Source: Synechococcus sp. BIOS-U3-1
GTDB taxonomy: Bacteria; Cyanobacteriota; Cyanobacteriia; PCC-6307; Cyanobiaceae
Assembly (NCBI RefSeq): GCF_014279975.1
Contig: NZ_CP047936.1
Location: 2,604,001-2,668,000 of the forward strand
Direction of reading: 5' to 3'
Length of the DNA: 64,000 nucleotides
The notes below the pieces were generated by a model. It saw nothing but the letters and a program-made list of their open reading frames with translations. It did no database searches and was not told the origin of the DNA. Below, one piece after another: positions 1 to 64,000 of this stretch. Both the position numbers and the translations under genes were made by a program. The first letter of the stretch is position 1. Each line of letters begins with the position of its first letter.

Positions 1-1136
1 AAGTCAACTTCTCGAAGGCAACGAAAACACGCATTGAGGGGAGAATTGCGGAATTCACAGAAAATTTCAAACGGTCTCATCCCGAAGTTCAGGTTGTCTT
101 GTCTGTTTACAAAGGCGGTCGAATTTGGGAAGATATTGTCAGAGATAGCACACTCGATTTAGGCCCAGATCTGATCATTTCAAATGAGATGATCATCAAA
201 AGCCTTCACGAGGAAGGATTTGCAGCTCCGCTTCCAGCTCAAATCGATTGGGATCAGACATACGACCCATTACTAAAAGAAATTGCAAGCACTGATGGCC
301 AATATATTGCAGCACCTTTTTTGACTTTTACACAGGTTGCTTGCTACAACAAAAAAACTGTTCCATCTCCACCTCAAACCATCCAAGAGCTGGAAAAACT
401 CACCGCCAGCGGAACACGTGTCGGCTTATCTTTAGAGCCAGCAATGCTTCTATGGACAGCAGGTTCATTGGGCGCCATCAAAGAGATTAGTGCACTCGGG
501 CTCAATGAAAGCAAAAGCACAGATACAAAAGCAATTCGCTCTTGGCTTGCTTGGCTCCGCAAAGCTGCGTTCTATCAAAATATTTCTTTCTTCAAATCTT
601 ATGTACAAAAAGATACTTCACTGATCAACAATGAGCTCGACTGGATCACCTGTCATGCCTCAGAGATTGAAAAAATTCGCAACAAGATGGGGGCCTCTCT
701 TGGAGTGTCTGCACTTCCGAATGGTGCACGAGCTTCGGCCTTCCCCTGGCCTACCTTTGTCTCCTTTGGAGTCGGAATAAATTCCAGCCCAAAACAACGA
801 AATGCCGCTATTAAATATATTCAATCAAGCACGAATGTAATCGTACAAAGGCAGCTCATGCTCCGCAATGTCGACTTTCTAGCGACCAACAAACATGTGT
901 CAATTCCAATTAGCAGCTCGCAAACACTGCAAGCCTTAAACACATCCTTTAACAAGCAGGTTAGAGGATATACGAAGGAGTGGCCTGGGGTCTTGCGCTT
1001 TTTAACGGGTCACAAGAATCATCCCAATCGATACCAAGAAGTTAGTTCCGCCCTCGCTGATCTAACCAGTGGCTACTTAAAAGTGGATCAAGCATTAGAT
1101 GTTATTTCCAACTTCAAACAGGGCAGCGAGCCATGA
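1..1136 (+). CDS. Solute-binding lipoprotein-like protein, copy 1 (5' end outside window)
   Basis: Periplasmic solute-binding protein of the family 1 (MalE-like) type, truncated by the window edge. The frame is open from base 3, and the codons before the TTG at 99 already match the paralogue at 7863-9098, so the true start lies upstream. Shared landmarks are LGPDL, GTRxGL, LWTAGSLGA, NSSPxQR and SSQTL. It overlaps the MscS-type channel gene by 4 nt (ATGA), so the two are probably translationally coupled. No ABC permease or ATPase for this binding protein is nearby, so uptake is not supported; a role coupled to the channel is an inference. Base composition is more AT-rich than in copy 2. The ligand is unknown. 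Confidence 0.8.
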   Translation, partial: VNFSKATKTRIEGRIAEFTENFKRSHPEVQVVLSVYKGGRIWEDIVRDSTLDLGPDLIISNEMIIKSLHEEGFAAPLPAQIDWDQTYDPLLKEIASTDGQYIAAPFLTFTQVACYNKKTVPSPPQTIQELEKLTASGTRVGLSLEPAMLLWTAGSLGAIKEISALGLNESKSTDTKAIRSWLAWLRKAAFYQNISFFKSYVQKDTSLINNELDWITCHASEIEKIRNKMGASLGVSALPNGARASAFPWPTFVSFGVGINSSPKQRNAAIKYIQSSTNVIVQRQLMLRNVDFLATNKHVSIPISSSQTLQALNTSFNKQVRGYTKEWPGVLRFLTGHKNHPNRYQEVSSALADLTSGYLKVDQALDVISNFKQGSEP

Positions 1137-2323
1137 ATGCAATTCTCAAGGAGCTCTCTGCCTGGCTTGGATATCTCGATCGTCAAGCCGTCAGCTGGCA
1201 ATTGGGATTCATTCTATTGGCCCTCATCGCAGCAACGATCTTGCACAAATACAGGAAGGGCCAACGTGTATCTTCCTCCCTCGACCTGCTCTTTGGTCCC
1301 CTACTGCTGCTGATACCCAGCCTTTTACTTAAACTCATTGCTGTTCCCACAGGAATCAGCACTCAATTCGGCTGGATCTGGAGTCTTTGGAACGTCGTGA
1401 GCTGGTTAGAGATAAAACTTCAAAGGAGATATAAGGCCTCTCGATTCACACCTTGGTTAGGCAAGGTGGTACGGCCAACCATTCTGGTCGCTGCCATTGT
1501 TTATTTTATCGATCGTCTGAGCAGTATTTCATCGATCGCACTCATTCAGATAGGCACCATTCTTGAGGCAGAGCTTGCGATCGGCAATGTTTTTGTATCA
1601 CTCGTGGGCCTCTATCTAATCTTCGTTTGTAGCCGAACAATCGCCTTTGTGATGGCCTGGCTGTTGCAAACTATTCTGAGAACAAAAACACAAAGTCGCA
1701 AACTACTCGAACAACTTATTCAATACCTCATCGTCGCTATCGGCACTTTGTTAATAGCCCTGCAGGCAGGTTTCAACGCCACGGCTTTGTTATGGATCTC
1801 AGGTGGTTTGTCCTTTGGCCTTGGTTTTAGCCTCAAAGAAATCATGACTAATCTTCTAAGCGGTATCTGGCTTTTACTCGAAGGTTGGATTCAACCAGGA
1901 GAAGTTCTAATGATCAACGGAGATCCCTGCCGAGTTACCAAACTAGGCCTCAGAGCCACTGAATTATCAAGATCACGAGATGATGCGACCCTATTGATTC
2001 CCAATTTTACCTTCTTCACAAAAGATGCTGAATCCTTCACCGCTGGAGAAAACGACCGGCGTGAATCGATTCATGTGAGTGCTGCTTACCAGCACGAACC
2101 GAAGGCAGTGATCGCTGTGCTTGAAGAAGTTGCTAAAAAACATCAGCGAGTGCTCAAAATGCCGTCACCAAAAGCCTTTGCCATCGACTTCTCTGAATCA
2201 TCGATCGACTACAAACTCAAGTTTTCAGTTCCTAATCCTCTCGAGGCCTTGTCAATTGGGAGTGAATTAAGGCAGGCCATCTGGGTCGCTTTTGATGACA
2301 ATGGAATCAAAGCCACCAACTAA
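1133..2323 (+). CDS. MscS-family mechanosensitive channel, copy 1
   Basis: 396-residue inner-membrane channel of the MscS family, which releases solutes or ions when membrane tension rises. The N-terminal ~210 residues form several hydrophobic segments. The pore-lining helix with the Gly/Ala-rich pattern SGGLSFGLGF and the following SGIWLL lies at about 222-250. A beta domain follows (PGEVLMINGDPC, then LLIPN) and then an alpha/beta C-terminal domain. It starts inside the stop region of the binding-protein gene (ATGA) and converges with the ABC permease gene, overlapping it by 4 nt. It is the paralogue of the channel at 9095-10369, which has the same partner and the same overlap. Family assignment is firm; the link to the binding protein is inferred from gene order. 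Confidence 0.87.
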   Translation: MNAILKELSAWLGYLDRQAVSWQLGFILLALIAATILHKYRKGQRVSSSLDLLFGPLLLLIPSLLLKLIAVPTGISTQFGWIWSLWNVVSWLEIKLQRRYKASRFTPWLGKVVRPTILVAAIVYFIDRLSSISSIALIQIGTILEAELAIGNVFVSLVGLYLIFVCSRTIAFVMAWLLQTILRTKTQSRKLLEQLIQYLIVAIGTLLIALQAGFNATALLWISGGLSFGLGFSLKEIMTNLLSGIWLLLEGWIQPGEVLMINGDPCRVTKLGLRATELSRSRDDATLLIPNFTFFTKDAESFTAGENDRRESIHVSAAYQHEPKAVIAVLEEVAKKHQRVLKMPSPKAFAIDFSESSIDYKLKFSVPNPLEALSIGSELRQAIWVAFDDNGIKATN

Positions 2324-3108
2324 CTGGAGGCCGAGGTGTAGTGCCGCAACGCGAACAACCAGAACCCCCTGGCAGCAGCAAAAAAGCCGCCAGCCAAGAC
2401 AAACCCCAGAGCCAGCAAGGGGAGTGAAGCCCGCCCCAGCAGGACCTCTGCAGGCACTGTGGTGAGAAACGCCACAGGAACCACCAAGGTGAACAGCAGC
2501 CGCAAGGAGGCGGGATAGGCCTCAAGCGGGTAGCGCCCCGATGCCAGCACGGCCCGCAGCACTTCCGTGGCGTTCCAAGTCTTCACGAACCAGATGCTGG
2601 TGGCAGCGATCAGAAACCACAGCGAATAAAGGATCACTGCAGCCACCATCAGCATCAGCATCACGGTGACCAGTACAGCTGGAGTCAGCACAACGCCGGA
2701 TTGGTGCGCGCCCCAACCGGCCAGGCCAAGGCCCAGAACAACTTCAGACAAACCTGCAGGCGCAAACGTTCGCAACGACACCCAGAACTGACTATCGATC
2801 GGTTTAAGCAACACGAAATCAAGGGTGCCCTCGCGCACATAGGTGACGATCGCTCCGAGATTGGGCCTCAGCCAGGCGGTCGTCATGCCGTCGAACACGG
2901 TGTAGAAGCCCTGCACGATCAAAGCCTGGTTCCAGTTCCATCCCCCAAGCTCCCGGCCGGGCCCGAAGAAGAGAGACAACAGCAGCAGGCTGCCGCTGAG
3001 GCTGAGGACCACGGCCAGCAGCTCCACCACCACATTCAGCTGATATTCCAGCTGGGTGGCCAGAGCAGTACCCCAGAAACGGCGCAAGGTTCGCCAATAG
3101 CGCCCCAT
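2320..3108 (-). CDS. ABC-2 type exporter permease (second subunit)
   Basis: 262-residue polytopic membrane protein, the last gene of a three-gene ABC-2 exporter operon. The chosen ATG at 3108 lies one base after the stop of the upstream permease gene and gives a natural cytoplasmic start (MGRYWRTLRRFW) before the first membrane segment. Longer in-frame starts would add a Cys-rich, non-membrane-like N-terminus inside the neighbour. About six hydrophobic segments are visible. The sequence looks like the ABC2_membrane_6 (DUF990) type, whose members often work as two different permeases with one ATPase. The substrate is unknown. Confidence 0.8.
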   Translation of the reverse strand: MGRYWRTLRRFWGTALATQLEYQLNVVVELLAVVLSLSGSLLLLSLFFGPGRELGGWNWNQALIVQGFYTVFDGMTTAWLRPNLGAIVTYVREGTLDFVLLKPIDSQFWVSLRTFAPAGLSEVVLGLGLAGWGAHQSGVVLTPAVLVTVMLMLMVAAVILYSLWFLIAATSIWFVKTWNATEVLRAVLASGRYPLEAYPASLRLLFTLVVPVAFLTTVPAEVLLGRASLPLLALGFVLAGGFFAAARGFWLFALRHYTSASS

Positions 3109-3109
3109 C

Positions 3110-3907
3110 TCAGGCCCCCATGGCGCTGTAGCGCCGAACACCGGCTCGCCAGAGCAACAACACCAGCGGCAGCAGCAGCAACACCCAGGCCAGCTGTGCA
3201 CCAAAGCCTGCAGCCAAATCCACCGGATCGCCCGACAACACCCGAGCTGGAAAATCAATCAGATAGGGAAACGGTGTCCAGCGCACCCAGTTCTGCACAG
3301 CAGGCGGGAAAGCCGTGAGTGGAGCCAGCAGTCCGGAGAAAAACAGAAAAGGTAAAAACAGCAACCGCTCCAGCGCCGTGGCCTTCTCACTCCAGAAACA
3401 CAGCGATGCAATCAGGCTCTGCAGCAAAAAGGCAATGGCAAAGGCCATCCAGGTGGCGATCCAGGCCAGCAAAAATCCTCCCAGCGATGGAATCCAAAAG
3501 GCTTGCGGCTGAATCAGAAAAAACAGACCGGCGATACCGGCAGCGAAGGGCAGCCTGGTGAGCTGCTCACCCAGATGCGAGGCCACGTAGCGCCAGAGAG
3601 GATGCAACGGTTGAAGCAGATAGGGCGACAACCTTCCCAGCAGTGCATCTTCCTCGAAGGCGTAGACCATCCAGACCACCGAAAACTGACGCACCAGAAA
3701 AGCGCTGAGGAAATAACGGTCCAGAGCCACCCCGTCTAATCCCAGTTGAGCTCGCGCGTCACTGCCACTCCAGAGGCTGAGCATGATGAACGGCAGCACT
3801 CCAGACAAGGCCCAGAGCGCGATCTCAGCGCGATACTCGAGCATGTGCGCGTACTGACTGCCCAACAGGGCGCGCACAATTCGACGATTGAGCCCGAAGA
3901 TGCGCAT
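3110..3907 (-). CDS. ABC-2 type exporter permease (first subunit)
   Basis: 265-residue membrane protein with about six hydrophobic segments and a basic cytoplasmic N-terminus. It is the middle gene of the operon: its ATG overlaps the ATPase stop codon by one base (TGATG), and the next permease starts one base after its own stop. Tight spacing and paired permeases indicate a heteromeric ABC-2 exporter. Families of this type export drugs, lipids or polysaccharides; nothing in the sequence identifies the cargo. Confidence 0.82.
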   Translation of the reverse strand: MRIFGLNRRIVRALLGSQYAHMLEYRAEIALWALSGVLPFIMLSLWSGSDARAQLGLDGVALDRYFLSAFLVRQFSVVWMVYAFEEDALLGRLSPYLLQPLHPLWRYVASHLGEQLTRLPFAAGIAGLFFLIQPQAFWIPSLGGFLLAWIATWMAFAIAFLLQSLIASLCFWSEKATALERLLFLPFLFFSGLLAPLTAFPPAVQNWVRWTPFPYLIDFPARVLSGDPVDLAAGFGAQLAWVLLLLPLVLLLWRAGVRRYSAMGA

Positions 3908-4881
3908 CAGAGGCTTCCCTGGCGAAACAACTCGCCGATCAACTGATCAATCGGAGGGTCATTCACCTCCAGATCGCGCACCTCAAAACGTTCCAGGATC
4001 TTTGCCAGAACCCTGGTGAGTGATGCCGGATCCACCCGTAGGTTGACCTCACAATTCTCAAGGCTGTCGAGCCGACCCAACCCGGTGAAGGCTTCTGCAG
4101 ATGCAGGCTCTTTCAGCTCGAGCCGCACGTGGCGCTCTGGCGCCAGACGACTAGCAAGGCGATCCAGGGCGCCGTCGTGAAACAACTGCCCCTGATGAAT
4201 CAGCAGCACCCGCGGGCATAGGGCCGTGATGTCGGCCATGTAATGACTCGTGAGTAAAACAGTGGCACCGGTGCGGCGGTTGTAATCGGCAAGAAACTGG
4301 CGCACCCGCATCTGAGCATTCACATCCAGCCCCAGGGTCGGTTCATCCAGAAACAGCACCTCGGGTTCGTGCAGCAAGGCAGCAAGCAACTCAGCCTTCA
4401 TGCGCTGACCCAGCGACAACTTGCGCACCGGACGGGTGAGCTCTTCGCCCAGCTCCAGCAGGTCTGACAGATCGGCGATCCGTCTTTTGGCAACGCGATC
4501 CGGAATGCCATACACCGCCGCGTTGACGCGCAACGAATCCATTGGCGGCAGATCCCAGATGAGCTGTTGCTTCTGGCCCATCACCAGCGTGATCCGCCGC
4601 AGAAAATCAGGATGCCGTCGTTGGGGTTGATGACCAGCCACCAGCACCTGACCGGAACTGGGATAAATCAGCCCACAGAGCATTTTGAGCGTGGTCGTCT
4701 TGCCGGCTCCATTGGCACCGAGGAAACCCACCATCTCCCCGGGAGCGATCTCAAAGGACACATCCCGCACCGCGGACACATCGCGCTGTCGACGGCGCAG
4801 AAAATGCCGCAAGGTGCCAGCCAAGCCAGGCTGTTTATCAGCGACGCGGTACGTCTTGCTCAGCCTTTCGACCGTGATCAA
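3907..4881 (-). CDS. ABC transporter ATP-binding protein
   Basis: 324-residue ATPase that powers the two downstream ABC-2 permeases. Walker A is GANGAGKTT (about 55-63), the signature is LSLGQ (155-159), Walker B is VLFLDE (175-180) and the switch His is in TSHYM (about 213). The extra C-terminal ~90 residues resemble those of drug and polysaccharide export ATPases (CcmA/NatA-like). It is first in the operon, transcribed leftward, with valS ending 64 bp upstream in the same direction, so read-through from valS is possible. Confidence 0.9.
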   Translation of the reverse strand: MITVERLSKTYRVADKQPGLAGTLRHFLRRRQRDVSAVRDVSFEIAPGEMVGFLGANGAGKTTTLKMLCGLIYPSSGQVLVAGHQPQRRHPDFLRRITLVMGQKQQLIWDLPPMDSLRVNAAVYGIPDRVAKRRIADLSDLLELGEELTRPVRKLSLGQRMKAELLAALLHEPEVLFLDEPTLGLDVNAQMRVRQFLADYNRRTGATVLLTSHYMADITALCPRVLLIHQGQLFHDGALDRLASRLAPERHVRLELKEPASAEAFTGLGRLDSLENCEVNLRVDPASLTRVLAKILERFEVRDLEVNDPPIDQLIGELFRQGSL

Positions 4882-4945
4882 CGAAGAGTCCAGCGGTCAT
4901 GGGCAGAGCTTGACGAAGGCTAGGAATCTGAACGGCGGAAGCGAC

Positions 4946-7717
4946 TCAACTGAGATCCTCCAGACGCCTGCGGGCCAAATCAGCCTGTGACTCAGCCTCA
5001 GCCAAGTTGGCCTTGCATTCCGCCACTACTGCGGCCGGAGCCTTGTCAGCGAAATTGGGATTGGCCAGTCGACCGGACAAGCCCTTGATCTCCTTCTCGG
5101 CCTTGGCGATGTCCTTCTCCAAACGTGCCTTCAGGGCGTCGAGATCCACCAGGCCTTCAATCGGAAGCAACACCTGAAGCTCACCGCTGACGCCAGCCAG
5201 AGCCTTGGTCACCGGTGCGGCATCCGCCTCAGACGGCGTCATCACCTGAACCGTTTCAGCTCTGGTGAGCGCTGTGATGTCGGCCATCCCCTGCTGCAGC
5301 ACCGCAACAAGATCGCCGCGGCCACTCACGAAACGCACCGGAACGGTCTGAGAGGGCTTGAGGCCTGCTACCGCGCGCAGATTGCGCACCACGCGGATCG
5401 CTGCGATCAACTCGGCGAATGAAGCCTCGAGATCATCATCCAGCGCTACCTGATCGACAGCCGGCCAGGCTTGTAGTGCCAAAAACGTTGTCTCAGGCTC
5501 GGCGGTGACGCTGTGCCACAACTCTTCAGTGAGATGCGGCATCAGCGGATTCAGCATCAGGTGCATCTGGCTGATCACCTTGGCCAGCACCTGCCTGGCA
5601 GTGCGCTGGTCAGCGAGAGCTTCTGAGCTGGCGTTGTCACCTGGATTCAGCCTGCGCTTGCTGAGCTCCAGATACCAGTCGCAAACGTCGTTCCAAGCGA
5701 ACTCATACAACCCCTTGGCCGCTTCCCCCAGGCCATAGCGGTTGTAGCGATCGGCTGTTTCGCGATTCACCCTTGCCAGGCGCGACAGGATCCAGCGATC
5801 CGCCAACTGCAGAGCAGCAGAATCTGGATCTCCGAGCTGAGCCGGAGTTTCACCATCCAGATTCATCAACGCGAAGCGGGTGGCGTTCCACAGCTTGTTG
5901 GCGAAATTGCGCGCGGCTTCAACGGTGGCGGAGGTGTCCTTCTTGCGGTCGTAGTCCAGCCGGATGTCCTGACCGGCGCCAGCCACTTCCCTCACCAACG
6001 CGAAACGCAGAGCATCGGTGCCGTAACGCTCGATCAACAGCAGCGGATCGATGCCGTTGCCGGCGCTCTTGCTCATCTTGCGGTTCTGCTCATCCCTCAC
6101 CAGACCATGGATGTAGACGTCCTTAAACGGCATCACATCCGTGAAAGCGCCGGCCATCATCGTCATCCGGGCCACCCAGAAGAAGATGATGTCGAAGCCT
6201 GTCACGAGGGTGCTGGTGGGATACCAGCGCTGTAGATCGGCACTGTTGGCGTCGGGCCATCCCAGGGTGGAGAAGGGCCAGAGGCCGCTCGAGAACCAGG
6301 TGTCGAGGACGTCCTCGTCCTGCTCAATCAGGGCAGCTGAACCGAACTTTTCCCTGGCCTTCTCCAGAGCCTCCGCTTCATTACGTGCCACCACATAAGG
6401 GGTGGTGTCGGTGTACTTGCCACCGGTCTCGCTGATCACGAACCAGGCCGGAATGCGATGTCCCCACCACAACTGACGGCTGATGCACCAGTCACGGATG
6501 TCCGTGAGCCAGTCGCGATACACCTTCTCCCAGCGCTCGGGAATGAAGCGCGGATCCTGCTTCTCCAGCGCTTCACGACAACGGGCTGCCAACGGCTCTG
6601 TCTTCACGAACCACTGCGTGGAGAGCAAGGGCTCCACAGGGACCTTGCCACGGTCGGAATGAGGAACACTGTGGCGATAGTCCTCCACCTTCACCAGCAA
6701 ACCAAGGTCTTCGAGACCAGCCACCACCGCTTTACGCGCCTCAAAGCGATCCAGCCCCTTGAACTGCCCCGCCTCCTGATTCATGGTGCCGTTCTTGCGC
6801 ATCACCGTGATCTGGGGCAGACCGTGGCGCTGGCCGATGGCGAAGTCATTGGGGTCATGGGCCGGCGTCACCTTGACGCAACCGGTGCCGAACTCCTTCT
6901 CCACATGATCGTCAGCCACGATCGGAATCTCACGCCCCACAAAGGGGAGCGTGAGGGTTTGTCCTACGAGATGGGCATAACGGTCGTCGCTGGGATTCAC
7001 CGCGACCGCCGTGTCTCCAAGCATCGTCTCGGGTCGGGTGGTAGCCACCTCCAGATAACCGTCACCGCTGGTGAGGGGATAGCGGAAATGCCAGAGATAA
7101 CCATCCACCTCCTTCATTTCCACCTCAAGGTCACTGACCGCCGAGCCGGAGGCAGGACACCAATTCACCAAATACTCGCCCCGATAGATCAGACCCTGCT
7201 CGTGCAGACGGACAAAAGCTTCTTTAACGGCCTCGCTCAGACCTTCATCAAGGGTGAACCGCTGCCGACCCCAATCAACGGAATAGCCGAGCCTGCGCAG
7301 CTGATCGACGATGCGGCCGCCGCTTTCGGCCTTCCACTGCCAAGCCCGCTCCAGAAATGCCTCGCGGCCAAGATCGTGACGGGTCTTGCCCTCCTCCTTG
7401 AGCTGCTTCTCAAGGATCGTCTGCACGGCGATCGAGGCATGGTCAGTGCCAGGGAGGCAGAGCACATTTTTTCCCGCCAGGCGCTGGTAGCGCACGATCG
7501 TGTCGATCAGGGCCGTATTGAAGGCGTGGCCCATGTGCAGGCTGCCAGTGACGTTCGGAGGGGGGATCACCACCGAAAACGGATCCCCAGGCGCCTTGGG
7601 GTCGGGATGAAAAGCAGCTTGGTCCTCCCAGGCCTGCTGCCAGCGGGCCTCGGTGCCCACTGGGTCATAGGTCTTGGCCAGCTCGGACACGGGACGCGCG
7701 CAACAACAGCGATCCAT
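4946..7717 (-). CDS. valS: Valyl-tRNA synthetase
   Basis: Class I aminoacyl-tRNA synthetase that charges tRNA-Val in the cytoplasm. The HIGH motif is HMGH (61-64), the editing-domain block [10 protein letters not shown] lies at 226-235, KMSKS is at 547-551, and the C-terminus has the long basic coiled coil typical of ValRS. Length (923 residues) is normal. The ATG at 7717 gives an odd MDRCCCARP start; a GTG at 7690 would give a more typical [10 protein letters not shown]-terminus, so the start is uncertain by nine codons. The cognate tRNA-Val(UAC) gene lies 20 kb away at 27798-27869. Confidence 0.97.
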
Positions 7718-7862
7718 GCTCGCAAAACAGCGGTCTGAACAACGCGCAGCCGCAACATCAACAACCGGGTCCAGCTAGCAAGCCCGCTAGCCATCGAAAG
7801 AGCAGTGGCGAGACAGCCACGATTTTCAAGATCAGAATGGTTCCGTCAATCACCTTTCAATC

Positions 7863-9098
7863 GTGCGTGCTCCGCTGGCAGCGAGCGTTTTGCTCTCCAC
7901 CCTGCTGCTCAGCGTCAGCGGGTGCAGTCGCCTCGGTAATCAGCTGCCGGTGATGCTTTACCTGGCGATGGTGATCGACCAGGACAGCGCGATCGACACT
8001 GCCACACAGACCGACTTCCGCCAGCGGATTCAACTGATCATCAGCGATTTCCGCAAGATCAAGCCCAACGTGGAAGTGCAAGTCGCGCTGTACAACCGCG
8101 CCAATCTCAGCCAGGAACTCCAGCGCCGCAATGCCTCAGGTCTGGGACCTGATCTGGTGGTCACGGATGCCACTCAGGCCAATCAGTTGCTGCGCGACGG
8201 GCTCACTGACGAAATTCCTGTTATGGCATTTCAACGCCAACAAACAGATAAAGCCCTGTGGGAGCGGGTGAAGCTCGACGATGGGCGCATCACGGCTCAG
8301 CCGATCGTGATCTACCCACAGATCGCCTGCTTCAACCGCGAGATCGTTCAGAACCCTCCCACCAACCTGCAGAAGCTGCTTCAACAGGGCGCATCCGGGA
8401 CCCGCATTGGGTTGGCGGTGAACTTCTCGGAAGTGCTCTGGACCGCAGGCAGCCTGGGAGCCATGCAAAGCCTGGCCCGCGCCAACGATGACCAGAACCT
8501 GAGTGCAGAGGACAACGAAATGCTGGTGGCATGGCTGGCCTGGTTGCAACAGGCCAGTGCCCAGCAGAACATCTCCTTTTTCCAAGACCAGGGGGATCTG
8601 GAAACCCTGCTCAACGATGGTGAGCTCGACTGGGTGAGCTGCAACTCCAACAGCCTGCTACGACTCAGAAAACTGATGGGCGACAACCTCGGGGTTTCTC
8701 CTCTGCCCAGAGGCTCTGCAGGAACCTCCAGCCCCGTGAATGCCCTGAGGGTGCTGGCACTCGGAGCCAACTCAAGCCCACGCCAACGTGAAGTGGCCGT
8801 GAGCCTGGCCCAGTTCATCACCAACCCGATGGTGCAAAGGAATCTGTCGCTGCGCTCCCTCGCTTTCCTGCCGGTGAACCCCGCCGTGGCCGTGCCAGTG
8901 CGGAGTTCCCAAACACTGGCCACATTGGTGCAGTCCAGAGAGAATTCGCTGCTGCATGAATCAGCCCTGGCAGGGCTGGCTCACCATCGCAACCTCGATC
9001 GTGATGGGGCACAAGTGCTGGTTCCATTGGTATTTGGAGCCTCAAACCCACAATCCAGCCTTGATGCCCTGCTTAAAGCTCTGGGGAGTGAATCATGA
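7863..9098 (+). CDS. Solute-binding lipoprotein-like protein, copy 2
   Basis: 411-residue family 1 solute-binding protein starting at GTG. A signal peptide ends in the lipobox VSGC with Cys21, so it is probably lipid-anchored on the periplasmic face of a membrane. Conserved blocks shared with copy 1 include LGPDL, GTRIGL, LWTAGSLGA, ANSSPRQR and RSSQTL. It overlaps the MscS-type gene by 4 nt, exactly as in copy 1. No transporter permease is adjacent. It diverges from valS across a 145-bp gap. Ligand unknown; a sensing or gating partner role for the channel is inferred only from the conserved pairing. Confidence 0.85.
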   Translation: MRAPLAASVLLSTLLLSVSGCSRLGNQLPVMLYLAMVIDQDSAIDTATQTDFRQRIQLIISDFRKIKPNVEVQVALYNRANLSQELQRRNASGLGPDLVVTDATQANQLLRDGLTDEIPVMAFQRQQTDKALWERVKLDDGRITAQPIVIYPQIACFNREIVQNPPTNLQKLLQQGASGTRIGLAVNFSEVLWTAGSLGAMQSLARANDDQNLSAEDNEMLVAWLAWLQQASAQQNISFFQDQGDLETLLNDGELDWVSCNSNSLLRLRKLMGDNLGVSPLPRGSAGTSSPVNALRVLALGANSSPRQREVAVSLAQFITNPMVQRNLSLRSLAFLPVNPAVAVPVRSSQTLATLVQSRENSLLHESALAGLAHHRNLDRDGAQVLVPLVFGASNPQSSLDALLKALGSES

Positions 9099-10369
9099 GC
9101 CAACTGCTCTGGGAAATCCTTGGCTGGCTTGGATATCTGCAGCGAAGTGCTGTCGTCGCCCAAGTGCTGCTGATCGCTGGACTCAGCGTGGGATGGCGGC
9201 TGATCAACCCGCAACGCCGGCTTGAAAACCTCTACCCAGCACTGCGATTGCTGGTGGCGCCCATCGCCATGTTGTTGATCGCCTGGCTGATCGAGCTTCC
9301 AGGCGGAACAACTGGGCTGGTCAGCTATGCCGGCCTCTGTTGGCTGGGCTGGAATCTGCTCAACCTTTTGAACCGGCTGCTGCAGCTACTGCTTCCTGCC
9401 TCCAGCATTCATCAACTTGAAAGTCGTCTGCTCAGACCGCTGTTCCTGGTTCTGGTGGGCCTGAATCTGATCAGCAAGTTCGACAATCCAGCTGATCTCG
9501 GCGTGATCAAGCTGGGCAGCCTCTTCGGCGAGATCCTCACCGTGAACAATCTGGTCATCGCCATGGTGGTGACCTATTTGCTGCTCGTGGGCACCAAGCT
9601 TCCAGCCGCTGGGGTGGCCTGGGTGCTGCAGAAGCTCCTCGGCTGCAGTAACAGCAGCCGAAAGGCTCTTGAACTGATCATCCGCTACGTGGTCGTTGGC
9701 ATCGGCTTCACAGCCGTGGGGTTTCACATCGGTCTGAACTCCACGGCTCTGGTCGCCATCGCAGGTGGACTCTCCGTAGGCCTTGGTTTCGGCATCAAGG
9801 AAGTGTTCTCCAACTTCATCAGCGGCATCTGGCTGCTGTTTGAGGGGTCAGTACGTCCGGGAGAGATCTTGATGGTGGATGGAGATCCTTGCGAAGTGCG
9901 CAAGCTGGGCCTGCGCGCCACCCTGCTCTGGCGAGATCGAGACAACGCGGAACTGCTGATTCCCAATCAGATGTTTTTCACCGCGCAAGCCACCAGTTAC
10001 ACCGCCACCGACCGAATGCGGCGCAGTGAGATCCGTGTTGGCGCCGCCTATCGCCATGATCCCCAGGTTGTGCTGAAGCTCCTTGAGCAAACAGCTCTGG
10101 AAGTGCCCAGAGTGCTGAATGATCCAGCGCCGAGGGCGCTGCAGGTGCACTACGGCGACTCCGCCATCGAATACTCACTGCGCTACTGGATCTCCGACCC
10201 CATGAGCAACATCGGCATTGTGAGTGAGGTGAACCAAGCAATCTGGACAGCGTTCAAACGGGAGGGGATTGAAATTCCTTTCCCACAACAGGTCAACACC
10301 GTTAGTGAGATTCCAGCGTTCAGGAGCGAGCCAAGCGCCGGAGATAGCCCTCCTGGGTCCCCGCATTGA
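9095..10369 (+). CDS. MscS-family mechanosensitive channel, copy 2
   Basis: 424-residue MscS-type channel. Several N-terminal membrane segments precede the pore helix AGGLSVGLGFGIKEVF (about 226-241), then SGIWLLFEG, the beta domain (PGEILMVDGDPC, LLIPNQMFF) and the C-terminal alpha/beta domain (about 300-395). A hydrophilic tail of about 25 residues is absent from copy 1. It starts inside the stop of the binding-lipoprotein gene. The 3' end overlaps the convergent oxygenase gene by 50 bp. Confidence 0.88.
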   Translation: MSQLLWEILGWLGYLQRSAVVAQVLLIAGLSVGWRLINPQRRLENLYPALRLLVAPIAMLLIAWLIELPGGTTGLVSYAGLCWLGWNLLNLLNRLLQLLLPASSIHQLESRLLRPLFLVLVGLNLISKFDNPADLGVIKLGSLFGEILTVNNLVIAMVVTYLLLVGTKLPAAGVAWVLQKLLGCSNSSRKALELIIRYVVVGIGFTAVGFHIGLNSTALVAIAGGLSVGLGFGIKEVFSNFISGIWLLFEGSVRPGEILMVDGDPCEVRKLGLRATLLWRDRDNAELLIPNQMFFTAQATSYTATDRMRRSEIRVGAAYRHDPQVVLKLLEQTALEVPRVLNDPAPRALQVHYGDSAIEYSLRYWISDPMSNIGIVSEVNQAIWTAFKREGIEIPFPQQVNTVSEIPAFRSEPSAGDSPPGSPH

Positions 10370-10964
10370 TCCAGCCTGTGGCGATGGTTTTGCTGTGCTT
10401 CTGCGTCACCCTGCCGCGGTGGATGTGACTGGGACCAGCAGGAAAAATCAGCAGTTTCCCCCGCACCGCCTCCTCGTGATGCCGCTGCCAATGAAACTCC
10501 GTTCCGGCCTCAGCCACGGAGTCGCAGTAGAGAATCCAGGCCAGGACGCGATGAACAGGCTCCGTGGCCTCATCGCTGATGGTCCAGTCGCAATGCCACT
10601 GACGAAATCCCTCACCGGGCGCGTAGCGCTGCAGATTGAAGATCGGCAACACGAAGAGAGCCTGCTCAGGACAAACCTCACGGAACAGGGGCCGTTCGGC
10701 CAAGTAGCGATCCAAACCCGCAGTGACGCCACGGACAATCACCTCCGAGATGGCACAGGACTCAGGATCCTCGCGATCGATGGCCACCAGGCTGATATCG
10801 GTGCTCAGCTTCGACGGCTGCTGATCTCCGGCAGGACCGAAGGCGATGCCAGGACGGTGTAAGTCGGTGCGACGATCAAAGAACGCCATCACCGCATCAG
10901 CTACGGCTTCGTAGCCGGCATTGCCGTAGTGACCGATCAGGCTGATGTCGTTTTGCTCTGACAT
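10320..10964 (-). CDS. 2-oxoglutarate/Fe(II)-dependent oxygenase (prolyl 4-hydroxylase-like)
   Basis: 214-residue double-stranded beta-helix dioxygenase. The iron triad is visible as H124-x-D126 (WHCDWT) and a distal His in SHIHRG (about 180-182), followed by a Lys in KTIATGW that would bind 2-oxoglutarate. Members hydroxylate protein residues or small molecules; the substrate cannot be read here. The start overlaps the stop of the upstream gene by one base (TGATG), so both form an operon. The 3' end overlaps the convergent MscS gene. Confidence 0.8.
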   Translation of the reverse strand: MSEQNDISLIGHYGNAGYEAVADAVMAFFDRRTDLHRPGIAFGPAGDQQPSKLSTDISLVAIDREDPESCAISEVIVRGVTAGLDRYLAERPLFREVCPEQALFVLPIFNLQRYAPGEGFRQWHCDWTISDEATEPVHRVLAWILYCDSVAEAGTEFHWQRHHEEAVRGKLLIFPAGPSHIHRGRVTQKHSKTIATGWINAGTQEGYLRRLARS

Positions 10965-11413
10965 CAGCCCTTCCAGGGAATCGTCACCACAGCCTCCAGC
11001 TGCTGCCAGCGACTGCGATCCGCAACAACCCGACCAGTCAGTCCCACCCGGTCTAGAGCTGCCGAGAGTCGATCAGCGTCAAGCACGGCAGGGTCCTGGG
11101 GAGCCTGCGACAACAGCAAGACCTGCTGTTCAGCTGGATCCGCAAGCACCTGAAGTTCCAGATCCGCAAGCTCTCGCTCAAAGAAGGTTCGACGCAGACG
11201 CGAGGTGATGCGTTCACCAAGGGCAGAGGCGAAATGCTCAAGGGTGTCGCGTTCTCCGGACAAGCCGCAATTGAGCGAAAGCCAGATCATCAACTTGGCC
11301 CAGCTATCAACAGTCCAGAGCGGCTGAAAACTCTCGCGGTGCTGGCGAATCAGTTCCAGCAGGGCAAAGTCCACAAGCGTGCCCTGCAACTGTTCGGCAT
11401 CCGGACGACTCAT
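10964..11413 (-). CDS. Conserved hypothetical protein (operon partner of the oxygenase)
   Basis: 149-residue soluble protein; the ATG at 11413 is preferred over an in-frame GTG four codons upstream. The N-terminal half is helical and Trp-rich (around PLWTVDSWAKL), the C-terminal half is acidic and Leu-rich with a final VTIPWKG. No catalytic motif is recognised. The one-base overlap with the following oxygenase gene suggests shared expression. Probably a lineage-specific cyanobacterial protein. Confidence 0.7.
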   Translation of the reverse strand: MSRPDAEQLQGTLVDFALLELIRQHRESFQPLWTVDSWAKLMIWLSLNCGLSGERDTLEHFASALGERITSRLRRTFFERELADLELQVLADPAEQQVLLLSQAPQDPAVLDADRLSAALDRVGLTGRVVADRSRWQQLEAVVTIPWKG

Positions 11414-11481
11414 GCTGACCCTCACTTGAAGACATCCTCTCCCCCGGGGGTCAGACTGGTGCTGCGCATCTACGCCTGACC

Positions 11482-11739
11482 ATGACCCTGGATCTCAACG
11501 ATCCCGAACTCGAGTTCTCGGATCTGGTTTATGCCTATCAGAGCTGGGTGATGGCCATCATCAATGACGAAAAGCTCGAGGGAGAGGAAACCCTTCTCAC
11601 TGACGAGATCGCTGAAGATGCTCTGAACTCAATGCGTTTCCTGCCTGGTGAGGTAACCAGCGCGATCGAAACCTCGTTAGCGCGGGTCTACGACGTGGAT
11701 GCGGACGAGCTGGCCAACTTGCTCTTCCCCGAAGACTGA
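11482..11739 (+). CDS. Small acidic conserved cyanobacterial protein
   Basis: 85-residue, strongly acidic, fully soluble protein (MTLDLNDPELEFSDL start, LLFPED end) with helical amphipathic segments and a DVDADELAN stretch. It has no signal peptide or membrane segment. It lies alone between a leftward operon and the SDR gene. Codon use matches the core genes around it. Function unknown; its regular composition and clean ATG make it a convincing gene. Confidence 0.72.
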   Translation: MTLDLNDPELEFSDLVYAYQSWVMAIINDEKLEGEETLLTDEIAEDALNSMRFLPGEVTSAIETSLARVYDVDADELANLLFPED

Positions 11740-11777
11740 GCGAACCCGCGAAACTGAACGAGCACTGACATCGCCGC

Positions 11778-12698
11778 ATGGGCTGGACCATCGACGACAT
11801 CCCTGACCTGCGAGGACGGATCGCTCTCGTTACGGGGGCCAATAGTGGTCTCGGCCTCGAGACCACGCGGGCCTTGCTTCGGTCAGGAGCAACTGTGTTG
11901 ATGGCCTGTCGCAGCAGGCGCAAAGGAGAGGCGGCACGCGCCGAACTGCTGGAGCTGGGGTCTTCTGGCGTCGACCTGCTCGACCTGGACTTAGCTGATC
12001 TTGACAACGTCGATGCCTGCTGCCGAGAAGTGCAATCGCGCTACGAGCGATTGGATCTTCTGATCAACAACGCCGGACTGATGGCGCCTCCCCGTCTGCT
12101 GAGCCAACAGGGCCATGAAATGCAGTTCGCTGTGAATCACCTTGGCCACTTCGCGCTGACCCAGGCCCTTCTGCCTCTGATGGAGGGCCGTGAGCAGGCG
12201 CGAGTTGTCACCGTCACCTCAGGAGCGCAATATTTCGGCAAGATCGCTTGGGACGACCTGAGCAGTGAACAGAACTACGACCGCTGGAAGGCTTACGGCC
12301 AGAGCAAGTTGGCCAACGTGATGTTTGCAGTGGAATTGAATCAGCGTCTCGAGCAGTCGGGAAGCACCGTGAGATCGCTGGCAGCCCATCCAGGCCTGGC
12401 GAAAACGAATCTTCAACCACTATCCGTGGCATCCAGTGGTGCCTGGCAGGAAGCCCTGGCTTACCGATTGATGGATCCCCTGTTCCAGAGCGCAGCCGAG
12501 GGGGCACTGCCGCAGCTATTGGCGGCAACATCCCCATCCGCAAAAGGTGGGGAGCATTACGGTCCCAGTCAGTTTGGAGGACTGCGTGGTGCTCCCAAAC
12601 AGCAGCCTGTGGCTCGCGCCGCTCGCAACCAGGACCAGAGATCCCGTCTTTGGGCAATCAGTGCCGAACTGATCCAAACCAGAAGCGCAGCGGTATGA
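11778..12698 (+). CDS. Short-chain dehydrogenase/reductase
   Basis: 306-residue NAD(P)-dependent oxidoreductase with a Rossmann fold. The cofactor motif TGANSGLG lies at 19-26, NNAG at 97-100, a catalytic Ser near 148 in VTSGA, and YxxxK at 173-177 (YGQSK). The overall pattern resembles retinol-dehydrogenase/protochlorophyllide-reductase-like SDRs, but no specific substrate can be assigned. It is followed 14 bp later by the Fur-family regulator gene in the same direction. Confidence 0.88.
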   Translation: MGWTIDDIPDLRGRIALVTGANSGLGLETTRALLRSGATVLMACRSRRKGEAARAELLELGSSGVDLLDLDLADLDNVDACCREVQSRYERLDLLINNAGLMAPPRLLSQQGHEMQFAVNHLGHFALTQALLPLMEGREQARVVTVTSGAQYFGKIAWDDLSSEQNYDRWKAYGQSKLANVMFAVELNQRLEQSGSTVRSLAAHPGLAKTNLQPLSVASSGAWQEALAYRLMDPLFQSAAEGALPQLLAATSPSAKGGEHYGPSQFGGLRGAPKQQPVARAARNQDQRSRLWAISAELIQTRSAAV

Positions 12699-12712
12699 GC
12701 TAGGAATTCAAC

Positions 12713-13108
12713 ATGGAGCAGCCAGGATCCACAGGGACGCAACGGCAGCAATTACTGCTGGAAGAATTGCATAAGAGTCAGTCCGAAATGACCGGCCAGC
12801 AGCTCCATCGGTGTCTGGAGGGGCAACCAGGTGCCATGGGACTTGCAACGGTTTATCGCAATCTGCGCAAACTCCATCAACAGGGCAAGGTGCGCTGCCG
12901 GCATCTGCCGACAGGTGAAGCGCTCTATGCACCCGTGGATCGAGATGAGCACCATCTCACCTGCGTGAGCTGCGGCAGCACTCAGATCTTGCAGCTCTGC
13001 CCGATTCATGAATTGAAAGTGAAGGCTCCAGAAACGGAGAACTTCAAGCTGATCTTTCACACGCTGGAATTCTTTGGGCTCTGCAACAGATGCCATACCA
13101 AGGACTGA
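12713..13108 (+). CDS. Fur-family metal/peroxide-responsive regulator (Zur- or PerR-like)
   Basis: 131-residue DNA-binding repressor. The winged helix includes ATVYRNLRKL (about 45-54), the metal-binding region EHHLTC (79-84), and two structural zinc pairs are visible: C84-x2-C87 and C124-x2-C127. Family members repress zinc uptake, iron uptake or peroxide defence. Sequence alone does not separate Zur from PerR; Zur is my first guess from the HHLTC pattern and the short length. Confidence 0.85.
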   Translation: MEQPGSTGTQRQQLLLEELHKSQSEMTGQQLHRCLEGQPGAMGLATVYRNLRKLHQQGKVRCRHLPTGEALYAPVDRDEHHLTCVSCGSTQILQLCPIHELKVKAPETENFKLIFHTLEFFGLCNRCHTKD

Positions 13109-13183
13109 ATCCCACCAATTCCAAATCAAACAAGCCTTAGCCCTGGTGATCCTTTTCAACAGGGTGTGATCAGACTGCTGAAC

Positions 13184-13456
13184 ATGCCAAACCGCAATCG
13201 GATCACCCAAGAAGCTCCAGTGAAGTCGGGAGGAGAGGGTTGGTTGGTCAATGGTGCACAAAAGCTGCTGGTGCAGTTCAAACCCGACACACCATCAGCC
13301 CAGGAGCAGTGGGTCTCCGTCAGAACCTACGGATGGGTGCCACCACATCCCCCCGAGCCTCAGTCACGACGACGAATGCTCAGGCAAAACGCCATCGAAG
13401 CTTGGGAGATGATGATCAAGACGGGTTGGCGACGCTGCTCACCGCCAGTCCACTAG
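13184..13456 (+). CDS. DUF1651 family small protein
   Basis: 90-residue basic protein with the DUF1651 layout known from marine picocyanobacteria: a GWLV start, LVQFKPD, WVSVRTYGW, PPHPPEP, an Arg-rich block and a C-terminal WEMMIKTGWRRC. A GTG at 13166 would add six residues. Function is unknown; the family is usually scattered in accessory regions, and this copy sits at the boundary of the AT-rich region that follows. Confidence 0.75.
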   Translation: MPNRNRITQEAPVKSGGEGWLVNGAQKLLVQFKPDTPSAQEQWVSVRTYGWVPPHPPEPQSRRRMLRQNAIEAWEMMIKTGWRRCSPPVH

Positions 13457-13470
13457 AGAGTCGCAGATGT

Positions 13471-13513
13471 GACTCTCCACAGGAAACATGACTCTCCAGT
13501 GACTCTCCACAGG
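13471..13513. repeat. Three short direct repeats GACTCTCCA
   Basis: GACTCTCCA occurs at 13471, 13490 and 13501; the first and third copies extend to GACTCTCCACAGG. An inverted GAGAGTC precedes them at about 13455. They lie just after the DUF1651 gene and before the leftward membrane-protein gene. They could be a processing or termination element, or a small repeat expansion. Confidence 0.5.
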
Positions 13514-13521
13514 CCCAAGCC

Positions 13522-13731
13522 TTAGCGAGGCATTGGCATCGGGGGCGCTGCTGATGGCTCAACACGATCAAGCGCAGTGTCCGTAGGCAGTCTGGAGGCG
13601 GTGGCTTGAGAAGCAGTCACAAGCCAGACCACCACAGCCAGCACGCTGACCCCTGCAAGAACCCCAAACGCTCGAAGCAGATGGTGCGTGATGTCGTCGG
13701 GATGCCGCTGAGGAGAGCTCGATGCCATCAA
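13522..13731 (-). CDS. Small single-pass membrane protein
   Basis: 69-residue protein with a polar N-terminus, one hydrophobic segment at about 20-43 (LLRAFGVLAGVSVLAVVVWL), and a Pro/Met-rich tail ending PPMPMPR. No family is recognised. It is transcribed toward the GACTCTCCA repeats. The clean hydrophobic helix and ATG support a gene, but no conservation evidence is available. Confidence 0.5.
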   Translation of the reverse strand: MMASSSPQRHPDDITHHLLRAFGVLAGVSVLAVVVWLVTASQATASRLPTDTALDRVEPSAAPPMPMPR

Positions 13732-13865
13732 GACTGTGCGGATGGTTCAGTTCTGGCCAACCCAGATCACCTGGGCAAGCAAATGCGCACTTATTTCCTG
13801 AATTGCTGAAGCGTTTGCAGACCGCTCAGAACCAGGGCTAGAGCGAATGGATGCCATCCATCTCT

Positions 13866-14030
13866 ATGACAAGCAGCACTGACCATTCCGAATCCCTGCT
13901 GGAGGATGTCGTCGCAGAGGAAATTGCCCTCCAGATTGACCACATCGCTGAGTCGCTGCAACGCGAAGGGTGGCCGATGCCGCTAGTGAAACGTTTCATG
14001 CACCGTGCAGTCGAAAACCTGCCTGGGTAA
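13866..14030 (+). CDS. Small helical hypothetical protein
   Basis: 54-residue acidic reading frame (MTSSTDHSES start, HRAVENLPG end) predicted to be helical and soluble: EEIALQIDHIAESLQREGWPMP. An in-frame ATG at 13851 would add five residues. The amphipathic pattern and sensible codon use suggest a real gene. Function unknown. Confidence 0.5.
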   Translation: MTSSTDHSESLLEDVVAEEIALQIDHIAESLQREGWPMPLVKRFMHRAVENLPG

Positions 14031-14097
14031 CGGGCGGGAAAGTGTCCCGCACTTGGGACAGCCAACGATGAATTTGCTGCGGCGGAACCCATCTGGA

Positions 14098-14191
14098 AAG
14101 GTCCTGAAACCGAACCTGCATGGTCGGCTGTCCTCTCTTCCAGGGAGTTAACAGCAGGCGTAGACCGAACAGGTCCCACTCGGAGACATCC
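14098..14191 (+). promoter_or_regulatory. Leader/upstream region of hli gene 1, shared with hli gene 2
   Basis: The 94 bases before this hli start align without gaps to the 94 bases before the hli gene at 16797, about 66 of 94 identical by hand count. The best-kept blocks are AAGGTCCT, AAACCGAAC, CGGCTGTCC, TAGACCGA, GGTCCCA and TCGGAGACA (which contains the ribosome binding site). Probably a conserved promoter plus 5' untranslated region. Confidence 0.65.
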
Positions 14192-14425
14192 ATGACAGCC
14201 ACAACACTTCAGGCACCCACTGGACTGGTGACTCATGATCTTGAAGGTCACGACAACGTCTACGCCAAGGAGCCACGTATGGAACTTGCAGGACCTGACG
14301 CAGGCTGGGGATTCCACGAACGGGCGGAGAAGTTGAACGGTCGCCTAGCCATGCTCGGGGTTATGGCTGCGATCGCAACAGAGTTGATCAGTGGCGAAGG
14401 GCTCCTCCACACCATTGGTCTTTAA
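14192..14425 (+). CDS. hli: High-light-inducible protein 1
   Basis: 77-residue single-helix chlorophyll-binding stress protein. The Hlip signature ERAEKLNGRLAMLG lies at about 47-60, followed by one membrane helix and a GEGLLHTIGL end. Hlips bind chlorophyll and carotenoids in thylakoids and help photosystem II assembly and photoprotection. The ATG at 14192 has GGAG 8-11 bases upstream; an in-frame start at 14120 would run through the conserved leader and is rejected. The hydrophilic N-terminus is longer than in the other two hli genes here. Confidence 0.9.
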   Translation: MTATTLQAPTGLVTHDLEGHDNVYAKEPRMELAGPDAGWGFHERAEKLNGRLAMLGVMAAIATELISGEGLLHTIGL

Positions 14426-14505
14426 AGGGGATCCATGCCAGATGTCGATCCTCTACAGATGTCTGGCTGATCAATCGTGAGGCGCAATCCCTCGATACAC
14501 AGACG

Positions 14506-14886
14506 TCAATGATTTGACTGCCCCATAGCGCAAGTCCCCCAAGTCGTCATTTGAATAGGATCACCATCTTCGGGAAAGCCGATTAAGTAGACACAGGAGT
14601 GTTCATCCTGGGGGACAAGCTTCGTAAGGATCAGGACTTCACCAGGCTTTTCAAGCCAACTTACAAGTTTGATTTTGTCATTGACTGCATTCACGACGTA
14701 AAAGGCCGGCTTGGACTCGGTATTTCCGGACAACTCAGTGCGAAAGGTCACGGCCGAGTTTGCTGGGTCCAGATTGAAAATATGATCCGGATCCAAACTG
14801 CATCGCAGTTCGTTGGACTGGCCTAAAACTGGAGCAGACAACATCAATGCCAAAATTGGCAAAATAAGCGTGAAGTCGGTCTTCAT
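14506..14886 (-). CDS. Secreted hypothetical protein
   Basis: 126-residue protein with a clear signal peptide (MKTDFTLILPILALMLSAPVLG, likely cleavage after about residue 22). The mature part has three Cys residues (in LRCSL, HSCVY and GTCAM) and a beta-rich pattern. No family recognised. AT-richer than core genes and convergent with hli gene 1. Confidence 0.62.
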   Translation of the reverse strand: MKTDFTLILPILALMLSAPVLGQSNELRCSLDPDHIFNLDPANSAVTFRTELSGNTESKPAFYVVNAVNDKIKLVSWLEKPGEVLILTKLVPQDEHSCVYLIGFPEDGDPIQMTTWGTCAMGQSNH

Positions 14887-14975
14887 CCTTGTCAGTCAGA
14901 TTTACAAGTCTGCACTAATCATTTTTACATCTACAGACAATTCACGAAGACCCTCTTCACGAAAAGACCCTTGCA

Positions 14976-15161
14976 TTAGCCAGATGCATCGCAACGCTCG
15001 TGATAGTCGAGAAACTCCCTCACTTGTAGGTCTGGCATATTCATGATCTTTGTCATGAGATCCTGCCTATAGCTGTATAAGCCTTTGCAGCCTTTCAGTG
15101 GTTCGAGCAACAGCTCAAGCAAATGGGCTTTGGCACTTGTTCCAGACATTGATTGTCTCAT
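14976..15161 (-). CDS. Possible small hypothetical protein
   Basis: 61-residue soluble reading frame with two likely helices (HLLELLLEPLKG and QDLMTKIMNM) and a charged end (REFLDYHERCD). No ribosome binding site stands out and no family is recognised. It could be spurious; kept because its composition is protein-like and nothing overlaps it convincingly. Confidence 0.35.
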   Translation of the reverse strand: MRQSMSGTSAKAHLLELLLEPLKGCKGLYSYRQDLMTKIMNMPDLQVREFLDYHERCDASG

Positions 15162-15599
15162 TCAAATTATCCTGTTGATGACAAGGGGTTATCGGATAAG
15201 GGATCAGCACAACGAGAGCGCGCTGCTTTGTCCTCAAGCGATATTGCGAGGCTCTCAGCTACGACGCGGTGGCTTCCAACTCAAACAATTCTCATCAGCG
15301 GTCAGCGCTGCAAGGCACAAAGATGGCCGAAGGGTAGCTTTCGCTCGGTCCACGATGACCCGCGCCCGGCGACAGTGACAGCGTGAATAGGGGAAAATGT
15401 CATTTGCTTAGCCTGAGTTGGGGAGGTCATGCCTCCGAGAATTCCAGCATCGTTGAAACAAGCTGAATTCACATCACCCGAAAGTGTGATCGAACAGGCC
15501 ATTGAATCCCCCAATCGAGGGGTGAATCGCTAACTAAAATTCTGCATTTTATTGAGGTGGGAACATAATGAATAACGGATCTTGACCGCCGATCTCACC
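15162..15599. other. Gene-poor stretch
   Basis: No convincing large gene. One mini reading frame at 15429-15533 (34 residues, MPPRIPASLKQ start) has GGGAGG just before its ATG and could be a small protein. An inverted motif lies at about 15469-15491 (TCACATCACCC then GTGTGATC); a related TTCACATCACCC is found near 23285. Confidence 0.4.
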
Positions 15600-16196
15600 A
15601 TGCGCATCGCCATCAGTGGATCCCACTCTCTCGGCAAAAGCACCTTGGTCTGGGATTGGGTGAAACGGCATCCCCAATACACACGTGAAGAAGAGCCGTT
15701 TCGCGCCCTCGATAGCGAAATGTATGACATCCGATTTCGGCAGGAAAGCAACCGCCTTCACAACGGCATACAGATGTATTACAACGCTAGTCGCGTGAAT
15801 CTTTATTCCTCAATCAACGACTGCGTGATATTCGACCGTGCTCCGGTGGATTACATCGCATACTCGCAATACACAGCTGACAAGGAAGCAACAGATATTG
15901 ATGATGCATTTGTGGCAGCAATGGTGCCAAGAGTCAGGGAAACTCTGCAACGGCTTGACCTCTTGGTCTTTATTCCCATGACGGATCGCTGGCCAGTGGA
16001 GCTGGAGGATGACGGCATCAGACCTGTCGATCTTCCCTACCGAGCAGAGGTGGATGCGCTCTTTAAACAGATCTACCGAGATGAACGCTTCTCAGTCATA
16101 CCGGAAATGAATCGGCCGAAGCTGATTGAGCTCTGGGGCTCCCGTGGCCAAAGGCTAGAGCGACTCCAGCAAGCAGCCGCGTCATGCATACCCTGA
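15600..16196 (+). CDS. NadR-like P-loop ATPase/kinase
   Basis: 198-residue P-loop protein. Walker A is GSHSLGKST at residues 7-15 from the ATG at 15600 (a TTG at 15582 would add six residues). DCVIFDRAPVDYI supplies a Walker-B-like Asp and a lid region follows. The arrangement resembles AAA_28/NadR-type nucleoside or nicotinamide-riboside kinases. The substrate is unassigned. It stands alone in the accessory region. Confidence 0.72.
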   Translation: MRIAISGSHSLGKSTLVWDWVKRHPQYTREEEPFRALDSEMYDIRFRQESNRLHNGIQMYYNASRVNLYSSINDCVIFDRAPVDYIAYSQYTADKEATDIDDAFVAAMVPRVRETLQRLDLLVFIPMTDRWPVELEDDGIRPVDLPYRAEVDALFKQIYRDERFSVIPEMNRPKLIELWGSRGQRLERLQQAAASCIP

Positions 16197-16702
16197 TCGC
16201 TTGGGCAAAAGCATGGGGGCCCTGCAACTGAGCATTGCGAGACATGTGTCCCCTGCTTGACAGACACAACAACACATTTCGGAGATGGTGGGTTCAACCG
16301 CGATGGATCCAATGTCCAGAAGCAGTTGGCTGAAAAGCCCAACACGATGCTCAGCCGCCTCCACTTGGCAGACATCTCCTCCGCAGTCATCAGAGGAACC
16401 AAAGCAACAGGTCGAGATGATCTTGTCGATACCTTCACCTCTCGCCGAGGGGGCAAACAATCTGTCGTGCAAGCCTGTCTCTTAGACCTCTCCTGCAACC
16501 CTTAGGCAAGCTCAACAATCAACCGAAGAGGAGCGGTTGATCGGCAACGTTGACCAACCCGACGCTGCAATCCGCATTACGCCGCCGGGTTTGTCGAGAC
16601 GCACGTGGGCCTTTCATTTCCCCGCGGCGCAATGTTGGCAATTGAATGGGCGCTTCTGTGGCTGCCGATTACTGAACTGGCCACCGTTATGTCCAGCGAG
16701 GC
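16197..16702. other. No supported gene
   Basis: 506 bases with only short overlapping reading frames on both strands, none with a recognisable family, a good start or a membrane segment. The right edge joins the hli leader. Confidence 0.5.
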
Positions 16703-16796
16703 AAGGTCCTAAAACCGAACATTCTGAGGCGGCTGTCCCAGCTTCCTAGCGGCGTCGAGCGGTCATAGACCGATTGGGTCCCATTCGGAGACACCA
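16703..16796 (+). promoter_or_regulatory. Leader/upstream region of hli gene 2
   Basis: 94-base region aligning without gaps to 14098-14191 before hli gene 1. Includes GGTCCCATTCGGAGAC close to the ATG, with GGAG as ribosome binding site. Shared length and order suggest duplication together with the gene, or selection on a common light/stress promoter and untranslated region. Confidence 0.65.
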
Positions 16797-16982
16797 ATGA
16801 CTACTGCAACACTTCTGGCTGATGAGCGGTACTGGCAGAGCCTTGCCGCAGCTCAGATGCGCCGAGAGCGCCTGGCTAAGGCTGAACGCCTGAATGGACG
16901 TCTGGCCATGCTCGGCTTCATTGCACTGATCACCAGTGAAACCTTGCTCCACCAAGGGCTGCTGGTGGCGCTGCGTCTCTGA
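16797..16982 (+). CDS. hli: High-light-inducible protein 2
   Basis: 61-residue Hlip. The signature KAERLNGRLAMLGF lies at about 29-42 and a single thylakoid helix follows (IALITSETLL), ending LLVALRL. Role as for other Hlips: pigment-binding photoprotection around photosystem II. It begins MTTATLL, similar to MTATTL in hli gene 1, and shares its leader. Confidence 0.9.
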   Translation: MTTATLLADERYWQSLAAAQMRRERLAKAERLNGRLAMLGFIALITSETLLHQGLLVALRL

Positions 16983-17154
16983 TCCGGTTCGATTAAGACT
17001 TAGGCCAGATCCACAGGAATTCCGATTCTTTATCGCTGAATCGGACGCCATCCAAAGCTGCAGTACCGAAGTTGAGTCATGGTTGGTCATCGCTGGCCGA
17101 CTGGACAGCGCAGAAATCTCAAGTTGAATGACTACGACACGGATCCTCAATTTG

Positions 17155-17181
17155 CGCCCCCTTGAGAAAGGGGCGTTTTTT
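17155..17181 (+). terminator. Rho-independent terminator
   Basis: CGCCCC (17155-17160) pairs with GGGGCG (17170-17175), followed by six T residues. It lies 170 bp after hli gene 2 and would end its transcript before the next gene. Confidence 0.8.
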
Positions 17182-17261
17182 GTGGAGACCCGGTCAGGCC
17201 TCTGAACAGCTGAGCGCCTTGTTGAATGCACTCACGAGTAAGGTCAACATCCTTAATCGAG

Positions 17262-17534
17262 ATGGCAATGCTGCAAAGCCTGTTTTCAGTCGTCCTTGCA
17301 GCTGTCATGTGGGTGCAGGTTCCCCAATGGCAAGCCGATTGGTCGCAATGCTCCGTGGACGTTCCTGACGTTGATTGTCATTGGTATGTCGTCGCTCCAG
17401 ACAACACCTTTGGAGAAGGCTTCAGTTGGGAAAACTCACCATGGTTCAGCGCTGAAGGACTGCTTGATGTTGCAGAGCTGAAAAACACCATGGACACAAT
17501 CCAGCAGCCAGAATCTGGCTTAGCTCCTGCCTAA
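17262..17534 (+). CDS. Small secreted hypothetical protein
   Basis: 90-residue protein with an N-terminal hydrophobic signal (MAMLQSLFSVVLAAVMWV), then an acidic Trp-rich mature part with a Cys pair (QCSVDVPDVDCHWY) and a helical tail (VAELKNTMDTIQQ). In-frame starts upstream would spoil the signal peptide. No family recognised. It lies after a terminator, so it has its own promoter. Confidence 0.62.
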   Translation: MAMLQSLFSVVLAAVMWVQVPQWQADWSQCSVDVPDVDCHWYVVAPDNTFGEGFSWENSPWFSAEGLLDVAELKNTMDTIQQPESGLAPA

Positions 17535-17618
17535 GCCACTCCCGAAGTGGACACCGTCTCCCCGATTCAGCGAGCAAAGCCCGATTTCAAATGAGCTCGC
17601 TGATTGAAGGGAGATAAA

Positions 17619-17846
17619 TCACACAGCCCAACGACCCCAGTGAGTGGGTGCATAGGCGAAAGATGGCCTCATGCGGTGGCGTCGGTACCCGACAACTCCA
17701 ACGGGGGAGAGTTGGTGTGTGCGTTGAACCAACTGCTCGTTGTCAGCGGCCTGTTGAGGACCCTGCTCAATCAACAGCGTTTTTGAATGGGTCACAGCAG
17801 CAATGCCCAGCGAGAGGGTGAGGAGATAGAGGAAAGCGGACTTCAT
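17619..17846 (-). CDS. Small secreted peptide behind a TCACC-repeat promoter
   Basis: 75-residue protein from ATG 17846 (an ATG two codons earlier, at 17852, is also possible). Signal-like start MKSAFLYLLTLSLGIAAV, then THSKTLLIEQGPQ and a basic, aromatic tail. Its upstream region on this strand carries TCACC elements at 17975, 17964 and 17919 and is closely related to the region before the 38-residue peptide at 22291. No family recognised. Confidence 0.5.
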   Translation of the reverse strand: MKSAFLYLLTLSLGIAAVTHSKTLLIEQGPQQAADNEQLVQRTHQLSPVGVVGYRRHRMRPSFAYAPTHWGRWAV

Positions 17847-17914
17847 CGACATGGCTTGTGGGAGTGAATGATTGGGGGTGGCCCCCTCGACTCCTTCAAG
17901 ATCACAGCCCTTCT

Positions 17915-17976
17915 GGTGAACCCCACTGCACAGCTCTGGTGCGGTCTCGAAGCAGTTCTGGTGAAAGGCTGGTGAA
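17915..17976 (-). promoter_or_regulatory. 11-bp-periodic TCACC operator-like element A
   Basis: On the minus strand TTTCACCAG occurs at about 17976-17968 and again exactly 11 bases on (TCACC at 17975-17971 and 17964-17960). A degenerate GCACC follows 22 bases later and TTCACCAG 23 bases after that (17919-17915). Eleven-base direct repeats are the usual pattern for OmpR/PhoB-type regulators. The sequence from TGCAGTGGGG to TCGAGGGG downstream is repeated near 22212-22258. Confidence 0.6.
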
Positions 17977-18262
17977 ACCATGAAACCAATCGACCCAACT
18001 GGCCTGTTGGAGATCAGGTGGATTCACCATGCAGCTTATTTGCGCCTCCTAAGGCCTTGATCAACTCGCTGCAACCAATCTCGTAATGGCGCTCGTCTCC
18101 AAAACGCATTGTTCTGAAGCTGATCAAAAATCATGCATCCCAGCGATTACACCTGAAGAATTCATAAATGAAAAAAATATTGAATCGGAACAACCTTGAA
18201 TTCTTACAATACAACAAAAAGTCTCAGCCGTAAAACAATACTGGGAGTGATCTAGCTATTTA
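17977..18262. other. AT-rich gap
   Basis: No gene seen between the element-A promoter and the end of the response-regulator gene. Contains AT-rich sequence (about 18160-18260) without an obvious terminator hairpin. Confidence 0.4.
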
Positions 18263-18949
18263 TTACTCATCCAGTCGCAACGCGAAGCCGATTCCACGAA
18301 TTGTCTGAATAATGCGCTCAGGCTTTACATCTTCAAGCTTTTTACGCAGATAGCGCACATAGACATCAACAACATTCTCATCTCCAAAATAGTCGTCTCC
18401 CCACACATTCTGAATGAGCTGAGAACGGCTCATGGCTTGACGCGGATTACGGATGAAACATTCCAAGAGGTCAAATTCTCTTACAGTTAGGTTTAACGGA
18501 ACACCTGAGTAATCACAACGCCGCTCTGGGCCATTAAGCCGAAGATCACCGAAGCTGAGCTTATCGGGACTGACTGCAGTGCTGCGCCTTAGCAAGGCCT
18601 TCACTCTGGCAAGCACCTCACGGATATTGAACGGCTTGGCAATGAAATCATCGGCACCAGCTTCCAAAGCAGCGACGCGATCATCCATTTCATCGCGTGC
18701 GGTGATCATGATCACAGGCAAGCGATTACCAGTATCCCTCAGCCTGCGGCACACATCCAGCCCAGTAATGATGGGCATATTCCAATCCAGCAACGCAATT
18801 GCGGGATTCGACTCCCGAATCTGCGCCAAAGCTTTTGCCCCATCACCGCAAGCAATCGTATGAAATCCTTCGGCTTGCAGCTCCATTTCCAGAAGCATCA
18901 GGATGTTGGCCTCATCATCAGCGATGAGAATTACATCGTCCGCTTTCAT
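18263..18949 (-). CDS. OmpR-family two-component response regulator
   Basis: 228-residue transcription factor. The receiver domain has the acidic pair D11/D12, phospho-acceptor D55 (LLDWNMP), T83 and K105 (AKPF). The C-terminal winged helix (about 130-225) has the PhoB-type sequences LTVREFDLL, SRSQLIQNVWG, VDVYVRYLRKKL and TIRGIGF. It diverges from the binding-lipoprotein and kinase genes at 19085-21637, its likely partners. The 11-bp TCACC repeats around it fit the DNA-binding mode of this family; that pairing is an inference. Confidence 0.93.
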   Translation of the reverse strand: MKADDVILIADDEANILMLLEMELQAEGFHTIACGDGAKALAQIRESNPAIALLDWNMPIITGLDVCRRLRDTGNRLPVIMITARDEMDDRVAALEAGADDFIAKPFNIREVLARVKALLRRSTAVSPDKLSFGDLRLNGPERRCDYSGVPLNLTVREFDLLECFIRNPRQAMSRSQLIQNVWGDDYFGDENVVDVYVRYLRKKLEDVKPERIIQTIRGIGFALRLDE

Positions 18950-19084
18950 CTTTAGCGTCCCTTTGGTCCTATTCTGATGGCCATTGAGACCAAGAAGTCT
19001 TTTAATTTAATAAAGAGATGTAATCGGCCATGCTCGTGTTGCTACATTAACTGTTGAATTTTAATGCGTTAGCAAAACTAATAA

Positions 19085-20065
19085 GTGAAATCGTGGCTTA
19101 GCCTTATTTTTGCATGCACTTGCTTACTTGGCTGCTATCGCAGTCAAACCAATTCCGATGAACACAATATTGATCCGTTAAATTCTTCAGCTGATATACG
19201 CATTACAGAAGAGCCATATTATGCGCAAGACATTATGAATAAGAAAATGAAAGTTTTTACTTCATACCTTGAAAAAAGCACAGGGCTGAAAGTCAAATAC
19301 GTGCCTGCGATTAATTATGTCCACGCTCGTCAGCTTCTATTGTCTGGGAAAGTAGATCTTTTGTGGGCAGGCTCTTTGGGTACCTCAAAGGTTTTAGCTG
19401 CCAATGAAAATGCAATGCCAATTGCAGCTGAAGTGAAATCATTCATCAATGTTCTACTTGTTGACAGAACACTCATCAAAGAAGTACAGGCCGAACTTAG
19501 AAGTGACAATCCGCTTCAAGTATTAAAAAGTAGAAGTGTTGTTTTTGGCTCAAATAACTCAGGCTCATCTTTCCTTACTCCACTGATAGAGATGAAAGCC
19601 CAAGGTGTTGATTTAAATGATTTAAAAGGATGCGTACATGAACCAAAGCATGGACATCGAGCCATGTTCATTGGTGATAGCGATCAACAAGACTTTGCTT
19701 TTGTGCCTGGCTCGGAGGCAGATCCCTTGAAATACGTTCCAGAACAGGCTCGTTCTGAGGTGCTTGTGGGCTGGGTAAGTGAGATTAAGCGAAACTACTA
19801 TATTATTGCGTCGCCTGAGTTTTTAGCACCATCAGAAACTAATAAGGTGCAAAAGGTTCAAAATGCGCTTCTTGCTCTCAATCAAGAATCGACTGCAAAT
19901 GCTGCAGTTCTGGACGCTCTTGGTGGTGTCACTGGTTTTGAACTACCAAAAAGCAGGAGTGATTTAGAATACCTCAATGAAATTACAGAGTTTGCCTCTT
20001 TGCTGGGTGACAAGACTCGCTGCAAAAAGAACGGAAAGCAAGAAAGCAATGATATTTCAGAATGA
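19085..20065 (+). CDS. PhnD-like phosphate/phosphonate-type binding lipoprotein
   Basis: 326-residue periplasmic binding protein starting at GTG, with a lipobox LLGC (Cys17). The mature part follows the PhnD pattern: AQDIMNKKMKVFTSYLEKSTG, then a DLLWAGSLG ligand loop, SVVFGSNNSGSSF in the second lobe, and FVPGSEAD. Such proteins bind oxyanions or small ligands for uptake or sensing. No ABC permease follows; a histidine kinase does, 81 bp later, so a sensory role is likely. AT-rich relative to core genes. Confidence 0.8.
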   Translation: MKSWLSLIFACTCLLGCYRSQTNSDEHNIDPLNSSADIRITEEPYYAQDIMNKKMKVFTSYLEKSTGLKVKYVPAINYVHARQLLLSGKVDLLWAGSLGTSKVLAANENAMPIAAEVKSFINVLLVDRTLIKEVQAELRSDNPLQVLKSRSVVFGSNNSGSSFLTPLIEMKAQGVDLNDLKGCVHEPKHGHRAMFIGDSDQQDFAFVPGSEADPLKYVPEQARSEVLVGWVSEIKRNYYIIASPEFLAPSETNKVQKVQNALLALNQESTANAAVLDALGGVTGFELPKSRSDLEYLNEITEFASLLGDKTRCKKNGKQESNDISE

Positions 20066-20075
20066 CTTCAGGTGT

Positions 20076-20131
20076 TCACCGAGTTTTCACCAGAAAATCA
20101 CCAGAAATAGACCCACTACATCAGATAATCT
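20076..20131 (+). promoter_or_regulatory. 11-bp-periodic TCACC element B and kinase promoter
   Basis: Three TCACC words at 20076, 20087 and 20098, each exactly 11 bases apart, in the context TTCACCGAG, TTTCACCAG and AATCACCAG. A plausible -10 box GATAATCT lies about 22 bases later, before the TTG start of the kinase gene at 20147. The layout matches a PhoB-type activator site overlapping the -35 region. Confidence 0.6.
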
Positions 20132-20146
20132 GATAGCAAAGCGGGG

Positions 20147-21637
20147 TTGAGAGCATTGCAAGCATCGAATCGTGATCCCCAATCATCAACTGCTTCTGCA
20201 GGAAGCTGGTCGATTGCTCGAAGATTCTTTCTTACGTCTTTTATTTTAATTGTTGCTCAATCTGGTTTGAGCTTGGCAATATCCGGAAAGATTTGGAAAG
20301 ACTTTACATCACTCTACCTAGATTCTGTTCTCTCACGCCAAGTTTTGAAGCCCTTGAATCTTGTTGATAATCAATTAGATTTACTCACAGCCCAAGAGGC
20401 TATGGAATGCTGTACGAAGGAAGATTATAAGAACTTTTTATCTGGAATCGCCTTGGCTGATGGTAAAGCAGTGATGATTTCTGGTAGTGCAGGCCTTGTT
20501 CCAGGCAACGGTGCTGGTCACTACACACCCCAACAGCTGAGTAATTTTGCAAAGCATGCGACTAGTAATGTCAGTCGTTTCGCATTGGTTGATTACGGAA
20601 CTGATCAGGCAGTAGCAGTAAAGTCTGTCAACTTATCTGGTGGCTCAGAAACTGGGGCTTTAATTTATATTAGGCCAATCTATAGCATGTCTTTGTTTAT
20701 AACTTTAAGCCGCATACGCTTCCTGTCTGAGATCGTCCTAATGCTTTCTCTGGTGGTTTTACTTGCAATAGCTCTCACCTATATTCTCAGACCAATGCGA
20801 TCAGTGCGTTCTCGTCTTTCAAATATTCAACTGGACAATCTTGATACTGCATTAATTCCGTTAAATGGTCAGCCTGTTGAGCTACGGCCCATTCTCACTG
20901 AGTTTAATCGCATGGTTCAACGATTAGAAACTTCTGCCCAAAATCAAAAGCAATTTGCTTCGACAATATCACATGAATTCAGAACACCACTGACTGTAAT
21001 CTCCGGATTTATTCAGTCAGTTTTAAACCGCGCAGGAGATCTAGATTCGCGCTATCGCGAGTCTTTACTGATTGCCGACAAAGAAGCTTTTAGGCTCAAT
21101 AGAATGCTAAGTGATTTATTAGATCTTAGCCGTGCTGATAATCATCAATTCAAAGTCTTGCGTGAGCCTTTTGATTGCATTTTGAGCTGTCGCGAAGCAC
21201 TGCGCCTTTCGCAATTTGCCTTTCCGAACAACATCATTAAATTAGACGACAGTCGATTTGAAGAATCGGTCTGGGCAATCGGTGATCCAGACCGTCTGGT
21301 CAAATGCCTTGAAAACCTGATTGGAAATGCAGTCAAATACTCAGAACCTAAGAGTCTGATAGAACTTGATATTGTTTTAGAAGACCAGCTCGTTCTTTTC
21401 AGTGTTCAGGACCACGGTCAGGGAATTCCGGATGATCAACACGCACGAATCTTTGAACGCTTCGTGCGTGCGGATGGGGTCAGCTTGCGCCGTGGAGAAA
21501 CCAGCTCAGGGTTAGGCTTATCCATCGTTAAAATGTTAATGGAAGGCATGGGTGGCAGTGTGAGTGTGCAATCAGAAGTTGGGGTTGGCAGTCGTTTCAT
21601 TCTTACTTTGCAGCGTTCATCGAGCCCAAGTAAGTGA
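20147..21637 (+). CDS. Membrane sensor histidine kinase
   Basis: 496-residue kinase. Membrane helices at about 26-46 and 192-214 enclose a periplasmic domain of ~145 residues with a Cys-Cys pair (88-89). A HAMP-like linker follows, then the phospho-acceptor H276 (SHEFRTPLT), N394 (NLIGNAVKYS), DHGQG (422-426) and GLGLSIV (455-461). It starts at TTG with GCGGGG upstream; no better start is visible. It is co-directional with the PhnD-like lipoprotein, which probably docks on the periplasmic domain, and it probably phosphorylates the divergent response regulator. Confidence 0.9.
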   Translation: MRALQASNRDPQSSTASAGSWSIARRFFLTSFILIVAQSGLSLAISGKIWKDFTSLYLDSVLSRQVLKPLNLVDNQLDLLTAQEAMECCTKEDYKNFLSGIALADGKAVMISGSAGLVPGNGAGHYTPQQLSNFAKHATSNVSRFALVDYGTDQAVAVKSVNLSGGSETGALIYIRPIYSMSLFITLSRIRFLSEIVLMLSLVVLLAIALTYILRPMRSVRSRLSNIQLDNLDTALIPLNGQPVELRPILTEFNRMVQRLETSAQNQKQFASTISHEFRTPLTVISGFIQSVLNRAGDLDSRYRESLLIADKEAFRLNRMLSDLLDLSRADNHQFKVLREPFDCILSCREALRLSQFAFPNNIIKLDDSRFEESVWAIGDPDRLVKCLENLIGNAVKYSEPKSLIELDIVLEDQLVLFSVQDHGQGIPDDQHARIFERFVRADGVSLRRGETSSGLGLSIVKMLMEGMGGSVSVQSEVGVGSRFILTLQRSSSPSK

Positions 21638-21845
21638 ATAAATAACAACATTCTCTCAGCACACTTTTAGGCAAATTATGCAGTGATGCTGCTTTTAATC
21701 TGTAACTGATCCCTCCGTTGCCCATCAGGATTGTTTCTTGGGCCAGTGATAGCGGCGATCAATCCCCCCACTCTCCTTATCGCTTTGCTGGCCTCAGACT
21801 TCCAAACCCATTCACTCAGTTGCCATCAAAGTCGATCCAACAATC

Positions 21846-21868
21846 AAAAAACCCGCCAGTTGGCGGGT
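21846..21868 (-). terminator. Minus-strand terminator next to the tRNA fragment
   Basis: Perfect 8-bp palindrome ACCCGCCA/TGGCGGGT (21851-21868), followed on the minus strand by TTTTTT. It lies just beyond the 3' side of the tRNA-Val fragment, where a terminator of the original tRNA gene would be expected. Confidence 0.72.
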
Positions 21869-21910
21869 GATGTTTCGCCGAGATGCATTGCGGTGACGAA
21901 TGAGCGCGGA

Positions 21911-21940
21911 GATCGAACCTATGACAATCTCCTTGCAAGG
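21911..21940 (-). repeat. Partial tRNA-Val copy (probable attachment-site repeat)
   Basis: Thirty bases match 27811-27840 inside tRNA-Val(UAC), same orientation, with two differences (28/30). They cover the anticodon loop to the T-loop. Flanking similarity continues weakly toward the 3' end (GAATGAGCG against GAATGGGCG, with a 3-base gap). The 5' half does not match, so this is not a functional tRNA. Likely att repeat of an old integration. Confidence 0.68.
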
Positions 21941-22186
21941 CAACATCTAGCTCTAGTCGTTCACTGCATTCTCAGCGATTTACAGAGAGCGCAAGCGCAG
22001 ATGTGAGTACAGATATGACCTATGACCACCTCTTTGCGTGCGCACGGACCAGACATCAATGCACAGGTCTCTCTGGAGGAGATGGAGGCCCGCAGCCATC
22101 GCCACCGTGGCGGGCCAGGTCGAAGTGCTCGCCCCAGGGAATTGGCATGCAAGAGATCAATCAGCCGTCTGTCTGATTCGAGTAAG
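21941..22186. other. No supported gene inside the island edge
   Basis: Several short overlapping frames are open here, but none has a recognisable family, signal peptide or clear start. Possibly remnant sequence. Confidence 0.4.
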
Positions 22187-22228
22187 TTCACCAGGAATTC
22201 ACCAAAACCGTGCAGTGGGTTTCACCAG
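22187..22228 (+). promoter_or_regulatory. 11-bp-periodic TCACC operator-like element C
   Basis: TTCACCA occurs with TCACC at 22188 and 22199 (11 apart) and again at 22222 (23 later), the same 11 and 23 spacings as in element A. The sequence TGCAGTGGG, TTCACCAGA, TGTGA and GTCGAGGGG that follows matches element A closely. It precedes the 38-residue peptide gene at 22291. Confidence 0.58.
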
Positions 22229-22290
22229 ACGGGATGTGACCTTAGTGATGTCGAGGGGTCACTAGCCCAGCAGCATTATTCCTACCTGTC

Positions 22291-22407
22291 ATGGCCTGTG
22301 CACTCATTTTTGCTTTCACCATTATTGGATTGGTGGCTACACACGCTGAACAAAGATCTCTTGATCGCATAGAGAGCGGGTTACGTAATTCCTCAGCAGG
22401 ACGCTGA
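22291..22407 (+). CDS. Very short membrane/secreted peptide behind element C
   Basis: 38-residue reading frame: MACALIFAFTIIGLVATHA hydrophobic start, then EQRSLDRIESGLRNSSAGR. The layout (short hydrophobic helix, ATH, charged tail) mirrors the peptide at 17619-17846, whose upstream region is homologous. Too short for confident calling on its own; the shared promoter architecture is the main support. Confidence 0.42.
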   Translation: MACALIFAFTIIGLVATHAEQRSLDRIESGLRNSSAGR

Positions 22408-22636
22408 TCTCAAGGAATCGGACCGCAATAGATCAATCAGCCGCCAGTCTGAATCAATCGGAATTCACCCAGCGGATCACACCGGAATCCACATCAGCGA
22501 TCTAGAACAGGTTATAGATCTTCGGATCACGGGCACCGTCGCTGAAAAGATGGTGAAGACGCATCCGCCCAACGAACGAATGTCCCCACGGCGGGGCGAT
22601 CACCAGACAGAAAACAATCTCGCTACTGCCGACAGC
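22408..22636. other. No supported gene
   Basis: Intergenic sequence inside the island. Contains AATCAATCGGAATTCACCC (about 22445), related to a similar stretch near 23275, but no gene with support. Confidence 0.4.
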
Positions 22637-22658
22637 AAAAACCCCGCACTTGGCGGGG
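22637..22658 (-). terminator. Rho-independent terminator (minus strand)
   Basis: CCCCGC (22642-22647) pairs with GCGGGG (22653-22658); the minus-strand transcript continues into five T residues. It would end the transcript of the secreted protein gene at 22779-23219. Confidence 0.75.
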
Positions 22659-22778
22659 CGAGTGAATATTCAGTCGGGAGATCGATAGCGGCTACTCAAC
22701 GACCCCTGCTTTTCCCTTCAAGGGTTTTGTATTGCTTTCAGCCACCTCGCAATAGCTTCAGGCTTCCCGACAAAAACC

Positions 22779-23219
22779 CTAATGAGCTTTGATATGCAAT
22801 AGACAATTCATTCCTTGCTTGGTGATTAATCTACTAATTACAAGATCCGCAGCCTCGTGTGGACTTAGATTGCATGTGGTTGGTTTCCTAATTTCGGCAA
22901 GTTTTTTCTCTGGCACTTCAGGGCAAAAACCCTTTTCATTTACAGCTTTTTCAAGTGTTGCTCGATATATCGACTCGTTAAATGGCTGAGGTTTTTGGGC
23001 TGAATTACTTACCTCTGACTCTGCTTGAGAAAGTGCTGTTTCAGGCGAAATTCCTGATTTAAGAAAATCACAAAAAGTCTGAGCAACTTTCTTGGCATAT
23101 TCTGGTGTCGTTCTAGCTGCTGCCGTGCCGCTTTCTAGTTTTTGAGCTAAAGATGGCTCAGTAAACATTGTTATTGTTACTATAAAGGTAGTGCAAGCAA
23201 TTAAATGGATAAATTTCAT
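22779..23219 (-). CDS. Secreted Cys-containing hypothetical protein
   Basis: 146-residue protein with a signal peptide (MKFIHLIACTTFIVTITMFTEPSLA, probable cleavage near residue 25). Four Cys in the mature part (TFCDF, GFCPE, TTCNL, MNCLL) could form two disulfides. Helical, moderately charged, low GC. No family recognised. Has its own terminator 120 bp downstream. Confidence 0.68.
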   Translation of the reverse strand: MKFIHLIACTTFIVTITMFTEPSLAQKLESGTAAARTTPEYAKKVAQTFCDFLKSGISPETALSQAESEVSNSAQKPQPFNESIYRATLEKAVNEKGFCPEVPEKKLAEIRKPTTCNLSPHEAADLVISRLITKQGMNCLLHIKAH

Positions 23220-23463
23220 TTATTTCGTATGAGTAGAAAGGTCATCCCTCCTCGACCTCTTCACCATCTCCGGAATCAATCGGTTTCACATCACCCATTC
23301 GAGTGATCTTTCAGCCGCCTGCCTCCCCCGTTTGGGGTGACCGCTGCAGCCAGCAGAACAGCGATGGTTTCGCCATCGTGGCGTCATGCCAAACAAGGAC
23401 CGCCCGCTAGTTGATCGCCACGCACCAAAGAAGGGTGTCGGCTGACTCCGACTTATTAATTGG

Positions 23464-23655
23464 CTAAAGGGGATCGAATTTCCTTGACTCTTCGCCCACG
23501 TTTAGCGCTTGATCCATGGTTCCCAGCTCTATCAAAGCCGCTTCTCGATCAACAACGCGATTCGACAACGAAATGCCGTCATTTGAGCAAGCAGTCAAAA
23601 GCGAGATAACGCTTAAACAAATGACCAATGCCATAGCTGATAGCGAATGCAGCAT
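23464..23655 (-). CDS. Small lipoprotein
   Basis: 63-residue protein with a hydrophobic start and lipobox LTAC (Cys23), then a short polar mature part (SNDGISLSNRVVDREA). Expected to be anchored on a membrane. No family recognised. Confidence 0.58.
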   Translation of the reverse strand: MLHSLSAMALVICLSVISLLTACSNDGISLSNRVVDREAALIELGTMDQALNVGEESRKFDPL

Positions 23656-24034
23656 GGAACGGAAGCAGGTGCATACATAATGTCGCCCGTGTCCAGCGCG
23701 GAATGAGGCCAGTCAATCTGTCCTCAGTCCTATAGGCCCTTGCTTACGCACAACCCAATCGAACCTTAGGAAACGATGCGGAAGTCAGGCGGATGGAAGA
23801 CCACCTGAACGAGAGAAAGAGACTTACGTCAACCGCTGAACTTCCTGGCTGCGGAAATCTCAGCCTTCAGCTTGGCGGCTGTATAGCTTCGAACTGATCG
23901 CCATCAGCATCAGGGATACAAGGCTGATGGACAGAATTACGAGGCTGTCGATGGTCCTTCACCGCGTTTAGAGCGCAATCACTCTCGCAGGGATTTAATC
24001 CGAACTGTCCGCCTCAACCTGGACAGACAGCCGA
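23656..24034. other. Gene-poor stretch with a possible broken membrane peptide
   Basis: On the minus strand around 23870-23960 a frame reads SLVILSISLVSLMLMAISSKLY, a single hydrophobic helix resembling the peptide at 24035-24130, but it lacks an ATG, GTG or TTG start after its upstream stop. It may be a decayed copy. Nothing else supported. Confidence 0.35.
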
Positions 24035-24130
24035 TTACTGAGCTGTGCAAGCTGCCTTGTAGAGGCTGAGCGTGAAGCAAGCAGCGCCGAAACTGACGAT
24101 CAGGACAAAGAGATCAGAGGTGCCGAACAT
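24035..24130 (-). CDS. Very short single-pass membrane peptide
   Basis: 31-residue frame: MFGTSDLFVLIVSFGAACFTLSLY then KAACTAQ. One hydrophobic helix with a short polar end, typical of small membrane proteins in picocyanobacteria. No ribosome binding site stands out. Tentative. Confidence 0.38.
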   Translation of the reverse strand: MFGTSDLFVLIVSFGAACFTLSLYKAACTAQ

Positions 24131-24279
24131 GAGCTTTTTATCTATCAACAAGCATTAAGCGGATTATTGCGGAATGTAAAGCGGATATCCGTAACGGCTT
24201 TCGCAGCCCAAACTGAACTTTTCCCGCTGGACAGTGATCTGTTCTTCGTTCTTACGATCAAGCCACTGCGGACATTGAA

Positions 24280-24459
24280 ATGGAACCCATCACTTGGCTG
24301 GTCATCACCTGGGCTACCTACGGCACTCATAGAACCACTGCTGCTCTGGAGAAGATCCCGCAAGCTTCCATGGAGCAGTGCATAGAGAATTCCAGGGTGA
24401 TCCAGAGTTGGCAACCTAAAGCGAGTATGAAGTGTATTGAAGGTGTTCGCGGCTTCTGA
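24280..24459 (+). CDS. Small hypothetical protein
   Basis: 59-residue protein, MEPITWLVITWATYGTHRTT start with a short hydrophobic segment, then helical LEKIPQASMEQCIEN and QPKASMKCIEGVRGF. Two Cys. Composition looks coding; a longer frame on the opposite strand over the same bases looks like its shadow. No family recognised with certainty. Confidence 0.5.
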   Translation: MEPITWLVITWATYGTHRTTAALEKIPQASMEQCIENSRVIQSWQPKASMKCIEGVRGF

Positions 24460-24611
24460 TCCGCTGCTGCCTTTTAATGAATTCAGGCGTTTGACTTGCT
24501 TTAAATAACAGTCCTACATGCTGTAAATCCATTGATTAATGAGTTTATAGATTTATCTACAATGGTAATTAGTCGAAAAAACTCGCATTCTTGCTACCCG
24601 ATGATTTCGGC

Positions 24612-25775
24612 TTAATAGTAAAAGGCGTTATCAGATGGGTTTTGATGAACAGGTCCGCCACATGTCGTAGCAACTCTCCAAAGTGCTTTGTGAATCGGTG
24701 TTGGATCATATCTCACAAGCTCGGGAAAGTGTTGTTTTAAAAGCTTTGATCCATGCCAAGCGTTGTAATGCGGAATCGATGAATTGATGTGGTGACAAAC
24801 ATGAGTGGATCCTATTCCATGATGCAGCAGATTCAAAATTGGGCCGTATGGGCGATCAACTGTTTGAAGAGCTCCTTTCGACCAAGACCACGTTTCATTT
24901 GAGAAATGTGGAATATCTCGATTTGTATGTTGAAGCCAGGTGTATGTTGTAAGCCACATATTGATTACCACGTACGGCAATCCATACAAGCAGACTACCC
25001 GAAGCAAGGAGTACTGAATTGATGCCGCGATCAAGAGAGAAATCATGGATAGCAAGCCGATATTGGATCGCGTCATCCACTTCTGGAATGATTTGTGAAA
25101 AAGGCGCTTCTTGCTAGTGCTATTGTATTCGCGGTTCCAAAAATGACTCGTAGGTGATTCATATGCTTCCCCTCCAGTCACGCCAAAAAATAGATAAAGC
25201 GGCCAGCCAATAATGAGATGGCTGAAGAGAGAAATAATCCCGAAAATGACTGGATTTAGATTTTGCTTCAGCTTTTCTGTGATTTTTCCTGTCGGTGACG
25301 TTGCCCTTGACGGTACGTGGGTTTGTCCTTTCTCTAGGTGATTGCAGTGTGCGTGATGCACGGCATGGCTGTGTGCCCAGCTGTAATAAGGCACAAGTAG
25401 AATGCTGTGGAGTACAAAGCCCACAACTCCTTCAATGCAACGATTGGGGTGAAAGGCGTGATGACCACATTCATGGGCGATAACCCAGCAGCCCATCGCG
25501 ACAGTGCCGGTAATGACGCAATAGAGGAGCCACAGGGGAAAGGCTGTTGCAGAAAGTGGGATCTGTGTACCAACGCCAACGGCCAAAATTGAAAGCCCTG
25601 CTGACATGGCCAAAGATGTCCAAGCCTTTGCCGGGTTTAGCTTCGAGAGCTCCGGTGGCAGGGTATTGAGTAGCTCCGCTCTTGTGGGATAAAAAAATTG
25701 TTTAGGGATGTATTTCGAAGTTGTTTTTGCGGAGCTGATCGTTTCTGTAAATTTCAATATAGGGCCTAGGGTCAA
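24612..25775 (-). CDS. Fatty acid desaturase, FAD2-like membrane type
   Basis: 387-residue di-iron membrane desaturase. Three His boxes: HECGHH (101-106), HAVHH (137-141) and HVCHH (325-329), with hydrophobic segments between. The sequence around box 1 and box 2 (HECGHHAF, LHSILLVPYYSW) resembles plant-type omega-6/omega-3 desaturases more than the HDCGH type I remember from cyanobacterial DesA. Likely introduces a double bond into membrane lipids. Start is TTG at 25775, with another TTG six codons on. AT-rich and isolated in the island, consistent with transfer. Regiospecificity unknown. Confidence 0.88.
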   Translation of the reverse strand: MTLGPILKFTETISSAKTTSKYIPKQFFYPTRAELLNTLPPELSKLNPAKAWTSLAMSAGLSILAVGVGTQIPLSATAFPLWLLYCVITGTVAMGCWVIAHECGHHAFHPNRCIEGVVGFVLHSILLVPYYSWAHSHAVHHAHCNHLEKGQTHVPSRATSPTGKITEKLKQNLNPVIFGIISLFSHLIIGWPLYLFFGVTGGEAYESPTSHFWNREYNSTSKKRLFHKSFQKWMTRSNIGLLSMISLLIAASIQYSLLRVVCLYGLPYVVINMWLTTYTWLQHTNRDIPHFSNETWSWSKGALQTVDRPYGPILNLLHHGIGSTHVCHHINSSIPHYNAWHGSKLLKQHFPELVRYDPTPIHKALWRVATTCGGPVHQNPSDNAFYY

Positions 25776-26728
25776 GTCAATAGGTTAGTTCTCATCCCCA
25801 CAATATAGTTTCCAGTTCCGCCGTCTGTGGGTGCTAGGTATAAGTCTATGATAGATCCTGCTTGTAAGGCTTCCCGACTCGGCTTTCAGGGTGAAGGATA
25901 ATATCGCTTAAAGGCTATTATTGATTGTTTTGGAAAAGGTAGAAATTGAAGTTGCTGACCTTTTGTTTGATTTTGTGCTCGACGGGATGAAGCTGGCTTT
26001 TGTGGAGATCTGTATAACAGTTTGAATGGTATTCTTTTGAGTATTCATTCTTCTATAGGCCATTGGCCAATAATGTGTTTTTCTATTATTCATCCGATTC
26101 TATTGAGTTGAACTTCTGCGTACCAAATTCTTTCTGTCCAGGCAATGAGAATGGGCCCTCGCTTCAAACGCTGGGGCCTTTTCTTTTTCTGGCTGACAGC
26201 ACTCGCGATTAAAGACCTGAGATCGAGAACGTGAGTTGGGGCGATAGGGATACCGCCCCCTTTCCTCTTCAACCAACGAACACATAAGCCTCCAATTTCG
26301 GACGGATTGGCTTGTTATGCAATGCGCGATTTGACCGATGCCAAGATCTCGTGCTGGGAGAAAAGTAAGTGCACGAGATCGGAGGCGTTCATGACAGACG
26401 ACGGTCCAACACAGCAGATCCCAGAAGCAAACTGACTTCTGGCCCCTGCTCCAACAGTCTCATCCATGACCTGGGTTGGTCCTTTGGCGGGCATGACTTG
26501 TGCGCCACGCCAATCGACACTCCGCTTGCACCGCCCTAGGTGCCCCAGGAGTTCACAACCCCCCACCTAGAGCCAATGGCCCCAGGGCGCCTCTAGCCAG
26601 AAGCTTCGACCCCTTCCTTTCTCTACAAGCGATGGGTTGAACAATGCACAAACGAGCGACTTAGGCCGTCTTTCCATCCGGAAGGGCGGCCTTCCTCTTT
26701 GGTGTTAGCTGACCGACCAGACAACCAA
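25776..26728. other. About 950 bases without a supported protein gene
   Basis: Two hairpins of plus-strand terminator type are seen: GGCCC (26154-26158) with GGGCC (26174-26178) then TTTTCTTTTT, and a 12-bp stem 26664-26675/26680-26691 then TTCCTCTTT. Neither follows a plus-strand gene I can support. A 10-bp inverted repeat (26345-26354/26371-26380) precedes GGAGG and a 14-codon frame (MTDDGPTQQIPEAN) at 26390. Small RNA or relic genes are possible. Confidence 0.45.
26345..26380. repeat. Perfect 10-bp inverted repeat
   Basis: GATCTCGTGC (26345-26354) and GCACGAGATC (26371-26380) with a 16-base spacer. No T-run follows on either strand, so it looks more like an operator or RNA structure than a terminator. 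A Shine-Dalgarno-like GGAGG and a mini frame follow directly. Confidence 0.5.
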
Positions 26729-26755
26729 CAAAAAGCCCCCTCTCACTAGGGGGCT
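26729..26755 (-). terminator. Terminator of the psbA relic (minus strand)
   Basis: Perfect 8-bp stem AGCCCCCT/AGGGGGCT (26734-26741, 26748-26755); the minus-strand product ends in TTTTT. It lies 40 bp beyond the psbA stop codon. Confidence 0.8.
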
Positions 26756-26794
26756 CTCCGATTCAGTTGACCTGAATCGTTTGTTGATTCCAGA

Positions 26795-26926
26795 TCAACC
26801 GATGGCAGGTGCTTGCAGAGCCACAGGTGTGGACTCAGCAGCAGCCAGGTCGAGGGGGAAGTTGTGAGCGTTGCGCTCGTGCATGACTTCCATGCCGAGG
26901 TTGGCGCGGTTCAGCACATCAGCCCA
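26795..26926 (-). pseudogene. psbA: 3' fragment of psbA (photosystem II D1 protein)
   Basis: The last 43 codons of D1 are intact: [17 protein letters not shown], then [11 protein letters not shown], and the end [15 protein letters not shown] plus stop. This includes the D1 C-terminal manganese ligand region and the processing site. Upstream of the Trp codon the frame stays open for ~30 codons back to a stop but no longer resembles D1, and no start is present. It is therefore a truncated relic, not a gene. Its terminator survives downstream. Confidence 0.88.
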
Positions 26927-27171
26927 GCTGATCGTTCCTGCGGATGGCCATGTGGGGTGGTTGATGAACGACCAGAAGGGAAGTATGCAGATTTTGTGAT
27001 TTTCGTCTGATCAGATAGAGGCCAAGACCACAAATGAATATCGACCTCGTCCGATCGGGGTGGCCTTAGCGGGGCATGTCTCGTTTCGCATGTTCGGTCC
27101 CTTGGCGGGTTTCACCGTCACGGGCAGGCCAGCTGGCTGGCGATGGTTGCTTAGTCAACAAAAGCCCACCA

Positions 27172-27342
27172 ATGTCAACTGAAATCCGCAATTGGGATGT
27201 CGTCGCCAAAGCGTTAGAAGCAGCTGGTGACACGTCAAGCCAGATGTATGTCCGCGCCAAAGCATTGGCACTCGGCAAGCTTGATCCAATGCCCACCAGC
27301 TTCCCTGAAGCTCCGTACAGCATTTCAGCTGTAGCTGGCTGA
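27172..27342 (+). CDS. Small hypothetical protein upstream of hli gene 3
   Basis: 56-residue soluble frame (MSTEIRNWDVVAKALEAAG start, ISAVAG end) with a helical core (SSQMYVRAKALALGK). Protein-like composition and ATG; no family recognised. It ends 53 bp before hli gene 3 in the same direction; a 6-bp hairpin (AGCCTC/GAGGCT) lies between. Confidence 0.5.
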   Translation: MSTEIRNWDVVAKALEAAGDTSSQMYVRAKALALGKLDPMPTSFPEAPYSISAVAG

Positions 27343-27395
27343 TAACAGCAGACCAAAGCCTCGCAAATGTGAGGCTCACCCTCTCAATTAAAGAC

Positions 27396-27545
27396 ATGAC
27401 TACTTCAACTCAAGCTCAAACTCGATTCGGCTTCAGCAACTTCGCTGAGACCTGGAATGGTCGTCTAGCAATGCTGGGCTTTGTCATTGGCCTTGGCACA
27501 GAGCTGGTTACCGGCCAGGGAATCCTCAGTCAGATTGGTTTCTGA
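27396..27545 (+). CDS. hli: High-light-inducible protein 3
   Basis: 49-residue Hlip: MTTSTQAQTRFGF, then FAETWNGRLAMLGFVIGLGTEL and GQGILSQIGF. The chlorophyll-binding helix motif (E-x-x-N-G-R-x-A-M-x-G) is complete. Shorter than the other two and without their shared leader. Located beside the psbA relic, inside the tRNA-Val-bounded segment. Confidence 0.9.
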   Translation: MTTSTQAQTRFGFSNFAETWNGRLAMLGFVIGLGTELVTGQGILSQIGF

Positions 27546-27756
27546 CCCTGTCCGATCAAGGGCTTATTCGAGCCTGTGAAAAGCGCAACAGGGTTCCCCA
27601 GAACTAGGCCTTTTCATATCCGGACTGGGAAGTTCCCACGCGCCATGCCCAACCTCAAATTGCTCTGCGAACGCTTCTTTGTTCAGCTTTTCTTTCCACG
27701 CGACGGTGCATCAAGCCACTTCGAGCGTCACGGACACCTGATGGCATGAACTCCCA

Positions 27757-27781
27757 AAAGCCAGTTCTGAACTGCTTTTTT
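27757..27781. terminator. Bidirectional terminator-like hairpin by tRNA-Val
   Basis: AAAAG-CAGT and ACTG-CTTTT arms around TCTGA, with a T-run on both strands (six on plus, four on minus). Could end the tRNA-Val transcript and any plus-strand transcript from hli gene 3. Confidence 0.5.
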
Positions 27782-27797
27782 GAGTGATGTTCGGGAA

Positions 27798-27869
27798 TGG
27801 GCGATACGGGGATCGAACCTGTGACAATCTCCTTGTAAGGGAGGTGCTCTACCGCTGAGCTAATCGCCC
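27798..27869 (-). tRNA. trnV-UAC: tRNA-Val(UAC)
   Basis: 72-base cloverleaf: acceptor GGGCGAT/ATCGCCC with discriminator A, D arm GCTC/GAGC, anticodon loop CTTACAA giving UAC, and T loop TTCGATC. CCA is not encoded. The anticodon stem and T stem each have one mismatch. Its 3' half is repeated at 21911-21940, suggesting it served as an integration site. Confidence 0.93.
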
Positions 27870-27924
27870 CATGAGCCAATTCTGCCTGATCGAGGCAGGC
27901 TGGAACAGCTCAACTTGAATTGAT

Positions 27925-28437
27925 GTGGCCTCAGGGCGAGACCATGATCGGGCCACCCTGACCTGGTGCCTGCCCATTGGCCTGCTGACGGTATGGTGGT
28001 TGGGATGGATCAACGGTGCTCTAACAGCGCTGGCCTTCCTGGTGGGAGGCCTCTGGTTATCGCCAGACCTTGACGTGCGCTCGACCGCACTCAGGCGCTG
28101 GGGGGTTTTGGGTGCGATCTGGTGGCCCTATCGACGCCTGCTTCCACATCGATCCATTTTGTCCCACGGCCCCCTGATTGGCATGGCACTGCGGTTGGCA
28201 TGGCTATCAACTCTGATGCTGTTGATCTGGACAACCACTGCCTCACTGCTTGCACCTGCCATTCCGACCCCATCCCAGGCATGGCCAGCAATGGTTGCGG
28301 TTTTAAGGCAACATCCCCGAACTTTGATCGGCGTCCTTCTGGGTTTGGAAAGCAGCGTATGGCTGCATCTGATTCTGGATGGGGATCCATTGCCTGCAGA
28401 GTTGGCAAAACCCTGGCGGAGGCATCGACGTCGGTGA
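27925..28437 (+). CDS. DUF2227-like membrane metal-binding protein
   Basis: 170-residue polytopic protein with about four hydrophobic segments. Conserved-looking polar motifs SPDLDVRS, WPYRRLLPHRSILSHG and HLILDG fit the putative metal-binding DUF2227 (YwcB-like) family. GTG start at 27925. Precedes mazG by 29 bp. Function unknown. Confidence 0.7.
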   Translation: MASGRDHDRATLTWCLPIGLLTVWWLGWINGALTALAFLVGGLWLSPDLDVRSTALRRWGVLGAIWWPYRRLLPHRSILSHGPLIGMALRLAWLSTLMLLIWTTTASLLAPAIPTPSQAWPAMVAVLRQHPRTLIGVLLGLESSVWLHLILDGDPLPAELAKPWRRHRRR

Positions 28438-28466
28438 GAGGGTGACCACAAGCGTGTGCGGTTTTC

Positions 28467-29303
28467 ATGGCCTCAGCCTCCGACGTGTTCCAGCACCAGG
28501 ACCCCCTGCGCCGGCTGGAGAACTTGGTAGCTCGGTTACGCCATCCCGCAGAAGGCTGCCCTTGGGACCTGGAACAGACTCACCAGTCACTCACGCCCTA
28601 CGTGCTGGAAGAAGCCCATGAGGTGGCCGATGCAATCCGTCACGGCGATGACCAACACTTGAAGGAGGAGCTCGGTGACCTACTGCTGCAGGTGGTGTTG
28701 CATTCACGGATCGCCGAAGAAAGCGACCGATTCGATCTGGATGCCGTGGCAGCCGGTATCAGCGAAAAGCTGATCCGTCGCCATCCCCATGTCTTTGCTG
28801 ACGCCAAAGCCCGCGATAGCGAAGCTGTCCGGATCAGCTGGGATGCCATTAAGGCGCAGGAAAAAGCTGTCTCAGTCTCGGCATCTCCCCTCAGCGATCA
28901 GCTCGCCAGCAAGGTGCGTGGACAGCCAGCCCTTTCTGGGGCGATGACTATCTCCAGAAAAGCGGCAAAGGCTGGATTCGAATGGGAGGACATCGCCGGC
29001 GTCTGGAGCAAGGTGAATGAGGAACTCCAGGAGCTCAAGGACGCCATCTCTTCAGGCGATAAAGCTCATGCGCAGGAGGAACTTGGAGATGTGCTGTTCA
29101 CCTTGGTCAATGTGGCGCGCTGGTGTGAAATCAGCCCGGAGGAAGGACTGGCAGGAACCAATCAACGCTTCCTGGATCGCTTCTCACGGGTGGAAGCAGC
29201 CCTGGACGGTGATCTGCGCGGTCACAGCATCCAGAAACTGGAGGGGCTATGGCAGCAGGCCAAGCAAGCCATCCGGAGCGAATCTCAGGATCAGGAACGC
29301 TGA
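28467..29303 (+). CDS. mazG: Nucleoside triphosphate pyrophosphohydrolase MazG
   Basis: 278-residue NTP pyrophosphohydrolase that hydrolyses (d)NTPs to monophosphates and pyrophosphate. Two tandem MazG domains: the first with LEEAHEVADAI (48-58) and EELGDLLLQ (67-75), the second with NEELQELKDAI and EELGDVLFTL. These Glu/Asp clusters bind magnesium. Confidence 0.95.
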   Translation: MASASDVFQHQDPLRRLENLVARLRHPAEGCPWDLEQTHQSLTPYVLEEAHEVADAIRHGDDQHLKEELGDLLLQVVLHSRIAEESDRFDLDAVAAGISEKLIRRHPHVFADAKARDSEAVRISWDAIKAQEKAVSVSASPLSDQLASKVRGQPALSGAMTISRKAAKAGFEWEDIAGVWSKVNEELQELKDAISSGDKAHAQEELGDVLFTLVNVARWCEISPEEGLAGTNQRFLDRFSRVEAALDGDLRGHSIQKLEGLWQQAKQAIRSESQDQER

Positions 29304-29402
29304 TCAGCTGAGGGATGGTGAGTATGCGATTGATTCATCAATCCACCTCCAAGACAGCTTCCTTAATTACACCTGAACTAAGGAATTCATCTGAACCAAT
29401 CT

Positions 29403-29837
29403 CTAATCATCCAGTGAGGGCCTGCCTTGCCGACGACGTTTGAGCTCGCTGCGCTTGCCTTTGGCATCCAGCCGGCGTTGAACAGCAGAACGCCCCGGTC
29501 GTGTGGGCCTGCGCTTCGGCGGCGGCGGCTTGAGTCCTTCTCTCAGCAAGTCCGCCAGTCGCGCCATGGCCCTCTGACGGTTCTGCCACTGGGAACGCTC
29601 CTCAGCAGCAACCACCCTCAGACAGTTCCCCTCCAGACGCGACGCCAATTGCTGCCGCAACCGGGCCTTGCGAAACGGACCCAGGACCTTGGAACTCTCC
29701 AGGTCAAATCTCAACTCCACTCTGGAATCGGTGGTGTTCACCCCCTGCCCGCCAGGACCCGAAGACCTGGAGAACCGCCACTGCAACTCAGCGGCTGGAA
29801 TCACCAAACGGTCATTGATCGGCAGATCCTGAATCAC
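29403..29837 (-). CDS. arfB: Alternative ribosome-rescue hydrolase
   Basis: 144-residue release-factor-like peptidyl-tRNA hydrolase (ArfB/YaeJ type). The catalytic GGQ lies at 29-31 within SSGPGGQGVN, and the strongly basic C-terminal tail (PPPKRRPTRPGR and KRSELKRRRQG) would thread into the mRNA channel of stalled ribosomes. GTG start. Convergent with mazG. Confidence 0.9.
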   Translation of the reverse strand: MIQDLPINDRLVIPAAELQWRFSRSSGPGGQGVNTTDSRVELRFDLESSKVLGPFRKARLRQQLASRLEGNCLRVVAAEERSQWQNRQRAMARLADLLREGLKPPPPKRRPTRPGRSAVQRRLDAKGKRSELKRRRQGRPSLDD

Positions 29838-29947
29838 GCTCCGACTCCAGCGAGCACTGAAAGTGATCTCGCCAGTCTGGGTCCGTTGCGGGGCAACGAT
29901 GAACCAACGCTGTTCTTAGCTGGAGGAAGGAATCCTCCACAACCTTC

Positions 29948-30811
29948 ATGACAAAGGCATCCACGGCCAATGGCGGTTGGATCGATGAACACCATGAAGG
30001 GGTTCGTTATGGCCTCGCGGGACGAGTGCTGTTGGACGAGCAAAGCGACTTTCAGCGCATCACCGTGATTGAGAGCGAGCGCTACGGCAAAGGGCTGCTG
30101 CTGGACGGTTGCTGGATGACCGCAGAGCGCCAGGAACGGCACTACCACGAATCACTGGTGCATCCGGCTCTTTGCGGTGCCGCGGCCAACGAACGGATCC
30201 TCGTGATTGGCGGTGGCGACGGCGGTACCGCCCGAGAATGCCTTCGCCATCCTGGCGTCCAACATCTCGACATGGTGGAGATCGATGGCCGGGTGGTGGA
30301 ACTCAGTCAGAAGCACCTGGCTTCAGTGGGTGGAGGCTGCTGGCAGGACCCCCGCTTTCACCTCACGGTGGGTGATGGCATTGCCTGGGCCGCGGACTGC
30401 CCTGATACCAGCTACGACGTTGTGATCGTGGATGGTTCCGATCCGGCAGGGCCCGCCGAAGGTTTGTTCAACCGCAGTTTCTTCAAGCACTGCCGGCGCA
30501 TCCTCAGGCCTGGAGGCGTCTTCGCCACCCAGAGCGAATCACCAGAGGCCTTCCGGCAGGTTCACATCGATACTGTTCGCTTGCTGAAGGATGTCTTCGG
30601 CCATGCCGACCCCCTTTACGGCTGGGTGCCGATGTACCCCAGCGGCTGGTGGAGCTGGACTTTCGCGGCAGTAGAGGGGCCCCACTACCGCAACGCCATC
30701 CCGGAGCGGGCAGCAACCATCGCCGCAGGCTGCGAGATCTGGAGCCCTCGATGGCAATCCGGTGCCTTTGAAACGATGCCTGCCTTCATCGAACGGGAGC
30801 TCTTGGCGTGA
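29948..30811 (+). CDS. speE: Spermidine synthase (polyamine aminopropyltransferase)
   Basis: 287-residue enzyme transferring an aminopropyl group from decarboxylated S-adenosylmethionine to putrescine. The nucleotide-binding motif VIGGGDGG (86-93) and the catalytic Asp region [10 protein letters not shown] (about 160-169) are clear, with [10 protein letters not shown] between. Its stop overlaps the GTG start of speB by 4 nt, forming a polyamine operon. Confidence 0.96.
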
Positions 30812-31674
30812 GCATCCCGAGTCATCCACTGTTTGATCGAGAGGGGGCGATCTACATGGGCGCCAGCCGGGATCCGAAAGGTTGCAAGGTGGGCCTGTTC
30901 GGCGTGCCTTACGACGGCACGACATCCTTCAGGCCCGGCACCCGTTTTGGACCTGCAGCCGTGCGGGACGTGAGTACAGGTCTTGAGACCTACTGCCCCC
31001 AGCTCGACCTTGACCTCGAAACCATGGCCTACGCCGACCTCGGAGCAATCGAGATCCCCTTCGGTGCCCCTGAGCCGGTGCAGGAGGCCGTTCACAACGC
31101 AACGGGCCATGTCCTGGGCCTGCAGCTCAAGCCGTTGATGCTGGGCGGAGAACACTCCATCAGTTCTGGAGCTGTCGCCGCTGTCGCCGAACAGCATCCG
31201 GATCTGGCACTCGTGCAGCTCGATGCCCACGCAGATCTCCGCCATGAATGGCTGGGATCGCGCCACAGCCACGCTTGTGCCATGAGGCGCTGCCTGGAAG
31301 TGCTTCCCAGTCGGGAGCTGCTGCAGATCGCCATTCGCAGCGGCACCAAAGAAGAGTTCTCAGAACTACGCAGCAGCGATCGCCTGGTCCCCTTCAATCA
31401 GATGGTTTCCCGACTGCAGAATTGGCGCGGCAAGCCTCTTTATCTGACCGTAGACCTCGACTGGTTTGACCCGGCCGTGATGCCGGGCACAGGGACCCCC
31501 GAACCAGGAGGCTTTCTCTGGCAACACTTCGCCGAACTAGTGAGCGAATTACGACACCACAACCTTGTCGGAGCTGATGTTGTTGAACTGGCTCCTCAAC
31601 TAGACCCGAGCGGCATCAGCAGCCTGCTGGCAGCCAAGGTGACCCGCAGCCTGCTGTTACTGATGGCTCAATAG
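30808..31674 (+). CDS. speB: Agmatinase / arginase-family ureohydrolase
   Basis: 288-residue binuclear manganese ureohydrolase. Metal-binding motifs GGEHS (113-117), DAHAD (139-143) and [20 protein letters not shown] (late) are intact. It would convert agmatine to putrescine and urea, feeding spermidine synthase encoded by the overlapping upstream gene. Confidence 0.93.
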
Positions 31675-32048
31675 AAGTGAGCAGCCTCCAGACGCTGCTC
31701 CCGCAGTCGTCGGTGCTGACCACTGAGCAGGCTGAGCACAAGTGTGGGATGCCCGTGAATCAGCTCCAAAAAACTGTTGCGATCTAGCCGAAGAACATGA
31801 ACTGGCGTGATCGCGCGCGCCGTTCGGCTGTGATGTGCATCTTCAGCCACTAAGTCTTCATAGAAGAAGACCTCTCCATCCCCATAGCGAAGGCGGTCAC
31901 GAGCACCGGTCGTGAGCTCTACAAGTCCGCGCTCAATGGCGTAAAGGGCCGTCGCCGATTCACCCCGCTCGAACAGGATGCTGCCCGTAGGCAACAGCAA
32001 CTGATCAACGTTGCGATGCTCAGCGATGAGCTGAACAGCGGTCGGCAT
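31668..32048 (-). CDS. Stand-alone cyclic-nucleotide-binding domain protein
   Basis: 126-residue protein comprising only a Crp-type beta-roll (LLPTGSILFERGESATALYAIERGLVEL, then YGDGEVFFYEDL and HVLRLDRNSFLELI). No DNA-binding helix-turn-helix follows, so it is not a complete Crp-family regulator. ATG at 32048 preferred to TTG at 32066. Overlaps the 3' end of speB by 7 bp. Confidence 0.82.
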   Translation of the reverse strand: MPTAVQLIAEHRNVDQLLLPTGSILFERGESATALYAIERGLVELTTGARDRLRYGDGEVFFYEDLVAEDAHHSRTARAITPVHVLRLDRNSFLELIHGHPTLVLSLLSGQHRRLREQRLEAAHFY

Positions 32049-32066
32049 GGGTGTAGAGACCGACAA

Positions 32067-32557
32067 CGGAGAAGCAAATATTGTTCAGTCTCTTCATTGT
32101 TGCGAGCGGTTGGAGGGTTGTTGTAACTGAACCGACACACCCTGTCGGTTCACAACACTTGGGCTCGCTCTCCTGACTGGCCAAGACCATGCACAGATGA
32201 TCCAAGATCAAGCTGTCGATCACCTCCGAGGAGAGGCTGATCGGGGGACACGAGGCCAGGGAGCACCGGAGCACGAGCTGTCCAGTGATGGCACCAGATC
32301 ACCCTTGCAAGCTCAACGTGCACCGTGAGATCCCGCAGCCTGCACCATCCACCACCCCCGCCGCCCTGTGCAGGGATGCAGTGCTGACAGGACTGGCAGG
32401 ACGACTGGGTCAGAAGGCTTTTTGTGCGTAGTTAATTACGCTAAGGACCCTTCCTATGGAGGTCGACGCTGGAGGCGCAATCTGCGGCTTTGCTTCCACT
32501 TCCGACGCAAACAGGAATCGAATCCATAGGATCCGATACGAACGCTTGATCTCCGTC
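32067..32557. other. Intergenic region with a dyad
   Basis: No supported gene. A perfect 10-bp inverted repeat TGAACCGACA/TGTCGGTTCA with 5-base loop lies at 32128-32152, extended by GTTGT and ACAAC. It is ~80 bp upstream of the cyclic-nucleotide-binding gene, so it may be an operator or an RNA hairpin. I see no glycine-riboswitch features before gcvT. Confidence 0.5.
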
Positions 32558-33661
32558 ATGGATCTGCAACGCACTCCACTCCATGACCTCTGCCGAGAGG
32601 CCAAGGGCCGCATGGTTCCTTTTGCAGGCTGGGAGATGGCAGTGCAGTTTTCAGGGCTGATCGCCGAACACACAGCCGTGCGTGAAGCCGTCGGGATGTT
32701 CGATATCTCCCACATGGGCGTGCTTCGGATCGAAGGCAGCAACCCCAAGGACGCACTCCAGACTCTGGTGCCAACAGACCTGCACCGAATCGGAGTAGGG
32801 CAGGCCTGCTACACCGTGCTGCTGAATGACAACGGCGGCATCCGTGACGACCTGATCGTCTACGACCAGGGAGAAACTGCATCAGGCGACGGCACCTTGC
32901 TGGTGGTGATCAATGCAGCCTGCGCTGATACCGATACGGCCTGGTTGAAGCAGCAGCTGGAACCCCGCGGACTGCGTGTTCAAGATGAAAAAGGAGACGG
33001 CGTGCTGCTTGCCCTACAGGGTCCAAAAGCGATCGCAATTCTCGAAACACTCAGCGGAGAGTCTCTGCATGAGCTACCACGCTTTGGCCATCGCCTCTTA
33101 CGACTGCAAGGGCTGAGCGAACAAGTGTTCTGTGCCCGAACCGGCTATACGGGAGAAGACGGAGCTGAACTTCTGCTGAGCCGGACAGACGGACGCAAAC
33201 TCTGGGAGCAATTGCTGGAACTGGATGTCGTGCCCTGCGGGCTGGGAGCACGAGACACCCTGCGTCTAGAGGCCGCCATGCACCTCTATGGCCAAGACAT
33301 GACCGCCAGCACGAACCCATTCGAAACAGGCCTGAGTTGGCTCGTCCATCTCGAGATGCCGCAAGACTTCATTGGACGCAAGGTTCTGGAGCAGGTCGCC
33401 GCCAATGGAGCCTCCCAACGGTTGGTGGGACTGAAGCTTCAGGGACGAGCCATTGCCCGGCATGACTACCCAGTGCTGCATAACGGGGAAACGGTGGGGG
33501 TCGTCACCAGCGGCAGCTGGTCACCCACATTGGAGGAGGCCATCGCCCTTGCCGTTGTGCCCAAAGAACTGGCCAAAGTCGGCAGCGAAGTTGGCGTGGA
33601 GATCCGAGGGCAGGTGCAACCGGCCACAGTGGTGAAGCGACCCTTCTACCGACGTGGATAA
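32558..33661 (+). CDS. gcvT: Glycine cleavage system T protein (aminomethyltransferase)
   Basis: 367-residue tetrahydrofolate-dependent aminomethyltransferase of the glycine cleavage complex. ATG at 32558 begins MDLQRTPLHD, the normal N-terminus. GMFDISHMG, ALQGPKA, GYTGEDG and the catalytic Asp region LGARDTLRLEA are present. An ATG at 32456 would add 34 unrelated residues. Confidence 0.95.
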   Translation: MDLQRTPLHDLCREAKGRMVPFAGWEMAVQFSGLIAEHTAVREAVGMFDISHMGVLRIEGSNPKDALQTLVPTDLHRIGVGQACYTVLLNDNGGIRDDLIVYDQGETASGDGTLLVVINAACADTDTAWLKQQLEPRGLRVQDEKGDGVLLALQGPKAIAILETLSGESLHELPRFGHRLLRLQGLSEQVFCARTGYTGEDGAELLLSRTDGRKLWEQLLELDVVPCGLGARDTLRLEAAMHLYGQDMTASTNPFETGLSWLVHLEMPQDFIGRKVLEQVAANGASQRLVGLKLQGRAIARHDYPVLHNGETVGVVTSGSWSPTLEEAIALAVVPKELAKVGSEVGVEIRGQVQPATVVKRPFYRRG

Positions 33662-33709
33662 AGGGGCCCGAGCTATGGGAAAATCGCCTGTCACCAGCTG
33701 ATAGATCCC

Positions 33710-35545
33710 ATGCGCAGCAATGGTTGCGGCGACCTGCGCAAGCAGCACATTGACCAACAAGTGCAGCTCTGCGGCTGGGTAGATCGACGCCGCGACCACG
33801 GCGGTGTGATTTTCATTGACCTGCGCGACCGCACCGGCACCGTGCAAATCACGGTGGACCCCGACCTGGGTGCGGAAGCTTTTGCTGTGGCCGAACATCT
33901 GCGCAGCGAAACCGTGCTGCAGGTGAATGGCAAGGTGCGAGCCCGCCCAGATGAATCTCTCAACGACAAGCTCGCAACCGGCGCTGTGGAAGTACTGGCA
34001 AGCGGTATCGAGGTCTTGAACAGCGTGAAAGGGAACCTTCCCTTCCCCGTTTCCGTGCACGACGAGGAGAACACTCGCGAAGAACTGCGCCTGCGCTACC
34101 GCTATCTGGATCTGCGCCGCAAGCGCATGAACGACAATCTGCGGCTGCGGGCCCAGACCATCCAGGCGGCCCGCCGCTTCCTAGAGGAGCAGAGCTTCAT
34201 TGAGGTGGAGACTCCTGTGCTGACGCGCTCCACACCGGAAGGCGCTCGTGATTACGTGCTACCTAGCCGCGTATGTGGCGGCGAATGGTTCGCCTTGCCG
34301 CAGTCACCTCAGCTGTTCAAGCAATTGCTGATGGTGGGCGGCATCGAGCGCTACTACCAGGTGGCCCGCTGCTTCCGCGACGAAGACCTGCGCGCCGATC
34401 GCCAGCCGGAATTCACCCAGCTGGACATCGAAATGAGCTTCATGGATCAGGAACAGATCCTGGAGCTCAATGAATCGCTGATCTGCGCCATCTGGAAGGC
34501 AGTGAAAAACATCGAGCTGCCGAGACCCTTCCCGCGAATGACCTGGCATGACGCCATGGAGAGATACGGCACCGACCGGCCTGATACCCGTTACGGCATG
34601 GAGCTGGTGACCGTTTCGGACATCGTTCAGGACATGGGGTTCAAAGTGTTCAGCGGCGCGGTGAAGTCCGGCGGCGCAGTGAAGGTGATTGCGGTGCCAG
34701 GCGGCAACGACGCCATCTCCAACGTGCGCATCAAGCCCGGTGGAGATGTGTTCAGTGAGGCCCAGGCCGCTGGAGCCGGTGGTCTGGCCTTCATCCGCGT
34801 GCGCGAAGGGGGAGAGATCGACACCATCGGTGCGATCAAAGACAACCTCAGCGACGCACAGAAGCAGGAGCTGCTCAGTCGCACCGAAGCCCAACCAGGC
34901 ACACTGCTGCTGTTCGGTGCCGGTGACACCGCGACCGTCAACAAGGCCCTCGACCGAGTGCGTCAGTACCTGGCCAAAGAGCTGGGAATGGTCCAAGCGG
35001 ACCGGGACAACAACCAGTGGAACTTCCTCTGGGTTGTGGATTTCCCGATGTTCGAGTTCAACAGCGATGAAAATCGTTTTGAAGCTCTGCATCACCCCTT
35101 CTGCGCTCCAAACGCCGAAGATCTGGGCAACGACCCATCGGAGTGGGTCAAAACACTGCCGAAAGCGCGCGCTCAGGCCTACGACCTCGTGCTTAACGGA
35201 CTCGAACTGGGTGGTGGCTCGCTGCGCATCCATGACTCTTCCCTGCAGCGAAAGGTGCTGGAGACCGTGGGTCTGCCCATCAAGGAAGCCCAGGAGCAGT
35301 TCGGCTTTCTGATGGATGCGCTAGACGCCGGGGCTCCTCCACACGGAGGCCTGGCCTTCGGCGTCGACCGGATGGTGATGTTGCTGGCTGGCGAAGAATC
35401 GATCCGTGACACGATCGCCTTCCCCAAGACCCAACAAGCGCGTTGTCTGATGACCAACGCTCCCGGCGGTGTTGCCAACAAACAGCTTGAGGAGCTGCAT
35501 GTGTCCAGCACCTGGGTTGAAGAAGACATCGAGGACACGAACTAG
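33710..35545 (+). CDS. aspS: Aspartyl-tRNA synthetase
   Basis: 611-residue class IIb synthetase with an N-terminal OB fold ([13 protein letters not shown]), class II motif 2 ([20 protein letters not shown]), the bacterial GAD insertion, and motif 3 ([13 protein letters not shown]). Length is typical of the bacterial enzyme. In organisms making Asn-tRNA by amidation it may also charge tRNA-Asn; that cannot be read here. Confidence 0.97.
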
Positions 35546-35627
35546 AACCCGAACAGAAACCGGCGGTTCGGAGCACTGCAGCCTCAGAGCATCAACCCTG
35601 GAAGGACACTGAGCCATCCAGGGTTTC

Positions 35628-36758
35628 TTGGCCAAACACGCGCGATCGACGGGGCATGCCCCGATCCGCTGGAGCGGTGGCAACGACCTGCTGCGCCTGT
35701 ACCTGCAGGACATCGGTCGAGTCGACCTGCTCACCAGCGAGGAAGAAGTCACCCTCTCTCGTCTTGTTCAGGCGCGGGAAAAACTGCTGGTCCAGGAGAG
35801 GGATCTCAGCAATCGCCATGCCGCAATCCGAATCCTGTTGGATCTCGAGGAACTGCAGCTGCGCGAAGCCAATCAAGTGAGCCACTGGCCCACACGTCAG
35901 GAATGGGCACGGGCGGCTCAGTTGCCCCTAGAGGAACTCAGTCGTCAGCTGAATGAGGGTTACAGCCTTTGGGCCGAGGAAGTGGGCCTTGAGGCCAAGG
36001 AACTACAACGAAGGCTTCGCGAGGGACGCAGGGCCCGCGACCGGATGATCCAGGCCAACCTGCGGCTTGTGGTCGCGGTCGCCAAAAAGTACCAGCAACG
36101 GGGCATGGAGCTGCTGGATCTGGTTCAGGAAGGCACGCTTGGTCTTGAGCGGGCGGTTGAGAAGTTCGACCCCACCCGAGGCTTCCGCTTCAGCACTTAC
36201 GCCTACTGGTGGATCCGACAGGGCATGACCAGGGCCATCGCCACCCAGAGCCGAACGATCCGCCTGCCGGTGCATGTCACCGAAAAACTAAACCGCATCA
36301 AACGTGTCCAGCAGGAGATCGCCACTGAAAAGGGACGACTGGCATCGGTGAGTGATCTTGCCAAGGAGCTGGGTCTGAGCGAAGAAACAGTGCGCATGAC
36401 GCTGATGCGGGTTCCTCGATCGGTCTCCCTGGAAACCAGGGTCGGCAAGGACCAGGACACCCAGCTGGGAGACCTACTGGAAGACGGCAGTGCCACGCCT
36501 GAGCAGACCCTCACCCGCGATTCCCTCCATGACGACCTGGAGCACTTGCTGGATGAGCTCACACCGAGGGAGGCTGAAGTGATCCGCAGCCGTTTCGGAC
36601 TCGAAGATGATCACCCGCGCACCTTGGCTGAAATCGGTGAAGCCATGGCGTTGTCGCGGGAAAGAGTGCGCCAGATCGAGACGCGCGCTCTGATCAAGCT
36701 GCGCCAACCGCAGAGACGATCCAAGGTGAAGGACTACATCCTCGGCCTGGATTCCTAA
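35628..36758 (+). CDS. Group 2 (RpoD-like) sigma factor
   Basis: 376-residue sigma-70 protein with region 1.2 ([17 protein letters not shown]), 2 ([40 protein letters not shown]), 3 and 4 ([28 protein letters not shown]). It lacks the long acidic N-terminus of the principal sigma, fitting the non-essential SigB-E type that adjusts transcription to light, carbon or stress. TTG start at 35628; a later start is possible. Confidence 0.92.
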
Positions 36759-36786
36759 CCCCAACAACCGTTATCCCAAGCACTCC

Positions 36787-37269
36787 ATGGCCAGCGCGCC
36801 CCAGATCAACATCGGTATCCCTCAGGAACAGCGCGAAGAGATCGCAGCTGGTCTGAGTCGCTTACTCGCTGATACCTATGTGCTTTATGGGAAAACACAT
36901 GGGTTCCACTGGAACGTAACCGGTCCGATGTTCAACACCTTGCATCTGATGTTCATGGACCAGTACACCGAGCTGTGGAACTCCCTGGACGAGATCGCGG
37001 AAAGGATCAGGGCTCTCGGCGTGGTGGCCCCCTACGGAGGCTCGACCCTTGCCGGACTGGCATCCATCAAGGAAGTCACCGAGCAGCCTGCTGCGCTCGA
37101 CATGGTGCGGGAGCTGGTGACTGGCCATGAAGCCGTAGCCAGAACCGCTCGCAGCATCTTTCCTTTAGCGGAGGCCGCGAGTGATGAGCCCACCGCTGAT
37201 CTGCTGACACAGCGCCTGCAGATTCACGAAAAAACCGCCTGGATGCTCAGGAGCCTGCTGGAGGGCTGA
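36787..37269 (+). CDS. dps: Dps-family ferritin-like protein
   Basis: 160-residue iron-storage/DNA-protection protein. The ferroxidase ligands show the Dps spacing: H41, H53, D68 and E72 ([24 protein letters not shown]). It forms dodecamers that oxidise ferrous iron with peroxide. Follows the sigma factor by 28 bp in the same direction. Confidence 0.93.
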
Positions 37270-37312
37270 CCCTTCACAAGACCTGGACGCCTTGGTGCGA
37301 TGGGTACATTGA

Positions 37313-39630
<2,318 letters not shown>

Positions 39631-39663
39631 ATCGATACAACTGCGGAATCAAATCCGCTTGCT

Positions 39664-40275
39664 ATGCAGCGCAACAATCTGCAGCTGATCGGAGCCATGG
39701 CGACGGGGATCGCATGGGCCTTTGTCGGTATGGCAACGACCATCTGTGCACAAGATCTCCCTCCAGAAAAGGTTCCTGAACGCACCGGTGTTTCCAATCT
39801 GGCCTTACTCAGCCAATCCCGCCCACGACGGCTACCCGAATCGCACCGCCCGTTCCGAAAAGGGGAAACGCTGCGTCTGGTGTATCCATTAGCTCAACCT
39901 GCGGAGGAGGTTCAGCCCTATGGCTGGCGCTACTCAGACCATCGCCAACGCTGGCGCATGCACGTGGGCCATGACCTGATCGCTCCTGCGGCAACGCCGG
40001 TTCTGGCCATGCTTTCAGGACGAGTGCAACTGGTGCAGTCGATCAGCGGCTATGGACTCACGGTGCTGCTCGACCATGGCCGGGGCTGGCAAACCGTGTA
40101 TGCCCATCTTCAGAGCTCTGACATCCATGTCGGTCAGCTGGTGCAAGCCGGTGACAACATCGGTCGCGTGGGACGCAGCGGCTCCGCCAGCACCGACCAT
40201 CTGCACGTGGAGCTCAGACGACTGGAGGGTCGCCAGGCCTTTGCCCTGGACCTTGGCCCACTACTGCCCCACTAA
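39664..40275 (+). CDS. M23 (LytM-type) metallopeptidase, exported
   Basis: 203-residue peptidoglycan hydrolase-type protein. A hydrophobic signal (LIGAMATGIAWAFVGMATTIC) is followed by a linker and an M23 domain with zinc motifs HVGHDLIAP, VYAHLQ and TDHLHVEL. All expected zinc and catalytic residues are present, so it may be an active endopeptidase on cell-wall cross-links. Confidence 0.88.
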   Translation: MQRNNLQLIGAMATGIAWAFVGMATTICAQDLPPEKVPERTGVSNLALLSQSRPRRLPESHRPFRKGETLRLVYPLAQPAEEVQPYGWRYSDHRQRWRMHVGHDLIAPAATPVLAMLSGRVQLVQSISGYGLTVLLDHGRGWQTVYAHLQSSDIHVGQLVQAGDNIGRVGRSGSASTDHLHVELRRLEGRQAFALDLGPLLPH

Positions 40276-40283
40276 TGCCGGAT

Positions 40284-40829
40284 CTAGAGCTTCACGGCGT
40301 TCTGTTGACGCGTCTCCGCTTTCCAGACCCGCCAGCGCAGTTGCAAGGTCTCGGGCAAATCGACAACGATTGGCCAGGAGGCGTTGTAAGGAACGAGGTA
40401 GGGCTGCTTGCCCAGCGATAGGAAGGAACTCCTGCTCGACTGATCATCAAGACAGGCCATCTTGGAGCTGATCACAGCAACTGGACCTTTCACTTCGAAG
40501 AGAGCCTTACCGGATGCCTTGGGCAGCATGCGCATGGTCATTCCAGAGCCTGAAAGGCGCTTGGTGTTGCAATCAAGCGTGACCGTCTGGCCCACGATCA
40601 ACTGAATCCGCCAGTCGATTGGTGATGCAGAGATGATTGGATCTGCACTCTTGGGCAGCAGACCCGAAGGCTGAATTACCCAACGTTTAAGGCCTGGGGC
40701 TGGCTGCGGATAGCCACTCAGATTCAGACGCGGAATCGCAACACCGGGCTGCGCAGCCAAAGCGGAGAGTGATAGAGCAGCTCCAAAGCAGGCGATCGGC
40801 TTCAACTGCTGATGCGGAGGCTTCGTCAT
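40284..40829 (-). CDS. eco: Ecotin-like serine protease inhibitor
   Basis: 181-residue exported protein (signal-like [19 protein letters not shown]) matching ecotin: [26 protein letters not shown], a reactive-loop-like ISSKMAC with a Cys pair, and the C-terminal LRWRVWKAE. Ecotin binds trypsin-like proteases in the periplasm through Met at P1. Start ATG 40829 follows a GTG one codon earlier. The start region is divergent from queC. Confidence 0.82.
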
Positions 40830-40856
40830 CACCCCATGGGCAACAGAATGCTCAGC

Positions 40857-41537
40857 ATGACCGATTTCACCTCGATTGCCCTCTTATCAGGCGGACTTGA
40901 TTCGGCCACAGCGGCAGCTCTAGCGATTGAAGCGGGCGGGCGAGTGATCGGGCTCTCCTTCGATTACGGACAGCGCCATCGACGTGAACTGCAGGCAGCA
41001 AATACCATCGCCGAAGCTCTGAACCTGGCCGAGCACCACACCATCAGCGTGAACCTGGCCAGTTGGGGGGGGTCATCGCTGACGGATCAACAACAGGCAT
41101 TACCGACCCATGGGCTGCAGGAGGGAGTCATCCCCAACACCTACGTGCCTGGAAGGAACACGGTGTTCATCAGCATCGGCCTCAGCCTGGCTGAGGCCCG
41201 CAACGCAGACCGCCTCGTTCTTGGAGTGAATGCCGTGGATTACTCGGGGTATCCCGATTGCCGGCCCGACTATCTGGAGGCTTTCCAGACCCTTGCCAAC
41301 CTCAGCAGCAAAGTGGGCCGGGAAGGACATGGCCCCCGGCTCTGGGCACCACTGGTGACATGGAGCAAGCAACGGATCGTGGAGGAAGCCCTGCGCCTGG
41401 GCGTGCCCATCGAGTCGACCTGGAGCTGCTACAGCGGTGGGAGCAAGCCGTGCAGCGTCTGCGACAGCTGTCGCATTCGTGATGCCGCCCTGCGCGATGC
41501 CGGCCGCCCCGATCTTTGCAGCAGCGAAAGCCGATGA
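40857..41537 (+). CDS. queC: 7-cyano-7-deazaguanine synthase
   Basis: 226-residue ATP-dependent enzyme making preQ0. PP-loop SGGLDS at 11-16 and C-terminal zinc Cys cluster ([20 protein letters not shown]). In-frame ATGs at 40836 and 40848 are possible. The stop overlaps the pabB ATG by 4 nt, giving a queC-pabB-pabC run. Confidence 0.94.
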
Positions 41538-42841
41538 CCCTGTTGCGCAGCCGTCTGCCCTGGCTGGAGCCGACCTTGGTCGCTGAAAACCTAGCTCACG
41601 TTCACGGTGAGAACGGCCTGATCTGGCTCGATGGAGATGGCAGCGAACTTGGACGCCACATCACCCTGGCGGTTGATCCTCTGGAGCAGCACTGCTGCCG
41701 AGGGCTGCCGGGTGATCCAGGAGCGTCCAATCCCTTCACAACGCTGCGGCATCTCAAGGACGGACACTGGACTGGATGGCTCAGCTACGACGCAGCCGCC
41801 TGGACGGAACCCGGCAACCCCTGGCGTCGCGATGTGATGGCAACCCTCTGGATCGCACGCCACGATCCTGTGCTGCGATTTGATCTCAAAGCCAGAGAAA
41901 TCCATCTGGAAGGGGTTGACCCCATGCGCCACGCGGCCATGGCCAAAACACTGGAACGCCTGACACCAAACAAGATCACTTCATGGCAAGAGAAGACGCT
42001 TGGATGCAGCTGGCATCGGCACAGTGACCGCTCCACATACAAAGCCGGCGTCAGCAAAATCCGTGAGCTGATTGCCAGCGGCGATCTGTTCCAGGCCAAC
42101 CTCACCAGCTGCGCAAGCAGCACTCTCAGAAACAACGTCAGCAATCTGGAGCTGTACGGACGATTGCGCGATCAATGCCCCGCTCCCTTCAGCGGTCTCC
42201 TCGTTGGTAGCGGTGCTGCCACAGGTGAAGCGATTCTCTCCACCTCCCCGGAACGCTTTCTGCAGGTAGAGCCAAGCGGAGCAGTGCAGACAAGACCAAT
42301 CAAAGGAACCCGGCCACGCCATGCCGATCCCTGCATCGACGACGACCTGGCAGCGGACTTGGTCTGCAGTGCCAAGGATCGCGCCGAAAACGTGATGATC
42401 GTGGACTTACTGCGCAACGACCTTGGTCGTGTCTGCCGGCCTGGATCGGTGCAGGTGCCTGATCTTGTACGGCTCGAGAGCTATGCCCGCGTGCACCATC
42501 TCACCTCCGTTGTCACCGGTCAGCTGCGTGCGGGCGCCAGCTGGGTGGATCTACTGGAAGCCAGCTGGCCAGGAGGCTCGATCACGGGAGCACCCAAACT
42601 GAGGGCCTGTCAACGGCTATACGAACTGGAAGCTCAAGGCCGTGGACCCTATTGCGGATCGATTCTCCACCTCAACTGGAACGGCCACTTCGACAGCAAC
42701 ATCCTGATCCGCACCCTGCTGCGTAAAGACACGCAGCTACGGCTCCATGCCGGTTGTGGAATTGTGGCTGACTCCGATCCAGAAGCGGAAGCAGACGAAC
42801 TCGACTGGAAACTGCTGCCCTTGCTGGAGGCACTTAGATGA
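41534..42841 (+). CDS. pabB: Aminodeoxychorismate synthase component I
   Basis: 435-residue chorismate-binding enzyme of p-aminobenzoate/folate synthesis. Signature blocks [44 protein letters not shown] and [10 protein letters not shown] are intact. ATG at 41534 within ATGA overlap of queC. Could also be annotated as anthranilate synthase-like; the downstream lyase supports PabB. Confidence 0.9.
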
Positions 42842-43674
42842 CCTCAACAATCCTTGGCTGGCATAACGGCGAGTGGGGCAGCGCCGATGCACTGGGCATG
42901 CCGCTCACGGATCGCGGTCTGCAGCTTGCGGATGGATTGTTCGAGACGGTGCTGATCCAGGACGGAAATGCCCAGCTGCTGAGTGAACATCTGCAGCGGT
43001 GGCAGCACGGCGCAGCACGACTCGGCATGGCAGCTCCTCCCGCTCGCCCCTGGCTGGAGGACTTGGTTGGTGAAGCCATCACCCGTGCTGCTCTCAACAG
43101 AGCAGGCACAACGGGGGCGATGCGTCTCAACTGGAGCCGAGGCAGCATTGGTGGCCGTGGAATCGGCTTGCCGACAGCTGATCCGGATCCAACTCAGCAC
43201 CGCTTCTGGCTCACCCTTCAACCCCATCAGCCCAATTTTCAACCCGCGCAGGCCTGGATCAGTGTTCAGGAACAACGCAACGCCAACAGTGTTCTGAGCC
43301 AATGCAAGACTCTCGCCTACGGCCAGTCGATTCAGGCCAGGCGGGAAGCGCAAGCACTGGGGTCAGAGCTGGCTCTACTGCGCAATACAAGCGGTGATCT
43401 CTGCTGTGGCGACAGCGCCAACCTGCTGGTGAAGCGAGAAGGGCACTGGATCACCCCACCGCTGAGCAGCGGTTGCCTGCCAGGTGTGATGCGAGCCAAA
43501 GCACTTCAACAGAAACTCGTCACAGCCACGCGCATTGGTCCAACACTGCAAGCCGACGACCAGGTGCTGCTGATCAACAGCCTGGGCTGCAGGTCCCTCA
43601 AACAGGTCGACAGAATGGAGCTGCATCCCTCTGCAGAAGCAAAGTTGCTGTGGCAGCAGCTGCTTCTTGGTTGA
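42838..43674 (+). CDS. pabC: Class IV aminotransferase-fold enzyme, probable aminodeoxychorismate lyase
   Basis: 278-residue PLP enzyme of the fold-type IV family. DRGLQLADGLFET near the start and catalytic Lys157 (SQCKTLAYGQS) are clear. It overlaps pabB by 4 nt, so the likely reaction is conversion of aminodeoxychorismate to p-aminobenzoate and pyruvate. A branched-chain or D-amino acid aminotransferase is the alternative. Confidence 0.85.
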   Translation: MTSTILGWHNGEWGSADALGMPLTDRGLQLADGLFETVLIQDGNAQLLSEHLQRWQHGAARLGMAAPPARPWLEDLVGEAITRAALNRAGTTGAMRLNWSRGSIGGRGIGLPTADPDPTQHRFWLTLQPHQPNFQPAQAWISVQEQRNANSVLSQCKTLAYGQSIQARREAQALGSELALLRNTSGDLCCGDSANLLVKREGHWITPPLSSGCLPGVMRAKALQQKLVTATRIGPTLQADDQVLLINSLGCRSLKQVDRMELHPSAEAKLLWQQLLLG

Positions 43675-43688
43675 GGCAGAACAGGCTT

Positions 43689-44510
43689 TCAGGAAAGGAG
43701 TGTGTTGTTGTCGTGCAACCCTGGAATCCACTTCAACACTGCTGCCGACCAACCCTCGCCATGGGGTGCTGGCGCCAGTTGGTAACGACCCTCGGCCACG
43801 CCGACCTTCAGCTCGGGATGGGGTCCGGCTGCTCCTGGAACCACCACCGCACAGTCGCTGGCATCCAGCAGCGCCAGGTCATTCGGCGAATCCCCCAGGG
43901 CCAGCACCTTCACGTCCGGAACTCCCTGACGTTGTTTGAGAGTCTGCAATGCCTGGCCCTTGCTCACCCCGGCACCCAGCAGATGACCAAGACGATTGCC
44001 CTGCACCACTCCCAGCTGACGCATTTCAGCCAGCACCCGAAGACGATGCCGCGATTCAGGGAGCTTCGGTGGGACGAAGGGAACGCTGCACTGACGGCGT
44101 TGTGCCATCTGCAGAGCCTCACCGCTGAGGCCTAAGAGCCGATCGGCATCCATGTCACTGAGATCATCAAGGGCATGGAGCGGCTCCCCGAGCTCACGCT
44201 CTAGATCAGCAAGTTGCGGTCTGAGCTGTCTCCAGGATGGACCCAGGTCTTGGCGCCATACCTCACCAGTCGCGGATTCTCCATAGATGGCCCCACCGTT
44301 CTCGACGATGAACGGATCATGCAGACCCGCCAACTCACGAAAGCGGAGCACCTCCTCAGCCGTCTTGCTCGTGCAGGGGATCACGGGAATGCCGTGACGC
44401 TGAAGGCAACGGATCGCGTCCTTCGCGGCTGACCAGTCGTAGTGATGATCCATCAGCGTGCCGTCGAGATCAGTCACAACCCACCAGTTGGAGTGTGGAG
44501 TCATCGTCAT
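43689..44510 (-). CDS. HAD phosphatase of the mannosyl/glucosyl-3-phosphoglycerate type
   Basis: 273-residue HAD hydrolase. Motif I DLDGT (14-18), motif III Lys region, and motif IV GDSPNDL are present, with the C2B cap of the MPGP family. It overlaps the upstream GH13 gene by 4 nt and lies beside gpgS, so the likely substrate is glucosyl-3-phosphoglycerate, giving the osmolyte glucosylglycerate. Confidence 0.85.
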   Translation of the reverse strand: MTMTPHSNWWVVTDLDGTLMDHHYDWSAAKDAIRCLQRHGIPVIPCTSKTAEEVLRFRELAGLHDPFIVENGGAIYGESATGEVWRQDLGPSWRQLRPQLADLERELGEPLHALDDLSDMDADRLLGLSGEALQMAQRRQCSVPFVPPKLPESRHRLRVLAEMRQLGVVQGNRLGHLLGAGVSKGQALQTLKQRQGVPDVKVLALGDSPNDLALLDASDCAVVVPGAAGPHPELKVGVAEGRYQLAPAPHGEGWSAAVLKWIPGLHDNNTLLS

Positions 44511-46237
44511 GCCTGCACCAGCCAGAGCACGGCATACGGCTCGAGTGCATGCCGCCTTCGCGGCGCAAACTGCTGATCAGTGAGGCGATCGACCCAGACC
44601 AGATCATCTCGGCCGCCCATAACGGTGGGATCAAACGTCAAACGTGAGGCTGTGAAGTTGTGCACAGCCACCAAACTGTGACCCTGATGGGAGCAACGCA
44701 GAACGACACGATCCACGCGATCGACACTAAGCACGTCCAAGACGCTGTCCGGATGCAGTGCAGGTAGCTCGGCACGCAACGTGAGTGCATGGCGCAGAGC
44801 CGTCAACACAGCGGTTGCATCGCTATCGGGATCATCAAGGCGCCGCTCCAGCGCTGCTGCTTTGAATTGAGGGCGATTGATGTCCCGGCGATGACCACTT
44901 TGACGAAAGCGAGCCAGATCATTCGGACTCGCAAGCAAGGCTGGTAGATAAAAGGCAGGAATGCCTGGAAGCACCAACTTCAGCATTTCGGTGAGCAGAA
45001 AACGCTGGCGCTGAAGATGAGCTGGATCGACACCGGCATCGGCCATGGCGCTCCACCAGCTGATGTTGATCTCATAGGGAACATCATCCCCATCAGCGAG
45101 TCGACGGTGACTCACCAAGCCACCTCGCTGCTCACAGGCAATCAGCAAATTCAACAGACGCCGCTGGGGCATCAGACCCTCCAAAGGCCTCAACCCCACG
45201 CCGTCATGGCATGCCGTGAAGTTGAGCAATGCAGTGGAGTTTGGCAGTTGGGGCCAGCGCGAAAGCCAGCGGTTCAGCAGATCAGCAGACCCGCTCATGG
45301 CGGCCTCCATCAACAGGGGAGGAAGCGGGAAGTTGTAGGCGAGATGGGCTTCGCGACCACTGCGCAGGTAGGAGAGGTTCTCCTCCTCCGGAACGTTGGT
45401 CTCCGTCACCACCACGCCACCACCAGCGCAGGCGTAGGTGAGCAGATGTCGCAGCACCTCGACCAGTCGATGGACTTGAGGGCGATGAATGCACGAGGTG
45501 TTCGGCTCCTTCCAGACGAAGCCAACGGCATCGAGTCGAATCCAGCGCACACCATGGGCGAGCTTCTGCTTCAACAAACGCGTGAAGCCAAGCAGAACTT
45601 CAGGACAACGCCAATCCAGATCAACCTGATCCGGTCCGAATGTGGTCCACACCTGACGCTGACCGACAGAGCTCCGCAGATGGGTGAACAGCGCTGAACT
45701 GCGCGGACGGACCACGTCGTCCCAGCAGGGATCAGGGGCAGCTTCCAGCACACACAAGCGACCAGGCTCCTCATCTCTCAAAAACTGACGCACCCATGGA
45801 TGAGATGCAGAAACATGGTTGAGCACCAGATCGGCCATCAATCGACGGCCCTCGGCCAACGCAGCGAGATCACTCCAGTCGCCATGCCGCTCCTCCAACT
45901 GCTCATGACTCGAAACGGCAAACCCACCATCACTGGTGGACTCAAGAAACGGCAGCACATGAATCACAGATGCAAACACCTGCAGATGGCGATTCACAAA
46001 GCTGCGAAGCCCCTGCAATCCAGGTTTTGCATCATCAACGACAGAATCCGCATAGGTGATGAGCACCACATCGTCTCGATGCCAGCAGTGATTCGGGTCT
46101 GCCGAATCGGCAAACGCCGAAGCCGGTCCGAGAATTTGCAGCAATTGCGACGACAACGCTTGGAGATCGGCGGAAGAATTATGCGGGTAGAGATCACTTA
46201 GCAGGATTCGCAGCGTTTGATCGCGCGGAGGCTGCAT
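44507..46237 (-). CDS. GH13_18-type sugar phosphorylase (sucrose/glucosylglycerate phosphorylase-like)
   Basis: 576-residue alpha-glucan phosphorylase-type TIM barrel. Catalytic nucleophile D236 (RWIRLDAVGF), acid/base E279 (VVTETNVP) and FTACHDGVGLRP late. The subfamily includes sucrose phosphorylase and glucosylglycerate phosphorylase; its neighbours favour glucosylglycerate turnover. Diverges from gpgS across a short gap and overlaps the phosphatase by 4 nt. Confidence 0.85.
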   Translation of the reverse strand: MQPPRDQTLRILLSDLYPHNSSADLQALSSQLLQILGPASAFADSADPNHCWHRDDVVLITYADSVVDDAKPGLQGLRSFVNRHLQVFASVIHVLPFLESTSDGGFAVSSHEQLEERHGDWSDLAALAEGRRLMADLVLNHVSASHPWVRQFLRDEEPGRLCVLEAAPDPCWDDVVRPRSSALFTHLRSSVGQRQVWTTFGPDQVDLDWRCPEVLLGFTRLLKQKLAHGVRWIRLDAVGFVWKEPNTSCIHRPQVHRLVEVLRHLLTYACAGGGVVVTETNVPEEENLSYLRSGREAHLAYNFPLPPLLMEAAMSGSADLLNRWLSRWPQLPNSTALLNFTACHDGVGLRPLEGLMPQRRLLNLLIACEQRGGLVSHRRLADGDDVPYEINISWWSAMADAGVDPAHLQRQRFLLTEMLKLVLPGIPAFYLPALLASPNDLARFRQSGHRRDINRPQFKAAALERRLDDPDSDATAVLTALRHALTLRAELPALHPDSVLDVLSVDRVDRVVLRCSHQGHSLVAVHNFTASRLTFDPTVMGGRDDLVWVDRLTDQQFAPRRRHALEPYAVLWLVQA

Positions 46238-46306
46238 CAGGTTCCACCAGAACGTCGTTCAGGTATGGAACAAGTTCTTCTCCTCTGTTGTCGCATCGAA
46301 CACCGC

Positions 46307-47602
46307 ATGGATTTTCAGCAAAGCCTGATCACCACGGTTCATGATTACAGCCTTGGCAATCTCGACGCCATCGACTTCAACCAGGAGCTTCGGCAAAGGT
46401 CCACCGCTTTGCTAATTCCGTGTCTGATGGAGGAATTCAAGCGGCCAGCCCTGAGCCTGATCCGCGACACCTTATCCACGCTTACGGGACTTTCCAGTCT
46501 GGTGATCGCCCTTTCCGCCGACAGCATCGAGGACGTCGATGCAGCCGAAGCCTTCTTTGCAAACATGCCTTTCCCAGTGCAGGTGCACTGGACCAACGGC
46601 CCGGCAGTGCATGAAGTGCTCTCCTCCATGGGCAGCCTGGGCCTGGATCTAACCGGCCCACCTGGCAAAGGCTGGGCTGTCTGGCAAGGACTGGGAGTGG
46701 CTTGCCAGCAGGCGGAAGTGATCGGCTTGTTTGACGCAGACATCCGCACCTTTGGTTCTGGCTATCCGGAGCGAATGCTGCGACCACTGCTCAACCCATC
46801 CCATGGGATGGCCTATGTGAAGGCCTTCTACAGCCGACTCTCGTTAGAAACCCAGGCGCTGCAGGGGCGCGCTACACGATTGTTCGTTGGCCCCTTACTG
46901 GCAAGCCTGGAACAGATTTTCGGCGCACTGCCCTACCTCCGCTACCTCCAGACCTTTCGTTATCCACTGGCTGGTGAATTCGCCTTCACCCGCGACCTGG
47001 CGATGAACCTGCGGATCCCTTCCGACTGGGGACTGGAGATGGGACTGCTCTCCGAGGTGTATCGCCACGTGGCACCCAGCCGGATTACGCAGGTGGATCT
47101 GGGGTTGTTCGATCACAAGCACAAAAGCCTGGGGAACAAACCTGACGAAGGCCTGCAACGCATGGCCAGCGAAATCTTCTGCACTGTCTTGCGCAGCCTG
47201 ATGGAACACGAGGGCTGCGTGATGTCGATGGATCAACTACCCACCCTGGAGGTGCTTTACCGGCGTGTCGGAGAAGACAGAGTGCGCCAATTCGGGCTCG
47301 ACTCCGCCATTAACCGTCTTCCCTACGACCGTCATGGAGAGGAGCTTGCATTGCACAGGTTTGCAGACCTGCTGCGCCCAAGCCTGAGCGGTCTGCTGGC
47401 CTCGCCGATCGCACATCAGCTGCCCAGCTGGTCACGACTGAACAGCTGCAATCCATCCTTTGCAATGGACCTCGCACAAGCAGGCAGAGTCGGGCGCGAG
47501 TCACCGAGCTACACAACAAGCGCCATCAGACTTAGACGTCCCAACCACTCACCAGCAAGACTCGAAGTCCAGGCCAACGCTTCAACAACCGCAGCAGCTT
47601 GA
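46307..47602 (+). CDS. gpgS: Glucosyl-3-phosphoglycerate synthase
   Basis: 431-residue GT81-type glycosyltransferase that makes glucosyl-3-phosphoglycerate from an NDP-glucose and 3-phosphoglycerate. MDFQQSLITTVHDY at the start, ALLIPCLMEEF, and the metal-binding DAD in GLFDADIRTF. ATG 46307 avoids overlap with the divergent phosphorylase start; an upstream GTG/ATG would add 14-30 unrelated residues. The C-terminus is longer than usual, with a low-complexity tail. Confidence 0.88.
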   Translation: MDFQQSLITTVHDYSLGNLDAIDFNQELRQRSTALLIPCLMEEFKRPALSLIRDTLSTLTGLSSLVIALSADSIEDVDAAEAFFANMPFPVQVHWTNGPAVHEVLSSMGSLGLDLTGPPGKGWAVWQGLGVACQQAEVIGLFDADIRTFGSGYPERMLRPLLNPSHGMAYVKAFYSRLSLETQALQGRATRLFVGPLLASLEQIFGALPYLRYLQTFRYPLAGEFAFTRDLAMNLRIPSDWGLEMGLLSEVYRHVAPSRITQVDLGLFDHKHKSLGNKPDEGLQRMASEIFCTVLRSLMEHEGCVMSMDQLPTLEVLYRRVGEDRVRQFGLDSAINRLPYDRHGEELALHRFADLLRPSLSGLLASPIAHQLPSWSRLNSCNPSFAMDLAQAGRVGRESPSYTTSAIRLRRPNHSPARLEVQANASTTAAA

Positions 47603-47818
47603 GGCTGAGCATGAACTAAAGCTTTTCGTGGAAATCAGTGAACAAAAGATGATGGGTGTAACACAGCGAACTTCAATCAATGTTGCGACAACTACCGAAT
47701 CAAAAGATTTGGTATCAAGCCTGTAAAATTGAAATATTGCAGAGGCTCGTTTTGTGACAAATCAGACATTTGACCTGTCAGATTTTGACGATATTAAAGG
47801 AGCGAGTTTTGCAACTAG

Positions 47819-48091
47819 ATGATCGAATGCGCGTACCGCAACAACACTGACAAGATGGTGATTGTGAAGTGCATTGGGGAATCGCACTTTTACCTGGAAA
47901 AGGTTGTCATGCCCAAAGAGATGTTCTGGTTTGAAGCTCCACAAGAGGCTCAGCTGGAACTCTGGATGATGTCTCCACAAGGTCAGATGTTGGATGTACG
48001 AGCATATACAGCCGACTACGCGATGGATGCCGATCTCCAACAACAGTTGGGGCTTGAACGAACCTGTATGGCGGTCGCGGACACCCGCTGA
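47819..48091 (+). CDS. DUF1830 family protein
   Basis: 90-residue soluble protein with the DUF1830 pattern: MIECAYRNNTDKMVIVKC, FYLEKVVMPKEMFWFEAP and ELWMMSPQG. Cyanobacterial family of unknown function. Isolated between gpgS and the amidotransferase gene. Confidence 0.82.
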   Translation: MIECAYRNNTDKMVIVKCIGESHFYLEKVVMPKEMFWFEAPQEAQLELWMMSPQGQMLDVRAYTADYAMDADLQQQLGLERTCMAVADTR

Positions 48092-48234
48092 ATCAACAAA
48101 AGCTCCCCGAAGCTCAACTCCACCCTGCCGAAGATGAGCGTCGACTCATAAACCTATGAGGTGTTCGCTGATGGCAAGCTGCTCAGATGAGCGCCCGCCG
48201 ACGAGCTGCCACTTTCTCAGCGCTACCTCTTGTT

Positions 48235-48990
48235 ATGAATCAATCCCTGCTGGTGATTCAACACGTTGATCACGAGGGTCCTGATCTGATCCATGAACTC
48301 GCAATGCAACGAGGCATGAGCATCCAGACGATCCGTCCAGATCTCGGAGAGCAACTACCCGACCCGGCCAGCACTCCAGACACCATTGCCGTGGTGCTTG
48401 GAGGACCGATGGGGGTGAACCAACGCAACGACCCGAAGATGGATTGGCTTCGTCATGAACTGGAGTGGCTGTCGAGCTGGCATCGGCAGAAAAAACCAGT
48501 ATTGGGAATCTGCCTGGGAGCCCAATTGCTAGCCGTGGCGGCGGGAGGATCGGTGGAGCCGCTCAGCGTGGGAGAACCTTCTGCACCCCTGAAGGAACTG
48601 GGGATTGGAGCCATCCACTGGCTGGTCGACCCCAGCGAAGAACCACTACTCCATGGCCTTGATCCCAGTGCACTGGCCCTGCACTGGCATGGCGACCGCA
48701 TCCGACTTCCCGATGAGGCCACCTTGCTTGGATCGTCATTGCACTGCCCAGAGCAAGTGTTCAAAATCGATCGACATGCCGTAGGCCTTCAGTGCCACCT
48801 CGAAATTTCAAAACCAAACCTGGAGCGGTGGATTCAAGCCGACGCCGCTTACATCGTTAGCGCAATCGGAAAAAACGGAGCCGATCAGCTTCGCAACGAC
48901 TGGAAGCGACTTGGCGGGCATCTGCAAAAAAGCGGGGCCCAGTTGTTCACCAATGTGTTCAGTCAGCTACAAAACATCAGCAGTCAGTAA
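48235..48990 (+). CDS. Class I glutamine amidotransferase (GMP-synthase-like)
   Basis: 251-residue glutaminase-type protein. Nucleophile elbow GICLGAQ with Cys, and the H-x-E pair in LQCHLEIS. ATG 48235 (MNQSLLVIQHV) fits the family better than an ATG at 48187. No synthetase partner is adjacent; the substrate is unknown. Confidence 0.85.
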   Translation: MNQSLLVIQHVDHEGPDLIHELAMQRGMSIQTIRPDLGEQLPDPASTPDTIAVVLGGPMGVNQRNDPKMDWLRHELEWLSSWHRQKKPVLGICLGAQLLAVAAGGSVEPLSVGEPSAPLKELGIGAIHWLVDPSEEPLLHGLDPSALALHWHGDRIRLPDEATLLGSSLHCPEQVFKIDRHAVGLQCHLEISKPNLERWIQADAAYIVSAIGKNGADQLRNDWKRLGGHLQKSGAQLFTNVFSQLQNISSQ

Positions 48991-49159
48991 ATCCAAAACA
49001 TTTCGAAACTGGTATCAGTTTGAAAACCACAACAACAATCCACTCAATCAAAATTGTCGTGTAGTAGTTACTACACAACGTTCACTTCATCCTTGGGTGA
49101 AGCGCAGTACAACTCAGGCCATGGAACGGGGACCTGAGCTTGCTTCGGATAACTGAATC

Positions 49160-49327
49160 ATGAGTACGCTTCTCTATCGCGGCCACACCTACGACCAGTA
49201 CAAAGAGTTTGCAAAAAAACCAGCTATCAAGCTCACTTATCGCCGGCAGGTCTATCAAACACGCCAGGCCGAAGCCCAACGGGAAAGAGTCGAATTGAAA
49301 TACCGAGGTGTCGCGTACATCCACTGA
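49160..49327 (+). CDS. DUF4278 family small protein
   Basis: 55-residue basic protein with the DUF4278 pattern of two short beta motifs: LLYRGHTYD near the start and LKYRGVAYIH at the end, with LTYRRQVYQT between. A common small cyanobacterial protein of unknown function. Confidence 0.78.
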   Translation: MSTLLYRGHTYDQYKEFAKKPAIKLTYRRQVYQTRQAEAQRERVELKYRGVAYIH

Positions 49328-49380
49328 AATGGCGCTGTTGCAAGCCATCCTCACTGAAGATGACTTATAAAAAATTTGAC

Positions 49381-49872
49381 CTAAGCCGCTAGTGGCAGGG
49401 GTCTGACCCCGTGCAGTTGGGGTTTGGCATCCGACGTCGTCGTTGCATTCATCAGCGAAGGGATCCGCGCACTGTTGTACACGCGAAATTCCTGCACAAG
49501 AGACACTCCAGGCTTTCGAACAGCCTGGTTCAACACCACAGAGCCATCCGGATCAGAGATGGAACGGTGGAAGGTCCGCGGGGGGATGCGCAAGATATCG
49601 CCACCACCTTCAAGCCTGACGATGTGAAACGGCTGCTCCCAGGCAAGATTCACCAAGTAAAACGTTCGTCCACCACTGGCAGCCAGAAGATTGTCTTCCT
49701 GATTGGGATGCATATAAAACTGCCAGGCCCCTGTTTCGGGGTCATCTGGTGGACTCACGGCAGGGCCGGAGTGAATCACCAGATCACGGGCATTGGACGT
49801 CTCAACCGTGACGTCAAAGAAACGCACAGAAGGCGTGTCGCGAAACCGCTCGAAAGACAACAGTTCGAACAT
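49381..49872 (-). CDS. Cupin-like conserved protein
   Basis: 163-residue beta-rich protein from ATG 49872 (a GTG one codon earlier). The stretch GAWQFYMHPNQEDN, then TFYLVNLAWEQPFHIVRLEGGG and RIPPRTFHRSISDPDG, looks like a cupin barrel, with His residues in the right places for a metal. No enzyme assigned. It ends about 80 bp before moaA in the opposite sense of numbering but the same strand. Confidence 0.68.
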   Translation of the reverse strand: MFELLSFERFRDTPSVRFFDVTVETSNARDLVIHSGPAVSPPDDPETGAWQFYMHPNQEDNLLAASGGRTFYLVNLAWEQPFHIVRLEGGGDILRIPPRTFHRSISDPDGSVVLNQAVRKPGVSLVQEFRVYNSARIPSLMNATTTSDAKPQLHGVRPLPLAA

Positions 49873-49954
49873 CACCGATGGGCCGGATGAAGGCCCGAAC
49901 TCTGAACTGTTTTTACCGAGCTTTCTCTACTGAAACGGTGCCGTCGATAACGGT

Positions 49955-51004
49955 TCAGCCACCCAGATAAGCCATCTCTGCATGAGGTGACGTCCTGAAA
50001 GCAGCCTGGCCCCGGCCCTCCTCGCTGTACTGGTCGAGCCTTCTCTGCCACAGGGCACAGATCTCTCTCTCCAGGTCATCGTCACTGGTCAGAGCCGGTT
50101 TCAGATCTGTTCCACGAGCTGCAAACAGACAAGTGAAGGCTTGCCCATCAGCGGTAATGCGCAGTCGGTTGCAGTCTCCGCAGAACGGCTCAGTAATTGA
50201 GGCGATCACACCAATGGCAGCGACGCCATCGCGATAACGCCAGCGCAAGGCAGTACCACCCGGTGATCGACCGAGTGACGACAACGGCCATTGGCGGCTG
50301 ATGCGATCGACCATCACGGCTGCAGGCAAAACCTGCTCCATGGCCCAACCGTTGCGATTGCCCACATCCATGAATTCGATTAAGCGCAGCTCCAGCCCTT
50401 GCTGACGGGCCAACATTGCTAGAGGAATCAACTGATCGTCGTTCACGCCCCGCTGGATCACCGCATTGAGCTTTAGGGCGCCGACAGCAGGGTCAAATCC
50501 GGCCGAACGAGCCGCCTCAAGACCAGCCAGTACCTGTTGAATCAGTCGCGTTCCAGCAGGCTCGCCACCGCGCAGGCCAGCCATGCGCGCCACCACCTCA
50601 CCCTCGACCGCATCAAGACTGATGGTGATCCGTTCGAGGCCAGCAGCACGAAGAGCACGAGCCCGTTCCTGCGTCAGCAAGACACCGTTGCTGGTGAGTG
50701 CCACCTGCCGTAGACCCTGCAGAGGATTGCCAGGAGTGGCACGCCCCAAGGCAACCTGCTCCAGCAGCGGGAGCAACCGATCGCTCAGTAACGGTTCGCC
50801 TCCGGTGAGCCGCAGAGTATGGGCCCCCAATCGGGAAGCAACCCGGATCAGTCGCAATTGCTGTTCAAGGCTGAGCAGACCTGGGGGATCCACAGCATCG
50901 GGGCAGCAATAAGGACAGGCCAGATTGCAGCGTGCCGTGAGCGACATCCGCAGCACCCCGAGCGCTCGAGCCCTCTGGTCAATCGGGGGAGATGCGGCAA
51001 TCAT
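49955..51004 (-). CDS. moaA: GTP 3',8-cyclase (molybdenum cofactor biosynthesis)
   Basis: 349-residue radical SAM enzyme for the first step of molybdopterin synthesis. N-terminal cluster C26-x3-C30-x2-C33 (CNLACPYC), C-terminal cluster EPFCGDCNRLR with a later Cys in AFTCLF. The expected C-terminal GG is LGG. Overlaps mobA by 4 nt. Supplies cofactor for NarB nearby. Confidence 0.96.
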   Translation of the reverse strand: MIAASPPIDQRARALGVLRMSLTARCNLACPYCCPDAVDPPGLLSLEQQLRLIRVASRLGAHTLRLTGGEPLLSDRLLPLLEQVALGRATPGNPLQGLRQVALTSNGVLLTQERARALRAAGLERITISLDAVEGEVVARMAGLRGGEPAGTRLIQQVLAGLEAARSAGFDPAVGALKLNAVIQRGVNDDQLIPLAMLARQQGLELRLIEFMDVGNRNGWAMEQVLPAAVMVDRISRQWPLSSLGRSPGGTALRWRYRDGVAAIGVIASITEPFCGDCNRLRITADGQAFTCLFAARGTDLKPALTSDDDLEREICALWQRRLDQYSEEGRGQAAFRTSPHAEMAYLGG

Positions 51005-51585
51005 CGAATTAACGCTGCCAGATCAATGGGCCGATTGACATTGACCAACTGATCAGGGGGAAGTTTCACCGTGTCATAAGGAATACGTTCAAGCCAGCCG
51101 CGCCAACGACCCTTCCCCTCCGTCAGCTCATCGTCAAGCGCCTTGCGATAGAGCGCACCGGAGGGATAGATGCCAAATAGATGCTGGAGCCTGGAGCCAT
51201 CATCGGCAACAAACGCTCTGGATTGCTGCGTTCTCCAGCAACGGATCAGTTGCTGCAATGCTTCCAGACGTAAGCCGGGCATATCCACAGGCAAGGTGAG
51301 CAGCGCTTCATCATCACGATCGTGCAGGAGACAGCTCAAGGCCCAGAGGGGACCTGCCGGCTGCCATGGCTCAGCTTGGACAGTCACACCTTTGCGAGTG
51401 CTAAGCAGCTCGTGATGACTGACATGACCCGTCAGCACACAGACCTCAAGACCCGCTGAGCGCAACAGTTGGACCTGAGCCTCAAGCCAGCGCGATCCAT
51501 CCGGATGGCTCAGCAAGGCCTTATCTGCACCCATGCGACGACTGGCACCGCCGGCAAGAACAACACCCAGAAGACGACGAGACAT
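51001..51585 (-). CDS. mobA: Molybdenum cofactor guanylyltransferase
   Basis: 194-residue enzyme attaching GMP to molybdopterin to form the guanine dinucleotide cofactor used by bacterial nitrate reductases. GGASRRMGADKALL near the start and TLPVDMPGL (metal-binding Asp). ATG 51585 preferred to a GTG ten codons upstream. Operon with moaA. Confidence 0.93.
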   Translation of the reverse strand: MSRRLLGVVLAGGASRRMGADKALLSHPDGSRWLEAQVQLLRSAGLEVCVLTGHVSHHELLSTRKGVTVQAEPWQPAGPLWALSCLLHDRDDEALLTLPVDMPGLRLEALQQLIRCWRTQQSRAFVADDGSRLQHLFGIYPSGALYRKALDDELTEGKGRWRGWLERIPYDTVKLPPDQLVNVNRPIDLAALIR

Positions 51586-51708
51586 AGAACCGAAGGTCTT
51601 GAGCCTTGGTAACACCTCAGGCCAACGACAGTGCAGTCACAACGACTACTAAAAAGACTCAAGTCACTTACAAACACAATTGAAGCAAAACCTCAGCAAT
51701 GCAATTTT

Positions 51709-51722
51709 GTAGCCAATGCAAC
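51709..51722 (+). promoter_or_regulatory. Imperfect NtcA-like site upstream of nrtP
   Basis: GTA-N8-AAC in the context TTGTAGCCA, 119 bp before the nrtP ATG. NtcA prefers GTA-N8-TAC, so one half-site is degenerate. A similar TTGTAGCCA lies upstream of nirA at 61508. Weak support. Confidence 0.3.
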
Positions 51723-51840
51723 GATTCTTAAAGGCCCCAAATGGTGCAATTAATCGGCGGTCTGCATGAGCGCCGTATCTTGAAATCCTGAGTGCCTTCG
51801 TTTCGACACCGGGGTTTGAATCTCTACACCAACAAACCCC

Positions 51841-53409
51841 ATGCTTGGCGAACTCTGGTCATTCCAGGGGAGATACCGAACACTTCATCTCACCTGGTTT
51901 GCTTTCTTTTTAACTTTTGTCGTTTGGTTCAATCTGGCACCACTGGCCACAACCGTTAAAGCAGATCTTGGACTGACTGTCGGTCAGATCCGTACGGTTG
52001 CAATCTGCAATGTTGCACTCACCATTCCAGCCCGTGTGCTGATTGGCATGTTGCTGGATAAATTCGGTCCTCGCCGCACCTATTCCACCCTGCTGGTGTT
52101 CTCGGTCATTCCCTGCCTGATGTTTGCATCAGCCCAGGATTTCAATCAACTGGTGGTGTCTCGACTGCTTCTCTCCATCGTGGGCGCTGGCTTCGTAATC
52201 GGCATCCGCATGGTGGCCGAATGGTTTCCTCCCAAAGAAATTGGCCTGGCAGAGGGCATCTATGGCGGCTGGGGTAACTTCGGCTCCGCCTTCTCAGCGC
52301 TGAGCCTGGTAGCCCTAGCTGGCTTTCTCTCCTTCTCCGGGGGATTCGAGCTGCCGACTGGCCCAGCCCTGAACTGGCGAGGAGCGATTGCTTTAACGGG
52401 AATTATCTCCGCCGTCTATGGGGTAATTTACTTCTTCAATGTCAGCGACACGCCGCCAGGAAAGGAGTATCAACGACCTGAGAAGACTGCAGGTCTTGAA
52501 GTGACCTCGATGAGGGATTTCTGGGGATTGCTAGGCATGAATGTTCCCTTCGCAGCAATCCTCTGCGTGCTGTGCTGGAGACTTCAGAAAGTTGGATTCC
52601 TAAACACTGGAACATATCCACTGGCCCTATTGGCTGTACTCATCTGGTTCATCTTCCAAACCTGGGGAATCATCCGAACCAACCGTGATCTGATCATGGG
52701 AACCAAGGTGTATCCCAAAGAAGATCGTTATGAGTTCCGTCAGGTGGCCATCCTTGAACTCACCTACATCGTGAACTTCGGTTCCGAACTAGCTGTGGTT
52801 TCAATGCTGCCAACCTTCTTTGAAACCACATTCGACCTGCCGAAAGCGACAGCAGGAATTTTGGCGTCCTGTTTCGCCTTTGTAAATCTGGTGGCTCGAC
52901 CAGCTGGTGGTCTGATCTCCGACAAGCTCGGCAGCCGAAAAAACACCATGGGCTTTCTCACAGCCGGACTGGGCATCGGCTATCTGGTGATGAGCCAGAT
53001 CAAACCGGGCACATTCAGCGGTTCTACAGGAATCTTCATTGCTGTGGTGATCACCATGCTTGCTTCCTTCTTCGTTCAATCTGGGGAAGGAGCAACATTC
53101 GCCCTCGTACCGCTGGTGAAACGCCGGGTTACTGGTCAGGTGGCAGGCCTGGTTGGGGCCTACGGCAATGTTGGCGCCGTGACTTACCTCACCATTTTCA
53201 GCCTGCTGCCGCTCTGGATGGGTGGAGGGAAAGATCCTTCCCCTGAGGTGATTGCAGCCTCCAACAGCACCTTTTTCCAGATTCTGGGAATCGCAGGACT
53301 GATCGTGGCTTTCTTCTGCTTCTTCTTCCTCAAAGAACCCAAGGGATCCTTCGCTGAGTTGCACGAAGGTGAAAGTCCCTCATCATCCACGCCAGCCCTG
53401 GCTCGCTGA
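51841..53409 (+). CDS. nrtP: Nitrate/nitrite MFS transporter (NNP family)
   Basis: 522-residue permease with about 12 membrane helices. NNP signatures are visible: GIRMVAEWFPP, GIYGGWGNFGSA, and the second nitrate motif region VAGLVGAYGNVGAVTYL. Imports nitrate and nitrite in marine cyanobacteria instead of the NrtABCD ABC system. Followed by narB after a strong hairpin. Confidence 0.95.
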   Translation: MLGELWSFQGRYRTLHLTWFAFFLTFVVWFNLAPLATTVKADLGLTVGQIRTVAICNVALTIPARVLIGMLLDKFGPRRTYSTLLVFSVIPCLMFASAQDFNQLVVSRLLLSIVGAGFVIGIRMVAEWFPPKEIGLAEGIYGGWGNFGSAFSALSLVALAGFLSFSGGFELPTGPALNWRGAIALTGIISAVYGVIYFFNVSDTPPGKEYQRPEKTAGLEVTSMRDFWGLLGMNVPFAAILCVLCWRLQKVGFLNTGTYPLALLAVLIWFIFQTWGIIRTNRDLIMGTKVYPKEDRYEFRQVAILELTYIVNFGSELAVVSMLPTFFETTFDLPKATAGILASCFAFVNLVARPAGGLISDKLGSRKNTMGFLTAGLGIGYLVMSQIKPGTFSGSTGIFIAVVITMLASFFVQSGEGATFALVPLVKRRVTGQVAGLVGAYGNVGAVTYLTIFSLLPLWMGGGKDPSPEVIAASNSTFFQILGIAGLIVAFFCFFFLKEPKGSFAELHEGESPSSSTPALAR

Positions 53410-53436
53410 ACCATCAGCAGCCTCGACTGCAATCAC

Positions 53437-53467
53437 AGATCCCCGGTGCAAACAGCACCGGGGATCT
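53437..53467 (+). terminator. Perfect 13-bp hairpin between nrtP and narB
   Basis: AGATCCCCGGTGC (53437-53449) and GCACCGGGGATCT (53455-53467) with AAACA loop. No T-run follows (CTCATTCC), so it may reduce rather than stop transcription, or protect the nrtP end of a shared mRNA. Confidence 0.65.
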
Positions 53468-53488
53468 CTCATTCCATCGGCCTCATTG

Positions 53489-55717
53489 ATGACCAGTCCC
53501 TGCGAAAGCATTCAGAGTCAGTGCCCGTACTGCGGCGTGGGCTGCGGTCTGGAACTAATGCCACCTGGAGAAGCCGGAAAATCCGTGAAACGGGATGCCG
53601 AAGGTAACCCGATGTGGACTGCGCGTGGCAACAAACAGCATCCATCGAACCTCGGACAGGTCTGCATCAAGGGGGCCACAGTGGGAGAGACGCTGGCTAA
53701 AGGCAGGCTGGCTCAGCCTCTGTACCGGCCAACGTTCAACGATGATTTCCAGCCGATCAGCTGGGACAGTGCCTTTGACCTCCTGACAGGGCGGATTCGC
53801 AGCACCCTCCGCGGGAAAGGGGCCGATGCCATCGCCATGTATGGCTCCGGCCAGTTCCACACCGAGGACTACTACATGGCCCAGAAGCTTTTGAAAGGAG
53901 CTCTGGGCACCAACAATTTCGATGCCAATTCACGCCTCTGCATGAGTTCAGCGGTGGCCGGCTACACCCGCAGCCTTGGCTCGGACGGTCCTCCCTGTTG
54001 TTACGAGGATCTCGATCACTGTTCTGTTGCATTCCTGATCGGAACAAACACTGCCGAATGCCACCCCGTGCTGTTCCAGCGCCTGCTCAAACGCAAAAAA
54101 CGTGATCCAAAGGGCCTCACCATCGTTGTCGTGGACCCTCGTTGCACAGACACGGCCAAGATTGCCGACCACCATCTAGCCATCGCCCCGGGCACCGATC
54201 TCGCCCTGCTCCACGGTCTGGCTCGACTCGTCATTGAAGACAACGGCTTCGACAGCGATTTCATTGATGCCGCGACGGAAGGGTTCTCTGACTACACCAA
54301 AACCATTCATGCCTGGTCAGCGCAGGAGACCGCCAAGCTCTGCGGGATCACAGAACAGGAACTACGCGACGTTGGCAGGCTCTGGAGCCGCAAAGCAGGC
54401 ATCCTCAGCCTCTGGTCCATGGGCGTGAACCAACGCAGGGAGGGCACCGCCGTAGTCAGTGGACTGATCAATCTGCATTTGCTCACCGGCGAAATCGGTA
54501 AGCCCGGTGCAGGACCGTTTTCACTGACAGGCCAGCCCAATGCCATGGGCGGCCGTGAAGCCGGAGGCCTGGCCCATCTGCTGCCGGGCTACAGGCTGGT
54601 GGCCAACCCGGAGCATCGCTCCGAAGTGGAGCAGGCCTGGGGATTGGCCTCAGGATCCATCGCTGCAGAACCTGGTCTGAGTGCCTGGCAACAGGTGGAA
54701 GCAATGGAGCGGGGTGAGCTGGATCTCTGGTGGGTTGCTGCTACGAACCCCCTGGTGAGCATGCCTGATCTGGAGCGGGTCAAGGCAGCGATGGAACGTT
54801 GCCCCCTCGTGGTGGTGAGCGAGGCTTATGCCGACACAGAAACATCTCACTACGCCCACCTGCTGCTGCCGGCATCGCAGTGGAGCGAAAAGTCTGGAGC
54901 CATGACAAATTCGGAGCGCCGTGTGACGCTCTGCCCGGCATTCAGACCACAACATGGCGACAGCCGGCCCGACTGGGAGGTCTTCGCAGAGCTCGGACGT
55001 CGTCTGGGGTTCGTCGAACAGTTCACCTACGCCTCATCTGCAGAGGTGTACAGCGAATTTGCCGCTCTGTCCGCTAGCCGGATCTGCGATGTATCAGGGC
55101 TGAGCCACCAGCTGTTGAACGAGCATGGTCCCCAGCAATGGCCTTTCCCCCTCGGCCATGAGCCGACACAAGCAGCCAAGCGTCTATACGTCGGTAAGCG
55201 ATTCCCGACAGCCAACGGGCGTGCCCGATTCCAAGCGGATGCTCCGCTGGGACTGGCGGAACCACCCTGTGAGATTTATCCACTGGTGCTCACCGTTGGT
55301 CGCTACCTCGGCCAGTGGCACACGATGACGCGCACTGGAAAAGTGAAGCGCCTGAACAGCATGCACCCGGAACCCCGCCTGGAAATTCATCCTAGTGATG
55401 CGGAACGATTCTCCATTGAGGATGGGGGTCTGGCGGCGATCACCTCCAGGCGAGGCACACTCACAGCACGCGTCAGTGTGACCGATCGGATCCGCAAGGG
55501 CTCAGTCTTTCTTCCGATGCACTGGGGGTTCACGCAATCCGACGCCTGCGAGGCCAACACCCTGATGCACGATCAGGCCTGCCCGATCTCCAAACAACCT
55601 GAACTCAAGGCAACGGCAGTGGTGGTTGCCCCGGCCGTCTCAGTGATGCAACCGGTCGAACAACAGAGCGGACGACTGGAGAGACTGCGCAGGATGCTCA
55701 TCCCAGCACTTCGCTGA
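53489..55717 (+). CDS. narB: Ferredoxin-nitrate reductase
   Basis: 742-residue molybdopterin enzyme reducing nitrate to nitrite with ferredoxin. N-terminal 4Fe-4S motif C12-x2-C15-x3-C19 (CPYCGVGC) and a fourth Cys in GQVCIKG. Molybdopterin-binding blocks MYGSGQFHTEDYY, NTAECHPV, SMGVNQRREGT, GQPNAMGGREAGG and HWGFT follow. ATG 53489; an in-frame ATG at 53369 would run through the nrtP end and the hairpin. Confidence 0.95.
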   Translation: MTSPCESIQSQCPYCGVGCGLELMPPGEAGKSVKRDAEGNPMWTARGNKQHPSNLGQVCIKGATVGETLAKGRLAQPLYRPTFNDDFQPISWDSAFDLLTGRIRSTLRGKGADAIAMYGSGQFHTEDYYMAQKLLKGALGTNNFDANSRLCMSSAVAGYTRSLGSDGPPCCYEDLDHCSVAFLIGTNTAECHPVLFQRLLKRKKRDPKGLTIVVVDPRCTDTAKIADHHLAIAPGTDLALLHGLARLVIEDNGFDSDFIDAATEGFSDYTKTIHAWSAQETAKLCGITEQELRDVGRLWSRKAGILSLWSMGVNQRREGTAVVSGLINLHLLTGEIGKPGAGPFSLTGQPNAMGGREAGGLAHLLPGYRLVANPEHRSEVEQAWGLASGSIAAEPGLSAWQQVEAMERGELDLWWVAATNPLVSMPDLERVKAAMERCPLVVVSEAYADTETSHYAHLLLPASQWSEKSGAMTNSERRVTLCPAFRPQHGDSRPDWEVFAELGRRLGFVEQFTYASSAEVYSEFAALSASRICDVSGLSHQLLNEHGPQQWPFPLGHEPTQAAKRLYVGKRFPTANGRARFQADAPLGLAEPPCEIYPLVLTVGRYLGQWHTMTRTGKVKRLNSMHPEPRLEIHPSDAERFSIEDGGLAAITSRRGTLTARVSVTDRIRKGSVFLPMHWGFTQSDACEANTLMHDQACPISKQPELKATAVVVAPAVSVMQPVEQQSGRLERLRRMLIPALR

Positions 55718-56165
55718 ACGCGGCATCAAGGTTGTGATGATCATGGCCAGGGCGCACCAGCTTGCAGAGAGCGAAGCGATCCAGCTCACGCAGCCTCATC
55801 CAGGCCTGTGAAGTCAGGTTGATGCCACGAAGACGAGCCGCATCCAGAAGCTGATCGGGAAGCTGAGCCGGCCGTTGCCAGGGCTCCTTCACAGCAGGAG
55901 GCAGATCTTTGACCATGCCATCCGCCATCGCAGCCGTGCAGACGCGCAGGTGATCGCGCATCTGAGCGAGGTGCTCGGGGGAATCGCCCCAGTCGACCAG
56001 ACGCTGACGCTGCTCATGACTCATCGCCAACCAATGACTGAGCTTGAGCTTGATTCCTGCCAAATCAAGTTTGCGGCGAACACACAACGGGATACATCGC
56101 CAGGTGCCAATGAAGTCCTGTTCGAATGCAAAACAGTGCCGCGACTGATCCAGCTGCGGATGCAT
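55698..56165 (-). CDS. Nitrate-reductase-associated conserved protein
   Basis: 155-residue protein (ATG 56165) matching the cyanobacterial nitrate-reductase-associated family: FAFEQDFIGTWRCIPLCVRRKLDLAGIKL, HWLAMSHEQRQRLVDW and a C-terminal DHHNLDAAFSEVLG. Role unknown but the family keeps to nitrate clusters. It overlaps the 3' end of narB by 20 bp on the other strand. Confidence 0.85.
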   Translation of the reverse strand: MHPQLDQSRHCFAFEQDFIGTWRCIPLCVRRKLDLAGIKLKLSHWLAMSHEQRQRLVDWGDSPEHLAQMRDHLRVCTAAMADGMVKDLPPAVKEPWQRPAQLPDQLLDAARLRGINLTSQAWMRLRELDRFALCKLVRPGHDHHNLDAAFSEVLG

Positions 56166-56271
56166 TGGTAGTAACAACAACGCTTTGCATATCTCTAGCT
56201 GAAAACAGTGGCAACAACGACCAACGACGTTGAGCAAAGCAGAGATGCTCAGCTCAACGTTCTTCACTTCA

Positions 56272-56436
56272 ATGCGTTTCGCCCTTTGTTTGGGAATGAT
56301 TTTCGGCTCGGCCCATGGCTGGTTGGCCTCCGAAGGATTGGCTTCAGGGCTCCTGCTCATCAACTCCCCGCAAGAGGGGTCGACACTGCAAAGTTTCAGT
56401 GAGCTCAGTAGCGATTCTTACAGTTTTTATCCATAG
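56272..56436 (+). CDS. Possible small secreted protein
   Basis: 54-residue frame with signal-like MRFALCLGMIFGSAHGWLA, then polar residues ending DSYSFYP. A start at 56230 is also open. No family recognised. Located between the nitrate-associated gene and the small membrane protein. Confidence 0.35.
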   Translation: MRFALCLGMIFGSAHGWLASEGLASGLLLINSPQEGSTLQSFSELSSDSYSFYP

Positions 56437-56460
56437 TGAGAGCAGATTGTCCATCTCAGA

Positions 56461-56676
56461 ATGATTCGCTCCTACTCAACAACCAGCGCAAGCCGCAGCC
56501 CAATCACCGTTGCAGCAGGTTTCATCGGCGCGTTCATCGTGGCCTCTCTGGCTGTACAGATGGTCCGTAGCCAGCGAGCTGCAGTCCCTCCAGTGATGTC
56601 GTCAGAGTCTTCAACCCAGGTGGAGCCAGTCATCACCTCTCAGGCTGCAATGTGGTCTGTACTGGGTGATCGCTGA
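56461..56676 (+). CDS. Small single-pass membrane protein
   Basis: 71-residue protein: polar start, one helix (ITVAAGFIGAFIVASLAVQM at about 15-34), then a Ser/Pro-rich tail. No family recognised. 37 bp upstream of moaC. Confidence 0.5.
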   Translation: MIRSYSTTSASRSPITVAAGFIGAFIVASLAVQMVRSQRAAVPPVMSSESSTQVEPVITSQAAMWSVLGDR

Positions 56677-56713
56677 TCAACACTGACGAACTCAGTCAGC
56701 AACCGATTCATTG

Positions 56714-57190
56714 ATGTCTGAACAGCTTTCGCACCTCACCGGTCAGGGTGAGGTGCACATGGTTGAAGTCGGTGATCGTGCCATCACCAAACGCGAGGCA
56801 ACCGCGATGGGTTCGCTGGTGATGAGCACCTCCACATTGGAGCTGGTGCTGAGCGGCGAAACCTCCAAAGGCGACCTAATGGCCGTGGCACGCGTCGCTG
56901 CCATTCAAGCCGCCAAGCGCACATCGGAACTGATTCCTCTTTGCCACCCGCTGCCCTTGAGCGGCATCGACGTGTCGATTGAACCTGACCCATCGCTTCC
57001 TGGTCTGACTGTGAGGGTCAGCTGTCGCACGACCGGTCAGACCGGCGTGGAGATGGAGGCGATGACAAGCGTCTCCATTGGACTGGTCACCCTCTACGAC
57101 ATGTTGAAGTCGGTTGAACCAGGCATGACGATCAACCGAATTCAGCTCATGCACAAAGACGGGGGTCGCCATGGAAGCTGGAGCTGCTGA
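56714..57190 (+). CDS. moaC: Cyclic pyranopterin monophosphate synthase
   Basis: 158-residue enzyme completing the first step of molybdopterin synthesis with Moa[27 protein letters not shown] and [11 protein letters not shown] are the conserved blocks. ATG 56714 (a TTG precedes it). Overlaps moeA by 20 nt. Confidence 0.95.
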
Positions 57191-58442
57191 CCCCTACGGC
57201 CGCGAGGGCTTGCCCCTGACAAAAGCGCGACAACAAATTCTGGCTTCCATCCGGGATCAAACATCGCGTCGTACTGAACCGTCGATCGAAACGGTCGCGC
57301 TAGATGATGCCCTTGAGCGCGTCAACGCAGCCCCGGTGTTGGCCAGGGCCGATGTTCCCGGCTTTAGGGCCTCGATCATGGACGGCTACGCCCTGGGCCA
57401 AAGGCAGCAACCAGCCGTTGATGACACCTGGAGGTTGGTTGGTCGATCCGCACCGGCCGACCCTTACACCACTGTGCTTGCCCACGGTGAAGCTATTCGA
57501 ATTCTCACCGGTGCACCCTTGCCTGAAGGGGCTGACTGGGTTCTCCCCCAAGAACTGGTGCAGAGGACGAACGACAGTCTTTGCTTAAAACACGAAGCCT
57601 CTGCCAACCCATGGATCCGGCCGGCCAACGAGGAATGCAGTCAAGGATCCATCTTGCTGAAACCAGGGCAGCACCTCGGACTTGCTGATCTTGCCCAAGC
57701 TGCCAGCTGTGGCGTCCAGCAACTGGATGTTTATCGCCAACCACGCATCGGGCTGCTGATCAGCGGCGATGAACTGGTGCCTCCAGGTGAACAGCGACCT
57801 AAAGGAGCCATCTGGGAAAGCAACAGCACCTTGCTTAAAGGTCTGCTGAGGCGTCTTGGCTACCAAGCATGGGATTGCCGGGTGGTGGCCGATCAACCGC
57901 ACGCACTGCGCGAAACGCTCCTTGAGCTAAGCGCCTGCTGTGATGTATTGGTGAGTACCGGAGGTGTCTCCGCCGGTGACAGCGACTGGATCCGTCCGTT
58001 GATGACGGAGCTTGGCGAGGTGGACTTCTGGAAACTGTTCCTCAAACCAGGTCGGCCCTTCGCCTTTGGCTGCGTGGGCACTGACGTGCCGTTCTTTGGC
58101 CTGCCAGGCAATCCCGTAGCAGCAGCGATCACCGCTTTGCAACTGCTCTGGCCAGCACTACAGGTGCTGGAGGGCCAGCAGCAACCGGAGCTGTTACCAA
58201 GACTGCGTGTGAACCTTGAAACGCCTTACCGACGTCGGCCAGGACGGCCGGAACTAGCCCGGGCTTCGCTGATCTGCACCGCCGACGGGCAACTGCGTGC
58301 CCGAATCGATGGATCCCAGGCCTCCTCACGCATCGGCTCACTGCAGAATGCAGATCTGCTACTGGAAATTCCTGCAGAGTCAGGTGAACTGGAACGCGGG
58401 GATCAGCTCTGGGCACAGCTGTTGCGACGGCGAATGCTCTGA
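57171..58442 (+). CDS. moeA: Molybdopterin molybdenumtransferase
   Basis: 423-residue enzyme inserting molybdate into molybdopterin. Blocks [48 protein letters not shown] and GLPGNPVAA are intact. Start lies inside moaC. Convergent with moaE. Confidence 0.95.
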
Positions 58443-58456
58443 GAAAGCCCTCAGGG

Positions 58457-58909
58457 TCACAGCGGTGTGTTCTCCGATAACCAGGTGCCCACGCCATGGC
58501 TCCATTCCCGCTTCCAGAAAGGAGCGTCATGCTTTAGCGCCTCAAGCAACTCGGTGCAGCAGCGTTGTGAAGGCCCACGTCGATCAGCACTAATCGCCAC
58601 CAAAACAATCAGCTCGCCGGGCAGCAACCGACCTACACGGTGCAGCACTAGCGCAGCACGGGCATCGTGTTTCTCCAGCAGTTCGCGGGTAGAAACCTCA
58701 ATCAAACGCTCGCACAATCCTGGATAGTGGCTGAGCTCAAGGGCCTCCAGCGGTCGCCCATCCATGGCAACGTCGCGCACGCGGCCCATGAACATCGCTG
58801 TGGCGGCATCCCTCTGGGAACGCAACCAGCCGTCGAGCTGTGAGAAACCCAAAAGGGGTTGCTCAGCAATGACAATCTCAAGGTCAACCGGCTTCGTTCC
58901 CACAATCAA
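58457..58909 (-). CDS. moaE: Molybdopterin synthase large subunit
   Basis: 150-residue catalytic subunit that adds sulfur to precursor Z using MoaD. AMFMGRVRDV, LELSHYPG, VLHRVGRLLPGE and LLEALKHDAPFWKRE are family-typical, the last containing the catalytic Lys pair. TTG start at 58909 overlapping moaD (a GTG at 58903 is an alternative). Confidence 0.93.
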   Translation of the reverse strand: MIVGTKPVDLEIVIAEQPLLGFSQLDGWLRSQRDAATAMFMGRVRDVAMDGRPLEALELSHYPGLCERLIEVSTRELLEKHDARAALVLHRVGRLLPGELIVLVAISADRRGPSQRCCTELLEALKHDAPFWKREWSHGVGTWLSENTPL

Positions 58910-59178
58910 CCTCCGGTAAACGGCGGCAGAAAAGCCAGTTCATCGCCCGCTTGCACTGGGTGGTCGGCGCTGACGATGTCCTGGTTGATGGCAACAAGCA
59001 CCACCTGGGGTAAGTCACCCAGTTCAAGCTGATTCCAGATCTCTCTGGCTGTCTGCACAGCCGGCGCATGCAGTGCAACACAACGATCAGACCAACCCGC
59101 CTGGTCCCGCAGTGAGGCAAACAACAACACCTTCACCGAATGTGGCGCATCGGGTTGCCTCTGGTTCATCCGTGCCAT
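58906..59178 (-). CDS. moaD: Molybdopterin synthase sulfur carrier
   Basis: 90-residue ubiquitin-like protein ending in the required Gly-Gly (LPPFTGG), which carries a thiocarboxylate to MoaE. VKVLLFASLRDQAG is the usual first strand. ATG start; coupled with moaE by overlap. Confidence 0.92.
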   Translation of the reverse strand: MARMNQRQPDAPHSVKVLLFASLRDQAGWSDRCVALHAPAVQTAREIWNQLELGDLPQVVLVAINQDIVSADHPVQAGDELAFLPPFTGG

Positions 59179-59230
59179 ACGAAACCATCACGGTTCTAGC
59201 GTTTGTCGATCACACCTCAATCAACGCTGC

Positions 59231-59746
59231 GTGCTGTCCATTGCCCTGCTGACGATTTCAGACAGTCGGACCCTGGAGAACGACCCGAGCGGAGATCTGC
59301 TTCAACAACGACTGATCGATGCCGGTCATCAATTGCAGACTCGTTCAATCTGTCCCGACGACCGCTATCAGATTCGAGCGCTCGTCAGCCAATGGATCGC
59401 CGATTCAGCCGTTGACGTGGTGCTCACCACCGGCGGCACAGGCCTGACGGGACGCGACGGCAGCCCTGAAGCGATCGGCCCCTTGCTGGACAAGACCATC
59501 GATGGGTTCGGTGAACTGTTCCGGATGCTCTCGTTCCAGACCATCGGCACAAGCAGCCTGCAGAGTCGCTGCCTCGCCGGAGTGGCCAACGGTACGTTCA
59601 TTTTCGTTCTGCCTGGATCGCAGGATGCCGTCACCACAGCCTGGGAGCGACTGATCTCAGCCCAGCTGAACAGCGAAACCCGCCCCTGCAATCTGGCGCA
59701 GCTCAAATCACGGCTAAAGGAATCCGCACATCAGCCACCAACCTGA
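59231..59746 (+). CDS. moaB: MoaB/MogA-type molybdopterin adenylyltransferase-like protein
   Basis: 171-residue protein with LTISDSRTLENDPSG, VLTTGGTGLTGRDGSPEA and VFVLPGSQDAV-like blocks of the MoaB/MogA family. Likely adenylylates molybdopterin or assists MoeA. GTG start. Convergent with cobA. Confidence 0.92.
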   Translation: MLSIALLTISDSRTLENDPSGDLLQQRLIDAGHQLQTRSICPDDRYQIRALVSQWIADSAVDVVLTTGGTGLTGRDGSPEAIGPLLDKTIDGFGELFRMLSFQTIGTSSLQSRCLAGVANGTFIFVLPGSQDAVTTAWERLISAQLNSETRPCNLAQLKSRLKESAHQPPT

Positions 59747-59749
59747 AGA

Positions 59750-60538
59750 TCAGAACGGGATCGGCATGGTGACATCGGCCGGCTGTGGCGCACAGGATTC
59801 CACCTGCTCCTTCACCACATCTCCAACCACAATCACGGAGGGGGAGGCAAAGCCTTCACTGCGGGTGCGCGCTGCCACGTCAGAGAGAGTCGCCTTGAGA
59901 CAACGCTGCCCGGCCACAGTCCCCTGCTGAATCACAGCCACTGGGGTCTCCGCACTGAGACCACCTGCCTCCAACTCAGCAGCGATCTTCGGCAGGTTGT
60001 GCAGGCCCATGTAAATCACCAGACCATCACTGGCTGTGGCCAGTGAACGCCAATTCACACTGGGGCGGCGCTTGTCGATCTCCTCATGACCGGTCACAAA
60101 GGTGACGGAAGAACCGGCTCGACGATGTGTCACAGGAATCCCGGCGTAGGCGGGTGCGGCGATTCCAGCGGTCACCCCTGGCACCACCTGAACCGAAACG
60201 CCGTGTTTCACCAGATGCGCAGCTTCCTCACCACCGCGTCCGAACAGAAAGGGATCCCCGCCCTTGAGACGCACAATGCAGCGGTGACGAGCAGCCAGCT
60301 TCACCAGCACTGCATTGGTGCTTGGCTGCGGTACGGAATGATGCCCACGTCGCTTGCCCACGAAATGACGTTCGCAGTTCTCGGGCACCAGATCAAGAAC
60401 CTCCCGAGGAACCAGAGAGTCGTAAACCAAAGCGTCACAACGACCCAACAGGCGATGAGCCCTCACGGTGAGTAGATCGGGGTCTCCAGGGCCTGCACCG
60501 ACGAGATAAACGGTTCCGGTGAGTTCAGCAGTCGTCAC
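59750..60538 (-). CDS. cobA: Uroporphyrinogen III C-methyltransferase
   Basis: 262-residue SAM-dependent methyltransferase making precorrin-2 for siroheme, the cofactor of nitrite reductase encoded nearby. VYLVGAGPGDPDLLTVRA, RLKGGDPFLFGRGGEE and GIPVTHR are conserved. GTG start overlapping the upstream gene by 4 nt. Confidence 0.95.
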   Translation of the reverse strand: MTTAELTGTVYLVGAGPGDPDLLTVRAHRLLGRCDALVYDSLVPREVLDLVPENCERHFVGKRRGHHSVPQPSTNAVLVKLAARHRCIVRLKGGDPFLFGRGGEEAAHLVKHGVSVQVVPGVTAGIAAPAYAGIPVTHRRAGSSVTFVTGHEEIDKRRPSVNWRSLATASDGLVIYMGLHNLPKIAAELEAGGLSAETPVAVIQQGTVAGQRCLKATLSDVAARTRSEGFASPSVIVVGDVVKEQVESCAPQPADVTMPIPF

Positions 60539-61194
60539 GGCAGAGCGGCAAGCAAGTCGATCAGGCCCTGACGAATCAGAGCTAGGTCTAGAAGCGGTGG
60601 AAGACCTCCAGCCTCGCTCAGTGCCTCCGTCATGCGATTGGGGGCCAGCGCAAGCATCAGTGGGTGAGCCTCGGGATGGCTTTTCTGATAGTCAGACCAA
60701 TCGTCGAAGGACAGCAACGGCAGCCCCATGCGCTGGGACAACTCCAGAAGGAAACGATCGGCCTCTTCGGAACTCAATGGGTGATGAACCAGAACCGAGC
60801 CCTGAGCAGCAAAGGGCTGAAGCGCTTCAGCAACAAGAGTCCACCACCACTGCAAGGAACCAAGAAAAGGAAGCAGCGAGACTTCGGCACCTTCACGCTG
60901 CATTCGATTTTTGATCTCAGGCACATCCGCACGCGCGTGGGACCCCGGCCACAACAACAAGGGGACCAACCAACTCGGTTGCTCGGGACTCACTGGTGGT
61001 GAATCTGCAGTGAGTACCTCCAGCTGTACAGGAGCCTGACGACGCTGCTGGAGTGCCCGATGAAATTCGATCAGCGATTCAGGCACGACACCACCGGAAC
61101 GCCCATGCACAACCAACCTGATCGCTCGCTGACAACCCAAATCGCTGTTCCGTAGCAATGGCCACGGATCGATACTCGAACTGACTGCTGTCAT
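60535..61194 (-). CDS. CbiX/SirB-like sirohydrochlorin chelatase homologue
   Basis: 219-residue protein from ATG 61194, with the CbiX-type start LVVHGRSGG and a second-half repeat (VLVHHPLSSEEADRFLLEL). Overlap with cobA and nearness to nirA suggest iron insertion into sirohydrochlorin. The usual catalytic His pair is partly visible (VHG, PGSHARAD). In-frame codons upstream are rejected as non-homologous. Confidence 0.78.
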   Translation of the reverse strand: MTAVSSSIDPWPLLRNSDLGCQRAIRLVVHGRSGGVVPESLIEFHRALQQRRQAPVQLEVLTADSPPVSPEQPSWLVPLLLWPGSHARADVPEIKNRMQREGAEVSLLPFLGSLQWWWTLVAEALQPFAAQGSVLVHHPLSSEEADRFLLELSQRMGLPLLSFDDWSDYQKSHPEAHPLMLALAPNRMTEALSEAGGLPPLLDLALIRQGLIDLLAALP

Positions 61195-61221
61195 CAGTGG
61201 ATTGTCATTCCTCCAGCTGCC

Positions 61222-61464
61222 ATGCCGCGTCGTCCGTACACCAATCGCACTATCTCTGAAGGACGGTACAAGCGAGACAACGCTGTTCAAAGCTATCGCT
61301 CTGAAAGGGTTGATCCGCATTCCGATGAAAGACGCAGCAGTCACCGGAGACACGGCCAGTTCAAAACCGAGCTCGACCGGGATTTCGCCGCAATGAAACG
61401 AGTCTGGCAAATGCTTCGTTATGGGGCCATCCGAATGATCGGCGAAGTTGGACGTCAATACTGA
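61222..61464 (+). CDS. Small basic hypothetical protein
   Basis: 80-residue, Arg-rich frame (MPRRPYTNRTISEGRYKRDN start) with a helical C-terminus (FAAMKRVWQMLRYGAIRMIGEVG). Diverges from the CbiX-like gene by 27 bp. Protein-like ending but no family recognised. Confidence 0.45.
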   Translation: MPRRPYTNRTISEGRYKRDNAVQSYRSERVDPHSDERRSSHRRHGQFKTELDRDFAAMKRVWQMLRYGAIRMIGEVGRQY

Positions 61465-61509
61465 GCCCGCGAAAGGCAGCCTTCTAGGGCTACATCAGAT
61501 GGATGAGTT

Positions 61510-61523
61510 GTAGCCACAGTCAC
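61510..61523 (+). promoter_or_regulatory. Imperfect NtcA-like site upstream of nirA
   Basis: GTA-N8-CAC in the context TTGTAGCCA, about 200 bp before the nirA ATG. Second half-site departs from TAC. Shares TTGTAGCCA with the region before nrtP. Weak support. Confidence 0.28.
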
Positions 61524-61714
61524 AAATTCGTTCATCCCAGCTGGATTGAAGAATCAACTGAGGAAATTGTTTGATCCACTACCGACAGTCACCAGACAAG
61601 ACTCTTAAATGCCGCGAAAGCGCTCATTTTCTTTTTGAAGCGCAGGTCATCTGAACCCTTTGATTGATAAGCAGCATTTCGTGACCAATCATTCGCCCCT
61701 CGCTCGACAAGATC

Positions 61715-63256
61715 ATGACGACTAGCTCTCCTTCCAGGCCATATCTGGATGGCAAGAAGCTGAATAAAATCGAACAAAACAAGTCGGCCAAAGATGGTCT
61801 ATTGGTCGGTAGCGAAATTGAGAAATTTGCTGAAATGGGGTGGGAGCAGGTTGATGAAACTGACCTTCAACTTCGACTCAAATGGTATGGAATGTTTTGG
61901 CGGCCTAAAACACCCGGAAAATTCATGCTGCGCCTGCGTGTTCCTAACGGTGTGCTCTCAGCTCAACAATTGCGAGTTGTCGGCTCCATTGTTGAGCGCT
62001 ACGGCGATAATGGCAGTTGTGACATCACCACCAGGCAAAACCTGCAACTGAGGGGAGTGCTTCTTGGTGACCTACCGGAAATCCTCAAGCGCCTTGAAGA
62101 AGCTGATCTGAGTACGATCCAGTCGGGTTTCGATAATCCTCGCAATGTCACCGGAAACCCAATCGCGGGGATTGATCCCAATGAAATCCTTGACACCAGG
62201 CCTTACACAGATGAACTTGAAAACTTTTTAACCAATCACCATAAGGGCAATCCTGAATATTCCAATCTTCCCAGAAAATGGAATACGGCAGTTGCCGGTG
62301 CAAAAGACAATTTCCTTCTTCATAATGACATTGCCTTCCACCCCGTTGAAAAAGATGGTGTGATGGGTTTCGGCATATGGATTGGCGGCATTCTTTCCTC
62401 ACAGAAGAATGCCTATGCCATTCCCATGAATGCCTGGGTCAAGCCAGAAGACATTTGCCGGATGACAGATACTGTGATTCGCCTCTGGAGAGATAATGGA
62501 GAGCGCAACAAGCGCCCTAAAGGTCGATTCAGAATGTATCTCGATGAAGTTGGTCACGACAACTTCCGCGATCAAGTTGAAGAACAATTCGGACCGCTAA
62601 CACCTGATCCCGGGTCAGTCTTTAACACCACTCCCCGATCGCACTACGGCATTCATCCGCAGAAACAGGACGGACTAGTGTTTGCTGGACTGCACGTTCC
62701 GGTTGGTCGACTGACAGCTCAGGATCTCCATGACTTAGCTACAGCGAGCATCACCTACGGAAGTGGAGAAGTACGGCTAACCGAAGATCAGAACGTGATC
62801 ATCGTTGGACTACCGCAAGCACAGGTCGAAGCCTTTGAAAGTGATCCACTGCTTCAGCGGTTTCCACTCAATCCTGGCGCCATTTCGGCAGGTACTGTGT
62901 CTTGCACAGGAAGTACCTATTGCGGATTTGCACTCACCAACACCAAGGATCAAGCCTTGGCCGCGGCCAAACAACTCGATCAGGAGCTTGATCTACCTGA
63001 GGAATTAAAGATTCACTGGACAGGTTGCCCCAACAGTTGCGGTCAGGCCTACATGGGTGCAATTGGCTTAACAGGAGCCAAAGCCAAAAACAGTGAGGGC
63101 AAAACAGATGATGGATACACGATGACTCTGGGTGGATCCCAAGGACCCAATCCAACTGTGGGTGAATTACATCAGAAGGCCATTCCGGCTGAAAACATCA
63201 AAGAGGTTCTTCGCGAAGTTCTGATTGAGAGATTTGGTGCAAAGCCGCGAAAATAA
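61715..63256 (+). CDS. nirA: Ferredoxin-nitrite reductase
   Basis: 513-residue siroheme/4Fe-4S enzyme reducing nitrite to ammonium. Two sulfite/nitrite reductase repeats; DITTRQNLQLRG in the first, and the cluster/siroheme Cys residues in CTGSTYCGFA and TGCPNSCGQAYMG. Length and motifs are complete. Slightly AT-richer than narB. Confidence 0.96.
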   Translation: MTTSSPSRPYLDGKKLNKIEQNKSAKDGLLVGSEIEKFAEMGWEQVDETDLQLRLKWYGMFWRPKTPGKFMLRLRVPNGVLSAQQLRVVGSIVERYGDNGSCDITTRQNLQLRGVLLGDLPEILKRLEEADLSTIQSGFDNPRNVTGNPIAGIDPNEILDTRPYTDELENFLTNHHKGNPEYSNLPRKWNTAVAGAKDNFLLHNDIAFHPVEKDGVMGFGIWIGGILSSQKNAYAIPMNAWVKPEDICRMTDTVIRLWRDNGERNKRPKGRFRMYLDEVGHDNFRDQVEEQFGPLTPDPGSVFNTTPRSHYGIHPQKQDGLVFAGLHVPVGRLTAQDLHDLATASITYGSGEVRLTEDQNVIIVGLPQAQVEAFESDPLLQRFPLNPGAISAGTVSCTGSTYCGFALTNTKDQALAAAKQLDQELDLPEELKIHWTGCPNSCGQAYMGAIGLTGAKAKNSEGKTDDGYTMTLGGSQGPNPTVGELHQKAIPAENIKEVLREVLIERFGAKPRK

Positions 63257-63359
63257 ATTCAAATAGCTAAGCAGATCAATGATTATGCAGTGCTGGTGCC
63301 GACTTTTTGAAGCCATCACAGCCAAGCTGATCACATGCCAACCTTACGAAATTGTTTTT

Positions 63360-63494
63360 ATGACCAGCAACAGTGATTTCTTCTCAAAGCTAGTTAACTG
63401 GTTTACAAAAGCTGGCCAAGACAAACAACCCATTTTACGCGCAGAACATGAACGGGATGCGTTTTCCAAATTGATGAACAAGATCAGCGGTTAA
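63360..63494 (+). CDS. Possible small protein between nirA and the nitrite channel
   Basis: 44-residue frame MTSNSDFFSKLVNWFTKAG..., ending SKLMNKISG, amphipathic and basic. An ATG at 63279 would add 27 Cys-rich residues. No family recognised; position inside the nitrite operon makes it worth keeping. Confidence 0.4.
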   Translation: MTSNSDFFSKLVNWFTKAGQDKQPILRAEHERDAFSKLMNKISG

Positions 63495-63555
63495 CTATTG
63501 GCCTCGGCACTTCATCAACCACCTCATCTCATCCCCCATCAAACACATTGAAATC

Positions 63556-64000
63556 ATGAGTGTGACTGCTTCACAGATGGACTACGTACTTCCCAACGAA
63601 CTTGTCGACGGCATGATCGGTGCCGGCGGCAAAAAATCCACCGTCAGTGTCAAAAACCTGTTGCTTAGGGGATTTTATTCAGGAGCAATCCTCGGCCTGG
63701 CCGTGATCCTTGCACTCACTGTGGGGCTTAAAAGTGGGCAACCATGGCTTGGCTCGCTGCTCTTCCCATTCGGTTTCGCCAGCATCGTTCTGTTTGGCAT
63801 GGAGTTAGTCACGGGCAACTTTGCCCTGCTACCAATGGCCACCTGGGCTGGCAAAAGCACCTGGGGAGCCACCTTCCGAAATTGGTGCTGGGTGTGGTTG
63901 GGAAACTGGATCGGAACTGCTGTTGTGGCAGTTCTGATGGCCATCAGCCTTACAAGTGGAGGAACTGTTGACCCAGCATCAGCTGCTGAGGGTGGCGGGA
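63556..64000 (+). CDS. Formate/nitrite transporter (FocA/NirC family), 3' end outside window
   Basis: First 148 residues of a FocA/NirC-type channel: a cytoplasmic start (MDYVLPNELVDGMI), KNLLLRGFYSGAILGLAV as first helix, FGFASIVLFGMELVTGNFAL with the FNT L-V-T-G-N motif, then WVWLGNWIGTAV. Open to the window edge. Following nirA, it probably moves nitrite across the membrane. Confidence 0.9.
   Translation, partial: MSVTASQMDYVLPNELVDGMIGAGGKKSTVSVKNLLLRGFYSGAILGLAVILALTVGLKSGQPWLGSLLFPFGFASIVLFGMELVTGNFALLPMATWAGKSTWGATFRNWCWVWLGNWIGTAVVAVLMAISLTSGGTVDPASAAEGGG

Follow-up and report, generated by a model that had tools for sequence, protein, structure and literature searches.

Substrate-binding proteins serve importers and some receptors, and we know of no dedicated periplasmic binding partner of the mechanosensitive channel MscS of E. 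coli, a protein with three membrane helices. MscK (KefA) of the same organism, a potassium-dependent mechanosensitive channel, is described (PMC9653487) as a single 1120-aa chain with eleven helices and a periplasmic domain of ~500 aa; external ions are believed to regulate the channel through this domain, and constructs that lack it need only tension to open. For picocyanobacteria, 24 MscS types have been recorded (PMC9361551), and another source deals with several msc genes (PMC9948718); no binding-protein partner is named in the excerpts of either. Among the papers listed from the open-licence PubMed Central literature, no earlier description was found of a solute-binding protein (SBP) paired with an MscS-type channel and, to that extent, an SBP dedicated to a mechanosensitive channel is without prior report.

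The window analyzed here is a stretch of 64,000 nucleotides of the Synechococcus sp. BIOS-U3-1 genome (contig NZ_CP047936.1, positions 2,604,001 to 2,668,000 of the forward strand). It carries two gene pairs of this kind, with the following features (window coordinates):

1..1136 (open reading frame in the window 3-1136), + strand: SBP1, predicted MBP-type solute-binding lipoprotein, copy 1, assigned by homology to SBP2
1133..2323, + strand: MscS1, predicted MscK/MscS-type channel, copy 1, assigned by Pfam and similarity to MscS2
1133-1136, + strand: ATGA overlap of the SBP1 stop and the MscS1 start
7863..9098, + strand: SBP2, predicted MBP-fold solute-binding lipoprotein, copy 2, with a GTG start, assigned by Pfam and fold prediction
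7914..7925, + strand: lipobox VSGC of SBP2, read from the sequence; its cysteine is residue 21
9095..10369, + strand: MscS2, predicted MscK-like channel, copy 2, assigned by Pfam, profile match and predicted structure
9095-9098, + strand: ATGA overlap of the SBP2 stop and the MscS2 start

The initial annotation had pointed out both overlapping pairs, the lipobox of SBP2 and a base composition unlike between the pairs, all of which were confirmed; the GC content was 0.449 (SBP1) and 0.465 (MscS1) in pair 1 and 0.594 (SBP2) and 0.582 (MscS2) in pair 2. The pairs are also paralogous, as had been proposed, with 33% identity between the SBPs (365 columns) and 39% between the channels (393 columns). 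The N-terminus of SBP1 indeed lies beyond the window edge: its true start is at genome position 2603874, 127 bases 5' of the window, and a lipobox LIGC is present there. Moreover, a third SBP-MscS pair with an ATGA overlap is located just upstream of the window (genome 2599685-2602476), and next comes an MscS-type gene of another kind (genome 2602503-2603603).

Both channels of the window matched the Pfam models MS_channel_1st, MS_channel_2nd and MS_channel_3rd, the MS_channel_1st score of MscS1 (19.1 bits) being under the cut-off of 23.1. At E 0.001, MS_channel_2nd was matched by all 100 of 100 paired channels, MS_channel_1st by 93 and MS_channel_3rd by 91, and from sequence the paired channels are predicted to carry the pore helix, beta domain and C-terminal domain of the MscS superfamily. 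The best match of the paired-channel profile was MscK (E 2.8e-56). A channel model with a pTM of 0.63 aligned with MscK at Z 18.3 over 383 residues, model residues 17-406 lying on MscK 659-1097; with an rmsd of 10.7 the fit is loose, and the overall arrangement in the model is uncertain. According to the model, the resemblance to MscK in the membrane region goes further than the core of MscS, and each MscS2 subunit has about seven membrane helices. The large N-terminal periplasmic domain appears to be absent, as the model opens with a short helix followed by the first membrane helix. Against the NCBIfam MscK equivalog PRK11281, MscS2 scored 157.2 bits and MscS1 101.7, both below its cut-off of 991. 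Judged by profile and predicted structure, the nearest relative of the channel is MscK, minus its large periplasmic domain.

SBP2 belongs to SBP_bac_8 (E 6.8e-17, 62.6 bits against a cut-off of 27). SBP1 gave zero Pfam matches at E 0.01, and its family placement is therefore based on homology to SBP2. The predicted SBP structure aligned with MalE at Z 36.2 and with GacH at Z 35.9; this fold, together with the Pfam match of SBP2, points to a binding protein of the MBP type. A strict lipobox pattern was matched by 101 of 130 SBPs, and most of the 15 misses displayed retain a cysteine near the lipobox place. In a set of 99 aligned SBPs (clustered at 88% identity, with pair L062, whose SBP is broken, left out), the lipid cysteine (SBP2 residue 21) is kept in 96% and two further cysteines, C156 and C260 in SBP2, in 100% of the sequences. 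In the same set, W193 is invariant (100%) and position 257 is aromatic in 99%. The SBP_bac_8 model was matched by 70 of the 99 proteins (E 0.001) and SBP_bac_1 by 39, and this partial coverage suggests a drift away from ordinary binding proteins. Such a drift, and the two invariant extra cysteines that might lock the protein, would suit an SBP that has lost ligand binding and aids the assembly, placement or sealing of the channel. We regard this structural role as unlikely: the conserved stretches around W193 and position 257 align with those MBP stretches that hold what we take to be its sugar-binding aromatic residues.

An important question is whether an ABC importer is available to these SBPs. 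It had been stated that no ABC permease or ATPase serves either of them, with a permease just outside the window as the possibility to be checked. No importer permease was found there: in this genome, about 690 kb of contig separate the pairs from the nearest BPD_transp_1 protein, a distance that falls to about 510 kb should the chromosome be circular. Among the BPD_transp_1 matches listed for eight other genomes (182 in all), none lay less than 35 kb from a located pair. The statement holds for importer permeases but has to be amended in that the interval between pairs 1 and 2 does contain one ABC ATPase gene and two ABC permease genes (2320-4881, minus strand). These permeases belong to ABC-2 families (PF06182), not to BPD_transp_1. 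The possibility that the SBPs are orphans of a local importer was rejected on the same grounds, no BPD_transp_1 being near and the ABC genes at 2320-4881 being of the ABC-2 type and on the opposite strand. In this genome and, among the matches listed, in the eight others, cognate importer permeases are not encoded together with the SBPs.

A distant importer could still be involved if the channel released osmolytes on downshock and the SBP, without any gating role, recaptured the solute for an ABC importer encoded elsewhere, the two genes being coupled as both products are needed simultaneously. The SBP fold is of the MBP/GacH type, as in sugar importers, and a strong SBP_bac_1 protein at 1265228-1266097 adjoins two importer permeases (1263292 and 1264128), a locus that by inference encodes a sugar-type importer and could accept a second SBP. 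However, the importer of this locus has an SBP of its own, and no importer permease was near the located pairs of the nine genomes, among the matches listed. Moreover, the one-to-one pairing, the presence of at least four copies of the pair in some genomes and the start-stop coupling suggest a fixed ratio of SBP to channel, so that recapture is an improbable role.

The pairing extends well beyond this strain; this outcome, like the lack of an importer permease just outside the window, favors the initial annotation. Among 399 genomes of the order, with at most four candidates scored per genome so that further copies would escape the count, the SBP (E 1e-5) was present in 144 and the channel (E 1e-40) in 145, with both in 142, the SBP only in 2, the channel only in 3 and neither in 252. 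Among the matches listed (150 SBP places and 150 channel places), a same-strand channel was downstream of 126 of the 150 SBP places, and 121 of these 126 pairs were in the frame relation expected from an ATGA overlap; none of the 126 was in one frame as an SBP-channel fusion. Of the apparently unpaired genes first retrieved, 19 of 20 SBPs and 17 of 19 channels proved to be paired after all; of the three left over, two lay at contig ends and one had a broken SBP. Start-stop spacing was counted on 130 unique pairs (158 before merging identical SBP ends), taking in-frame ATG, GTG or TTG as start codons, which are not proven starts. An ATGA-type overlap of channel start and SBP stop was present in 84 pairs, and in 43 more a channel start lay within 60 nt of the stop (127 of 130 together); 3 pairs had no start codon within this distance.

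Outside the order, the SBP was directly upstream of the channel in 20 of 20 loci from five other families, drawn from 22 strong channel relatives among the matches listed. In comparison, an SBP within about 4 kb was seen at 0 of 20 loci whose MscS channel is less closely related, as searched with a three-sequence SBP profile at E 1e-8, to which SBPs of other families are invisible. SBP-MscS pairing is far beyond chance. A strain-specific accident is ruled out by the 142 of 399 genomes and the 20 of 20 outside loci, and an SBP upstream of MscS genes in general by the control loci. None of 115 pattern matches on viral contigs was related to the channel, and carriage by phages was rejected on this basis. 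In plasmids, 271 records had partial channel matches (E 1e-10), none spanning 80% of the query. A scan of genome contigs, sensitive only to fairly close relatives, returned 12 loci, every record being titled cyanobacterial.

The shared inheritance of the two genes was followed in trees. In a tree of 34 of the 100 paired channels, picked by taking every third one, and 22 unpaired channels, a single branch with support of 98/97 split the two groups, and the sampled paired channels form one clade. Distances in the SBP and channel trees correlated at r = 0.94 over 99 pairs, and the nearest neighbors were concordant for only 72 of the 99. Swapping partners within a genome lowered the fit in 12 of 12 cases, with loci assigned to genomes by hand and L046 and L017 probably from one genome; distances between within-genome paralogues (n = 12) correlated weakly (r = 0.24). 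The tree agreement could also come from long linkage without interaction. Indeed, the pair might be an old, vertically inherited operon of mere co-transcribed neighbors whose products act separately in osmotic stress, since linked inheritance alone could yield such agreement, and in one genome (G035, locus L123) an intact channel adjoins an SBP in pieces. This is very unlikely, however, given that the pair is present in at least six families with orphans of either gene in only 5 of 147 positive genomes of the order, and given the close spacing in 127 of 130 pairs.

Overall, the pairing, the coupled frames, the lipid cysteine, the joint inheritance and the lack of a listed importer permease nearby are seen, the folds are predicted, and it is well supported by genomics that SBP and channel work together. 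Gene order and overlap suggest that the channel is partly controlled by a solute outside the cell membrane, and a tuning or gating role of the SBP fits a modeled MscK-like channel that lacks the periplasmic domain. The preferred reading, for which we see about an even chance, is that each pair consists of an osmotic-release channel and a lipoprotein through which a small organic solute would influence how that channel opens under tension. By analogy with the MscS superfamily, the channel subunits would form a heptamer, each with about seven membrane helices and a probably periplasmic N-terminus. The lipoprotein, anchored to a membrane in the periplasm by its N-terminal lipid, would dock on the channel from the periplasmic side; a ligand closing its two lobes would then render the tension-driven opening solute-dependent. 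At a guess, the ligand might be glucosylglycerol, sucrose or another sugar-like osmolyte, and its action on the SBP would correspond to the effect that external K+ has via the periplasmic domain of MscK itself. It is also conceivable, although somewhat short of an even chance, that a periplasmic MBP-type lipoprotein gave up ABC import and now serves an MscK-like channel as a sensor on a chain of its own, and that its copies (four in some genomes) diversified, different external solutes setting different thresholds.

If the lipoprotein sets the threshold, cyanobacteria, including Synechococcus, would own a ligand-tuned valve for organic osmolytes, which would bear on survival of salinity changes and on the release of dissolved organic carbon. 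Ligand gating of MscK could then also be compared with a system in which a well-understood fold acts as the sensor on its own chain.

Among the known systems, MscK of E. coli is the best match of the channel in both sequence and structure, its extra membrane helices beyond the MscS core included. In contrast to MscK, the channels of Synechococcus sp. BIOS-U3-1 are 396-460 aa long, with a predicted number of about seven helices and no such periplasmic domain, and the upstream gene specifies an MBP-fold lipoprotein as a chain of its own. With E. coli MscS, the channel has the pore helix, beta domain and C-terminal domain in common. The SBP appears to share its full fold with MalE and GacH of ABC sugar importers (Z about 36), but it has no importer permease near, its gene is coupled to a channel gene, and its two invariant non-lipid cysteines have no counterpart in the aligned reference chains. 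The ligand domain of the cyanobacterial glutamate receptor channel GluR0 is akin to periplasmic binding proteins. In PMC13099474, GluR0 is said to sense the outside via its ligand-binding domain, and to that extent it provides a precedent for a cyanobacterial channel with an outside-sensing domain. In GluR0, however, the ligand domain is part of the K+ channel polypeptide itself, whereas here a separate lipoprotein is paired with a predicted MscS-superfamily pore.

The cluster holds pairs of genes in which a solute-binding lipoprotein (SBP) of the maltose-binding-protein type is followed by an MscK-like channel of the MscS superfamily, the channel start codon overlapping the SBP stop codon (ATGA overlap). 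The features, in window coordinates unless genome positions are stated, are:

3-1136, plus strand: SBP1, its 5' end cut by the window (start at genome 2603874)
1133-2323, plus strand: MscS1, MscS-type channel, ATGA overlap with SBP1
7863-9098, plus strand: SBP2, upstream member of the second pair
9095-10369, plus strand: MscS2, channel of the second pair, ATGA overlap with SBP2
genome 2599685-2601097 and 2601094-2602476: SBP and channel of pair 3, overlapping by ATGA, shortly before the start of the window
genome 2602503-2603603 (10503-11603 of L010, the region upstream of the window): further MscS-type gene between pair 3 and SBP1

Both overlapping pairs described in the initial annotation are present, at 3-2323 and 7863-10369, and were rightly called paralogous, with identities of 33% between SBP1 and SBP2 and 39% between MscS1 and MscS2. 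They also differ in base composition as claimed, the GC of SBP/channel being 0.449/0.465 in pair 1 and 0.594/0.582 in pair 2, with 0.556/0.520 in pair 3. Pair 1 (1-2323) is GC-poorer than the downstream genes (about 0.60), and pair 3 with the extra MscS gene is intermediate (0.51-0.56). A lipobox, judged by eye, is found in all three SBPs (LIGC, VSGC, LSSC), including the one already noticed in copy 2 (VSGC in SBP2). The three are the only SBPs of the genome matched in a search with SBP2, and all lie within this one cluster. The further MscS-type gene, directly 3' of pair 3 and lacking an SBP directly 5' of its own start, is 22% identical to MscS2 and may encode either an accessory subunit or a channel in its own right. 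An ABC ATPase and two ABC-2-type permeases (ABC2_membrane_6; 2320-4881, minus strand) lie between pairs 1 and 2, together with a gene that we take to be valS; the short ORF at 14120-14425, plus strand, presumably encodes a high-light-inducible protein.

Conservation of the pairing across cyanobacteria, proposed earlier as a check, was borne out in the order of this genome. Two profiles, from the three SBPs (E 1e-5) and the three channels (E 1e-40), were each searched in 399 genomes of the order: the SBP occurred in 144 and the channel in 145, with both in 142, the SBP alone in 2, the channel alone in 3 and neither in 252. The positive genomes all belong to the window's own family (19 of 44 genera); among the SBP-less genomes listed, 14 of 20 are small (1.6-1.9 Mb). 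Among the matches listed, 126 of 150 SBP places had a same-strand channel downstream, 121 of these 126 pairs in the ATGA-type frame and none with both genes in the same reading frame. Moreover, when 20 of the 24 unpaired SBPs and 19 of the 24 unpaired channels among these matches were fetched, 19 and 17, respectively, proved to be paired. Exceptions in G347 and G363 sit at contig ends, and in a third genome (G035) the SBP is broken into pieces beside an intact channel (locus L123, 6554-9161), which represents natural SBP decay with the channel retained, unless it is a sequencing error. ORFs next to this broken SBP are similar in size and order to the ABC genes at 2320-4881, a likeness of layout. 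Over 130 unique pairs, the channel start was of the ATGA type in 84, within 60 nt of the SBP stop in 43 and farther in 3.

In a phylum sample of 386 genomes, the channel profile gave at least 22 upper-tier matches (E about 1e-69 to 1e-89) beyond the order, spread over five families. An SBP of the same family (E about 1e-29 to 1e-45) stood directly upstream on the same strand at 20/20 such loci fetched, covering all five families. The next 20 listed channel places (E about 1e-47 to 1e-40) served as a control, and no such SBP was found within about 4 kb at any of these 20 loci, though they held 21 channel matches. In a maximum-likelihood tree, one branch (support 98/97) divides 34 sampled paired from 22 unpaired channels. 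This split and the 20/20 versus 0/20 loci show that the SBP goes with a single channel clade rather than with MscS genes at large. Named records in the alignments carry the titles Synechococcus, Cyanobium or Cyanobacteria bacterium. Within the window's genus, genome G042 has, besides a typical pair, a second one (L142, 391-3017) whose channel (E about 1e-68) has a score like those outside the order and which was perhaps acquired by transfer.

Over 99 pairs, the tree distances of SBP and channel correlated at r = 0.94, with 500 label shuffles reaching no more than 0.14; linkage alone would produce such an agreement. All 12 partner swaps within genomes worsened the fit; against this, nearest neighbours were concordant in just 72 of 99, and within-genome paralogue distances correlated weakly (r = 0.24, n = 12).

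The SBP model (mean pLDDT 93.8) has a complete maltose-binding-protein fold, with Z 36.2 to MalE of Streptomyces scabiei and 35.9 to GacH. The lipid cysteine is retained in 96% of 99 relatives, and cysteines 156 and 260 (SBP2 numbering), W193, P147 and P282 are invariant in all 99; the four aligned chains compared have no cysteine at the places of 156 and 260. The channel model (mean pLDDT 88.8, pTM 0.63) begins with a short helix at the N-terminus, followed by seven membrane helices (by eye) and the MscS-type soluble domains. Its N-terminus was placed outside, since basic residues concentrate in loops 1-2 and 3-4 (3.0 and 1.3 per chain, against 0.3 in loop 2-3, 0.6 in loop 4-5 and 0.0 in loop 6-7); loop 5-6, with 0.7, fits neither side clearly. 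The best profile relatives were MscK (E 2.8e-56) and then MscM (3.5e-47), with MscS at 5.3e-32. The model aligns with MscK 659-1097 and is therefore predicted to have helices absent from MscS, with an rmsd to MscK of 10.7, so that the packing differs or is uncertain.

That the SBP serves an ABC importer is less likely, because importer permeases (BPD_transp_1) are distant and the candidate importer is already served. None lies just outside the window; the nearest in this genome is at a distance of about 690 kb along the contig, or about 510 kb round a circle. In eight other genomes, among the matches listed, none lies within 35 kb of located pairs, the closest being about 38 kb away (G412). 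The sole importer with a strong SBP_bac_1 protein next to its permeases already owns that SBP.

Overall, it is very probable that SBP and channel function together, and there is about an even chance that channel gating depends on a ligand. No prior description of the pairing was found in the open-licence papers searched. If that gating is proven, a mechanosensitive channel served by a separate lipoprotein sensor would represent a new type of system. The ligand would be sugar-like, a guess made because of the SBP fold. Ligand-modulated channels of the MscS superfamily are a known category, in which the pair, its gating being predicted, may be placed. MscK and GluR0 are precedents in principle. 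GluR0 is a channel said, in PMC13099474, to sense the outside via its own ligand-binding domain. For MscK, PMC9653487 states that opening requires tension together with external K+, an ion dependence thought to stem from the periplasmic domain, and that domain-less constructs open by tension alone. MscK has this domain in its own chain, whereas the cyanobacterial channel has none and the upstream gene encodes a lipid-anchored two-lobed binding protein instead; in the simplest reading, the lipoprotein would stand in for the regulatory periplasmic domain of MscK, and an organic solute would take the role that K+ plays there.
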